NCBI GenBank assembly: GCA_040752815.1
Contig: JBFMGC010000005.1
Coordinates: 1-46,288 of the forward strand
Direction: 5' to 3'
From: Candidatus Zixiibacteriota bacterium
GTDB lineage: Bacteria; Zixibacteria; MSB-5A5; GN15; FEB-12
DNA: 46,288 nt
Translations under genes and position numbers: made by a program
Shown here: positions 1 through 46,288 of the stretch, in pieces
Layout of the letters: each line of letters starts with the position of its first letter
Position numbering within the stretch: position 1 is the stretch's first letter
The notes under the pieces: generated by a model
The model's input: only the letters and a program-made list of their open reading frames with translations
Database searches by the model: none
Told to the model about the DNA's origin: nothing

Positions 1-222
1 AGTCATCAGTGCGCTGGTCTTGCCAACTACTTGATAGACAATCGTTAGCAGGCCGTTCTGACGGTCGAGGCCGGCAATTGACATCGGCACCCGCTCGCCG
101 CGGTCGTTGACACGGATTATGACAAACTGGCCGGCTTTGGCCTTGGCCACCAGCCGCGGAACCTCGACACGCATCTTCCAGATGAGGTCGCTCAACGGCT
201 GGTTGTCTACTACACGGGGCAT
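1..222 (-). CDS. Ferredoxin:NADP+ reductase-like FAD subunit (NfnA/SudB type), N-terminal fragment
   Basis: The first 74 residues are visible; the rest lies beyond the left edge. The protein starts MPRVVDNQPLSDLIWKMRV and contains AGQFVIIRV, then RVPMSIAG and a LLTIVYQVVGK segment. This matches the FAD-binding N-terminus of the small subunit of NADH-dependent ferredoxin:NADP+ oxidoreductase / sulfide dehydrogenase, which in the family moves electrons between reduced ferredoxin, NADH and NADP in the cytoplasm. The start is ATG at 222-220 with GGAGG five bases upstream. It has its own promoter (255-282) and lies beyond the terminator at 314-339, so it is transcribed separately from the PorV operon. 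The catalytic NAD domain cannot be seen. A dihydroorotate dehydrogenase electron-transfer subunit is the main alternative. Confidence 0.75.
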   Translation of the reverse strand, partial: MPRVVDNQPLSDLIWKMRVEVPRLVAKAKAGQFVIIRVNDRGERVPMSIAGLDRQNGLLTIVYQVVGKTSALMT

Positions 223-254
223 GGAACCTCCAGCTTAACCCAAATCACCCGCCC

Positions 255-282
255 AAAATAGCGGACAACTTTTGTCTGTCAA
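255..282 (-). promoter_or_regulatory. Sigma70-like promoter of the reductase gene
   Basis: On the minus strand TTGACA (282-277) and TATTTT (260-255) are separated by 16 bases. The spacer contains the inverted repeat GACAA-AAG-TTGTC (276-264), which could be an operator; that role is inference. Confidence 0.5.
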
Positions 283-313
283 GGCATTCCCGCGGACTCA
301 GTGGCGTAAAGAA

Positions 314-339
314 GCCGGGCGCCTGTCAGGGCGCCCGGC
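314..339 (-). terminator. Rho-independent terminator after the TonB/PorV operon
   Basis: A perfect 10-bp GC-rich stem (GCCGGGCGCC with GGCGCCCGGC, loop of 6) starts 31 bases after the stop codon of the PorV gene. It is followed on the minus strand by TTCTTTAC, a short U-rich tail. Confidence 0.75.
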
Positions 340-369
340 CGATTTGTCAATCAGATCTCCGATCAGCAG

Positions 370-1362
370 TTAGAACCCAATGCTGACACTGAAGAACTGG
401 TTGTCATCGAAAAACTCCGTCTCGTTCCAGGCGTACTCGAAAGTCATCCGGGTCTCGCCCATCTCGAGGGTCAATCCGCCGCCCAGCGTGGCACCGTGAA
501 TCCACTCATCCTGCTGCGAGTAGTTGTACCCGCCGCGAATGAAATACAGCCCCTTGTAGCCGTATTCGAAACCGCCCTGGATGACGTCATTCGAATAAGT
601 GTTGGCCGCGAAATTCCCGGTCAGCGTGGCGAGGTTATCGCCGTTGTCGATGAAATCGTAGGCCATGCCGATATTGATGCTCGCCGGCAGGTCAAACGAC
701 GCGGCGTTGGCGCTTCCAGGACGACGCGGCTCCAGCGGGACCTCGAAACCGCGGCCCTGGAACTGCATCTCGGCGCCATAGTTCTTCATAGCCAGGCCCA
801 GGCGCACGCCATGCCAGCCGGGATTGTAGAGAAATCCAACATCAAACGCCAGGCCGCTTGCCCGGACCTCGTGGATCTGTTCATTGATGAACATTGCTGT
901 CGCCCCGAAGGAAACGTTAGCCGTGAGTATTCTGGCGTAAGTCAGGTTAATCACGGCCAGCGACGGGCTGAAGATGCGCCCGGTACCGTCCGGCGCTTCC
1001 TGGGTCGTTTCCTCGATATCGCCAATCGACATTATCTTGACTCCCGCACCGATAGTGCCGAAATCCTCAATATGGGTCGCGATACCGACGAAGTTTTGAT
1101 CAATGTCGGCGATATACGGCAGGTACGAGAACATCGCTTCCGTACCTTCGAGCGTGGCCAGTCCGGCCGGATTCCAAAACATCGATTCGATGCCCGACGT
1201 ATTGGCCACCACAGCACCGCCCATGGCGGTGCCGCGCGAGCCGTACGGAATCCGAAGCTCCTGTGCACCCGCGCTGCCGATTCGGTCGGCGTTCCCCGCG
1301 AAAGCCGTGCTTATGCACAAGGCGAGGAGAACCGCCATTGAAAGTACAATTCTGGGTTTCAT
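370..1362 (-). CDS. PorV/PorQ-family outer-membrane beta-barrel protein
   Basis: A 330-residue protein with a Sec signal peptide (MKPRIVLSMAVLLALCISTAFA) followed by the family opening: a GS-rich stretch, GTAMGGA and FWNPAGLA. It ends in alternating hydrophobic strands and a terminal Phe (VSIGF), as expected for an outer-membrane barrel. In Bacteroidetes PorV is the shuttle that hands type IX secretion cargo to the surface; related barrels are common in FCB-group candidate phyla. I chose the second ATG (1362) because GGAG lies 9 bases upstream; the ATG at 1371 abuts that GGAG. It is the last gene of a three-gene operon after the TonB receptor and the giant sorted protein, 18 bases from its neighbour. 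The transport role is inferred from family and context. Confidence 0.8.
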   Translation of the reverse strand: MKPRIVLSMAVLLALCISTAFAGNADRIGSAGAQELRIPYGSRGTAMGGAVVANTSGIESMFWNPAGLATLEGTEAMFSYLPYIADIDQNFVGIATHIEDFGTIGAGVKIMSIGDIEETTQEAPDGTGRIFSPSLAVINLTYARILTANVSFGATAMFINEQIHEVRASGLAFDVGFLYNPGWHGVRLGLAMKNYGAEMQFQGRGFEVPLEPRRPGSANAASFDLPASINIGMAYDFIDNGDNLATLTGNFAANTYSNDVIQGGFEYGYKGLYFIRGGYNYSQQDEWIHGATLGGGLTLEMGETRMTFEYAWNETEFFDDNQFFSVSIGF

Positions 1363-1380
1363 GTTAGTCATCTCCTTGCC

Positions 1381-4300
1381 CTAAAAGATGGTCAATATTT
1401 CTTGTTCGTAGAAGACCGCCATCTTGCCGACCTTCTGGCCGAAACCGGGCGCCTCCACCACGTAAATGTAGATGCCGGAAGCAACCGGTATCCGGTTATC
1501 AGTTTGGAGATTCCAACTGGCAATTGGCGAATCGTCATCCTTTTCAATCCGACTGATGAAATCCCCAGCCAGGTTGAAGATGCTGATTGTACACTTGCGC
1601 GGAAGATGGTGGAACTTGATTTCGTAGTTCCCGACTGCCTGGTCGTACGGCCCGTACAGATAGAACGGGTTCGGAACGGCTTTGATTCTGGCCAGGGCGT
1701 CCTCGCTCGGTGTAACCGGTGTCGGTGAAGGCACGGTGAACGTGAACACGTCGGAGACTGAGTTGGGTTTCTCGGTGATTAGACGGAAGACCGTCCCTTG
1801 CTCAGGCAGGTCCTGGTTGAACGGTGGTGTTATCCCGCCGTTCCAGTTGACCAAAACCGTCCGATCCATCACCGGCAGTTCGTTCCCCGGCCAACTGAAC
1901 GGATCGGATAGCATGGCCGCTTCAAAGGCGTTGTAACCTGCTTCACCCGGACTGTTGTCCTCAGGCAACCTCCAGTACACCCAATCTGTGTATGGGTCGT
2001 TATCGCCGCCCGAGACCGAATGTTCGCAGCCACCACCGCAATTACCGTCTGCGGCAGAGCCGTACTGGGACATGTCATAGATGTCATTTCCATCTCCCAC
2101 GGCGGCCGGATCACCCAACACCCACGGAATCAGTCTCACGTCGTCAGACGGATCGTTCGGTGTAGACACACCGATCCGCCAGATTTCGAACGGCACCCAA
2201 TAGGACCGACTATCATCAAAAGCTTCCCAGCCATAACTTCCGTTTACACCCGGGTTAGCATTTGAGCCGGTGAAGCGCATCTCCCAATCGTAGGCATCGA
2301 GACGGGCGAACCGGCCCGGGTCATCACGAAATGTGCGTGAAAGGAACGCGTCATAGGACCCTCTGTTGCCGCCCCCATTAGTTCCACCATTATCACCGGT
2401 GTGAAAGAACCATAGACCGTCACCAACCTGCTGGTTATCGGTGGGATAGCCATCAGGATCGAGAATAGTGGGAACAGGGAAGTCGCCGAACCACGCGGCC
2501 CCGGCCTCGGGAGGATCCAAGGGTCCGGCTCCGTTAGCAACAACCTGGAACGACGCGAAAACCGCGTCAGGTGGCGGACCGGAAACGCGTACCAGAAAAC
2601 CGTCGGCAACGCGGTAGTCGTCATCGCCGGTTTGGTTGGTCTGTTCACTCAGAACAACTGTTCCCGCCGTAACATCATTTAGGTTCCAGTACATTGCAGA
2701 ATCAATCGTAGTATCGTACACCGGTTCGCCGTAATACTCGGTAGTGTCCACACACAGGATAGCTACCCACAGGGTGTCACCTTGAAGTTCGAAAGCACAG
2801 GTGTCTGTGAGCGTGTCGTATGTCACGCTGTCAAGTTCCTGATGGACAGACACAGTCGTATCGGGCGGGAAGTAGTGGAACGTCACGCTGTAGTCGTGGC
2901 CATTCAGAATCGAGGGATCCAGAATCTCGACGGTGACTACTCCACCTGATGCACCGGTATGCTTAACCTCAACCGTACTGCCGACTTCACCCTGCCACGT
3001 CTCATCGGCCACTTCTTCCTGAGGAACCAGGATTATCGGGTCGCGATTGGACGAGGTCAGGGTTCTCGGGGTGGCGTCAGGTTTGAATGAGTAAGCTTCC
3101 ACCTTAAAGAAGTACTCTGTAAGGTTGAAAAGCGGCAGTCCGGTCAGGTAGTCCTGATCAACGACGAAATACCGGCGTATGCCACTGTCAGTTCCGAACT
3201 TGACAGCTCTCACTTCCAGTGCGCCTGTTAGAGGATCAAGCACTTCGTCCTGAATCTGGGCATCGCCGTTTATGAGGTCAAAGTTGGCAATGCGCGTCCA
3301 CGGACCGGATGCAGACTCTCCCTGGTAGACCGTATAGCCTTCGAACGGAAAGTCGCCCGGAGTGACCTCGGAAGCATCGGTCCAGGTGAGCGTCAACTGG
3401 CCATCGAGTTCCGCCACTTTGACGACCGGAGGTGCTGGCGGATCCAACAGATCGAAGTCCGCATCGTAGGCGCTCTGAGCGAACCTATCGTTGTACCTCA
3501 TAACCGAAATCGAGGACTTCCGATCGCCACCTTTGCCTACAACAATAGCGCAGAGGATTTCGGTGCTGTCTCCGGGGCGGAAGACGACCGGCCCGGTCGT
3601 CTGCATGTGACGACGGTCATCGGGAGCGATATCCAGCCAGTCGAGGAGGGGGTTGGCTCGCACCGGGTCCCCCGACATCACAAATCGCGTCACCTCTCCG
3701 GTCACAGGATTTGTAAAAGGCGCGCCATTGTTCTTCGCGTCAAGACCCAGCATGTACTGGTAGGTCTCAACATAGTTGTCCGGATCGGTACCGTTGATGT
3801 ACTTGTTGAATGAGAACAAACCGAGATTCACGTACCCGTACCACCACTCGCCCCACATCTTGGCGGAGTCGTCCGGGTTGCCGGTAAACTCCAACGGTCC
3901 CTGGAAAAAGTCGAGACCTATGGAAGGCGGAACTGATCCGTAATCTTGGTCACTATTATCAGCATTGTAGGTAAAGGCGAGGTCAAGGTCGACGTCGGTG
4001 CCTACAAGATCATCACCAGCGCCGCCCAAATCCGGGTCAGACCAGATCGAGAAGAAGCACTGCTCGAGAGTCTTGGTGCCCTTATTGTAAATCTGAAGTT
4101 GAACGAAGACCACGTCGCCCAGTGGATCTTCACGATCAAAACCAAAAACGGCCTGCTTGATCTCAAGCCCCAGAGGCGCGGTCTCGCCGTTGTCGTTGTT
4201 ATGCTGGGCAGGATCAAAGTCATTGAATACCGACCAACAGACCTGATCACCGAAGAACTTAGGGAGCGTATCAATTGATCTAATGGTCACATCAGGCGGA

Positions 4301-4860
4301 TTTACCGACGTATCAAAATAGTACGTCGTATCAACCATCCATGGCGCCCCCTGGTCAATCGGCCAGGCCAGGCTTGCAAGGTAGTCCGATCTGTAGTACG
4401 TACTCTCAGCTGTTACGATCTCAATCAGGCTGTCCTTATAAGCCTTGTACACCTTGAATTCCGGGCGATCAGTCTGGAACGTGCCACCAAGCGACGGCCC
4501 CGGCACGTATTCGGAGCTGTACTCGGAAACCACCACCAGCGTATCATTTGTCGCGGAATCGACAGCACCTACCCATAGACCACCCGCATAATAGGGCGAT
4601 GTAGTGTTGCTGCCGTTGTCTATGGCTTCAACGGTGGTGAACGGCCAGTAGGTACCATAGTCATTGCCGAAAACACCTCCCAAATCACGCCCAAAGTTGC
4701 CGTGATTGGTGACGAACATTAGAATGTTGTTCGCATCGATGTACGTCGTGTTGTCGACAGTCAGGGCCGAGGGACGAGCCGACTTTCCTGTCGGCGGAGC
4801 GGCCATTATGGGCAGCCCGATCAACAGTACCATCAGGCCTGCCAGAAGTTTGAATTTCAT
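1381..4860 (-). CDS. Giant secreted protein with fibronectin-like region and C-terminal sorting-type domain
   Basis: About 1159 residues, starting with a signal peptide (MKFKLLAGLMVLLIG, then PIMAA). The N-terminal half is a conserved-looking, Asp/Gly-rich region with no family I can name. Near residues 490-560 a fibronectin type III-like segment is visible (QLTLTWTDAS, FEGYTVYQGES). The last 90 residues contain VPNPF, TISIFNLAGD and GIYIYVVEA, the pattern of FlgD-like / type IX secretion sorting domains. ATG at 4860 is preferred over GTG at 4875 because GAGG sits 9 bases before it. It lies between a TonB receptor and a PorV-like barrel, so it is probably a surface-exposed partner of the receptor. 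The function is unknown; a SusD-like substrate-binding role is only an analogy. Confidence 0.7.
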   Translation of the reverse strand: MKFKLLAGLMVLLIGLPIMAAPPTGKSARPSALTVDNTTYIDANNILMFVTNHGNFGRDLGGVFGNDYGTYWPFTTVEAIDNGSNTTSPYYAGGLWVGAVDSATNDTLVVVSEYSSEYVPGPSLGGTFQTDRPEFKVYKAYKDSLIEIVTAESTYYRSDYLASLAWPIDQGAPWMVDTTYYFDTSVNPPDVTIRSIDTLPKFFGDQVCWSVFNDFDPAQHNNDNGETAPLGLEIKQAVFGFDREDPLGDVVFVQLQIYNKGTKTLEQCFFSIWSDPDLGGAGDDLVGTDVDLDLAFTYNADNSDQDYGSVPPSIGLDFFQGPLEFTGNPDDSAKMWGEWWYGYVNLGLFSFNKYINGTDPDNYVETYQYMLGLDAKNNGAPFTNPVTGEVTRFVMSGDPVRANPLLDWLDIAPDDRRHMQTTGPVVFRPGDSTEILCAIVVGKGGDRKSSISVMRYNDRFAQSAYDADFDLLDPPAPPVVKVAELDGQLTLTWTDASEVTPGDFPFEGYTVYQGESASGPWTRIANFDLINGDAQIQDEVLDPLTGALEVRAVKFGTDSGIRRYFVVDQDYLTGLPLFNLTEYFFKVEAYSFKPDATPRTLTSSNRDPIILVPQEEVADETWQGEVGSTVEVKHTGASGGVVTVEILDPSILNGHDYSVTFHYFPPDTTVSVHQELDSVTYDTLTDTCAFELQGDTLWVAILCVDTTEYYGEPVYDTTIDSAMYWNLNDVTAGTVVLSEQTNQTGDDDYRVADGFLVRVSGPPPDAVFASFQVVANGAGPLDPPEAGAAWFGDFPVPTILDPDGYPTDNQQVGDGLWFFHTGDNGGTNGGGNRGSYDAFLSRTFRDDPGRFARLDAYDWEMRFTGSNANPGVNGSYGWEAFDDSRSYWVPFEIWRIGVSTPNDPSDDVRLIPWVLGDPAAVGDGNDIYDMSQYGSAADGNCGGGCEHSVSGGDNDPYTDWVYWRLPEDNSPGEAGYNAFEAAMLSDPFSWPGNELPVMDRTVLVNWNGGITPPFNQDLPEQGTVFRLITEKPNSVSDVFTFTVPSPTPVTPSEDALARIKAVPNPFYLYGPYDQAVGNYEIKFHHLPRKCTISIFNLAGDFISRIEKDDDSPIASWNLQTDNRIPVASGIYIYVVEAPGFGQKVGKMAVFYEQEILTIF

Positions 4861-4881
4861 ATCAACTATCCTCACTTTCCC

Positions 4882-7800
4882 TTAGAACGACATCCGGACG
4901 CCAAGCATGATCATCCGTGGATTCAGCCAGTTGGTCGGGTTGTTCTGAAGCAAGTCATATCGATCCCGGAACGTCTCACCAGCAGTCTGGCCAGTATGTT
5001 CGTTCATGTTAGCATCGGAAGACCTGAGCTGACCTTCCTGGGTCTCCAGGTAACCGGTGGTATGCGGTTCGCCTGTCCCCTCGTATACGGCGATCACGTT
5101 CTCGTAATCCAACAGGTTCTTGATCCAGAGATAGGGAACCATTTGGTAGCCGCCAAACTTGAACGTGCGTTCCAGTTTCAAGTCAATGGAAAATGTCCAG
5201 GGCAGATGGGCCGAATTGATCGGTCCGGTCGGGTTCTGCTGAACGGACTTGATGGCCACCGCGTCGTACGGCAACATCGGCGTATACGGTAATCCGCTCG
5301 CCGCCTGGGCTATGACATTCAGCCCAGTGTTCTCCAATGGATACGTATCACCGAACCGCGGTCCCTGTCCCGACATTGTACGGACGTCGAAAATCCCGAT
5401 TATGCTGTGTCGCTGATCATAATCAAGTGGGTTGGTCCGCATGGGGACGCCATCCGGGTTCTTCCACGCAATGTTGTACCGGGACTGGCTGTATGAACCG
5501 GTGCCGGACGCATAACTAAGCGAGTACTTCAGGTTCATGCTGATGTTGCGGGTGCGCCGCATCATAAGGCTGAAATCCATGCCTTTGATAGTGCCGTAGT
5601 CGACGTTGCCGTAGACATCGTAGACGTAGGGATCGGCGGGAGTCACGTGAAAGATCTGGGTAAGATCTTTCACGTCCTTGAAATAGGCCGTGAAATCAAA
5701 GGCTGTGTTTTCACCCAACTGGTGAGTCATGCCAACTTCGTACTGAGTGATCGTCTCCGGCTCCAGGTTGGGAGAGGGGTGCGGATAGTAAGAGCCCGCG
5801 CCGATGCGTTCTCCCGTGAAGTTCAGACCCGCGTACAGATTGGTCAGATCCGGCCTCTGGTAGAAGATACCGTAGTTCACGTGCATCTGGGTGCGGTCGC
5901 TGATCGGGAAGGAGATGCCCAAACGCGGCGACAGGCGCGTGAATTTCTTGGAGTCTTCCAAATCCGATGGGTCAAGCACACCCGCGGAATCCGGGTCGCT
6001 ACCGGCAGGATTGAACGGAGAGTGAATGTCCCGGAAACGCTTGGCGTTGTAATCGAAAAAGTCAAACCTAAGTCCCGCCTGCACGATCAAACCGCGATAT
6101 TCGAGACGATCTTGCAGGAATATGCCGAGGTTTATCGGGTGTTTTGTATTGTTGTAATCACCGGCAGGATCGGCCACGTTGCCCGTCGTGTCGAAGCCGT
6201 AGTGGTTCACGTTTCGATTGTCATAACCTCGTACGGAAGTGGGCACGAGATCCTGGAAGAACCGGAGTGTATGGTATTGGAAGTCGAATCCCGCTACCAC
6301 GGTATTACCGGTACTGAACTGATGGGTCAGCATTCCTTTGGTGCCGATGTACGACGAGCGCCGATCTTCATACTGATCAAAGAACGAGGGCGTGTAAGCA
6401 ACTACCACGTCTTCCGGTGAGCCGACCTCGACGGAGTCGTAAATGTCACTGGCGTAGGTTGGAATCCCCTCCTGGAACAACTGAAATGGGTCTTGCTCCG
6501 GATTGGCGAATTCCCGCTGATACCTTGTCATTATTGTAGTATCAATAGACACGATATTACTGTCGACATCAAACGTCGTGTCAATATTGGGGCGTTGCTG
6601 GAAGTAGAAATCGTCCTGAAGAACTCCGTCGCCATATTTCCGAGTAACCTGGAAATACGTCGCGCTCAGGTTGTAGAACGTCTTGCTGCTCAGCGTGTGG
6701 GTGATCTTGGCGTTCAAACCCAGGTTGCGATCATCGTACCAGGGTGAGTACTTCACCTGCTGCGGGAAGTCCGGGTTCATGTAGTTGTGGATATACCGCT
6801 GCCAGATGTCGATCGAGCCGTTGCCGCTGAGGGCCAGTTTGAAAGTCGGCGAGATGTCGAAATCCAGCTTGCCCTGGTAAGACCAACCTTTCAGGCTGTT
6901 CGACGGCTTCTGCCAGGGCTGGTCAAAGTACTTGTCCAGATGGAACCGGGTGAAGATGTCGCCGGTCTTGCTCGACGGCTGCCGGTCACCCAGGTAGCGA
7001 CGCTCACCGGAGAGGAAGAAGTAAGCGTTCTCCATGCCGGGGATCGGCCCCGAAAAGTCGGCCGAGTACCAGTTCTGATCGAAGGCGTCGTAGCCGAGCT
7101 CGCCCGCGATGTTGTCGCTGACGGCCTCGACATTGCCGTGGTACTTGTCGGTTCCCGAGTTGGTCGTGACGTTCACGATACCGGAGGCCACGTGGCCGTA
7201 CTCAGCCGAGAACGCCCCGGAGGTCACCGACACTTCTTTGATGGCGTTGTTGTTGATGTTGGCGGTGGACAGGCCGGTCAGCGGATCCTGCTGGGAGAAG
7301 CCGTCGACATAGTAGGCCACTTCCGAGGGCCGACCGCCGCGCAGGTTAATTTCCGGCGCGGTCGCCAAAGCTGGGCGAGCACCGCGCTGGCGGGTATCCA
7401 CGTTGGAATTCATGCGCACGACGCTGTTCTGGATACCGACCACCTGCTCGAAACCTCGTGTAGGCAAGGCCAGCAGTTCTTCGCGGGTGACGATGTTGAC
7501 CGAGGTGGTCTTGTCCTCGATCACCAGTTTTCTCTCCGCGACGACCTGAATGGTCTTACCGATGTCGGTAGCCTGGGAGCTCATGGTCTGCGACTGGTAG
7601 GTGGTCAGATCGACCGATACCGAGACGTTGGAGACTTCCACCGTGGCATACCCCACCGAGCTCATTTGCAGGGTGTAGGTACCGACCGGCACGTTGATAA
7701 CCGTGTAGCGGCCGTCCACATCCGTGGATGCTCCCAGGTTGGTGCCCATGACCATGACCGTCACCCCAACAACGGGCTCACCGGTCTGGGCATCGGTGAT

Positions 7801-7893
7801 GACGCCGCTGATGGCGCCCGTGGTGGCGCCCCACACAACCGTGGCCCCAACACAGAATAGCACCAACGCAGCCAGCAATGCTTTTGGTTTCAT
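4882..7893 (-). CDS. TonB-dependent outer-membrane receptor with carboxypeptidase-regulatory-like domain
   Basis: About 1003 residues. After the signal peptide comes a carboxypeptidase regulatory-like domain (GAISGVITDAQTGEPVVGV, DGRYTVINVPVGTYTL), a TonB-box/plug region (EINLRGGRPSEVAYYVDG, VSVTSGAFSAEYGH) and a long beta-barrel ending in an aromatic-rich strand (MLGVRMSF). Such receptors import large or scarce ligands across the outer membrane using TonB energy. The start is uncertain: ATG at 7893 has AAGGAG with 7 bases spacing and begins a normal signal peptide, but an in-frame ATG at 7983 also has AAGGAG at 7 bases. I prefer 7893. It is the first gene of the operon. The substrate is not visible, and no cobalamin riboswitch is seen upstream. 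Confidence 0.85.
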   Translation of the reverse strand: MKPKALLAALVLFCVGATVVWGATTGAISGVITDAQTGEPVVGVTVMVMGTNLGASTDVDGRYTVINVPVGTYTLQMSSVGYATVEVSNVSVSVDLTTYQSQTMSSQATDIGKTIQVVAERKLVIEDKTTSVNIVTREELLALPTRGFEQVVGIQNSVVRMNSNVDTRQRGARPALATAPEINLRGGRPSEVAYYVDGFSQQDPLTGLSTANINNNAIKEVSVTSGAFSAEYGHVASGIVNVTTNSGTDKYHGNVEAVSDNIAGELGYDAFDQNWYSADFSGPIPGMENAYFFLSGERRYLGDRQPSSKTGDIFTRFHLDKYFDQPWQKPSNSLKGWSYQGKLDFDISPTFKLALSGNGSIDIWQRYIHNYMNPDFPQQVKYSPWYDDRNLGLNAKITHTLSSKTFYNLSATYFQVTRKYGDGVLQDDFYFQQRPNIDTTFDVDSNIVSIDTTIMTRYQREFANPEQDPFQLFQEGIPTYASDIYDSVEVGSPEDVVVAYTPSFFDQYEDRRSSYIGTKGMLTHQFSTGNTVVAGFDFQYHTLRFFQDLVPTSVRGYDNRNVNHYGFDTTGNVADPAGDYNNTKHPINLGIFLQDRLEYRGLIVQAGLRFDFFDYNAKRFRDIHSPFNPAGSDPDSAGVLDPSDLEDSKKFTRLSPRLGISFPISDRTQMHVNYGIFYQRPDLTNLYAGLNFTGERIGAGSYYPHPSPNLEPETITQYEVGMTHQLGENTAFDFTAYFKDVKDLTQIFHVTPADPYVYDVYGNVDYGTIKGMDFSLMMRRTRNISMNLKYSLSYASGTGSYSQSRYNIAWKNPDGVPMRTNPLDYDQRHSIIGIFDVRTMSGQGPRFGDTYPLENTGLNVIAQAASGLPYTPMLPYDAVAIKSVQQNPTGPINSAHLPWTFSIDLKLERTFKFGGYQMVPYLWIKNLLDYENVIAVYEGTGEPHTTGYLETQEGQLRSSDANMNEHTGQTAGETFRDRYDLLQNNPTNWLNPRMIMLGVRMSF

Positions 7894-8340
7894 ACCAATA
7901 CTCCTTCTCGCAATGATGCTGGTATGTTTATTTGAATTGTTAGCGAATAGGCCAGAATGGCCGCGAGCGATATCAAAAGGCATGCGTCCTCTCCTTGACA
8001 TCATTCAGGTGCAGTCCAAGCACCTCCGTCCTATGTAATACCACCTCTTATGACCGGTTTTAATGCCCCACTGTCAATAAAAAAAGAGGCGTAACACAAA
8101 CATATATCGGATGTTAGCATGAATTCTACACACCCTATTTCTTCATACTATGCGTTCGCTGTAAATCCCTGTGCCCCCCTATGTATTACAAACAACTGTG
8201 TGACCCCGCTCTGTTCCATTTGGCCACTGTGCGACCCTCGGGGATATTCCCGGCGCGTTCGCCACACGCCCTCCGACGCAGGCAGTCTGCCCACCCCAAG
8301 TCGTCCCGCTAACTGATTGTGTGATATAGGATTCGACTCG
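7894..8340. other. Intergenic region upstream of the TonB receptor operon
   Basis: 447 bases without a supported gene. It holds the 5' leader of the TonB operon, a second in-frame ATG with a good ribosome binding site (7983), the promoter candidate at 8047-8077 and an A-rich stretch near 8080-8086. Short frames here (for example 8119-8316, plus) have no recognisable features. Confidence 0.6.
8047..8077 (-). promoter_or_regulatory. Candidate promoter of the TonB receptor operon
   Basis: On the minus strand a perfect TTGACA (8077-8072) is followed after 19 bases by CATAAG (8052-8047). The -10 match is modest and the spacing long, so the call is tentative. It would give a leader of about 150 bases. 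Confidence 0.35.
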
Positions 8341-9348
8341 CTATCGGTGGAGTGAGTAGTTGCCGTAACTGCCAGCAACGCCATCGATCGATGCGAATCG
8401 ACCCTCGCGTATCTGCCTGATCAGTTCCGGCACGGAGTCGCGGACACGCCGCCCCGGCTCCACACCCAGAACAGTTCGGAGCTTCTCAAAAGACACGCGA
8501 TAGTTCCGGGGATCCACTGTTCCGGATTGATACCGGACTTTTCCGGTCGGAAAATGTTCCAAAAGTAGGTCCACCAACATCTTTTTGGTGTAATTCTCGG
8601 GAGTGCTGCCAACATTGAATACCTGACCCCGCACCCTGTCGCTGTCGGCTGCCAGGACTTGCGTGATGATTTCTGCGATGTCAGTCACATGGCAGTACGG
8701 CCGCCAGGTGTCGGAATCGTAAACGAGCAGCTCTCGCCCCAGGGCCAACTCACGCGTGAACTCGTTGACCGTCAGGTCAAAACGCATCCGGGGAGAGATC
8801 CCGTAAGCGGTGGCCGCCCGAAGCACGGTCACGCTGAGATTAAACCTGTTCGCAGGACTGAGCAGATACCGTTCCACCTTGACTTTGGTCTCAGCATAGA
8901 GCGATTTGGGGTTCAGTTCACTTTCTTCGGTAGCAGCTTGGTCGTCGGTACGAAGTCCGTAGTTACTGCAGGTCGACATGAACACCAGCCGTTTGATCGA
9001 ATACTCGCCCAGACTGTCAATGAACTCGAGCGTGCCTGTCTCATTGATCTGCCGCGCCAGATCCGGGTACTTTCGGCAAATCGGGTCTCCCACCAGCGCA
9101 GCCAGAAGGACAACGTCCGTGATCTCCTCCATCGCCCCTTGGGTGTCGCTACGGACACGGAGATCGCCTTTTATAAGCGAAAACATAGAATGTCCGGCCA
9201 GATGATCCAGAGCCGAGGAGTTATCGTAAAGGAGCGCGTCGAGCACGCGCACCCGCCAGCCCCGATCGAGCAGAACCCCGCAAAGAACCGAACCGATATA
9301 CCCCGCCCCGCCTACCACCAGCACGTGCCTGTGTTCCTGCCCGATCAT
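8341..9348 (-). CDS. NAD-dependent epimerase/dehydratase (extended SDR)
   Basis: 335 residues. The N-terminal Rossmann motif GGAGYIG (residues 13-19) binds NAD(P). A Ser/Tyr/Lys active site is visible as MSTCSNYG and YAETK, and substrate-binding segments follow (RAATAYGISPRMRFD, YCHVTDIAEII, FNVGSTPENYTK). This is the extended short-chain dehydrogenase family that epimerises or dehydrates nucleotide sugars in the cytoplasm; the exact substrate cannot be read. It follows hgcB by 16 bases on the same strand, and GGAG lies 10 bases before the ATG, so it is probably cotranscribed with hgcAB. A link to HgcAB function is not established. There is no obvious terminator after it. Confidence 0.85.
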   Translation of the reverse strand: MIGQEHRHVLVVGGAGYIGSVLCGVLLDRGWRVRVLDALLYDNSSALDHLAGHSMFSLIKGDLRVRSDTQGAMEEITDVVLLAALVGDPICRKYPDLARQINETGTLEFIDSLGEYSIKRLVFMSTCSNYGLRTDDQAATEESELNPKSLYAETKVKVERYLLSPANRFNLSVTVLRAATAYGISPRMRFDLTVNEFTRELALGRELLVYDSDTWRPYCHVTDIAEIITQVLAADSDRVRGQVFNVGSTPENYTKKMLVDLLLEHFPTGKVRYQSGTVDPRNYRVSFEKLRTVLGVEPGRRVRDSVPELIRQIREGRFASIDGVAGSYGNYSLHR

Positions 9349-9364
9349 TTATCAATTGCTCCGT

Positions 9365-9664
9365 CTATCCGCAGCAAGTGGGCGATCCGGAGTCGCCGCA
9401 ACAAGGCTCTGTTCCTGTGAGGGCGCTGTAGATAAATGCCGCCGCGCAGCCGACCCCGCTTCGCACCGTGATCGCCCCCGGTTCGCAGTTCTGGGCGCAC
9501 GCCCCGCACTCCATACAGGCGTCGCGATCTACGATAATCGCTCGCTTTTCCTCTATAACGTACACCGCGTGCGGGCAAACCTCGACACACTTCCGGCAGC
9601 CGTTGCATTTTGAGCGGTCCAGCTCGAGCGAGACGACGTTACTTAGGTATCTCAGACCGACCAT
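9365..9664 (-). CDS. hgcB: HgcB, 2[4Fe-4S] ferredoxin of mercury methylation
   Basis: 99 residues. Two classical 4Fe-4S motifs are visible (KCNGCRKCVEVCPHA and ACMECGACAQNCEPGA), then the HgcB-specific GVGCAAA stretch, and a C-terminal tail with two vicinal Cys pairs (EPCCG and PTCCG). HgcB is the obligate partner of HgcA. By established genetics it is thought to reduce the corrinoid of HgcA during transfer of a methyl group to Hg(II), with the terminal Cys pair proposed to handle mercury. ATG at 9664 is chosen because GGGGGAG lies six bases upstream. It follows hgcA by 37 bases. The combination of GVGCAAA and CC tail directly after an HgcA makes the call secure. Confidence 0.95.
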   Translation of the reverse strand: MVGLRYLSNVVSLELDRSKCNGCRKCVEVCPHAVYVIEEKRAIIVDRDACMECGACAQNCEPGAITVRSGVGCAAAFIYSALTGTEPCCGDSGSPTCCG

Positions 9665-9701
9665 TATATCTCCCCCAGGGGGCCGTGCGGATGGCGGGCG
9701 A

Positions 9702-10913
9702 TCACACAATCCTCCCCTCGATCCAGAACATCAATCCGACAGCGGCCGCCGCAATCTGAATTGGAACCGCAACGCGCATCTCTTTTCGCACGCCGGAAGG
9801 CGACGTATAGGTCGAGGCCCCGGTGAAGTTCATCGCAGTGAAACTGGCAACGGCCAGGGCCAGCATATAAGCGGCCGTGACATCGGCCCAGTCAAGTGTT
9901 GAACCGAGGGAAGAGAACAACGCCGCACTTACCGAGGCCAAAACGAGGACACCCGCCCAGGCGCCCTTTGCAGCGAACGCACGACCCGGCAACCACGGAA
10001 GGAGCGCCGGGGTGAGGATCGACCCGCTCGCCAGACCCATTATCAAGACTGCCGAGACCAACAGCCCAACCGATGCCGCCCGATCCAGCGAATACCCGCC
10101 GTCTCCGAAACCGGACACGATCGCCAGCACAGCCGCGATCGGTATCACCCACTTACCCCAACTGATTAGTTCGACCGGAACGAGCGCGAGACGGTCGCGA
10201 AGCCGGAACCGGACCAGCCGCATTTCCGGGGTCGCTTTCATGCCTGAATCCAAGTAAGCCGGAAGATCTCCGGCCCTTATTGGTCCGTAGTGAACCGTAA
10301 ACCCGGTCAGCCGCTTAACCTCGTGGGCCTTCACCCCGGGGGCGCCAAGCTGCGGCAGGATCAGGCTTCGATGCGACACCACCTCGGCCAGACGGGCGGC
10401 CGCAACTCGGCTGACAATCTCCGCGGTTCCAAACGTCCCCTTGCCTGCCGCACACCAGACATTGATGCCTTTGGTATCGAGAACCATGATCCAGCCATCG
10501 CGGCCGCTCAGCGCACCGCGCAAACGATCAAAGCTCATTTTGAAGTTGGCCGAGACGAAAACCGGAGATTCACCTGTAGGATTTCCCACCGCATAAAGGC
10601 CGGGGGCGATAGCGTACCGCATTCGTCCGAGATTCCACCGTACCCGCCAATGCTCCAGCCGATCCCGCCAGGTTATTGATGTAGCGATCCGGGGGATATC
10701 GCCGACAGGGGTGGGGACTTTCCCTATGTAGTCTTCTGTGATGTCGAGATAATGACCTGTCGATGAAGGCACGTCGCCACAGCAGGCTTCAGCAGGCAAC
10801 ACGATCCGCGATGAACCCAGGTCGCTTTGGCTGGAGGCGCGGCGATTGTTCCTCGATAACTCCACAAGCACATTATAACGTACATCCACGCATACCGAAA
10901 CTAAATGGACCAC
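9702..10913 (-). CDS. hgcA: HgcA, corrinoid methyltransferase of mercury methylation
   Basis: 403 residues from the GTG at 10913. The diagnostic cap-helix motif NVWCAAGKG is present (residues 151-159), with Cys154 as the lower corrinoid ligand of this family. Further family blocks follow: SPVFVSANFKMSFD, LILPQLGAPGV, HYGPIRAGDLPAYL, ATPEMR. The C-terminal third has five hydrophobic segments, matching the five-helix membrane domain of HgcA. HgcA transfers a methyl group to Hg(II), giving methylmercury, at the cytoplasmic face of the membrane. The start is unsure: homology begins near residue 55, and a TATAAT (10877-10872) lies inside the long form, six bases before an in-frame GTG at 10865 (see the leaderless note). 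It is divergent from iorA across a gap of about 142 bases. Confidence 0.95.
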   Translation of the reverse strand: MVHLVSVCVDVRYNVLVELSRNNRRASSQSDLGSSRIVLPAEACCGDVPSSTGHYLDITEDYIGKVPTPVGDIPRIATSITWRDRLEHWRVRWNLGRMRYAIAPGLYAVGNPTGESPVFVSANFKMSFDRLRGALSGRDGWIMVLDTKGINVWCAAGKGTFGTAEIVSRVAAARLAEVVSHRSLILPQLGAPGVKAHEVKRLTGFTVHYGPIRAGDLPAYLDSGMKATPEMRLVRFRLRDRLALVPVELISWGKWVIPIAAVLAIVSGFGDGGYSLDRAASVGLLVSAVLIMGLASGSILTPALLPWLPGRAFAAKGAWAGVLVLASVSAALFSSLGSTLDWADVTAAYMLALAVASFTAMNFTGASTYTSPSGVRKEMRVAVPIQIAAAAVGLMFWIEGRIV

Positions 10914-11055
10914 GTTCGGAATACCGTCGTTTTGTGCCTCGCCAAAATTCCATTGCGGGCGCGCGCCCTCGCTTGTTAATTCCTATCCACATGGCGAAAC
11001 CATGCGGACAACCGGCCCCCGGCCCAATGAGCCGACTAACAGATTGCTGCGCAAT

Positions 11056-12834
11056 ATGAAAGAACTCCTGTCAGGCAACGAGGCAGTCGCGCGGGGAGCT
11101 TTTGAGGCCGGTGTCAGGCTGGCGTCGGGGTATCCCGGCACCCCATCGACTGAGATTCTCGAAACCCTCGCCGAGCGGTTCCCGTCAGTCTACTCTCAGT
11201 GGTCCCCCAACGAAAAAGTCGCGTTCGAGGTGGCGATCGGTGCATCGATCGGCGGGGCCCGCGCACTGTGCACTATGAAGCACGTGGGGTTGAATGTCGC
11301 CGCCGACCCGTATATGACGTTTTCATACACCGGCGTAGGCGGCGGATTTGTGGTAGTCTCCGCGGACGATCCGGAAATGCACTCCTCACAGAACGAGCAG
11401 GACAATCGCATCCTCGCCCGGTTCGCCAAGACCCCGTTTCTCGACCCGTCGGACAGCCAGGAAAGCAAGGACATGCTGCTCGCGGCGTTCGAAATCTCTG
11501 AGCAGTGCGACACGCCGGTTATGCTGCACATGACCACGCGAATCTCACATTCCAAGGGGATTGTCGAATTGGGAGAGCCGCTCAAGCCGCGTGAGCGGAA
11601 GTTCGTCAAAGATCCGGCGAAGTATGTGATGATCCCCGGCCATGCCCGAGGTAGGCATGCGGTGGTGGAGGAGCGACTGGAGAAACTGCGCGAATACGCG
11701 GAGAATTCGCCGCTCAACCGGATCGAAAACAACGGCTCGGATATCGGCATCATCACGGGCGGAATCGCCTATCAGTACGCGAAAGAAGTTGCGCCCGACT
11801 TTGACTATTTCAAAATCGGGTTCGGTAATCCGCTTCCGCTAACCCGTATCGCCGAGTTTGCGAAGAAGCACAAGCGAGTGATCGTGATCGAAGAGCTGGA
11901 GCCGTTCTATGAAGAGCAGATAAAGGCCGCCGGCATTTCGGTCGAGGGAAAGAAGTACTTCGGCGTGATCGGTGAGCTTTCCCCCGCTCGGGTGGCCCGA
12001 GGCCTCGCCGAGGCCGGCTTGATCGTATCGAGTCCAGACTCGCTCATGGACACCGAACCGCTCTTCCCCCGCCCGCCGGTGCTCTGCCCCGGCTGCCCGC
12101 ATCGCGGCGCATTCATGGCGCTGAAGAAACTCAAGGTTGCGGTCACCGGAGACATCGGCTGCTATACCCTGGGTGTGCTCAAGCCGCTCGATGCGCTGGA
12201 CACATGCATATGCATGGGAGCGTCGATCGGCAACGCCATCGGCATGGAGAAAGTTAACGGCGCCGAAAAAGGTGTCGTCGCAGTGATCGGTGATTCGACT
12301 TTTTTCCACTCAGGGATTACCGGCCTCGTGGACGCCGTATACAACAACAGCAACGTGACCGTGATGATTCTGGACAATCGCGCCACCGCCATGACCGGCG
12401 GACAGCAGCACCCGTCCACCGGCAAAACGCTCATGGGCGATGACGCCACGGTCATCGATTTCGAGGCTCTCTGCCGGGGCATCGGCATACGGAACTTCCG
12501 GCGGATCGATCCCTACGATTACGAGGCGTCGCTCGCCGCCATCAAAGAGGAGATCGCCACACCGGGGCCTTCAGTAATAGTCGCGGACCGTCCCTGTGTG
12601 CTCATGCCGCAGCGGATCATGGATGAGCCGTACGTGGTGGATCTCGATCTGTGCAATGGCTGCTCGGCCTGCTTCCGCATCTCCTGTCCGGCGATATCGG
12701 CCTCGAAAGTGACCAATGAACGCGGCAAGCCGAAAGCGGAGATTGATCCGACCATCTGCACCGGCTGCACCTTGTGCGCCCAGATCTGCAAGCCGGAGGC
12801 GATCGTCCTTAAGAGCCAGTTCGTGCAAGTGTAG
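11056..12834 (+). CDS. iorA: Indolepyruvate:ferredoxin oxidoreductase, alpha subunit
   Basis: 592 residues beginning MKELLSGNEAVARGAFEAGV, the usual IorA start; the frame opens upstream at 11002, but family alignment favours 11056. The N-terminal pyrimidine-binding half (GYPGTPSTEI) is followed by the thiamine-diphosphate half with CPGCPHRG, GDIGCYTLG and GDSTFFHSG. It ends in two 4Fe-4S clusters (CNGCSACFRISCP and CTGCTLCAQICKP). The enzyme decarboxylates arylpyruvates from Trp, Phe and Tyr to aryl-acyl-CoA and reduces ferredoxin. It is oxygen-sensitive, fitting an anaerobe. It is first in an operon with iorB, buk and two ptb genes, consistent with amino-acid fermentation with ATP recovery. 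No clear Shine-Dalgarno sequence precedes the start. Confidence 0.95.
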   Translation: MKELLSGNEAVARGAFEAGVRLASGYPGTPSTEILETLAERFPSVYSQWSPNEKVAFEVAIGASIGGARALCTMKHVGLNVAADPYMTFSYTGVGGGFVVVSADDPEMHSSQNEQDNRILARFAKTPFLDPSDSQESKDMLLAAFEISEQCDTPVMLHMTTRISHSKGIVELGEPLKPRERKFVKDPAKYVMIPGHARGRHAVVEERLEKLREYAENSPLNRIENNGSDIGIITGGIAYQYAKEVAPDFDYFKIGFGNPLPLTRIAEFAKKHKRVIVIEELEPFYEEQIKAAGISVEGKKYFGVIGELSPARVARGLAEAGLIVSSPDSLMDTEPLFPRPPVLCPGCPHRGAFMALKKLKVAVTGDIGCYTLGVLKPLDALDTCICMGASIGNAIGMEKVNGAEKGVVAVIGDSTFFHSGITGLVDAVYNNSNVTVMILDNRATAMTGGQQHPSTGKTLMGDDATVIDFEALCRGIGIRNFRRIDPYDYEASLAAIKEEIATPGPSVIVADRPCVLMPQRIMDEPYVVDLDLCNGCSACFRISCPAISASKVTNERGKPKAEIDPTICTGCTLCAQICKPEAIVLKSQFVQV

Positions 12835-12842
12835 GTGACGGC

Positions 12843-13451
12843 ATGACCAACACCAGGTTCGACATACTGATAGTCGGTGTCGGCGGACAGGGGGTACTGC
12901 TGGCGTCGGAGATTATCTCGGAAGTTGCCATGGGCGCCGGACTCGACGTCAAGAAGTCCGAGGTGCACGGCATGTCGCAGCGCGGCGGAGTGGTGTCATC
13001 GCACGTGAAAATCGCCCCCACGGTTTATTCACCGGTGATTTTCAAAGGTCGCGCTGATGTACTGATATCGTTCGAGCAGGCCGAGGCGCTTCGGGCGGTC
13101 GATTGGCTCCACCCCGAAGGCGTGGCGATTGCCGCCCGCACCCGCCTGGTGCCAGCCATCGTGACATCGTCCAAGGAGTACCGCTATCCGGACGATGCCA
13201 TCGCCGATCTGCAAAAGAAACCGGTGCGAGTCATCCCGGTAGACTCGGAGAGTATCGCGCGCGAGTTGGGGGATCCGCGCCTGGTGAACACCATCTTGCT
13301 GGGTGTGTTATCGAATAACTTGCCGTTCTCCGAGTTGCAGTGGAGCGAGGCGATACGGAATCGGGTTAAGGCCAAGTTCGTGGATATCAACCTGGCCGCC
13401 TTCGAACGCGGACGTCAAATCACACTGGAGACTGCCGGCCTGGCCGGATGA
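12843..13451 (+). CDS. iorB: Indolepyruvate:ferredoxin oxidoreductase, beta subunit
   Basis: 202 residues: the gamma-type domain of 2-oxoacid:ferredoxin oxidoreductases, with GVGGQGVLLASEI (residues 12-24) and HGMSQRGGVVSSHVK (residues 42-56), both hallmarks of IorB. It forms the heteromer with IorA and contributes to CoA and substrate binding. It starts 8 bases after the iorA stop. Its TGA overlaps the buk ATG (ATGA), which indicates translational coupling. Confidence 0.93.
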   Translation: MTNTRFDILIVGVGGQGVLLASEIISEVAMGAGLDVKKSEVHGMSQRGGVVSSHVKIAPTVYSPVIFKGRADVLISFEQAEALRAVDWLHPEGVAIAARTRLVPAIVTSSKEYRYPDDAIADLQKKPVRVIPVDSESIARELGDPRLVNTILLGVLSNNLPFSELQWSEAIRNRVKAKFVDINLAAFERGRQITLETAGLAG

Positions 13452-14521
13452 CCATGTCAATGTATCTCCTAATCATAAACCCAGGGTCTACATCCACCAA
13501 GACGGCTCTGTTCGACGGGAACAACAAGATCAGGGAGGATGTCGTCCGGCACGACGCGAAAGAGCTGGCCCGTTTCGACAACGTGGCCGATCAGTTCGAG
13601 TACCGCATGCAGGGAATCGACAAGTGGATTGAGTCGCTCAATCTCAAGACCGGTGGAATCAAGGCGGTGGTTGGCCGGGGCGCGCCGCTTAGGCCGCTCG
13701 ATGGCGGCTCTTACAAGATTACCGATCAGATGATTGACGATGTCCGCACGGCCCGGTATTCCAATCATGCCTCGAACCTCGGCCCGCTGATCGCCCACCA
13801 CCTGGCCAAGCGCTTTGGCGTGCTGTCGCTCATATCGGATCCCATCACGGTAGACAATTTCCCGGAGATCGCCCGAGTCAGTGGCCTTCCGGAGATCAAG
13901 CGCAAGTGCCGGTCGCACGCTCTCAATATAAAAGAGGTTTCTCGCCGCGAGGCCGCCAAGCTGGGAAAGAAACTGGAGGATATCAGTTTCGTCACCGTAC
14001 ACATGGGGGGCGGTATATCCGTTGCGGCGCTTCAGAGGGGGTTGATTATCGACGTAAACGATGGACTCCTGGGCATGGGGCCGTTCTCGCCCGACCGGGC
14101 CGGCGCGCTGCCTATCGGGGCATTGGTGGAACTTTGCTTTTCGGGGAGGTACACGAAAAAAGAACTGATCGACAAGCTTTCGAAGAACTCCGGTCTGATG
14201 GCGTATCTCGGCGAGGCGGATCTGCGCAAGGTCGAGGATATGATTTCCGCCGGGAATGATGACGCGCGGTTGTACTTTGATGCGATGGCGTACCAGATCG
14301 CGAAAGAGATCGCTTCCGCAGCTACAGTGCTTAAGGGCGAGTTCGAGGCGATCATTCTGACCGGCGGGATGGCGCACTCGAAACGGCTTACGGATAAAAT
14401 CTCGGCGCACTGCGGCTGGATGAAGCGCGTGATTGTCGCCCCGGGCGAGTTCGAGATGGAAGCTCTTGCCGCCGCCGGAGTCAGGTACTTGAGCGGCGAG
14501 GAGCAGTTGAAGGAGTATTAG
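13448..14521 (+). CDS. buk: Butyrate (branched-chain/aryl acid) kinase
   Basis: 357 residues of the acetokinase family. The phosphate-1 motif IINPGSTSTKTALFD lies near the start, followed by VHMGGGISV, the DGLLGMGPFSPDRAG block specific to butyrate kinases, and ILTGGMAHS near the C-terminus. It turns acyl phosphate plus ADP into the free acid plus ATP. Here it is coupled by an ATGA overlap to iorB and followed by two phosphotransbutyrylase genes. The likely physiological substrates are therefore acyl phosphates made from the IorAB products rather than only butyryl phosphate; that is inference from the operon. Confidence 0.93.
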   Translation: MTMSMYLLIINPGSTSTKTALFDGNNKIREDVVRHDAKELARFDNVADQFEYRMQGIDKWIESLNLKTGGIKAVVGRGAPLRPLDGGSYKITDQMIDDVRTARYSNHASNLGPLIAHHLAKRFGVLSLISDPITVDNFPEIARVSGLPEIKRKCRSHALNIKEVSRREAAKLGKKLEDISFVTVHMGGGISVAALQRGLIIDVNDGLLGMGPFSPDRAGALPIGALVELCFSGRYTKKELIDKLSKNSGLMAYLGEADLRKVEDMISAGNDDARLYFDAMAYQIAKEIASAATVLKGEFEAIILTGGMAHSKRLTDKISAHCGWMKRVIVAPGEFEMEALAAAGVRYLSGEEQLKEY

Positions 14522-14722
14522 GCAAAGAACATGTCGGGATCGTAAAAGTCCCGACCTACAGCTTGAGGACTTGCGTCACGTCTTGAGTCCGAGCCAGCCC
14601 CCGGTTTCAGGGGCTGGCTCAGACGGTGACCTGACGCCTACAACACCGGCTCGTGGTCGACGAGGACCCCGAAAAGGTCAGGGGCAGGCCTCACCACGCA
14701 CAATTAGAAGCCCGTTCAACCC
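14522..14722. repeat. Extragenic hairpins between buk and ptb
   Basis: 201 bases hold two perfect stem-loops. One is GTCGGGA/TCCCGAC (14533-14555, loop 9), whose minus strand reads TAGGTCGGG like the palindrome family at 16651. The other is GAGCCAGCCCC/GGGGCTGGCTC (14591-14620, 11 bp, loop 8). Neither has a T-tract, so they look like REP-type elements or attenuating hairpins inside the operon rather than plain terminators. Confidence 0.6.
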
Positions 14723-15637
14723 ATGACACCCGCACCGGTTACTTCTTACGATCAATTGATCGATCGCGCCGTCGCCCTGGCTGCACACGGTCGCCGCAAG
14801 CGCGTAGCGGTTGCCGCCGCGCAGGACGCCGACGTAATTGGCGCGCTTGCCGAAGCTGAGGCCGACGGATTCATCGAAGCGACGCTATTCGGCGACGAAC
14901 CAAAGATCCGTTCGCTGGCGGGCGAAAACCGCAGTGATCTAACGCACCTTACGGTCGTCCACGAGCCCGATATCATGCGGGCCACTCATGCTGCCGTGCG
15001 GTTGGCCGCTGAGAAGAAAGCCGACATCATAATGAAGGGCTTTCTACCCACCTCGGCCATTCTGAAGGTCGTACTCGACAAACAATTTGGTCTTCGCGGC
15101 GCCAATACTCTCTCCCATTGCGCGGTGCTCGATATCCCCGGGTATCACAAGCTGCTTAACTTCACCGACGGTGGCATGATTGTCAAACCGACTGTCGACC
15201 AGAAGATTCAGATTATCGACAACGCCGCGCTGGTCGGCCGGGCGCTTGGGCTTTCTCCGGTCAAGGTGGCGCTTTCGGTAGTGAATACCGAACAGCTTCT
15301 TAGCGACGCCGCACGCAGAGTGCCGAATATGCTCATCGACGGTCCCCTCAGTTTCGAGCTCGCCACCTCTTCGTCGGTGAAAACCAAGGCCGGTCGCGGC
15401 GGGTCGGTTGCCGGAGATACCGACGTCTATGTGGTCGATTCAATCGAAGAATGCAACGTGGTGGCGAAATCGCTGATCAACTTCGCCGACGCAGTGTTCG
15501 CCGGTGTAATTGTGGGAGCGAAGGTGCCGGTATCGTTGGTGTCAAGGACTGATACAGTCAAGAACAAACTGGCGTCGCTGGCGCTGGCTTGCCTGATCGC
15601 CGAGTATTACGCCGAGCCGGAAGGGAATCGAAGCTGA
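14723..15637 (+). CDS. ptb: Phosphate butyryltransferase family enzyme
   Basis: 304 residues of the phosphate acetyl/butyryltransferase family. Visible blocks are ADIIMKGFLPTSAILK, LSHCAVLDIPGYHKLL, FTDGGMIVKPT, LIDGPLSFELA and FAGVIVGAKVPVSLVSR. The enzyme exchanges CoA for phosphate on acyl-CoA, giving the acyl phosphate used by the butyrate kinase upstream. It is probably active, since it keeps the KG(F/L) and DGPLSFE blocks. The hairpin-rich 201-base gap after buk could reduce its expression relative to iorAB. No strong ribosome binding site is seen. Confidence 0.88.
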   Translation: MTPAPVTSYDQLIDRAVALAAHGRRKRVAVAAAQDADVIGALAEAEADGFIEATLFGDEPKIRSLAGENRSDLTHLTVVHEPDIMRATHAAVRLAAEKKADIIMKGFLPTSAILKVVLDKQFGLRGANTLSHCAVLDIPGYHKLLNFTDGGMIVKPTVDQKIQIIDNAALVGRALGLSPVKVALSVVNTEQLLSDAARRVPNMLIDGPLSFELATSSSVKTKAGRGGSVAGDTDVYVVDSIEECNVVAKSLINFADAVFAGVIVGAKVPVSLVSRTDTVKNKLASLALACLIAEYYAEPEGNRS

Positions 15638-15640
15638 GCT

Positions 15641-16576
15641 ATGGATACCCGAATCGACATCCCCGCGGTACACTCATTCGACGCTATCCGAGAACTCGCT
15701 GCGCAGAAGTGTGCGACAAAGAGACCGCGCGCAGCGATAGTCGCCCCTCATGAAGCCGACACACTGCCTGCACTCGCGCGGGCCGTACAACAGGGGCTCA
15801 TAGACCCGACTGTCGTCGGCGATGAGAGGCTGTTCCTGCAAGCAGCCTCGAACTATTACCTCGACGCAACCCGTACGAAGATAATCGACATCAATCAACC
15901 CGACTTGGCGGTAAGAACTGCCGCCAGAATGGCCGCCGCCGGAGAGATCGACATCATAGTTCAGGGCCGGATCGATCCGGATCGAATGGTCGGTTTGCTG
16001 ACCGGTGCCGACTGCGGCATCAGTCCTGCCGGCAGCGTTTTGTCGCATGTTGGCGTACTCATGCCGGTGCGGTATCCAAAACTGATGCTCGTGACCGATG
16101 GCCTGGTTCATGACAGCCCCGATCTGGCGAACAAGATCAGCTTGCTCGGAAACCTGGCAAGGGTCTCGAAAGCATTGGGAATCGCCGATCCGCGCACAGC
16201 AGTTGTGACCGCCGTGGAGGCTATTCATCCTCAGATGCCTGCGACTACTGATGCCGCAGTATTGGCTAAGATGTATGAGCGGGGTCAGATCAAGGGATTG
16301 CGGGTAGATGGCCCGCTGTCGTTCGACATTGCAGTCGATTTCTTTGCTGCCGAATCAAAGGGTATTAGGAACTCAATCGTTGCAGGGCAGGCGGACGCCA
16401 TACTTGCGTCGACCAAGCATGTCGCCCAGGGAGTGTATCAGGCGATGGCGCTGTTCGGCAACTGTGAGACAGGTGGGGTTCTCGTGGGAGGCCTGGTGCC
16501 GGTGGCGATCAGTTTCGCCTGTGAGGCAGGCGACGCGCGATACAATTCAATCATGCTGGCCTGCCTGATGGCGTGA
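15641..16576 (+). CDS. Second phosphate butyryltransferase family enzyme
   Basis: 311 residues, a diverged paralogue of the gene three bases upstream. Matching blocks are EIDIIVQGRIDPDRMVGLL, LSHVGVLMPVRYPK, VTDGLVHDSPDLANK, RVDGPLSFDIA and GGVLVGGLVPVAIS. The KG of the first copy is replaced by QG, and the active-site surroundings differ. It may prefer another acyl chain (branched or aromatic), form a hetero-oligomer with its neighbour, or be less active; the sequence alone cannot decide. It is the last gene of the operon and is followed by a hairpin-rich gap. Confidence 0.82.
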   Translation: MDTRIDIPAVHSFDAIRELAAQKCATKRPRAAIVAPHEADTLPALARAVQQGLIDPTVVGDERLFLQAASNYYLDATRTKIIDINQPDLAVRTAARMAAAGEIDIIVQGRIDPDRMVGLLTGADCGISPAGSVLSHVGVLMPVRYPKLMLVTDGLVHDSPDLANKISLLGNLARVSKALGIADPRTAVVTAVEAIHPQMPATTDAAVLAKMYERGQIKGLRVDGPLSFDIAVDFFAAESKGIRNSIVAGQADAILASTKHVAQGVYQAMALFGNCETGGVLVGGLVPVAISFACEAGDARYNSIMLACLMA

Positions 16577-16653
16577 AGGCCGTGCCGTTCTTGTTATCGT
16601 CGTTACTTGTCAGAAACATACTGCGAAACAATGGGAGTGTCGGCTGGACGTAG

Positions 16654-16694
16654 GTCGGGTTCCGCGCGTTTTCCAATTGAGCGCGAAACCCGAC
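16654..16694. repeat. REP-like 41-bp palindrome, copy 1
   Basis: Arms GTCGGGTTCCGCGC and GCGCGAAACCCGAC form a 14-bp stem with one mismatch around a 13-base loop. Copy 2 lies at 38688-38728. The two copies differ at four positions, two of which form a compensated C-G to T-A pair in the stem. Confidence 0.8.
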
Positions 16695-17013
16695 AGCGTT
16701 AATCACGCAAAAGCGATTTCCATCCCGGCCCAATGACCGGGGCCCCTCATGACGATGTTGGGCAAGAGGCTTTCCATCCCGACACTGCGTGCGATCGAAT
16801 AACCCCCCACCCGAAAGCGGATGGGCCACCGCCTTCACTCCGTCAGCTGACTGGACACCCACGCTGTCCCAGGTGATTTGAGTTACTGATCCACTCATGA
16901 TCTGCCTCACCATATACAATCATGACAAGACCTCTCCGCTATTCTGATCCGTGCTTAACCAATACTCGCATTGTCATCTTTCGAGCTAAACTCGCGCAAC
17001 ATGGAGTTTTTTG

Positions 17014-17042
17014 TTGCCGTAACGGGCGATGATTGATATTAT
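17014..17042 (+). promoter_or_regulatory. Candidate promoter of the caspase-like lipoprotein gene
   Basis: TTGCCG (17014-17019) and TATTAT (17037-17042) with the optimal 17-base spacer. It would give a leader of about 195 bases before the ATG at 17243. Confidence 0.45.
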
Positions 17043-17242
17043 TGGTATGCGACGGTGGCCATTTGGACAGGGTAATCACCAGATCAAGATTGGCTCGACG
17101 GCGCATGCTTTGCGTTCGCCGCTGTTTTGACGCGCGGCATCCCCATCATCAGCACGAATTCCTCAACACTCATACAAGAGTGACTCCCGTGCCATGGAGT
17201 CACAAACCGCAATCGGTAAACCCCACAGAATAAGGAGGCAGT

Positions 17243-18124
17243 ATGATGCGGTTGCGCTTACCATTGCTTGCAGTGCTCCTACTCCTGCTGGCAGTCGGGT
17301 GCAGCAAAGACTCACCGACCGTATCCGACAAGAGCGATCTCCATTCGCTCGCGCTGGTGCCGCGGCCTGAGTTTGTCGACACTCGTCCCGAGGCAGTGAT
17401 CGAGGCTTATGTTCTGAAGCCGACCCAGGAAATGCTCAGGCTGGTCGCCGCGAAACCCCCTGCGCCCGACCCGGGTCCCACCTATGATCCGAACCCGAAC
17501 CCGCCGCACAAGTACGCCTACATAGTCGGAATTTCCGATTACGAGGGCACGGCGAACGATCTGCAGTTCTGCGATGACGACGCTCATGACATGCGGGCGT
17601 ATCTGCAGGGCGAGGGATTCACGATCAGAATCGATGTGGATCGCTCGGCTACCGCGCAGGCGATTGTCGATGGCCTAAACTGGTTGGCAGGACAGGCCGT
17701 GCCTGGGGACGAAATAGCGTTCTGCTACTCCGGGCATGGTAACAAGTACGGCGCCGATGGTTCCTCGATTATCAGCACCGACCTGTACTACATTCCCCAC
17801 GCCTACGTGATGGGCATCATCAACTCGGCGAACTGCACCAAGGTACTGGTGACGCTGGATGCCTGTAAGATCGGGAATTTCCTATCTGACGGTAATGACG
17901 GCAGCTTTATCGCTACGGCTTCTAACAGCACGCTATCTTACGACGCCCCCGATCTGCAGAACGGAGCTTGGACCTACTATTTCCTCGAGGGAGCCGGCAT
18001 TTACACTTATGCCGAGGATATCGCTCCCTATGCGGAAGACGGCATGAAAGCCTGGGCCGCGCTTTACAAACTGCGCGTCAGCCCGGCACATACCGACAAG
18101 TATTACGGCAAGATGGACATCTGA
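17243..18124 (+). CDS. Caspase-like (peptidase C14) lipoprotein
   Basis: 293 residues. A lipoprotein signal peptide ends in the lipobox LAVGC (Cys20). A Pro-rich linker (residues 72-88) is followed by a caspase-fold domain: YAYIVGISDYEGTANDL, then FCYSGHG with catalytic His165, and VLVTLDAC with catalytic Cys208. It is a bacterial metacaspase/orthocaspase-type cysteine peptidase, predicted to be membrane-anchored in the periplasm or on the surface. An acidic first pocket typical of metacaspases (Arg/Lys specificity) is plausible but not proven. AAGGAGG lies before the tandem ATG-ATG start. It is a single gene with its own promoter and terminator. The target is unknown. Confidence 0.85.
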   Translation: MMRLRLPLLAVLLLLLAVGCSKDSPTVSDKSDLHSLALVPRPEFVDTRPEAVIEAYVLKPTQEMLRLVAAKPPAPDPGPTYDPNPNPPHKYAYIVGISDYEGTANDLQFCDDDAHDMRAYLQGEGFTIRIDVDRSATAQAIVDGLNWLAGQAVPGDEIAFCYSGHGNKYGADGSSIISTDLYYIPHAYVMGIINSANCTKVLVTLDACKIGNFLSDGNDGSFIATASNSTLSYDAPDLQNGAWTYYFLEGAGIYTYAEDIAPYAEDGMKAWAALYKLRVSPAHTDKYYGKMDI

Positions 18125-18145
18125 TTCCCGCATCTCCAACAAAAG

Positions 18146-18175
18146 AAGACGCCTGCCACTTCTGACAGGCGTCTT
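18146..18175 (+). terminator. Terminator of the caspase-like gene
   Basis: Stem AAGACGCCTG/CAGGCGTCTT (10 bp perfect, loop 10) followed by TCTCTTGG, 21 bases after the stop codon. Confidence 0.8.
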
Positions 18176-18196
18176 TCTCTTGGGGTTTCAGGTTCA

Positions 18197-18224
18197 GGCA
18201 GCCCGCCAGCAAGGGCGGGCTGCC
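18197..18224 (-). terminator. Hairpin between convergent genes, likely terminator of the Cys-rich protein
   Basis: Stem GGCAGCCCGCC/GGCGGGCTGCC (11 bp perfect, loop 6) lies 23 bases after the stop of the minus-strand gene. It lacks a clear U-tract, so it could also be a REP-type element. Confidence 0.5.
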
Positions 18225-18247
18225 CGTTTGAGGTGTCTATCTATACG

Positions 18248-21200
18248 TCACAAGCAGTTCGGAAGTCCGAGCATCTGACCGGTAATGAACAGATAATCGA
18301 TCAGTATGGTAATGTCACCGATCGTTACGTCATCACAGGTCGGGCTTGCACCACCGGACTGGTTGATATCCGCTTCAGGCAGACAGACGATGATCCCGTC
18401 GCAAGTTCCCGTAATGAACTTGGCATCGATCATTACGGTCACGTCGCCGATTGTCGGTTCGTCGTCACCGCTGTTGTTAGCATCGCCCACGCGCAGGACG
18501 CAGCAACTGCCGCCGGCACACTGGAAGGTCGAGCAATCCTGACCGGCGTACCAGGTACCGCCGTAGGCAGCCTTGCAATCCTCCTCAGTCGTATTGGCGC
18601 ACTGCGGCGGCGTACCATAGCAGCACGCGCCGGTAGGCACCGGTGTCGGACACTGGAACGTGGCGCAGTTCTGGCCCGCGTACCAGGTACCGCCATACAC
18701 GGAATGGCAGTCAAGCTGACTCGTGGTCGCACAACCCTGCGTGCCGTCAGCCGACAGGTAGCAGCAGGCCCCCAGCTCGTGCGGGACGGGACACTGGAAG
18801 GTCGCGCAATCCTGACCGGCATACCAGGTGCCGCCGTAAACGGCCTGGCATTCGGCCTGGGTGGTGTTCACGCAGGACGGAGCCGCCGGATCGCCGTAGC
18901 AACAGGCGCCCCTCGGCGGGTCGTCCGGACAGTTGAACGTGGCGCAATCCTGACCGGCGTACCAGGTGCCGCCATAGAGCTTGCGGCAGGCCGCCTTGGT
19001 GGTATTCACACAGGCCGGTCCGGCAGCATCGCGGTAGCAGCATGCCCCCAGTCTCGGACGCGGCGGACAATCGAAGGTCGCGCAGTTCTGTCCGGCATAC
19101 CAGGTACCGTTGTACTGCAGTTTGCACAGATCCTCAGTGGTGTTGACACACGACGGACTGGCCGGATCGCCATAACAGCAGGCGCCGAGCGGCTGCGGAT
19201 CCGGACAGGTGAACGTAGCACAGTTCTGTCCAAGATACCAGGTGCCGCCGTAGATCTTGACACACGCTTTGTGCGTCGTGTTGATGCAGTGCATCACACC
19301 GGCAGCGTCGGCGTAACAGCAGGCTCCCTGAGGCTGCTGCTGCGGACAGTTAAACGTGGCGCAGTTCTGGCCCGGATACCAGGTGCCGTTGTACGTCTGG
19401 ATACAATCGGACTCAGTGGTGTTAACACAGGTCGGTCCAGCAGGTCCGATGTAGCAGCAGGCGCCGGTCGGTGACACCGGTTCACAGGCGTCATCAACCC
19501 CATTACCGTTGTTGTCACCCAGACACATGGAACCGTCACCCTGGTAGATTCCGGTTACACCGGTGGCGGTGTGCTCGCAGTCAAACTGCGTGACAATCGT
19601 GCACGAACCGTCCGGCCAGCAACAAGCGCCGAACTGAGGTTGACCTTCTCCTCCGATGATCCTGAAGGCGAGGTCGATCGACTCACCGACCCTCGGATGA
19701 TTCGGTGGGTAGATCAGCTCCTGCCAATCGAGAGTTGAGGCTGAGAGGTCGATACCGATCGCCCAGGTAGCGTCATCGTTAAAGTGCGGGCTTCCTGAAG
19801 TCTTCCAGCCAAACAGCGTGCCCTGCTCATCGGGATAAGCCTGTACGTCGAGCCACAGCACTACGGGATTGGCCGGGGTGCCTTCCTGGAAGCAGAGGTC
19901 AGGCGGCAACTGGAAGATGTACTCCCAGCATACCTGATCTCCCTGCGGCCACGGAGTCCACTGGTACGGCGGCGTCATCCAGCCTTCTCTCAGGCCGGTC
20001 TTATGAGCCTTCACCGTGAACGGCAGGTTCTGCAAGAGACAGATCAGCTCGCCCGGACGGCTATAAGAACCCGGCTGCGCCGGAATATCGGCGTGAATGC
20101 TCAGGATGAACCTGACCCTCCGGGGGTCTCCGAACGGGAGCCGATCGAGATACCACGATCCAAACACATGGATTTCCCTGATCGGACCGGATACCGTACA
20201 CAGGAAGTCGTCGGCGAGAACGTACGGCGGCGCGCCCGGGATATTAGTGGCGTTCACGTCGAATCCGGTGAACTCAACATCGGGCAACTGCTCCCACTTG
20301 TACGGTGGGTCGGGACGCTCACAAGCGTCGTCAACACCATTGCCGTCGAGATCACCCTGGCACGGCACACCGTCGCCCTGATAAACACCACCGCCGGTCA
20401 GGCACTTCGCTTGAGTCACGACCGTGCAGGTACCGTCAGACCAGCAACATGCGCCGCGTTTGGTCGGCTGTTCGCACGCGTCATCGAAGCCGTCACCGTC
20501 GCTGTCACCCAGACAGACAGAGCCATTGCCAAGATAGAGACCGCCCGCGGCCTGACACAGGGACTGGAGCGTCACCATACAAGTGCCATTCGGCAAGCAG
20601 CAGGCACCGCGAACAAGTGCCGATCCGCACGCGTCGTCGACACCGTCGCCATCGAGGTCGCCAAGGCAGACAGTGCCGTCGCCCAGATACAGGCCGCCCT
20701 GCTGCTCGCAATCGATGGCCGTTGTCACGAAGCAATTGCCGTTGGGACCGCAGCAGGCGCCGGTGACCGTAGAACCGCCAGTTATAACAAAGGAAAGGTC
20801 GAGCGATTGCGTAAAGTTAGGCGGTTCATAAAGGTCACGCCATGGGACTGGCGAACCTGGGGTGCCTTGCTGCAGACGTATCGTAGCGGTAGTGGAACCG
20901 GACATTCCGGCTAAGGGTCCGCCCGGAGCACCTACAAAGTCGATGCGATATTCGATGTCGAAGAAGCTATCTATGTTCCAGTTTCCGTCGGGCAACCGGG
21001 TTAGTGTCGTATGGCCGGGACTTGGCATACCAAATCCGCTTCCGGCAGTTATCCGCAGAAGATCGAAATCGGGGTCACCGGGCGGGAGAGTCAACTGGAG
21101 TTCAACCATCTCTGTCGGGAAACTCTGTGGAGATGTCCCGGGAGTACGTGGGCCGTTGTCACTGACCGCTGGTTGGGGGGTCTGTACGAAGACCTGCCTC

Positions 21201-22696
21201 ACAAACCCAGCCAGGTCTCCCGTCCCCTGCATCCGCAGCTCCATCATGGCGGGCCACTGCGACCGTGTGCCACCAAGGGTACCACCGGGAGATTCTGACG
21301 CGCCTATCGCCCTGAGGGTAGGCTGGCATTCAATCGTCGAACCCGGCGGCAAGCCGTCTATGATCCTCATCACATCGGTGCTGCCGAAGTCACAATCGGC
21401 CGGGACCGTTGTAGTACCACCGCCGTTGTCCGGCCTCACGCAGGTTCCATCCGAAGTTGGTGGAATGAACACGGCATCGTCGTTGAAATGCCAGGTGGAC
21501 GATTTCCAACCCCATTCATATAAGACGGGGTCAGGTTCCAACTCCGCTGATATGCACAACCAATAGATGGTTCCAGCTACCTGATCAAACCACTGGCTTG
21601 GCTCCAGGAGCAGATCGTATTGCCAGTATTCATCATGGTCATCAAATTCGAAAAACGGCGCTCTCGGGTTAAACCAACCTTCGAGGGTACCGGGTCGTAT
21701 GGGAGTCATCACATACTTGCTCAGAATCTGTTCCCAGAGGAGGTTACCGGGGTGGCTGTACGGAGCATCCACACCGGCCGGGACATCGGAGTAGATCTTC
21801 ACATGAAAAGCCCTTATCCGTCCGGCCTGACCAAACCTCCAAGAACCCCAGAAGTGAATATCCTTCACCGGTCCGGTTTCACCGCACATCCAGTCGTCGG
21901 CTAACACATCGGGGTAGGTGGCATATACATCCCAGCCCCGCTCATCAGGTAACTGCGGTGGATTCTCCATCTTGTGATCCTGTCCCGGCATCCACCCTGG
22001 GCAGCCCTGATAGACGCGAATCGTGCCGGTGGTCGAACCCGACATGCCGGAAAGCGGACCCCCGGGAGCACCCACGAAGTCTATGCGGTATTCGATGTCA
22101 AAGAAGCTGTCCACATTCCAGTCGTTGCCGGCGGCTTTCAGGATGGTCACATGTCCGGGGCTGCCCATGCCGAACGCAGTACCGGCCGTGACTCGCAACA
22201 GGTCAAAGTCCGGATCGCCTTGCGGAAGTTGGCCCTGTAGGCGCTGTAAATCGGTGTCGAAAGGCTGAATGGGGTCACCGGGCATTCGCGGGGCGCTGTG
22301 AACCTCGCCCACAGCCCACATCTGCACGTCACGCATATACCCGGCTAGCGATCCAGTGCCGGTCATCGGCATCCTAATAAGGCCATCAAACTGGGCAACC
22401 TCTCCCCCAAGCACTCCTCCCGGGTTGACCGAGGTCAGGCTGAGGGCAATGATTTCGATGGGGATTTCGATGGTCGTTCCTGGCGGTAGACCGTCGATGA
22501 TCTTGGCGGTCTGGCCACAGCATGGTCGGTGCACACAGGATGTCGGGTAGTCGACCGTGCCGGTACCGTTGTCGGGCGCCGAGCATGGCGTGCAGTCATA
22601 GCCATTGGCCGGCGAGAAAACCAGGAGACACAGGAACGTGGTACATAATACCGCGTACGACATGGCGCGAGGCCATGACGGAAACCAAATACGCAT
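18248..22696 (-). CDS. Giant Cys-rich secreted repeat protein with C-terminal dockerin-like domain
   Basis: 1482 residues. GGAGGAG lies before the ATG, and a signal peptide ends near SPANG. The N-terminal half has two copies of a roughly 200-residue module (GLPPGSTIE, then FFDIEYRIDFVGAPGGPLSGMSGSTT) and lectin-like segments. Then come four long repeats (GACC...C...GDxDGDGxDDAC, with calcium-binding-like Asp loops) and seven shorter repeats of about 46 residues (GACCY...CVNTT...C...YGGTWYAGQ(N/D)CATF.CP). The last 75 residues (VGDANNSGDDEPTIGD, EADINQSGG, TIGDITILIDYLFITG) form a duplicated dockerin-like calcium-binding domain shared with the proteins at 27478 and 30931. It is probably extracellular and disulfide-stabilised. 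The function is unknown. Confidence 0.75.
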   Translation of the reverse strand: MRIWFPSWPRAMSYAVLCTTFLCLLVFSPANGYDCTPCSAPDNGTGTVDYPTSCVHRPCCGQTAKIIDGLPPGTTIEIPIEIIALSLTSVNPGGVLGGEVAQFDGLIRMPMTGTGSLAGYMRDVQMWAVGEVHSAPRMPGDPIQPFDTDLQRLQGQLPQGDPDFDLLRVTAGTAFGMGSPGHVTILKAAGNDWNVDSFFDIEYRIDFVGAPGGPLSGMSGSTTGTIRVYQGCPGWMPGQDHKMENPPQLPDERGWDVYATYPDVLADDWMCGETGPVKDIHFWGSWRFGQAGRIRAFHVKIYSDVPAGVDAPYSHPGNLLWEQILSKYVMTPIRPGTLEGWFNPRAPFFEFDDHDEYWQYDLLLEPSQWFDQVAGTIYWLCISAELEPDPVLYEWGWKSSTWHFNDDAVFIPPTSDGTCVRPDNGGGTTTVPADCDFGSTDVMRIIDGLPPGSTIECQPTLRAIGASESPGGTLGGTRSQWPAMMELRMQGTGDLAGFVRQVFVQTPQPAVSDNGPRTPGTSPQSFPTEMVELQLTLPPGDPDFDLLRITAGSGFGMPSPGHTTLTRLPDGNWNIDSFFDIEYRIDFVGAPGGPLAGMSGSTTATIRLQQGTPGSPVPWRDLYEPPNFTQSLDLSFVITGGSTVTGACCGPNGNCFVTTAIDCEQQGGLYLGDGTVCLGDLDGDGVDDACGSALVRGACCLPNGTCMVTLQSLCQAAGGLYLGNGSVCLGDSDGDGFDDACEQPTKRGACCWSDGTCTVVTQAKCLTGGGVYQGDGVPCQGDLDGNGVDDACERPDPPYKWEQLPDVEFTGFDVNATNIPGAPPYVLADDFLCTVSGPIREIHVFGSWYLDRLPFGDPRRVRFILSIHADIPAQPGSYSRPGELICLLQNLPFTVKAHKTGLREGWMTPPYQWTPWPQGDQVCWEYIFQLPPDLCFQEGTPANPVVLWLDVQAYPDEQGTLFGWKTSGSPHFNDDATWAIGIDLSASTLDWQELIYPPNHPRVGESIDLAFRIIGGEGQPQFGACCWPDGSCTIVTQFDCEHTATGVTGIYQGDGSMCLGDNNGNGVDDACEPVSPTGACCYIGPAGPTCVNTTESDCIQTYNGTWYPGQNCATFNCPQQQPQGACCYADAAGVMHCINTTHKACVKIYGGTWYLGQNCATFTCPDPQPLGACCYGDPASPSCVNTTEDLCKLQYNGTWYAGQNCATFDCPPRPRLGACCYRDAAGPACVNTTKAACRKLYGGTWYAGQDCATFNCPDDPPRGACCYGDPAAPSCVNTTQAECQAVYGGTWYAGQDCATFQCPVPHELGACCYLSADGTQGCATTSQLDCHSVYGGTWYAGQNCATFQCPTPVPTGACCYGTPPQCANTTEEDCKAAYGGTWYAGQDCSTFQCAGGSCCVLRVGDANNSGDDEPTIGDVTVMIDAKFITGTCDGIIVCLPEADINQSGGASPTCDDVTIGDITILIDYLFITGQMLGLPNCL
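18510..19465 (-). repeat. Seven tandem coding repeats (about 138 bp) of the GACCY module
   Basis: Within the Cys-rich protein, seven units share GACCY, NTT, YGGTWYAGQ and CATF with six regularly spaced Cys each. They are protein-level repeats with diverged nucleotides, not a CRISPR. Confidence 0.85.
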
Positions 22697-23090
22697 ACAC
22701 TCCTCCTATAGGATTGGACTACCGGTCGAGACCAAATGCAGGCGGTCTCAACATCTCTTTCAGAGCTTACGTACGACGCGATTGATGCTTTCTGGTGCTT
22801 CTTATGCAGACTATACGGTATTGAAATGCGTTTGTAAAGGATAATTTAGGTCGATTTAGGCTATATTACAAGAAATATTTCAGACGGTCGCGCGGCCGCG
22901 CGTAGTGCGGCCCGGCGACGACGCTATAACTTATTGTTAATTCGGATCTTAAGTATGCGGAGGCCCCGCCGTTCCAACCCCCCTTGGCGGCGCACCGGCG
23001 GCAAGCTGTCGGGCGGGGTCGCTCGACTTCGCACACTGAAGGTCGGTGCCTGTCGTGCCTCCCGCTGCGCCAGGATTCAGGACGTGAGCA
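22697..23090. other. Intergenic region upstream of the Cys-rich protein
   Basis: 394 bases. The left part is AT-rich and holds the promoter at 22810-22838. The right part is GC-rich with a perfect 14-base palindrome CGCGCGGCCGCGCG (22889-22902) of unknown meaning. No gene is supported. Confidence 0.6.
22810..22838 (-). promoter_or_regulatory. Sigma70-like promoter of the Cys-rich protein gene
   Basis: TTTACA (22838-22833) and TATAGT (22815-22810) on the minus strand are 17 bases apart; each matches five of six consensus positions. The leader would be about 107 bases. Confidence 0.65.
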
Positions 23091-25235
23091 TTAGACAGGT
23101 CGCCGTCGACCTTTCGGCCTGACTTGCAATAGAAGCGCCAGCACCAGAAGCGCTCCCAGCGAGATCAGAAGCCAGTACACGCCAATGATCGGGAGCAAAA
23201 CAGTGGTAGTAAGAAGGGCGCCGAGAGCAGAACCGCACAGTTCGGCCGCATAGCCGAGACCACGGTTGGCCCGCGCGGGGGCGGCATAGTAGCTGCGAGT
23301 AGCAGCGATAAACAGAGACCCTGTGGCCAGGGCGACTACAAATAGAAACAGCAGGTGGTATATGAGTGCGAGGCGAAAGTCAACCCGGTGCCAGGTCAGC
23401 GCTAACGCGATGGTCGCCGCAAGGAGAGTAGCGACTGACAGCACACCAAGACCTTGTCCCACGGTTCGGGCGGCCAGCCACGTGCCCAGTGACAGACCAA
23501 GCATGAAGACGCCCACCAGCATGGCGAGATGGACGTACAGGGAACCCGCCGTCGACTGATACAAGTAAAATGAAACCAGTTCCAGCGACAGGGATACGAG
23601 ACCGGCGGTGACATATAAGAAGAGGCCGACGCGGGTGCTGTCGCGACTCTTTGCCGCCCACCAGAGAAAAGTCAGCAGGCCAAGCGGGAGGGCCGTGAGC
23701 CAATAAGGATTTCCGAGTACGATACGCGCGAACGAGCGGTCGGCCTGGCTCGCCCTGGCGCGATACCAGGACTCTTTCGTCGCCAGACGCGGCTGGGCGA
23801 TGCTGTTGGCCACCTGAGACATCGCTAGCACGTCCTCGATCCGCTCGGTTTTCATGATCCCGAGGCGGTCCCCGAGATAGGCCTCGTTGACATACCGTGT
23901 CTCGTACGGCAAATCCTCGATTCGCGCCAGGATCGTGTCAAACGGCAGGTCGAGATCGGCCCGGTCGGAGGCCAGCAGCAACGTTTCGGTCCCCGGCCAG
24001 GCGATTACTTGCGCGAACGAACCTCTGAGCGTGCTTGCGATCGTGGCGAGCAGGTCGGCGGTTCCAGCGCTGACATAGCGATCGGTATCGTAGCCGGTCG
24101 CAAGAACCAAAACGCCCTCGGGGTTGAGTGTTCGTCTGACCAAGTCGAAAAACCGACGGGTGACCACACGGCTATTACGGTAGGTATCGAGGCGACCGGC
24201 CTTGACAATGACTACATCGAACGCACCATTGGTCGATCCGGAGAGATACGCCACGGGATCTTGATTGATCCGGCTCACTTCGCGGACAACGGGCAAAAAC
24301 GTGTCGATGCGCCCCGAAATCCCCACTCTCGGATCGACAGCGGTCGCTCGCAGCCCACCGAGCTTCGAAACCAGCGAGCCGAATCCGAATTCCGCGCGAC
24401 CGATCAGCAGCGCTGATTGGGCAGTCGGGCTATACGATATCGGCGGGATTAGCAGGTTCTCCGATGTTTCAATGTCCCCAGACGTAGCCTCGACAGTATT
24501 ATCTGTAATCAGTACAATGCTACTATCCCGGGAGAGCAGCACTTGATGACCGTATGGCGTATCGAACGACTGCTCGACCACATAGCCGGTGAACTTGGCG
24601 CGATCGCAAGCATGATCGATGGAACGTCCGGCTCCCGTGGCGATGATTAGTACCAGCACGACCGCCGCGGCGGACAGCGGCAACCAGCGGTGTCGTACCG
24701 CCCCTATCGCCGCCCCGGGCAGTATCACCATCCCAGTGGAGTAGCAAAGGCCGAGGTTGCCTAGCGATGCCCCTACCAAAACGGTAAGGAAGATCCCCGC
24801 GAGGAAAGCGCCGAGTCCCTCGAAGAGGTAGACCGTTCCGATGGCCGTGTCGGCACTTCTCCCCTTCCTCGCGACAACCGGAAAGAGCCACCCTGCCAGT
24901 ACCCCGACAGGTGCGACAGCGACAATAGACAGAGGTATAGCGGTAGTCAGGGGGATCGCCTCACCAATCGTAGTGGTCACTAAAAGGGGAGAGAAACGAA
25001 CGGCAACCAGAGCTACCGGAACCAGAAACACGCCGAGCACGAAGAGCGCACGGGGGCTGAGTTCATTGGCCCTTCTCCCCCCGAGCCAGGCTCCCAGCGC
25101 GACCCAAATCAGCCAGCCAAAGAGTGCGGTGCCGACTAATAGCTCCGCCCCGCCGAAGGCTGTGATCAGTTCCCGAAGCAGCAACACCTGGCTGGAGGTA
25201 GCCAGGAATCCGAGCAGAATACTGTCGCGGATCAT
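23091..25235 (-). CDS. Fused MFS-type membrane / spermidine-synthase-like protein
   Basis: 714 residues. ATG at 25235 is chosen because it overlaps the TGA of the radical SAM gene (ATGA). There are about seven N-terminal membrane helices (LLGFLATSSQVLLLRELI first), a soluble middle domain around residues 215-490, and about six to seven C-terminal helices. The layout matches fused MFS/spermidine synthase proteins. The middle Rossmann domain appears degenerate: the glycine-rich GGGDGG region reads LLIGRAEFGFG, and the Asp-containing active-site strand reads FDVVIVKAG. Polyamine synthesis is therefore doubtful. It is last in the DUF362 / radical SAM trio, suggesting a membrane partner of an exported process. 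Confidence 0.75.
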   Translation of the reverse strand: MIRDSILLGFLATSSQVLLLRELITAFGGAELLVGTALFGWLIWVALGAWLGGRRANELSPRALFVLGVFLVPVALVAVRFSPLLVTTTIGEAIPLTTAIPLSIVAVAPVGVLAGWLFPVVARKGRSADTAIGTVYLFEGLGAFLAGIFLTVLVGASLGNLGLCYSTGMVILPGAAIGAVRHRWLPLSAAAVVLVLIIATGAGRSIDHACDRAKFTGYVVEQSFDTPYGHQVLLSRDSSIVLITDNTVEATSGDIETSENLLIPPISYSPTAQSALLIGRAEFGFGSLVSKLGGLRATAVDPRVGISGRIDTFLPVVREVSRINQDPVAYLSGSTNGAFDVVIVKAGRLDTYRNSRVVTRRFFDLVRRTLNPEGVLVLATGYDTDRYVSAGTADLLATIASTLRGSFAQVIAWPGTETLLLASDRADLDLPFDTILARIEDLPYETRYVNEAYLGDRLGIMKTERIEDVLAMSQVANSIAQPRLATKESWYRARASQADRSFARIVLGNPYWLTALPLGLLTFLWWAAKSRDSTRVGLFLYVTAGLVSLSLELVSFYLYQSTAGSLYVHLAMLVGVFMLGLSLGTWLAARTVGQGLGVLSVATLLAATIALALTWHRVDFRLALIYHLLFLFVVALATGSLFIAATRSYYAAPARANRGLGYAAELCGSALGALLTTTVLLPIIGVYWLLISLGALLVLALLLQVRPKGRRRPV

Positions 25236-26374
25236 GCGAACCGGCCCGGAATGTCGTGCCGGCACGAACTGCACTTGCCGCCGGCCAGTCCGACCACTCG
25301 TGTGCTGTAGCCGCGCCTCTCGATCACCATCGCGCCGCATCCGGGGCAGTAAGTGGATTCCGCCTTATGCGCGGGAAGATTACCCAGGTAGACGTACTCG
25401 AGCCCTTCGGCCCGGCAGATCTGATAGGCCCGTTCAAGGGTCTTCTGAGGAGTGATCGGCAGCTCGGTCAGCAGGTACTGCGGATGAAAGCGCGAGAAAT
25501 GTACCGGCACATCGACACCCAGAAAAGTCTTTACCCATCGGGCGAGTTTGGTAAACTCATCATCCGTGTCATTAAGAGTAGGCACCACGAGATTGACTAT
25601 TTCCAACCAGATCCCGGCCTCGCGCATCTGGATGAGCCGGTCGAGCACCGGTTTTAGCTCACCGCGGACAACGTCTCGATAGTATGACTCGCGGATCGCC
25701 TTGAGATCGACCTTGATGGCATCGAGTTGTGGAATCAATTCACGTAGCGGCTGCTCGTCAATGTAGCCGCCGGTAATCATCACCGACTTAATCCCGTGCT
25801 TATGGCCGAACTCGGCCATATCAAACATGTATTCGTAAAAGATGACCGGCTCAGAGTAGGTGTAGGCGATTGTCGGGACATTCCGTGCGCGGCAGGTTTC
25901 GACTGCGTCCTGTGCGGTGAATTCGTAGTTAGTAGTCTGTTCGGGCCGAGCCTGCGAGATCTCCCAATTCTGGCAGAACTTGCAGTCAACATTACAGCCT
26001 GCCGTAGCCAGCGAGAGCGCCGTGGTGCCCGGAAAGAAATGAAAAAACGGCTTCTTCTCTATCGGGTCTATATTCAGCGAGCAGGGCAGGTTGTAGACGA
26101 GCGTATAGTAAACATCGCCCCGGTTTTCGCGGGTGCCACAGAAGCCGCGCTCGAGATCGGTGACACGGCAATGCCTTGGACAGATGCCGCACTCGATCCC
26201 GCCGCCCTCGAGTTTTCTGTAATGGCGGGCTTCGACTGCCGACAGCTTATCGGCAACATCAAATGCCCAAGCGTTTTGAACCCCACCCAGCACCTGCGGC
26301 CAGAACGGCGACTGTACCACCCCCGTAGCTGCAGTCCCACAGCCGACACATTTCAGAAAATCCCGCCGGTTCAT
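25232..26374 (-). CDS. AmmeMemoRadiSam system radical SAM enzyme with Tat signal
   Basis: 380 residues. The N-terminus MNRRDFLKCVGCG is a twin-arginine signal followed by a hydrophobic stretch. A Cys cluster follows (ECGICPRHCR...GFCGTR), then the radical SAM motif CNVDCKFC (Cys127, Cys131, Cys134) and a C-terminal CPGC...CSSC pair resembling a zinc ribbon. The arrangement and blocks (PIEKKPFFHF, GCNVDCKFCQNWEIS, TYSEPVIFYEY) are those of the radical SAM member of the AmmeMemoRadiSam set, whose reaction is unknown. Its Memo and AMMECR1 partners are fused in one gene at 42061-43590. It overlaps DUF362 upstream and the membrane protein downstream by 4 bases each. Tat export implies folding with its cofactors before leaving the cytoplasm. 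Confidence 0.88.
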   Translation of the reverse strand: MNRRDFLKCVGCGTAATGVVQSPFWPQVLGGVQNAWAFDVADKLSAVEARHYRKLEGGGIECGICPRHCRVTDLERGFCGTRENRGDVYYTLVYNLPCSLNIDPIEKKPFFHFFPGTTALSLATAGCNVDCKFCQNWEISQARPEQTTNYEFTAQDAVETCRARNVPTIAYTYSEPVIFYEYMFDMAEFGHKHGIKSVMITGGYIDEQPLRELIPQLDAIKVDLKAIRESYYRDVVRGELKPVLDRLIQMREAGIWLEIVNLVVPTLNDTDDEFTKLARWVKTFLGVDVPVHFSRFHPQYLLTELPITPQKTLERAYQICRAEGLEYVYLGNLPAHKAESTYCPGCGAMVIERRGYSTRVVGLAGGKCSSCRHDIPGRFA

Positions 26375-27294
26375 CCGAACAGCCTCCCGGCTTCGGCGTG
26401 GCCCAGATCATCGACCAGCAGCACTTTCAGGTCGATCTTCGCCAGATCGGCCTCGCCCAAGCCGATAGATTTGGCTGTCCGCAAATACCTGACTTCGCGC
26501 CCGGACTGCGCCAGCGTAGGACGGCCGTTTCTCTCCCGCAGGTGTTCGACTATCTCCAGTCCGACTCGGTCCGCGGCCACCGGGTCGCGCGAGATAATCA
26601 ACGCGCCGAACTTAGCCACAAACCGATCCACATAACCGGGACCGCCGTCGTACTGCACGCGCATGGCGTCGATAATCGTCAGTCGGTTTTTTTGCCGAAT
26701 CGGTGCCAGATTGTTGACATGAGCGCAATACGGGTCACAGCAGTCAGCATGGAACTTGTTCGGATTATGAATCGCCCCGTACATGTTCTTCATACCGGCC
26801 GATAGCCCGGCGATAGAGTGATCCTTGAGCACGGGCAGGTTTATGCTCGAGTCAATCATTTCCGTCATAATGCGGCTGACTAACGAGCTCACCTGACCGA
26901 AGGAGCTGAACTCGGACGCATACCCGACCCCGTTGGCATCGGTACCCAGACACCTCACCCCCCGGCCAGCGGCGTTAAGCGTGAAGCCGCCATCGGCCAG
27001 TTCCCGGCTGGTGCGCTCCCAGATGATCAGATCGTTGGCCTCGAATCCGTGGTCCATCAATATAACAGTCAGGGCATCGACAAGCGCCACCGGCGTGGAA
27101 TTGAAGCGCCTGGCCAGGCAACTGGTCTTGAAACCCACCACCCCACCTTGCAGAATTGTGGACAGAATGGAACCAACGTTGGGAGCGCTGTTGAGGTTGG
27201 ACAGCCCAGCCTCGAGGAGCCGCCGATAGGTCCGGGTATCGACTCCGCCGTCGATCGACCCTTCAGCCCGCTTGACAACCACCACTCTGCTCAT
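26371..27294 (-). CDS. DUF362 domain protein
   Basis: 307 residues. The family pattern is visible: KPTT-like opening replaced by GVVGFKTSC, then LINLPVLKDH-type segment (SSINLPVLKDHSIAG), LSAGMKNMYG, ADCCDPYCAHVNNLAPI, LTIIDAMRVQYDGGPG and ISRDPVAADRVGLEI. DUF362 proteins are of unknown function and often accompany iron-sulfur or radical SAM proteins. No export signal is visible. It is first in the trio and shares an ATGA overlap with the radical SAM gene. It starts at ATG 27294 without a Shine-Dalgarno sequence, six bases after a perfect TATAAT. Confidence 0.85.
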   Translation of the reverse strand: MSRVVVVKRAEGSIDGGVDTRTYRRLLEAGLSNLNSAPNVGSILSTILQGGVVGFKTSCLARRFNSTPVALVDALTVILMDHGFEANDLIIWERTSRELADGGFTLNAAGRGVRCLGTDANGVGYASEFSSFGQVSSLVSRIMTEMIDSSINLPVLKDHSIAGLSAGMKNMYGAIHNPNKFHADCCDPYCAHVNNLAPIRQKNRLTIIDAMRVQYDGGPGYVDRFVAKFGALIISRDPVAADRVGLEIVEHLRERNGRPTLAQSGREVRYLRTAKSIGLGEADLAKIDLKVLLVDDLGHAEAGRLFG

Positions 27295-27300
27295 ACCGAT

Positions 27301-27306
27301 ATTATA
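27301..27306 (-). promoter_or_regulatory. -10 element placed for a leaderless DUF362 transcript
   Basis: TATAAT on the minus strand ends six bases before the ATG at 27294, which would put the transcription start at or next to the start codon. No good -35 is present and no Shine-Dalgarno sequence exists between them. Confidence 0.35.
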
Positions 27307-27382
27307 ATGTTTTGTTTTTGGACGCTACAGCGGATTTGGGATGGGAACCGCCTGAATCGTGATTTCAGGTCGAAAATTATCG

Positions 27383-27412
27383 TGGACAGATGGTGTCGGT
27401 CATATTTATTAT
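27383..27412 (+). promoter_or_regulatory. Candidate promoter of the SBBP protein gene
   Basis: TGGACA (27383-27388) and TATTAT (27407-27412), each five of six consensus, with an 18-base spacer. The leader would be about 59 bases to the ATG at 27478. Confidence 0.5.
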
Positions 27413-27477
27413 GAGTTAGGAACCGGCGTACAAATCTACCTTCCCGCCCCGGTCCGCAGACACGATTGGCCTGCCAC

Positions 27478-29982
27478 ATGATTCTACTCCTGTTTCTCGG
27501 CGCAGCGTTACTGGTTGGAGCTGATGTCGCACTGGCTCAGCCTCAAGGCGGCCCAGACAACCTCCACGAGTCTGCCGTCAGTGCTCTGGCTTCGATGCCG
27601 CTGGCGTTTACTGAAAACGCGGGCCAGTGGGACAGCCAGGTTTTGTACAGGGCCAACGCCGGAGATATGGCGATCTGGATTACGTCAGATGGCGTCACCT
27701 ATCAGTTGGCGCGACGTTCCGAGGAACTGGCGTCAGGTTACGATCCCGGTGCACCGGGCACGCCACCCGCGAGTGTAGAAACCAGATTGCTCAGGTCGGT
27801 TCTTGTCGGCGCTAATCCCCGGCCGGGTGTGTCCCGTGAGCGGCGCATGGCGTACACCTGCAATTACTTCCTGGGCAACGATCCAGGATTATGGCGCACC
27901 GACGTACCCAACTACGAGTCAGTAGTAGTGACAGACGTATACCCCGGAATCGACCTCGCTTTTTACGGAAACGGTCGCAGAATGGAGTATGATTTCCGCG
28001 TCTCGGCCCGAGCGGACCATGCGCGCATCCGGATCGAATATCAGGGAGCCGACAGTCTGGCGATTACGAGCGATGGCGCTCTGGAAATTACGAGCGGATG
28101 GGGAAAACTAAGAGAATTGGCGCCGGTGGTTTACCAGGAGGTCGGCGGCAAGCGCAAGGCGATATCAGGCCGCTATCAGTTTCACGACAAGCACTCGTTC
28201 GGGTTTCTCCTTGGCCCCGAGTACAACCCCGCGCTTCCTGTTGTCATAGATCCGGTGCTCGTGTACAGCACCTACTTGGGAGGAACTTCGAACGATGCCG
28301 GCAGAGGGATCGCGGTTGATTCCGCCGGCGCAGTCTATATAGCCGGGGAGACATTCTCCTCGAATTTTCCCACCATGAACCCGTTGCAACCGACCCGGCT
28401 CGGCTATCTCAGCGCATTTGTCACCAAGCTGTCGAGTTCCGGCAACTCGCTGGTTTACAGTACTTACCTCGGTGGTAGTGTGACCGATGCGGCCTCGGCA
28501 ATTGCGGTCGCCGCCGACGGCTCAGCCATTGTGGCCGGGTTTGCGTCCTCCAGCGATTTCCCCACCCACAATCCGCTCCAGGGACAGTACGGCGGCGGGG
28601 TGGCCGACGCGTTCATCGCCAAGCTATCCAGCCAGGGCAATAGTCTGTTGTACAGTACATATCTCGGCGGCAGCGACTGGGACCAGGCCACCGCTATCGC
28701 GGTGGGCAGTACCGGCGCGGCGTACGTGACTGGGTACACCCTGTCAGACGATTTCCCCACGCTTGATCCGTTCCAGGAGTCAAATCAGGGCGATTATGAT
28801 GCCTTTGTCGCCAAGCTAACAGTGGGCGGCGCCCGTCTGCATTTCAGCACTTACCTCGGCGGAATCTCTACCGATGCCGGAAACGCCATCGCGGTCGACC
28901 TCGCCGGATCCGCCTATGTGACCGGGCGAACCCTGTCACCTTGGTTCCCCATCAGTAATGAATTCCAGGGTTCGCTGCAGGGATACTATCAAGATGCCTT
29001 TGTGTCCAAGTTTGCCCCCCTCGGCGACAGCCTTATCTTCAGCACTTACCTGGGCGGCGAGAACGATGACTACGGTTCGGCAATCGCTATCGATAAGCTC
29101 GGGGCAACATACGTGGTCGGAAGAACCAGGTCGACAGCCTTTCCAACCCGCGATGCTCTTCAGGACAATAACGCAGGTGGTTACGACGCATTCGTCACGC
29201 GCCTGGCGTACGGAGGCGACAGCCTGATTTTCAGTACCTACCTGGGCGGCTCCGGCGACGATTATGGGTTGGCAGTCTGTGTCGACGCCCTCGGGGCGGT
29301 CTTTGCTGCCGGACGGACTGCGTCCTCGGACTTCACAACACTGGATGCCTACCAGAACAACTTTCGGGGAGGCGCCTCGGACGCCTTCGTTGCCCGACTA
29401 TCCGGTCTCAATGGTAGCTCGATTTATAGTAGCTACCTCGGCGGATCCGGTGTAGATGTATGCTACAGCGCAGCCACCAACCGCGCCGGAACGGTCTTCT
29501 TATCGGGGTTCACCGAGTCCAATGACTTTCCCACGCTCACCCCGTACCAGGGCGTTCTCAATTCGCTGGGGGCGGATGTGTTCGCGGTCAAGTTCTATGA
29601 TAGTCTGTCTGAAGACCAGGACGACGACGGCATACCCGACGTGCTTGATAACTGCCCGGCGCACTCCAATCCCGGGCAGGAAGATGTCAATTTGAATGGC
29701 GTTGGGGACGCGTGCGAGGACTGCTGCACCGGACGAGTGGGCGACGCCAACGGCAGCGGTGAGGACGAGCCGACCATCGGAGACGTGAGCGTGATGATCG
29801 ACGCCAAGTTCATAGCCGGGAGCTGCGCGGGCATTTTGGCTTGTTTGAGCGAAGCCGATATCAACCAATCCGGGGGAGTCTCGCCGAGTTGCGAAGATGT
29901 AACTATCGGGGATATCTCCGTGTTGATCGACTATCTGTTCATCAGCGGTCCCAATTCGGCCATCCTGCCAGACTGTTTCTGA
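27478..29982 (+). CDS. SBBP beta-propeller surface protein with TSP3 and dockerin-like C-terminus
   Basis: 834 residues from ATG 27478; an in-frame TTG at 27466 is the alternative, and neither has a clear ribosome binding site. The signal peptide ends near ADVALAQ. A DUF7948-like N-terminal region (FTENAGQWDSQVLY, CNYFLGNDPGLWRTDVPNY, VYPGIDLAFYG) leads into at least seven SBBP repeats (YSTYLGGS..D...AIAVD..G.AYV.G.T.S.DFPT). A thrombospondin type 3-like calcium segment follows (DQDDDGIPDVLDNCP) and then the dockerin-like domain shared with two neighbours. Such proteins are extracellular propellers; the ligand is unknown. It is divergent from the DUF362 trio. Confidence 0.82.
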   Translation: MILLLFLGAALLVGADVALAQPQGGPDNLHESAVSALASMPLAFTENAGQWDSQVLYRANAGDMAIWITSDGVTYQLARRSEELASGYDPGAPGTPPASVETRLLRSVLVGANPRPGVSRERRMAYTCNYFLGNDPGLWRTDVPNYESVVVTDVYPGIDLAFYGNGRRMEYDFRVSARADHARIRIEYQGADSLAITSDGALEITSGWGKLRELAPVVYQEVGGKRKAISGRYQFHDKHSFGFLLGPEYNPALPVVIDPVLVYSTYLGGTSNDAGRGIAVDSAGAVYIAGETFSSNFPTMNPLQPTRLGYLSAFVTKLSSSGNSLVYSTYLGGSVTDAASAIAVAADGSAIVAGFASSSDFPTHNPLQGQYGGGVADAFIAKLSSQGNSLLYSTYLGGSDWDQATAIAVGSTGAAYVTGYTLSDDFPTLDPFQESNQGDYDAFVAKLTVGGARLHFSTYLGGISTDAGNAIAVDLAGSAYVTGRTLSPWFPISNEFQGSLQGYYQDAFVSKFAPLGDSLIFSTYLGGENDDYGSAIAIDKLGATYVVGRTRSTAFPTRDALQDNNAGGYDAFVTRLAYGGDSLIFSTYLGGSGDDYGLAVCVDALGAVFAAGRTASSDFTTLDAYQNNFRGGASDAFVARLSGLNGSSIYSSYLGGSGVDVCYSAATNRAGTVFLSGFTESNDFPTLTPYQGVLNSLGADVFAVKFYDSLSEDQDDDGIPDVLDNCPAHSNPGQEDVNLNGVGDACEDCCTGRVGDANGSGEDEPTIGDVSVMIDAKFIAGSCAGILACLSEADINQSGGVSPSCEDVTIGDISVLIDYLFISGPNSAILPDCF

Positions 29983-30181
29983 CTTCACGTTTTGTCCTCA
30001 TCGAGGTTCGCGCCATGGTTTGGTAGTGACGTGGCAAACTCCAAGACAGCGTCTGTGGTCGCAACAAAAGAGTCAATTCGGTCTTGCCTTTATGGTTGCG
30101 CGGCGGTAGTTTGAGTGGCCAATAGAACCGCATCAAGTGAGAAACCATGGGTCGTCGTGATTCGAAAGGACGGTTAGTTCT
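29983..30181. other. Short intergenic region before the DUF2914 gene
   Basis: 199 bases. AAAGGA lies about 10 bases before the ATG at 30182. I see no clear terminator or promoter. Confidence 0.4.
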
Positions 30182-30610
30182 ATGAGAACTCTGTTCGCAG
30201 CCATGATGCTATGCCTGGGCGCCGGCGCTGCCGGTCTCACCCAGGACCAACCACAAACCATGCCCGCGACCGCGCCGTCGCTAAGCGCCGAGGCCGAGGT
30301 CTGCACGGCAGTTGTTGACCGCATGCCGTCGGGCGGCGGCACTATTTTCGGCGCCGATGTGGGCACGTTGTGCTGCTGGAGCCGGATTACCGGCGCGGTC
30401 GGCGAGACCACGATCGTACACATCTGGTCGTACAACGGCAAAGAGATGGCCGTGGTGGAACTTCCAGTAAGGAGCAGTTCCTGGCGGACACACAGCCGCA
30501 AGAATATACTGCCCGAGTGGACCGGTAACTGGGAGGTAAAGGTGGTGGACGCCGACGGTAACACTCTCAAATCGGTCGCGTTCACTGTTGGTACGGCCAC
30601 CACCCAGTAG
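30182..30610 (+). CDS. Small secreted DUF2914 protein
   Basis: 142 residues. The signal peptide (MRTLFAAMMLCLGAGAAGL) is followed by a DUF2914 domain: EVCTAVVDRMPSG, then GTLCCWSRITGA, TTIVHIWSYNGKEMAVVEL, SSWRTHSRKNILPEWTGNW and VKVVDADGNTL. The domain is an Ig-like, periplasmic or cell-surface module of unknown function, common in Gram-negative proteins. Its usual Cys in the (L/V)xCxxR(I)xG block is present as CCW. It is a single gene between two large surface proteins. Confidence 0.8.
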   Translation: MRTLFAAMMLCLGAGAAGLTQDQPQTMPATAPSLSAEAEVCTAVVDRMPSGGGTIFGADVGTLCCWSRITGAVGETTIVHIWSYNGKEMAVVELPVRSSSWRTHSRKNILPEWTGNWEVKVVDADGNTLKSVAFTVGTATTQ

Positions 30611-30930
30611 CCTGGCGGTGGTCATGGCGGGAGGGACGTACAGCGGGTTGTCTGGAAGACGGCTTACTCAACGGGTTGACTAGCGCAGTGCATTATCTTC
30701 ACCGCGCTGGGAACCTTGCGGCTCCCAACATAGTTCTTGAATGTGGACTGAGATCAGCAGCATCGTCCTGGGGCGATGAATCAATCATCGCATGCCCCCC
30801 TGGTCTCCTGTCAATACAAATGTGTGCCTGATTCTAATCCGCTTAGGATCGGTTCACGCATGGCGTTTCGGACAAGGTGAAACGAGGACAGAAAGCCGCT
30901 GTCCCCAGCGAACAGTCAGGAGATTTCCAC
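30611..30930. other. Intergenic region before the cupredoxin gene
   Basis: 320 bases with no supported gene apart from the two tandem hairpins at 30864-30904. The GGAG ribosome binding site of the next gene lies 8 bases before its ATG. Confidence 0.5.
30864..30904 (+). promoter_or_regulatory. Tandem hairpins in the leader of the cupredoxin gene
   Basis: CGTTTC/GAAACG (loop 9) is followed after one base by GGACAG/CTGTCC (loop 7). The loop of the first contains a second GGACA, which could pair with the same TGTCC, so two exclusive folds are possible. They sit 27 bases before the start codon. No known riboswitch class is matched. Confidence 0.3.
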
Positions 30931-32133
30931 ATGACCAGGAGCACACGAATCGTAACGGCACTGGTGTTGCCGGCAGTCATGGCGATGCCACCCGCGACCC
31001 AGGCCACTATACGCAACATCAGCGTTGTCAACTTCGCCTTTACGCCCGAGAACACGGTGGCAAACGTGGGGGACACTATCCGGTGGACCTTCGTGGCCGG
31101 GATACATACGTCCACGTCCGATCAGGGCTCGCAAAAGATATGGGATTCCGGTAACAGGTCTTCCGGCACATTCGATATTGTGATAAATCCCTCTGACGGC
31201 CCGGGTCCCTTCCCCTACACCTGCACGGTACACTCGACACTCATGTTCGACACTATTCTGGTTTCGGCGACCAACGACGGCGACGGTGACGGCGTTGCCG
31301 ATATATCCGACAACTGCCCGTTCGTGCCCAATCCGACCCAGGTAAACAACGATATGGACGGCTACGGAGCCGCCTGCGACTGCGATGACACCCGGGCAAA
31401 TGTGTACCCCGGTGCGCCGGAGATTTTCGGCGACGGCATCGACCAGGACTGCAATGGTACCGACGCCGTCATTTGTTTTGTAGACGCCGACATGGACGGA
31501 TTTGGTTCACCGACTATGATTATAGCCACCGACGGCAGTTGCGATCTGGCCGAATTGGAGTCGTCGGTCTCGACCGATTGTAACGACAACAATCCGACAG
31601 TCTTCCCCGGCGCGACCGAGGTCCCAGATGACGGTATCGATCAGGACTGCAATGGTACCGACGCCGTTACTTGCTTTGTCGATGCCGATTCCGACGGATT
31701 CGGCGCGGCGGGCATGACGGTGATTTCACCTGATGGCGTCTGCGACGCCGGCAGCAACGAGTCGGATTTTGATACCGATTGTGATGACTCTAACCCGACC
31801 ATATACCCGGGTGCGCCGGAGATCCCCAACGACGGTATCGATCAAGACTGCGACGGATCCGATCAGACGGGCACCTGCTGCCGGGTCAGGGTGGGCGACG
31901 CCAACAACAGCGGCGAGGACGAACCGTCTATCGGCGATGTGACGGTCATGATCGATGCCAAGTTCATCACAGGGACCTGCGATGGGGTTATTAGCTGCCT
32001 GCTCGAGGCGGATATCAACCAGTCCGGCGGTCTGACTGCAACCTGCGATGATATCACGATTGGCGATATCACCGTCCTGATTGACTATCTGTTCATCACC
32101 GGGTCGTCGCTTGGTTTGCCCGACTGCCTGTAG
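30931..32133 (+). CDS. Secreted cupredoxin with MopE-type repeats and dockerin-like C-terminus
   Basis: 400 residues. ATG at 30931 is preferred (GGAG at 8 bases; signal peptide TRSTRIVTALVLPAVMAMPPATQA). Residues 27-112 form a cupredoxin-like domain with a complete type 1 copper ligand set: His59, Cys98, His101 and Met105. Next come a TSP3-like calcium stretch (DGDGDGVADISDNCP) and three MopE-type putative metal-binding repeats (DCDD...YPGAPEI..DGIDQDCNG). The dockerin-like domain closes the protein (VGDANNSGEDEPSIGD, EADINQSGG). It may be an extracellular copper protein, for electron transfer or copper capture. It is a single gene with its own terminator. Confidence 0.82.
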   Translation: MTRSTRIVTALVLPAVMAMPPATQATIRNISVVNFAFTPENTVANVGDTIRWTFVAGIHTSTSDQGSQKIWDSGNRSSGTFDIVINPSDGPGPFPYTCTVHSTLMFDTILVSATNDGDGDGVADISDNCPFVPNPTQVNNDMDGYGAACDCDDTRANVYPGAPEIFGDGIDQDCNGTDAVICFVDADMDGFGSPTMIIATDGSCDLAELESSVSTDCNDNNPTVFPGATEVPDDGIDQDCNGTDAVTCFVDADSDGFGAAGMTVISPDGVCDAGSNESDFDTDCDDSNPTIYPGAPEIPNDGIDQDCDGSDQTGTCCRVRVGDANNSGEDEPSIGDVTVMIDAKFITGTCDGVISCLLEADINQSGGLTATCDDITIGDITVLIDYLFITGSSLGLPDCL

Positions 32134-32187
32134 TCCGGTGTTCGGGCAGTTGAGAGTTCTGCAGCAAAGACCTGCTTCTTCCAGTTT

Positions 32188-32219
32188 AAGGCAGGCCGCA
32201 TTCTGGCGAGGCCTGTCTT
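32188..32219 (+). terminator. Terminator of the cupredoxin gene
   Basis: Stem AAGGCAGGCC/GGCCTGTCTT (10 bp including one G-U, loop 12) followed by TGCTTG, 54 bases after the stop codon. Confidence 0.65.
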
Positions 32220-32318
32220 TGCTTGTGCCGAGTTCGGGCCAATGGCCGGCGATGCGCGGCGAACATTATGTTCTCTCCAGTGGTTCTCTAGACTAGAGTG
32301 TTCCGCCGGAGAGGTGCC

Positions 32319-33371
32319 ATGCCAAAACTAACAGCTATCGCCACTGCCGTGCCGGCGTACCGGGTGTCTCAGGATCAGGCCCGTACCTTTGCCGCACGCC
32401 TGTTTGGCGAACACCTTTCCGATATCGATCGCCTTATGCCCTTGTTTGACAACGCGGGAATCCAGTCACGCTATTTCTCGGTGCCGGTGGAGTGGTTCGC
32501 CACCGACCATTCGCTGGACGAAAAGAATCAACTTTATATCGAGTCGGCCACCCGCCTGGGGGCTGAGGCCGCCCAGCAAGTTCTGAATCGAACCGGCACC
32601 GACTCTGCTCAAATCGATTACATCATCTACGTAAACACCACTGGTCTGGCGACACCGTCGATCGATGCGCGTCTAATCAATGTCCTCGGCTTACGCCGAG
32701 ATATACGCCGCACCCCTATCTGGGGACTCGGCTGCGCCGGCGGCGCGGCGGGCCTCGCCCACGCGTATCACTACCTGCTGGGACACCCGGACCACCGGGT
32801 TCTGCTGGTGGCGGTCGAACTATGCGGTCTGACATTTATCCGGGACGACTATTCCAAGAGCAACCTGGTAGCATGCGCCTTATTCGGCGAAGGAGCGGCC
32901 GCAACTCTCGTTTGTGGCGATGAGCTTCACTCTGAGGGACTCACTATACTGGACACTAAAAGTAGCTTTTACCCCGATTCCTTGAGCGTCATGGGCTGGA
33001 ACATCGTGGCTCGCGGTATGCAGGTCGTGTTTGACCGTCGCATTCCCGATATCGTCGCTCAGCACGCCGCGGCCGAACTGGATTCTTTCCTCGCCAAACA
33101 CAATCTGGATCGCGCGAGCATCAACTACTTCTTGTACCACCCCGGAGGCGTGAAAGTGGTTCAGGCGTACGAATCAGCTTACGGCGTCAACGGCGACCTC
33201 TTTGCCCTCTCGCGCGCGATCCTTCGCGACTACGGCAACATGTCATCGGTGTCGGTGCTCTTTGTCATCAGCCGCTTTTTGCAGGAGAATACGCCGCAGC
33301 GGTCGGGTTACGGTCTTGTCTCCGCCCTCGGGCCGGGCTTCTGCTCCGAGTCGCTTCTGGTGCAATGCTAA
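32319..33371 (+). CDS. Type III polyketide synthase (chalcone/stilbene synthase family)
   Basis: 350 residues with the thiolase fold and all three catalytic residues: Cys139 in WGLGCAGGAAG, His274 in FLYHPGG, and Asn307 in YGNMSS, followed by SALGPGFCSE near the C-terminus. It condenses malonyl-CoA units on an acyl-CoA starter in the cytoplasm; bacterial members often make alkylpyrones or alkylresorcinols. ATG 32319 is preferred, with GAGAGG five bases before it. The methyltransferase or oxidoreductase partners usually found next to bacterial type III PKS genes are absent here. The product cannot be predicted. Aryl-acyl-CoA from the IorAB pathway is one possible starter (speculation). Confidence 0.9.
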   Translation: MPKLTAIATAVPAYRVSQDQARTFAARLFGEHLSDIDRLMPLFDNAGIQSRYFSVPVEWFATDHSLDEKNQLYIESATRLGAEAAQQVLNRTGTDSAQIDYIIYVNTTGLATPSIDARLINVLGLRRDIRRTPIWGLGCAGGAAGLAHAYHYLLGHPDHRVLLVAVELCGLTFIRDDYSKSNLVACALFGEGAAATLVCGDELHSEGLTILDTKSSFYPDSLSVMGWNIVARGMQVVFDRRIPDIVAQHAAAELDSFLAKHNLDRASINYFLYHPGGVKVVQAYESAYGVNGDLFALSRAILRDYGNMSSVSVLFVISRFLQENTPQRSGYGLVSALGPGFCSESLLVQC

Positions 33372-33628
33372 TGGCAGCTTCGGGTCAATAGACATTTGTC
33401 CGTGCGCGGCCCGCCGACGGCGGGTCCTCGTCTGCCGGTGTATCGAAGAAGGACTTGGATGGGACAGCCTCGGGAGGCCTGCCGCCCACGATTAGGAGTT
33501 ATTCATTGGGAAGGCACTAGTTCCGGTCAGTAGACAGTTTGTTCTGCTGCACCTTGAGCGCAGCAAGAAAGGGTCGCCATCAATGGCGACCCTTTCCGGG
33601 ATACACACAGTTCCATGTGGTAACGAGT
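33372..33628. other. Gap between convergent PKS and porin genes
   Basis: 257 bases with short GC-rich inverted repeats near 33405-33440 and the terminator at 33568-33595. No gene is supported. Confidence 0.5.
33568..33595 (-). terminator. Terminator of the cytochrome/porin operon
   Basis: Perfect 11-bp stem AAAGGGTCGCC/GGCGACCCTTT with a 6-base loop, followed on the minus strand by CTTGCTG; the stem itself ends in TTT. It lies 33 bases after the porin stop codon. Confidence 0.75.
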
Positions 33629-34090
33629 TCAGAAATCGAACCGGAAGCCACTTCGAATCAGAAAGAGGCTGCCCGATTCAACCCCGTACACATAGCCGGC
33701 ATCGTCGGCCAAATCCACGTATTCGCCATCAAGAGAGAAAGTGACGCCGCTGCCCATCAAATACTCAAAGCCAAGAATCGTCTGCAGAAGCGAGTAATCT
33801 AGATTCGAGTATTCATGCAGATTGCCAAAAGTGAAGTCCTGGTGGGTTAGATTACCTTCAATCTGTTCCGTCACATCCGGCATTACGACAGGATCTGACT
33901 CGGCCGATGCCTGGCTGAAAGTGACACTTCCATTCACCCCGAGCCGAGAGGTCGCTTTGCCGGAAACGCTCAGATACAAGCTGGCAACCTTGTTTTCGAA
34001 ATCAACCATGGCATAAGTCGAGCCAAAGTGCTTGGGCAAACTCACACTATTTGAGCCGACACTCACGGTGTCGGTAAAGAGATGGCCTGC
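33629..34090 (-). CDS. C-terminal part of the porin, in frame behind an internal UGA
   Basis: 153 codons continue the porin frame without a gap after the TGA at 34093-34091 (AGHLFTDTVSVGSNSV...). The piece has beta-strand periodicity and ends SGFRFDF, a typical outer-membrane C-terminal signal with terminal Phe. It has no signal peptide, and its first possible start (GTG at 34066) has no ribosome binding site, so it makes sense only as part of the upstream barrel. Either the UGA is read through, or the gene is broken, or the base is a sequencing error. Confidence 0.7.
   Translation of the reverse strand, partial: AGHLFTDTVSVGSNSVSLPKHFGSTYAMVDFENKVASLYLSVSGKATSRLGVNGSVTFSQASAESDPVVMPDVTEQIEGNLTHQDFTFGNLHEYSNLDYSLLQTILGFEYLMGSGVTFSLDGEYVDLADDAGYVYGVESGSLFLIRSGFRFDF
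34056..34074 (-). other. Stem-loop 17 bases downstream of the in-frame UGA
   Basis: CCGACAC/GTGTCGG (7 bp, loop CGUGA). The loop begins 24 bases after the UGA and has G as its second base. This loosely fits published descriptions of bacterial SECIS elements, but it is not proof of selenocysteine insertion. Confidence 0.3.
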
Positions 34091-35806
34091 TCAACCGTCG
34101 AACAACGCGACCGCTACCGGCCCACGTGAATTGTCAAGCGAGTAGCTCAGACCTCCTGTGAATGACCAGCGGGTCTCGGGGAGATAGCTCAATGCGACAT
34201 TACCGGACAAGCTCTGGCGTCTCACATCGAGTGAATCCAGGTCACCGTTCTTGTCATAGACCCCCTTCAAAACGAAATTGAGACTGGTTTTGCCTGAGGG
34301 GCGATAAGCCGCCGTAAGTTGCCCCTCGTGAGAGTCAGTAGGTTCTGTCGTGATCGCTTGATAACGCAACTGCTCACGCTCGAAATAGAAACGGAAAGCA
34401 AACCCTGGGAGGGTGCGCTGAAGGATCTCCCGTCCTCTGGCTTCAAAAACCCCTCGGCCAGATACAAACGGATCGGACGTCTTCTCCATCCGATAGCGGA
34501 ATCCGGCACTGTACTTAAGCCCACGAGCATAATTCAGTTTCAACTGACCGTAGATCGTGCTGGAAACCAGATTGTCGCCAATATCAAAGTAGTCCTTCCG
34601 ATCGATGCGATCCCAGCCTCCGAGCAGCGCCAGAGTCAGCCGAGGCGAGAGCCGTCGCTGCAGCTCGGCTGAGGCCTTGATCGTAGCCCGGTCCAGCGTG
34701 GAGTATCTGGTGTAGTCAAAGTTGGTAGTAGGTCCTGGTCGCCCATCGCGATAGAGAGGCATGTCGATGTAGGGGTCATCTGCGCTCACGTTTGCCACAG
34801 ACGCTTTAACTGTAAGATGCGTGCGAGGTCCCAGTACCACTGCATAGTTGGCCGCGCCACTTACTGCCTTGCTCCGAAGTTCAGTTAGAGTATTCTCTAC
34901 CTGCGAGTACGCAAGATTACCAGCGAATTGACCTTTACCTATCTCCCGCTTAACTCGAAGTTTATGAGTCACCTTCTGAGTTCGTGGTTTGACATTGGCG
35001 GCCAGGCTGGTGTCATCATAGTTCAAACGCGACGAGAATTCAGGACCCGATGACCCGTTGACGGGATGTTTGGCCTCATCAAAGAGCACTTGCGGGGGCA
35101 TGGCCTCAGATTCGAACTTGCGATACCCGAACAGGTATCCCAGGTTGAACCGGTTTACCTCTCCCTGCACTCCCATCTCGATGGCGTGAGTCTTCTCCTT
35201 GATTGGAGCTTCCTGTGATGTCAGGTGGCAACTGAAGCAATGACTGGTCGTGATGCTCTGTTTCGATCCATCTTTAAGTACGGTTCGATGCGCGGCCATC
35301 AGCTTCATGTTGTGCTTCTCGGCCAGCTTCACACTAAGCCGCGAGAGAATCTCGCGCCGATGATAACTGTAGTCGGCATCAAGATCCGTAAGTTCGTGGG
35401 TCAGAATCTTGCCGCCGGGTGCGGTGGATAGCCACTCACGGGCTTCAACCTCGGTCAAACTATCCAGACCAGTCTGTCGACTCAGACTGCGATAGCCAAA
35501 CCTCGCGCGAAAGCGGTCACCGACTGTGGTGGTCAGTTTACCCGCTATGTTTTCTTCGTCAAAGAAACGACCGTCGAAGGTCAGAATAGAGTTGGGTGAA
35601 AATGACTCATAGGCCAATCCGAGCTCGGGTCGAGCACTGTCGCCAGGTAGACGGTACTCTCCCACCTTCTTAGGATAGTCCGAGAAATCCGTATAGCGTC
35701 CACCCAACCAGATACTGTATCGGTCGATGGTCTGGGTCTCCTGTGCATTGACGGGGATCGACAACAGCAACGCCAGCCCGAGCATAAACCAGATTTGTTG
35801 TTTCAT
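34091..35806 (-). CDS. Outer-membrane porin of a porin-cytochrome conduit, with one haem-binding motif
   Basis: 571 residues up to the in-frame TGA. The signal peptide (MKQQIWFMLGLALLLSIPVNAQ) is followed by a long run of alternating amphipathic strands, as in MtrB/PioB-like or other large electron-conduit barrels. One CxxCH motif (HCFSCH, Cys190-His194) is present, so the barrel itself may carry a haem c. It lies 13 bases after the decaheme cytochrome gene with GGAG 8 bases before its ATG, so the two are coexpressed. The frame continues to 33629; without that part the barrel would lack its C-terminal assembly signal. The exact porin family is uncertain. Confidence 0.75.
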   Translation of the reverse strand: MKQQIWFMLGLALLLSIPVNAQETQTIDRYSIWLGGRYTDFSDYPKKVGEYRLPGDSARPELGLAYESFSPNSILTFDGRFFDEENIAGKLTTTVGDRFRARFGYRSLSRQTGLDSLTEVEAREWLSTAPGGKILTHELTDLDADYSYHRREILSRLSVKLAEKHNMKLMAAHRTVLKDGSKQSITTSHCFSCHLTSQEAPIKEKTHAIEMGVQGEVNRFNLGYLFGYRKFESEAMPPQVLFDEAKHPVNGSSGPEFSSRLNYDDTSLAANVKPRTQKVTHKLRVKREIGKGQFAGNLAYSQVENTLTELRSKAVSGAANYAVVLGPRTHLTVKASVANVSADDPYIDMPLYRDGRPGPTTNFDYTRYSTLDRATIKASAELQRRLSPRLTLALLGGWDRIDRKDYFDIGDNLVSSTIYGQLKLNYARGLKYSAGFRYRMEKTSDPFVSGRGVFEARGREILQRTLPGFAFRFYFEREQLRYQAITTEPTDSHEGQLTAAYRPSGKTSLNFVLKGVYDKNGDLDSLDVRRQSLSGNVALSYLPETRWSFTGGLSYSLDNSRGPVAVALFDG

Positions 35807-35819
35807 GACATCTTCTCCT

Positions 35820-36770
35820 CTATCTCGTCAATCCATTGCCGCCATCTGACGTCGCCTGCGACGGTAAGTCGCTACCATGGACCGACGCATGACATCGAGT
35901 ACACTTCGTCAGCAATCCCGCTTTCCATGCGTCGGGAGTCGAGACGCCTGCGCGCTCCGGCGCCAAAGGAACACTGAAAGCACCATCGACCCCTTCTATC
36001 GTGGCGTGGAAGTGCATATCATGGCAGTTAAGACACAAAGTGGGCTCTGTTGCTCTGAGCAGGTTGTCCGCAACAGTCCCATGTGGCTTGTGACATATCA
36101 TGCAGTCTTCAGTTACCGGGGCATGTTCATACACGAACGGCCCCTCAACATCGGCATGGCAACTCAGGCAAAGCTCCCGATTGCTGTCACCCTGAGTCAA
36201 AGCCACTGAGCCGCCGTGCGGATTGTGGCAATCCTGGCAAGTCAATCTGCCCTCAGCAATGGGGTGATGGGAAGGCATGCCGGCTGCCGCTCTTACATCA
36301 GTGTGGCAGGAGTAGCACATATCCGGTCCGGCGGTCACCTTGGAGTCGTATCCCCGACTATGGACTTGGTGGCATGAAGCACAATTCACTCCTGCAGAGT
36401 TGTGATGCGAGAAAGGCCACGAGTCGAATTGAGGGTCGTCGTGACACGACAAACAGAGCTCCTTGCCCCCGAATTGATCCATGCGTCCGGGATTGATTAT
36501 CAGATTGGGATCTGACTGTTCGACGTGAGCAGCACCATCGGCATGACAGGCCTCGCACATTTTGTCGGCTAATGCCGGCCGATCGCTCAAATACTTGCCA
36601 TGTGCGGTAGCTTTAAACTCCGCGGCCACTTTCTCGTGGCAAGTGGCGCAGGTCTCGTCAGGAATGCTACCGAGCACCGACAGCCAGCCAGTAGTGACCA
36701 AGCCGGAAACAAGCAGTCCCAACCTCGATAGCGAACGCACGAACCGGCGGAACTTACTGAAACATCTCAT
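35820..36770 (-). CDS. Decaheme c-type cytochrome (MtrA/DmsE-like)
   Basis: 316 residues with ten CxxCH haem-binding motifs in order: CATCH, CEACH, CLSCH, CASCH, CYSCH, CQDCH, CLSCH, CMICH, CLNCH, CTRCH. ATG 36770 is chosen because GGAG lies 8 bases upstream and a Sec signal anchor follows (FVRSLSRLGLLVSGLVTTGWLSV). Ten haems and the adjacent large barrel match the MtrA-MtrB type of conduit, where the cytochrome sits in the porin and wires the periplasm to the outside. That would allow extracellular electron transfer or use of an external donor. No outer-surface cytochrome (MtrC-like) is present in the window. Confidence 0.9.
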   Translation of the reverse strand: MRCFSKFRRFVRSLSRLGLLVSGLVTTGWLSVLGSIPDETCATCHEKVAAEFKATAHGKYLSDRPALADKMCEACHADGAAHVEQSDPNLIINPGRMDQFGGKELCLSCHDDPQFDSWPFSHHNSAGVNCASCHQVHSRGYDSKVTAGPDMCYSCHTDVRAAAGMPSHHPIAEGRLTCQDCHNPHGGSVALTQGDSNRELCLSCHADVEGPFVYEHAPVTEDCMICHKPHGTVADNLLRATEPTLCLNCHDMHFHATIEGVDGAFSVPLAPERAGVSTPDAWKAGLLTKCTRCHASVHGSDLPSQATSDGGNGLTR

Positions 36771-37053
36771 GTTACGGTCTCCTTCATACACCCAACCAGC
36801 GCTCTGGCAGCCCAACCTCGAGACTGAAGAGCCGGTCGGCATATTAGTTATTACTAACAAACATAGCCTTGAACCGCTTGTCAAGTTCAATTGTGAGTTC
36901 AGACGTGGGAGTCGGTTGATGTTTGGCGATAGCGCGACGTGAATTGCGGCCCCAAGTATTGCCCGGGTAAGCCGATAAGTGCTAACAGGTAAGTGAATTG
37001 GCCGACAGGCCAATGTAACAAATCCGCTGTAGAAAGTGACAGGAGAGTCTCAA
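36771..37053. other. Divergent regulatory region between cytochrome operon and pckA
   Basis: 283 bases. A perfect TTGACA (36884-36879, minus strand) lies at a -35 position for the cytochrome operon, though no good TATAAT follows. A perfect 7-bp hairpin ATTGGCC/GGCCAAT with a GACA loop (36997-37014) lies 40 bases before the pckA start and may be a leader structure or operator. Confidence 0.4.
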
Positions 37054-38664
37054 ATGAGTCAACGGATAATCAGCAGTTTCGGGCTGGAAAACCACGGCCT
37101 GACCAATCTCGGCAAGGTGCACTGGAATCACAACACCCCCATGCTCTACGAGGAGATAATCCGCAACGGCGAGGGTTTCCTCGCCCATCTTGGCCCGGTG
37201 GTGGTCCGGACCGGCGTACACACGGGGCGCGCCGCGAAAGACAAGTTTATCGTCGAAGAAGACAACAGCCGGGAACAAATATGGTGGGGCAAGGTCAATA
37301 AGCCGTTCGCCTCGGAGAAATTCGAACTGCTCTTCCGTCGCCTGCAGGCCTACCTTCAGGGAAGACAACTCTATGTGCAAGACTGTTTCGCCGGGTACGA
37401 CCCGAAGTACCGCCTCCCTGTCCGAATCATCAACGAAACCGCCTGGCATAATCTGTTTGCGCGAACGATGTTTATCCGCGCCACTCCCGATGAGTTGTCC
37501 GCCCACGTGCCGGAGTTTACCGTGCTCCATGTACCGAATTTTCAGGCTATCCCCGAATTCGACGGCACCAATTCCGAAGCCTTCATCATACTGAACCTCA
37601 AGCGCAAATTGGTCCTTATCGGCGGCACTTCGTATGCGGGAGAAATCAAGAAGTCGATCTTCACCGTCCTGAACTATCTCTTGCCTCAGGAGAATGTCCT
37701 GTCGATGCACTGCAGCGCCAACATAGGTCGTGACGACGATGTCGCCCTGTTCTTCGGCCTCTCCGGAACCGGCAAAACCACGTTATCGGCAGATCCGAAA
37801 CGCCGGCTGATCGGTGATGACGAGCACGGCTGGAGCGCCGACGGAATATTCAACTTCGAGGGGGGTTGCTACGCCAAAGTAGTACGGCTCTCGAAGGAAT
37901 CCGAGCCGGAAATCTTCGCGACCACCAGGCGATTCGGGACCATTCTCGAAAATATTGGGATCGACAACGTCACCCGACGGGTCGACCTGGATGATATTTC
38001 ATTGACCGAAAACACCCGCGCCGCCTATCCGATCAGCCATGTGCCTAATGCTCTGCGGGAGTCGATGGCCGGGCAACCCCGAAACATCATCATGTTGACT
38101 GCCGATGCATTCGGCGTGTTTCCGCCTATCGCCAGGCTCACTCCCGAGCAGGCAATGTATCATTTCATTTCCGGCTACACCGCCAAGGTGGCCGGCACCG
38201 AGGCGGGCGTGAAAGAACCGACCGCCACGTTCTCGGCCTGTTTCGGCGCCCCTTTTATGGTGCTGCACCCGTCGCGCTACGCCGAGCTGCTGGCGGAAAA
38301 GATTCGCAGACACAAGGTCAACTGCTGGCTTGTCAATACGGGCTGGACTGGCGGTCCGTGCGGGATCGGCAAGCGGATGGAAATCAAACATACCCGTACC
38401 CTCCTGAACGCGGCACTCGACGGCACCCTTGGCCGAGCCAGTTACGAGAGCGATCCGGTGTTCGGCTTGCAGATACCGACATCCTGCCCCGGCGTGCCGA
38501 AGAACCTTCTCAACCCGCGCGCCACCTGGGCCGACCAGAACGCTTACGATCGCAAAGCGCAGGAGGTGGCGCAGTTGTTTGTCGAAAACTTCCGCGAGTT
38601 TGAGAACGAAACGCCGCCCGACGTATGCGCTGTAGGACCCAGGGGCGAATTGGCGTTACCGTAG
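37054..38664 (+). CDS. pckA: Phosphoenolpyruvate carboxykinase (ATP)
   Basis: 536 residues, full length for the ATP-dependent enzyme. The family blocks are RTGVHTGRAAKDKFIVEE, GGTSYAGEIKKSIF (substrate lysines), the P-loop GLSGTGKT (residues 235-242), LIGDDEHGW with metal-binding Asp, and NTGWTGGPCGIGKRM. It interconverts oxaloacetate plus ATP with PEP, CO2 and ADP, the first step of gluconeogenesis, or can run in reverse in anaerobes for fermentative CO2 fixation. ATG 37054 has GGAG 8 bases before it. It is a single gene with a hairpin in its leader. Confidence 0.96.
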   Translation: MSQRIISSFGLENHGLTNLGKVHWNHNTPMLYEEIIRNGEGFLAHLGPVVVRTGVHTGRAAKDKFIVEEDNSREQIWWGKVNKPFASEKFELLFRRLQAYLQGRQLYVQDCFAGYDPKYRLPVRIINETAWHNLFARTMFIRATPDELSAHVPEFTVLHVPNFQAIPEFDGTNSEAFIILNLKRKLVLIGGTSYAGEIKKSIFTVLNYLLPQENVLSMHCSANIGRDDDVALFFGLSGTGKTTLSADPKRRLIGDDEHGWSADGIFNFEGGCYAKVVRLSKESEPEIFATTRRFGTILENIGIDNVTRRVDLDDISLTENTRAAYPISHVPNALRESMAGQPRNIIMLTADAFGVFPPIARLTPEQAMYHFISGYTAKVAGTEAGVKEPTATFSACFGAPFMVLHPSRYAELLAEKIRRHKVNCWLVNTGWTGGPCGIGKRMEIKHTRTLLNAALDGTLGRASYESDPVFGLQIPTSCPGVPKNLLNPRATWADQNAYDRKAQEVAQLFVENFREFENETPPDVCAVGPRGELALP

Positions 38665-39000
38665 TAAACGTAGGATGAGAGCTATATGTTGGGTTCCGCG
38701 CATTATCCAATTGAGCGCGAAACCCAACATTGTCCTTTACGCGACAAGTGATAGCCACCCCACCCGCCGGCGGGATGGGCCGGCATGGTCTTCGACAATT
38801 CTCTTCTCCCCAGCTAAAGTCCGCACCAAAACAGACGAACTAAGCTATATGGGCGGCCCACGAGCGTTCGCAGGATACCGCAACACTTCTCCCCGCACTT
38901 GCCAGCGAGCCGTTGCAGGCCGCCTTGGCCGACTTGCACGGCAGTAGCGGATATTCACGCCAATCGTGAGCAGGGGTTAACCGACGTAGGTCGCATACGA
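38665..39000. other. Intergenic region with REP-like elements
   Basis: 336 bases. They hold the 41-bp palindrome (38688-38728), a short TTTACGCGACAAGTGAT linker and a CCACCC-GCCGGCGGGATGGG hairpin (about 38755-38778). The remaining 220 bases have no clear promoter or ribosome binding site for the next gene. Confidence 0.5.
38688..38728. repeat. REP-like 41-bp palindrome, copy 2
   Basis: Arms GTTGGGTTCCGCGC and GCGCGAAACCCAAC flank a loop sharing CCAATTGA with copy 1 (16654-16694). The third arm base changed C to T with the matching G to A on the other arm, which keeps the stem paired. Confidence 0.8.
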
Positions 39001-39858
39001 ATGCCGAAACTACAGCGACACACATCGGCGACCGACCTGGCCGATTTGGGTCAGTTGTTCGAGTCGATGTCATGCGGGGTGCTGGCCGTAAACACCGAAT
39101 TCAGGCCCCTCTTCGCAAACCGTGCGCTGTGTCAAATGGTCCAAATGGATCGCTCCCGCCTCATGCAGCTCAGGTGCTATCAGGCCTGGCCGGGACCCCA
39201 GTGCCACAGCTCAGGCTGTCCGGTACATAGGGTGCCGGCATGCGACACGCACGTGGTCTGCGAAGTCGACAAACGTTGTGTGTTGGGCGGGCTAAAGGCA
39301 TACTGGGTGACGGCCACTGCCCTGAGAGGACCCCACGACACCATACTGGGCGTAGTGAATGAAGTTACCGAGGTACCCGAGCTTCAACTGGCCGCATTGA
39401 ATACCGTGATCCTGCGAACTCGTCTCGAGGCCGAACAGGGCGCGTTGACCAATATGGAAGCAGTGCTGCGCCAGTTGGCGAGCCAGGTTGACACCGGGCG
39501 ACGAAGGGTCGAACAAAAGGTCGCCTCGCACCTCAACCGCGTGGTTTTCCCCCTCTTGCGACAAGCATCCGCCATGATAACAGGACCGAAGGGCGGTCAG
39601 CTTGCGGCAATCGAGGCCGGTCTTAAAGACACGATTCCCTGTGCCGTGGACGGTCTGGATTCTCGCTTGACGGCGCTCTCTCCACGCGAGCTCCAGATCT
39701 GCTCACTGGTTCGCCAGGGACTGCGGTCCAAGGAAATAGCCCAGGCCCTTGGGGTGGCCGAAGGAACGGTAGAACAGCAGAGAAAGAGGATTCGCCGCAA
39801 ACTTGGTCTGAAAAACAGGCGCCACAACCTCGTCACCCACCTAAAGCTCAAAACCTGA
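39001..39858 (+). CDS. PAS-type sensor transcription factor with LuxR helix-turn-helix
   Basis: 285 residues. An N-terminal PAS-like domain ([26 protein letters not shown]) runs into a Cys cluster (Cys59, Cys68, Cys73, Cys81 in [17 protein letters not shown]...C), a pattern seen in some PAS sensors that may bind metal or an iron-sulfur cluster or sense redox. A short coiled region follows, then a C-terminal LuxR/GerE helix-turn-helix ([43 protein letters not shown]). There is no receiver domain, so sensing is probably direct. The ATG at 39001 has no clear ribosome binding site; a TTG at 38899 is less likely. Targets are unknown; the neighbouring chemoreceptor and pckA are candidates. Confidence 0.8.
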
Positions 39859-39913
39859 TCTTCCCGATTCGGCGCAAGATCCTGGGACAACAACCGCCCA
39901 AGCGCCTTCATTT

Positions 39914-39932
39914 CGGATATGGTCCGTATCCG
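39914..39932 (+). terminator. Weak terminator after the LuxR regulator
   Basis: CGGATA/TATCCG (6 bp, loop 7) followed by TTTTCTGG, 55 bases after the stop codon. Confidence 0.5.
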
Positions 39933-40034
39933 TTTTCTGGCCAAGATTACTCCGTCAAGCGAAAGCCGCATCGAGACGAATCTTCGGGCATCGAACCAAA
40001 CGGAAGAGAAACCACTTTGAAGGGGGTAATCAAA

Positions 40035-41792
40035 ATGTTGAAGAATCTCAGAATTGGGTGGAAACTCGGCGTTGGCTTCGGTACGGTGCTGTTACTCCTT
40101 GCACTTCTGGCAGCGTACAGTTACTTCGGCTATTCCGAGATCCGTGGCAAGGTAAGCGTCGCCCAGGAAGCCGGCGAAAACCGGGCGTCTGCCATCGCGA
40201 AAGAAGTCGACCACTTGACCTGGATGGCCAAGCTGTCTTCGGTTTTTCTCGATGATTCCGTCACCGAGGTGGGAGTGCAAACCGACCCACTTAGATGCGG
40301 CCTGGGTCAGTGGCTGTATTCCGAGAAGACACAGAAGGCAGCTAAACAGGATGACGATCTGGGTCAGATCCTGCACCGAATAGAAGAACCGCATCGGCGA
40401 CTCCATGAATCGGCGATCAGAATCAACGAGGCTCTCGATAGTCGCGCCGGCCGCGAGTCGGCGCTGTCAATATACGAGAGAGACACCAGGGCGGCTGTCA
40501 CGGAGGTCCAGGCGATACTCGGCGAACTCATGAAGTACTACGCCGACCAATCTACTACGGCCGCCACAGCCACCGCCGAAGTACTTGATTCCCTTACAAT
40601 CACAACCGTGATCCTGTCGCTCGCTGCGCTCCTGGTGGGCTTCTGGGCGGCCTTTGCAATCACGCGAATGATTACAAGGCCGGTCGGCGAAATCTCCGAT
40701 CTAGCGAAGGCCCTTTCGGAAGGAGACATTAGACGACGCGTGGAGTTCCGCTCCCGTGACGAAATCGGCGCGCTCGCTGATTCATTCCGAAAATTGATCG
40801 ACCATACGAAAGAACTCTCGGGCGCCGCTGAACGAATCGCCGCCAATGATTTGACCATTACTATCGAGCCTAAGTCCGATGCCGACGTGCTGGGCAACTC
40901 GTTCAAGACCATGACCCAGAATTTGATCGGCATGATCCGCCAGATGGGCGACGGCGCCACCCAACTGGTCTCCGCCGCCAACGAAGTAGCGTCGTCATCG
41001 GAGCAGATGTCCCGCGGCGCCAAGGACCAGACCGACCAGATGGCGCAGGTCTCGAGAGCGGTCGAAGAGATGACTGCGACCATTGTGCAGACCTCCAAGA
41101 ACTCGAGCGAGGCCAGCGGCGGCGCGCGGCGCGCAGCGGATACCGCCACGTCGGGAGGGCAAATCGTCAGCGATACCATCCAGGGCATGCAGCGGATCGC
41201 GACCGTAGTGCGCGAGTCGGCTCAGTCTATCGGTAAGCTGGCCAAGTCGGCCGACCAGATCGGCGAGATTATCGGGGTGATCGATGACATCGCCGATCAG
41301 ACCAATCTGCTGGCATTGAATGCCGCTATCGAAGCCGCCCGCGCCGGAGAACAGGGGCGTGGCTTTGCGGTCGTTGCCGACGAGGTGCGCAAGCTCGCTG
41401 AGCGCACCGGTAAGGCGACCGGTGAAATCACCAACATGATCAAGGGAATACAAACCGAGACCGAGGAAGCGGTTCACTCGATGGAGTCGGGCATTCAGGA
41501 GGTTGACAACGGGCGCGAGCTGGCCGACAAGGCCGGCACCAGCCTGAACGAGATTGTCACCATGTCGCAGCAGGTGCAAGACATGATTCAGCAGATTGCG
41601 ACCGCGTCCGAGGAGCAGTCCACGGCGGCGGAGCAGATCTCGAAGAATGTCGAGAACGTGTCGTCAATAGCGCGCGAGTCGGCAACCGGTGCACAGCAGT
41701 CCGCCGCCGCTGCTGAGGAACTTAACCGTCAGGCCGAGGCGATGCGCCAGATGGTGGCGAAGTTCCGGATCAGCCAGGACGCGCGGGTATAG
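40035..41792 (+). CDS. Methyl-accepting chemotaxis protein with CZB-type sensor
   Basis: 585 residues. TM1 is at about residues 12-31, TM2 at about 187-210, then HAMP ([18 protein letters not shown]) and a full cytoplasmic signalling domain with hairpin tip ([43 protein letters not shown]). The sensor region between the helices carries the chemoreceptor zinc-binding pattern: His60 (DHLTW), Cys88 ([10 protein letters not shown]), and His120 and His124 (PHRRLH). These are the expected three His and one Cys ligands, so zinc or an oxidant acting on it may be sensed. ATG 40035 is preferred, with AAGGGGG 8 bases before it. No other chemotaxis gene is in the window. Confidence 0.92.
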
Positions 41793-42060
41793 CGAAGTCA
41801 GGTGCGCCGGGGTCCTGCGCAGAAGCGCGGGTCCCGCACCTGCCGGCGGATGGGAAAACGTGCCCGGCAGATGTCCTCATCTGCCGACGAAGGGCAGCAC
41901 GCGGGTCGAGCGCATCACTCCGCACGAGCTGTCGGGCAACCCTGCCCGAGAGGCGTTCATGCAAGGGTCATCTCCATCCCACCATAAACAGTGGGCCACC
42001 GAGGTCGTTTTTACGCGAGGGGTATCCATCCCACCCAAACGGTGGGGCACTGGGCGGACG
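41793..42060. repeat. Cluster of extragenic hairpins between convergent genes
   Basis: 268 bases carry four stem-loops: CAGGTGC/GCACCTG enclosing an inner TGCGC/GCGCG (41799-41842); CGGCAGATG/CATCTGCCG (41865-41886, 9 bp, loop 4); CCCAC/GTGGG (41978-41995); and CCCACC/GGTGGG (42030-42046). The last two belong to the TCCATCCCACC unit family, and the stretch TTTACGCGAGGGG between them resembles the linker next to the palindrome at 38688. They may also end transcription from both sides. Confidence 0.6.
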
Positions 42061-43590
42061 CTAATCGGTCCCGACGGTGTCGTCGTCGCCGAAAACAATC
42101 GCCTGGAATTTCTGAATCAGCGCCTTCGGCGAGCGATAAGCGTCGCCCGGCAAACCGGCTTTCTCGCAGGTGTGCTGCAGGAATTCGTCGCGGGTCCAGC
42201 CGTACTCGGTCGCTACCTGCGGCAAAAGCAGGCCGCGCCGACCGGCCATCGAAATCATCAGACCGTCGCGGCCGACTCTGATTTCGTCAAGCGATTTCAC
42301 CCGCTGCAGCGGCGTCAGCACGGATATCTCTATGTGCAGGTGGTCGAGTTCGTTCTCTGTCACCGGTGAAAATCGTGGGTCGCTCATAGCCGCCGAGACC
42401 GCGCAATCCGAAACTGTCTTCCACAGCGGCATGACCGCCTCAGTGAAGCCGATACATCCCCGCAACTGGCCATACTCGGTGAGCGTGACGAACGCGGCAC
42501 CGTCGGATCTTAGCGTGTCGGAAACGTCGAATCGCGGCAACGGCCGCCCCGCCAGATGAGCTGCAATCGATTCACGGGCGATCTTCAAGAGCATAGCGCG
42601 ATCAGCCCGAGTCGGATAGGCCACTTCCTCAACCGGCGCCGCCCGACCGGACTTAACGGCGTCCGTCACCTTGTAGATTGCCGCCGCGAGATAGCCGACC
42701 ACACTGCTCTTATCGCCGGACACATCGCCGGAGTCGCCGTACTTCAAAACCTTCACGCGGTTGGCTCCCAGCGCGACCGAGGCCCGAATCACCGCCGCCA
42801 CCGAGCCGCCTCCACAAGCCTCTACCCCGCCCGTGCCGAGAAGACGTTCCAAACGATCGGCATCGAGACTCCGCACGCACTCGATCCCCAGCGAGTCAAG
42901 CGGCCGGCCTTCTTTAGCCGAATGGTAGTGCTGCCAGTCTGAGGCCGCTATTATGACCGTGCGGCCATTGGCCCCCAGCGATGTGAGCACGTCGCCAAGC
43001 ATCGCAACTGTTTCGTGATCCGGCTGCCCCATCAGCAGCGGCACGATTGTGAACGACGACAGCACCGTCTGGAGATACGGCAACTGAACTTCGAGGCAGT
43101 GCTCCTGCTGATGGGCGGCGACAATCGCGGCTATCCGGGGATCGTGGCCCATCGCCTGGCGGCAGAGACGGTCGTCACATTTCACCGTTCCAAGCGGCGT
43201 GCGCCACTGGACTCCCGGCCCGTAGACTGAAACGCCCCGGAACGGGTACCTGTGCGATGGCCCGCACAGGATGACACTCTGGGGTTGTACCTCCCCCAGC
43301 AGCTGGTAGGCGTGGGCGGCGATCGGGCCGGAATAGATCAGCCCGGCGTGAGGAACGATCAGCGCAATTAATTGGCCGTCGATTTTCTCCGGCTTGGGAA
43401 CTGCGGCCAGGTGCTTGCGGACCAAATCGGCCAGTTCGGTCGAGTCGGACGGGTAGAAAGTCCCCGCCACGGCGGGCGGGCGCACCGCGGCCTCGGATGG
43501 CGCGGGGGCCATCGCGGCAGCCGCCGTCATAGCGACCGCCGTAAGATAGCAGTTGACGGAAGATGACAACCGGGCCCTACCACATCTCAC
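42061..43590 (-). CDS. Exported Memo-AMMECR1 fusion (AmmeMemoRadiSam proteins B and A)
   Basis: 509 residues if GTG 43590 is the start; the frame is open to a TTG at 43626 next to the tRNA. A signal peptide is visible (RCGRARLSSSVNCYL, then TAVAMTAAAAMAPAPSEAA). Residues about 38-285 form a Memo domain: PAVAGTFYPSD, VPHAGLIYSG, CGPSHRYPF, ASDWQHYH and the VEACGGG block. Residues about 325-509 form an AMMECR1 domain with the signature LRGCIGFTEA and DPRFSPVTENELDHLHIEISVL. In most genomes these are separate proteins accompanying the radical SAM enzyme found here at 25232. Memo-type proteins have a dioxygenase-like fold with metal ligands; the reaction is not established. It converges with the chemoreceptor gene. 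Confidence 0.88.
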   Translation of the reverse strand: MRCGRARLSSSVNCYLTAVAMTAAAAMAPAPSEAAVRPPAVAGTFYPSDSTELADLVRKHLAAVPKPEKIDGQLIALIVPHAGLIYSGPIAAHAYQLLGEVQPQSVILCGPSHRYPFRGVSVYGPGVQWRTPLGTVKCDDRLCRQAMGHDPRIAAIVAAHQQEHCLEVQLPYLQTVLSSFTIVPLLMGQPDHETVAMLGDVLTSLGANGRTVIIAASDWQHYHSAKEGRPLDSLGIECVRSLDADRLERLLGTGGVEACGGGSVAAVIRASVALGANRVKVLKYGDSGDVSGDKSSVVGYLAAAIYKVTDAVKSGRAAPVEEVAYPTRADRAMLLKIARESIAAHLAGRPLPRFDVSDTLRSDGAAFVTLTEYGQLRGCIGFTEAVMPLWKTVSDCAVSAAMSDPRFSPVTENELDHLHIEISVLTPLQRVKSLDEIRVGRDGLMISMAGRRGLLLPQVATEYGWTRDEFLQHTCEKAGLPGDAYRSPKALIQKFQAIVFGDDDTVGTD

Positions 43591-43627
43591 AGCCGTCCCA
43601 ATCTCAACGCCGTCGCGAGACTTCAAA

Positions 43628-43711
43628 TGCCGAAGGGGGGATTTGAACCCCCACTCCCTTGCGGAAACTGCGCCCTGAACGCAGCGCGTCTACCAGTTCC
43701 ACCACTTCGGC
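43628..43711 (-). tRNA. tRNA-Leu (CAG)
   Basis: The acceptor stem GCCGAAG pairs with CTTCGGC, with discriminator A. The anticodon stem CTGCG/CGCAG encloses loop TTCAGGG, giving anticodon CAG. The long variable arm expected for Leu is present, and the T-arm is GGGGG-TTCAAAT-CCCCC. The CCA end is not encoded. It lies 37 bases upstream of the Memo-AMMECR1 start on the same strand. Confidence 0.95.
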
Positions 43712-43746
43712 ATGTCGCCGAGCCACGATCGCCCGGCTGGACATGA

Positions 43747-43774
43747 AATATACAAGCGACAATTCATCCGGCAA
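43747..43774 (-). promoter_or_regulatory. Promoter of tRNA-Leu
   Basis: TTGCCG (43774-43769) and TATATT (43752-43747) with a 16-base spacer, ending 35 bases before the tRNA 5' end. Confidence 0.55.
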
Positions 43775-43839
43775 GTGAATTGTTGATGCTATGGCCGCTT
43801 GGCTCACCAAACAAGCGCACAAAACTCCAAAAAAATCGC

Positions 43840-43870
43840 TTGACAAACGCCGGGGGGGGGGGGCATTAAT
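43840..43870 (+). promoter_or_regulatory. Promoter with a 12-G tract in its spacer
   Basis: A perfect TTGACA (43840-43845) is followed by a spacer containing 12 consecutive G (43852-43863) and then by ATTAAT (43865-43870), which matches four of six -10 positions at 19 bases spacing. Losing two G would give the optimal 17. This is the layout of a phase-variable promoter. It lies about 60 bases before the large surface protein gene. Confidence 0.5.
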
Positions 43871-43932
43871 CCGGCAACGCGACCAAATAGTCTAAGTTTC
43901 AATTGACTGTCCGTTAGTAACAGGAGGCAGTG

Positions 43933-46288
43933 ATGCGAACAATCAGGAGTATTATCATTTGGGGACTTTTGTGCCTTGGAGTGGCTGCCCTTCTCACATG
44001 CAGCGATGACGAGCGTGAATCCAAGCCAACAGGGCCGCAGCTTGGCCCCCGCACAAGTGCTGCGCAAGTTGTGAGCGCCCCCGCACAGGTGAGCTGGACG
44101 CAAGGCCAGCTTCAGGACATACGTTGGCCGGTCACGGCCGATTCAACGGGCAGGGTAGAAATCGCACTGTTCAAAAAGTCCGTGGGCCGCACCAGGATCG
44201 GTACGATTGTCGCATCAACGCCGAACGACGGCTCTTATCAGTGGAACGTGAATGACTTCGGCCGCGGTGCCGCTGATGACTACTACATCTCGGTGCACAA
44301 CCTCACAACCGGCAAGTGGTATCAGAACGCGGCGTTTCCGATTGCTCTCGTTCCAGTCTGCAACATCGTGATAACTAGTCCTGCGGCCGGGGCAGTCTGG
44401 AACGAAGGACAAACCAGAACGATTTCATGGACCTGCGATGGCACCTGCGGAAACATCGAGATAGCCCTCTTCAAACGATCTCTGGGTGGCAAAAGAATAC
44501 ATACGTTTGCCGGATCCATTCCCTGTAGCAACGGGTCGCTTCAATGGCTTGTCGATGATTTTGGGTACTGCGGCAGCAATGACTACTTTATTGCGATAAA
44601 AGAACTGAGCAGTGGCAAGTGGTACCGAGGATCTGACTTTACAATTGTATCGTCATCGGTCTGTTCCATTACGGTGCGAAATCCAGGTTGGGGAGTCACG
44701 TGGGCGGAGGGTGGGACGCAAAACATTATCTGGGACCACTGTGGTAATTGCGGGCCATCAGTAGAAATTGCGCTTTTTAAGACTTCCAATGGCGGCAAGA
44801 GGGTTGGAACAATTTCCTCATCGACGGAGAACGACGGTATTCACGCATGGACCGTAGATGATTTCGGATACTGCACCGGTTCGGATTACTTCATTTCAAT
44901 AAAAGATCTTAGCACAGGCAGATGGTACCGAGGTAGGTTTTTCACCATCACGGCTTCGCCGCTCTGTTCCATAACAATCAGAAACCCCGGATTCGGAGTT
45001 ACATGGCGCGTACCTTGGTGTGACACGATAAAATGGAACTCTTGTGGTAATTGCGGACCCAACGTGGAAATAGCGCTTTTCAAGAGATCATCTGGCGGCA
45101 GGAGAGTGTGTACGCTTACGCCGTCAACCACCAATGACGGATCGTTCTATTGGTGTGGGGACACTTGTCCTCCTACCTCTGGATGCGACTATTTCATATC
45201 TATTAAGGATCTCAGCACAGGCAGGTGGTACCCGAGCAGGGATTTTTGTATTGAAGCCCCCACACACTCGGTAACCAAGCCAAACACCCCAAATGGCCCA
45301 AGCAGTGGGTGTCCAGGGCAGCCCCTGTGCTATAGTGCCGGAGGCTCAGTGTGTAGCCTCGGTCACAACGTCGAGTACCGTTTTAACTGGGGTGACGGCA
45401 CCTACTCCCCGTGGTCTACCTCTACCACGGCCTGTCACTCGTGGAATACCCTCGATAACTACACTATACGTGCGGAGGCACGATGCCAAGTAGTTCCTTC
45501 GGTGCTGTCGCCGCCGTCCGATCCGAAATCAGTAAATATCACGGAGACCGTTACTATTTCAGTTCCGACTGGCCCTGCCACTGGGTCGGTAAACGACACT
45601 TTGTGCTATACTGCATCTGGCACTAGTAGCTGTGGCCATTCATTGGATTATCGATTTGACTGGGGCGACGGCAACATTGGCTCATGGGGCCCCGCCCGGC
45701 AGTGTCATCGGTGGCCACAACCAGGCACATACTCACTCAAAGCCCAGGCGCGGTGTGCCACGCACAACGTACTTTCCGGGTGGTCACCCGCTATGCAAGT
45801 TAGTATCTACATCTGCCAAGACGACCAGTATGAGGAGAACGACACTCGTGCGACGGCAACACCGTTGCCCGAGCAGACGTGGATTACGGCCAGGCAGGCT
45901 GACAACGACTTCTTCGTCATTGACGTGACGTCAGGTTACGAGCGGGTGTTGGTAGATTGTCGCTTCACTCATGCGCAGGGAGACATCGACATCGAGTTGC
46001 AGAATTCTTCCGGGACGGTGATCTGCTCTTCCGGCTCGACTGACGACAACGAGTATATAGATTGTTGTGTTCCGGGACCTGGCACTTATTACATAAGGGT
46101 CCATTACGACAATGAATGTAATGCCTACCAGTTGTGGTGGGACGATGTCAGTGGGTGTTGTGACGACCAGTATGAGGAGAACGACACTCGTGCGACGGCA
46201 ACACCGTTGCCCGAGCAGACGTGGATTACGGCCAGGCAGGCTGACAACGACTTCTTCGTCATTGACGTGACGTCAGGTTACGAGCGGG
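43933..46288 (+). CDS. Large multidomain surface (lipo)protein, C-terminus beyond the window
   Basis: 785 codons are open to the right edge. AGGAGG lies before ATG 43933. The N-terminus MRTIRSIIIWGLLCLGVAALLTC is a signal peptide whose LLTC may be a weak lipobox. Four Kre9/KNH-like Ig-type repeats of about 100 residues follow (VEIALFK, NDG...W.V(D/N)DFG, DYFISIKDLSTG(K/R)WY), each Cys-rich after the first. Then come two PKD-like domains (YRFNWGDGTYSPWS and YRFDWGDGNIGSWG) and a pre-peptidase C-terminal (PPC) type domain from residue 630. A second identical PPC start is cut by the edge. It is probably an extracellular adhesion or matrix protein behind a possibly switching promoter. No enzyme domain is visible. 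Confidence 0.8.
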   Translation, partial: MRTIRSIIIWGLLCLGVAALLTCSDDERESKPTGPQLGPRTSAAQVVSAPAQVSWTQGQLQDIRWPVTADSTGRVEIALFKKSVGRTRIGTIVASTPNDGSYQWNVNDFGRGAADDYYISVHNLTTGKWYQNAAFPIALVPVCNIVITSPAAGAVWNEGQTRTISWTCDGTCGNIEIALFKRSLGGKRIHTFAGSIPCSNGSLQWLVDDFGYCGSNDYFIAIKELSSGKWYRGSDFTIVSSSVCSITVRNPGWGVTWAEGGTQNIIWDHCGNCGPSVEIALFKTSNGGKRVGTISSSTENDGIHAWTVDDFGYCTGSDYFISIKDLSTGRWYRGRFFTITASPLCSITIRNPGFGVTWRVPWCDTIKWNSCGNCGPNVEIALFKRSSGGRRVCTLTPSTTNDGSFYWCGDTCPPTSGCDYFISIKDLSTGRWYPSRDFCIEAPTHSVTKPNTPNGPSSGCPGQPLCYSAGGSVCSLGHNVEYRFNWGDGTYSPWSTSTTACHSWNTLDNYTIRAEARCQVVPSVLSPPSDPKSVNITETVTISVPTGPATGSVNDTLCYTASGTSSCGHSLDYRFDWGDGNIGSWGPARQCHRWPQPGTYSLKAQARCATHNVLSGWSPAMQVSIYICQDDQYEENDTRATATPLPEQTWITARQADNDFFVIDVTSGYERVLVDCRFTHAQGDIDIELQNSSGTVICSSGSTDDNEYIDCCVPGPGTYYIRVHYDNECNAYQLWWDDVSGCCDDQYEENDTRATATPLPEQTWITARQADNDFFVIDVTSGYER
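45820..45946 (+). repeat. Perfect 127-bp direct repeat, first copy
   Basis: Identical to 46162-46288, 342 bp (114 codons) downstream. It encodes the first 42 residues of the PPC domain (DDQYEENDTRATATPLPEQ and on). The flanking base on the left differs (A versus T). Confidence 0.95.
46162..46288 (+). repeat. Perfect 127-bp direct repeat, second copy, cut by the window edge
   Basis: The window ends exactly at the 127th identical base. The true repeat may be longer and may be present in further tandem copies. Confidence 0.95.

Follow-up and report, generated by a model that had tools for sequence, protein, structure and literature searches.

A canonical hgcAB gene pair in a Zixibacteria genome and its predicted role in mercury methylation

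Two open reading frames on the minus strand at positions 9365-10913 of the window (the whole 46,288-nucleotide stretch of DNA analysed here) raise the question of whether a member of the Zixibacteria, a phylum that has received little study, carries a true mercury-methylation gene pair and, if so, whether methylmercury formation can be predicted for its host. It is already known that hgcAB exists as a gene pair, that it tends to be transferred and that its carriers are not confined to strict anaerobes. We find that the two frames encode a bona fide, intact HgcA and HgcB, correctly named, and our main reading, to which we give a probability of roughly 0.8, is that they are canonical HgcAB with a predicted function in mercury methylation.

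Identity of the gene pair and its key residues

The gene for the corrinoid protein, hgcA (9702..10913, minus strand), is an open reading frame of 403 codons whose product scores 446.1 bits (NCBIfam hmmscan, E 6.7e-134) against the HgcA equivalog NF040863, with a curated cut-off of 275 bits and profile positions 1-323 of 325 covered. The gene for the dicluster ferredoxin, hgcB (9365..9664, minus strand), scores 115.2 bits (E 8.9e-34) against the HgcB equivalog NF040864, for which the cut-off is 99 bits. At these E values chance matches can be set aside, and a whole-genome search recovered the window HgcA at 100%. The complete pair proposed in a preliminary description of this DNA is thus borne out, with both frames present and both curated cut-offs exceeded; of its gene limits the frames stand, and the starts of HgcB, HgcA and the divergent iorA had to be corrected. 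The hgcB frame was first delimited as 9365-9709 (minus strand, 114 codons), adjoining hgcA, but its start is most likely ATG 9664, preceded by GGGGGAG and giving 99 amino acids, rather than TTG 9709, since cysteine numbering from ATG 9664 equals that of Pseudodesulfovibrio mercurii ND132, a verified methylator, exactly. For HgcA the start probably lies downstream of the first codon of the frame (GTG 10913), at GTG 10865 or GTG 10802; alignment with its relatives begins near residue 16-19 of the window frame, and C44 is kept in 90% or more of the sequences (alignment A3), which places the likely start of translation at or upstream of GTG 10802.

The corrinoid domain of HgcA is homologous to that of CFeSP, so a CFeSP/CdhD-type corrinoid protein, or an HgcAB-like fusion, could in principle be taken wrongly for HgcA. 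The model for the fusion (NF043039) gives 199.5 bits for HgcA against a cut-off of 285, and the genes are separate. The model for CFeSP gamma/CdhE, membership of which takes a full-length match over an N-terminal 4Fe-4S domain plus barrel, gives 65.9 bits (cut-off 306), over the last 124 profile positions only. With both scores far under their cut-offs, split genes, a cysteine-bearing cap helix, a five-helix membrane domain and a full-length match to ND132 HgcA, this identity is already refuted. Among 132 Zixibacteria genomes no CFeSP paralogue was found, the PF03599 search of the phylum returning HgcA loci only, and there is therefore no such paralogue to mistake for HgcA. The preliminary description had proposed placing HgcA against CdhD-type proteins; it groups with HgcA and not with CdhD/CFeSP.

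The motif NVWCAAGK (10440..10463, minus strand) conforms to the family pattern N(V/I)WCA(A/S)GK, in which the cysteine is strict, and residues N151, V152, W153, C154, A155, A156 and G157 are invariant across 21 HgcAs. The cap helix NVWCAAGKG described earlier is thus present, its cysteine falling at residue 154; Cys154 is the equivalent of ND132 Cys93 and the predicted lower axial ligand of cobalt, a role described in PMC7305189 and PMC11588087. The five C-terminal membrane segments (9708..10181, minus strand; residues 245-266, 276-307, 313-333, 342-361 and 372-402) are found alike by hydropathy and in an AlphaFold2 model. That model, built with 21 HgcAs as input, has a mean pLDDT of 80.3 and shows a Rossmann-type corrinoid domain followed by five long helices, with low confidence for the first 52 residues, which lie partly upstream of the probable start. 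Its best match in the PDB is ND132 HgcAB (9a0b_A; E 1.7e-22, 45% identity over 334 columns), and the matches ranked 2-6 are all CFeSP chains.

Counted from ATG 9664, the cysteines of HgcB lie at 20/23/26/30, 50/53/56/60, 73, 88/89 and 97/98, and the protein, encoded downstream of hgcA, has the two CxxCxxCxxxC(P) motifs, the strict Cys73 in GVGC (9446..9448, minus strand) and a C-terminal tail with two vicinal pairs, CC88-89 and CC97-98 (9371..9403, minus strand), so that the 4Fe-4S motifs, GVGC and vicinal cysteines noted earlier are all there. Mutagenesis in ND132 showed that full methylation requires the cap-helix cysteine, Cys73 of HgcB and one or more of the tail cysteines (Cooper et al. 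2020, PMC7305189), and on sequence comparison every residue with mutational support has an equivalent in the window proteins. A further vicinal pair, C44-C45 of the HgcA frame (10779..10784, minus strand), lies in the N-terminal tail; CC occurs in 23 of 41 HgcA N-terminal tails, as against 4.2 after shuffling. In a selenoproteome review (2026; PMC13188914) HgcA appears with a CU motif and HgcB with GVGU; the CU motif is perhaps, by our own reasoning, the counterpart of this pair. In the tails that lack CC we saw no read-through evidence for selenocysteine.

Host genome, genomic site and probable origin

The contig that carries the window is 111 kb long and belongs to a genome of 3.19 Mb, with a completeness of 100% and a contamination of 0.15%. 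The name Candidatus Zixiibacteriota is borne by two genomes of its class (CP070813.1, JAJRZO010000449.1), one of which (G114) has the same DNA over the hgcAB region as CP070813.1, titled "Candidatus Zixiibacteriota bacterium isolate bin119". On the left of the pair lies an NAD-dependent epimerase/dehydratase gene (8341..9348, minus strand; PF01370), whose syntenic orthologue in a sister species (G038) is 61% identical, and on the right the divergent iorA (11056..12834, plus strand; TIGR03336, 719 bits), whose orthologue there is 79% identical. The start of iorA was moved from 11002 to ATG 11056, the two species sharing the beginning MKELLSGNE. The host phylum is confirmed as Zixibacteria, and this synteny and the low contamination place the contig in a clean bin, as the preliminary description had supposed for both host and contig. 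An error of binning or assembly, the contig deriving from a known methylator, would fit the Armatimonadota and Planctomycetota sequences among the nearest to the window HgcA by path, but it is very improbable given a contig of this length, flanks syntenic on both sides with a sister Zixibacterium at 61-79% protein identity, contamination of 0.15% and HgcA in 16 further Zixibacteria.

The window genome is accordingly no lone case. The HgcA cut-off is exceeded in 17 of the 132 Zixibacteria genomes searched, itself included, and any HgcA match is found in 18 genomes and 15 of 85 genera; the suggestion that this host widens the range of methylators is right in that true hgcAB occurs in the phylum, and needs amending in that it is shared by other members. 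A search of the main text of openly available papers for hgcA with Zixibacteria or Zixiibacteriota yielded, in the text consulted, no description of hgcAB for the phylum; one match named Zixibacteria in a table of mer genes, and another was a review covering prokaryotic phyla in general. In view of that scope we claim no priority.

The sister species has the same order of epimerase, iorA, iorB, buk, ptb1 and ptb2 and no hgcAB, the gap between epimerase and iorA being about 315 bp there and 1707 bp in the window. The absence is real because the site lies on one contig, though that genome is 77% complete. In the remaining HgcA-bearing Zixibacteria hgcAB is found at other genomic sites. A single clade for the HgcAs of the four carriers in the window family is rejected (AU p 0.023, and 0.007 without long branches), and the window HgcA has no well-supported sister in the tree; a single origin of HgcA in all Zixibacteria (AU p 0.33 and 0.27) and a clade of the window HgcA with those of G042 and G043 (AU p 0.30) are not rejected. 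The empty site together with the scattered family sequences argues for horizontal acquisition, and our best reading is that hgcAB was probably gained, from a donor microbe, as a minimal two-gene cassette, a reading we favour over loss in the sister species. Such transfer would be typical behaviour, since widespread transfer of hgcAB has been reported (McDaniel et al. 2020, PMC7438021; Cooper et al. 2020, PMC7305189). As to a mobile element, no direct repeats flank hgcAB, and no relatives of HgcA were found on 72,556 plasmids or in 50,697 phage records. Precise insertion boundaries were sought in a global DNA alignment of the intergenic regions of the two species and then dropped, the alignment being mostly noise in which the coding ends alone align. 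Whatever its history, the empty site offers a natural with/without pair for studying the gain of hgcAB.

Base composition (GC 0.60-0.61 and GC3 0.67-0.72 for hgcAB; 0.56-0.63 and 0.67-0.76 for the neighbours) lies within the neighbours' range and is therefore uninformative on transfer. It bears on another explanation, that the copy was recently acquired and is unexpressed or non-functional, since a match to the neighbours is expected of a resident gene under selection, and both frames are intact with all key residues kept. The absence of hgcAB from the sister species, the lack of an adjacent regulator, of the two upstream genes (X and Y) seen in relatives and of a clear promoter match, and the lack of cobamide synthesis speak for such a copy, which we regard as improbable. 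With no ArsR or other regulator adjacent, expression of the window hgcAB is nevertheless uncertain.

Metabolic setting and predicted function

The neighbourhood of hgcAB includes iorAB, a homologue of butyrate kinase and a diverged tandem of two phosphotransbutyrylase-like genes (14723-15637 and 15641-16576) that scores under the curated cut-offs and stands next to buk/iorAB across the family. Also in the window are genes for a caspase-domain (Peptidase_C14) protein (17243-18124), a chalcone/stilbene synthase-like type III polyketide synthase (32298-33371) and a multihaem c-type cytochrome with paired CXXCH and an MtrC/MtrF-like domain match (35820-37013), the last putatively for extracellular electron transfer. 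The host had been called fermentative, which is incomplete, for its genome also carries a complete aa3 oxidase operon (L132:5553-15362, G000:C1; ctaA, a subunit IV gene, coxC, coxA, coxB and SCO1, with coxA at 700.5 bits against 670.75 for TIGR02891), a gene for an NrfD-type quinol-oxidoreductase-like subunit, and nosZ (936.8 bits against 625 for TIGR04246) with nosD. The nos genes lie in a nosZ-nosD-ABC cluster with an unclassified COX1-like subunit next in line (L133:121-7509, G000:C20). Most known carriers of hgcAB lack such genes for the use of oxygen and nitrous oxide. An oxygen-sensitive complex is not usually met together with oxygen-respiration genes, and this counts against methylation. 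Terminal oxidases are on record in hgcA carriers among Marinimicrobia, Nitrospina and Deltaproteobacteria (PMC8163782). Within Zixibacteria, a restriction of hgcA to strict anaerobes was considered and rejected, a strong COX1 match being found in 10 of 18 HgcA-bearing genomes and 77 of 132 overall.

CobS was not found in the window genome and its best BtuB-like receptor scores below its cut-off. Methylmalonyl-CoA mutase is present, and the cell therefore uses B12; with CobS absent, complete cobamide is presumably imported, by a putative route. A search for MerB gave no match, but the control genomes were equally without one, which makes this negative uninformative.

By analogy with ND132, the two 4Fe-4S clusters of HgcB would pass low-potential electrons to the cobamide of HgcA, giving Co(I); S-adenosylmethionine would methylate the cobalt, whose lower axial ligand would be the thiolate of Cys154 in the cap helix; the methyl group would go on to Hg(II) delivered by the vicinal cysteine pairs of the HgcB tail and possibly of the HgcA N-terminal tail; and methylmercury would leave via HgcB Cys73. 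We infer cobamide binding and methylation of the window HgcA from the biochemistry of ND132, where the methyl donor of HgcAB is SAM and not methyl-THF (PMC11588087); the rest of the cycle follows the proposal in PMC7305189. With SAM as donor Wood-Ljungdahl genes are not needed, and the absence here of CFeSP and of that pathway's corrinoid protein is no obstacle. Earlier wording that hgcAB is a generally sufficient marker of methylation is fair for a split pair with all key residues, as a prediction of the activity.

In six Zixibacteria the genes X and Y lie directly upstream of hgcAB, with an arsR-type gene before them in most (X-Y-hgcA-hgcB runs at L112:5640-9270, L113:5347-8348, L115:6919-10158, L116:8005-11204, L119:5891-8997 and L122:6341-9101), and they also lie close to hgcA in one Armatimonadota contig (L025:9126-10368). 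X, which matched no Pfam family, combines a membrane helix and cysteine-rich tails with a thioredoxin-like domain, the last seen in a modest structure model (mean pLDDT 62.6), and Y is a DsbD/ArsG-like membrane protein. Strong Y homologues occur in seven genomes, six of them with HgcA, and X in eight, an enrichment that is partly circular because genes adjacent to hgcAB went into building the profiles. A Zixibacterium without hgcA (G106) has the order arsR-X-Y-arsM (L137:3647-6590), arsM encoding an arsenite methyltransferase. Neither X nor Y was found in the window genome, and its hgcAB has no arsR-X-Y neighbours. We propose X-Y as candidate partners of HgcAB, in thiol redox chemistry or in the delivery of Hg(II); for the step by which Hg(II) reaches HgcAB the module is thereby a concrete candidate.

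These neighbours also bear on an explanation in which the proteins are true HgcAB with a native task other than mercury methylation, in other metal(loid) or thiol chemistry, methylmercury being incidental or absent in nature. In relatives hgcAB follows arsR and neighbours of Ars type, ArsR is reported to control hgcAB in response to arsenic (PMC10349881), and hgcAB gives no mercury tolerance in tested methylators (PMC7305189); against this, the mercury-handling vicinal cysteine pairs are conserved throughout, and a different native role alone would not prevent mercury methylation. We consider it unlikely, though the weightiest of the alternatives. If the genes work in mercury methylation, predicted methylmercury producers extend to a phylum unnamed in the available text of current hgcA surveys and include cells with oxygen and nitrous-oxide respiration genes, which bears on where along redox gradients methylmercury can form. 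A wider hypothesis, which we put forward tentatively as possible but short of an even chance, is that Zixibacteria are an unreported mercury-methylator phylum in which a minimal hgcAB cassette is mobile between sites and lineages, including into species that respire oxygen and N2O facultatively, and that some members have an uncharacterised ArsR-controlled X-Y membrane module for general metal(loid) methylation (with hgcAB in six genomes and arsM in one).

Relation to known systems

The CFeSP large subunit/CdhE resembles the window HgcA in its corrinoid-binding fold (2ycl, about 26% identity) and differs in having neither the cap-helix cysteine nor the membrane domain. The hgcAB of Marinimicrobia, Nitrospina and SAR324 (ISME J 2021, PMC8163782) likewise belong to hosts with terminal oxidases, in other phyla. 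Other Zixibacteria hgcAB (for example CP070813.1 and JAJRZO010000449.1) share phylum and gene pair, with HgcAs 48-58% identical, but differ in genomic site, and six have upstream X-Y, mostly with arsR, where the window has none. The window pair differs from that of ND132 in its two CC pairs in the HgcB tail, the cysteine-pair-bearing N-terminal extension of HgcA and the lack of an adjacent ArsR, and its host in having an aa3 oxidase and nosZ and no CFeSP, whereas the domain plan, the cap-helix cysteine, the five membrane helices, HgcB cysteine positions 20-60 and 73 and the vicinal-cysteine tail are common to both, the HgcAs being 45% identical.
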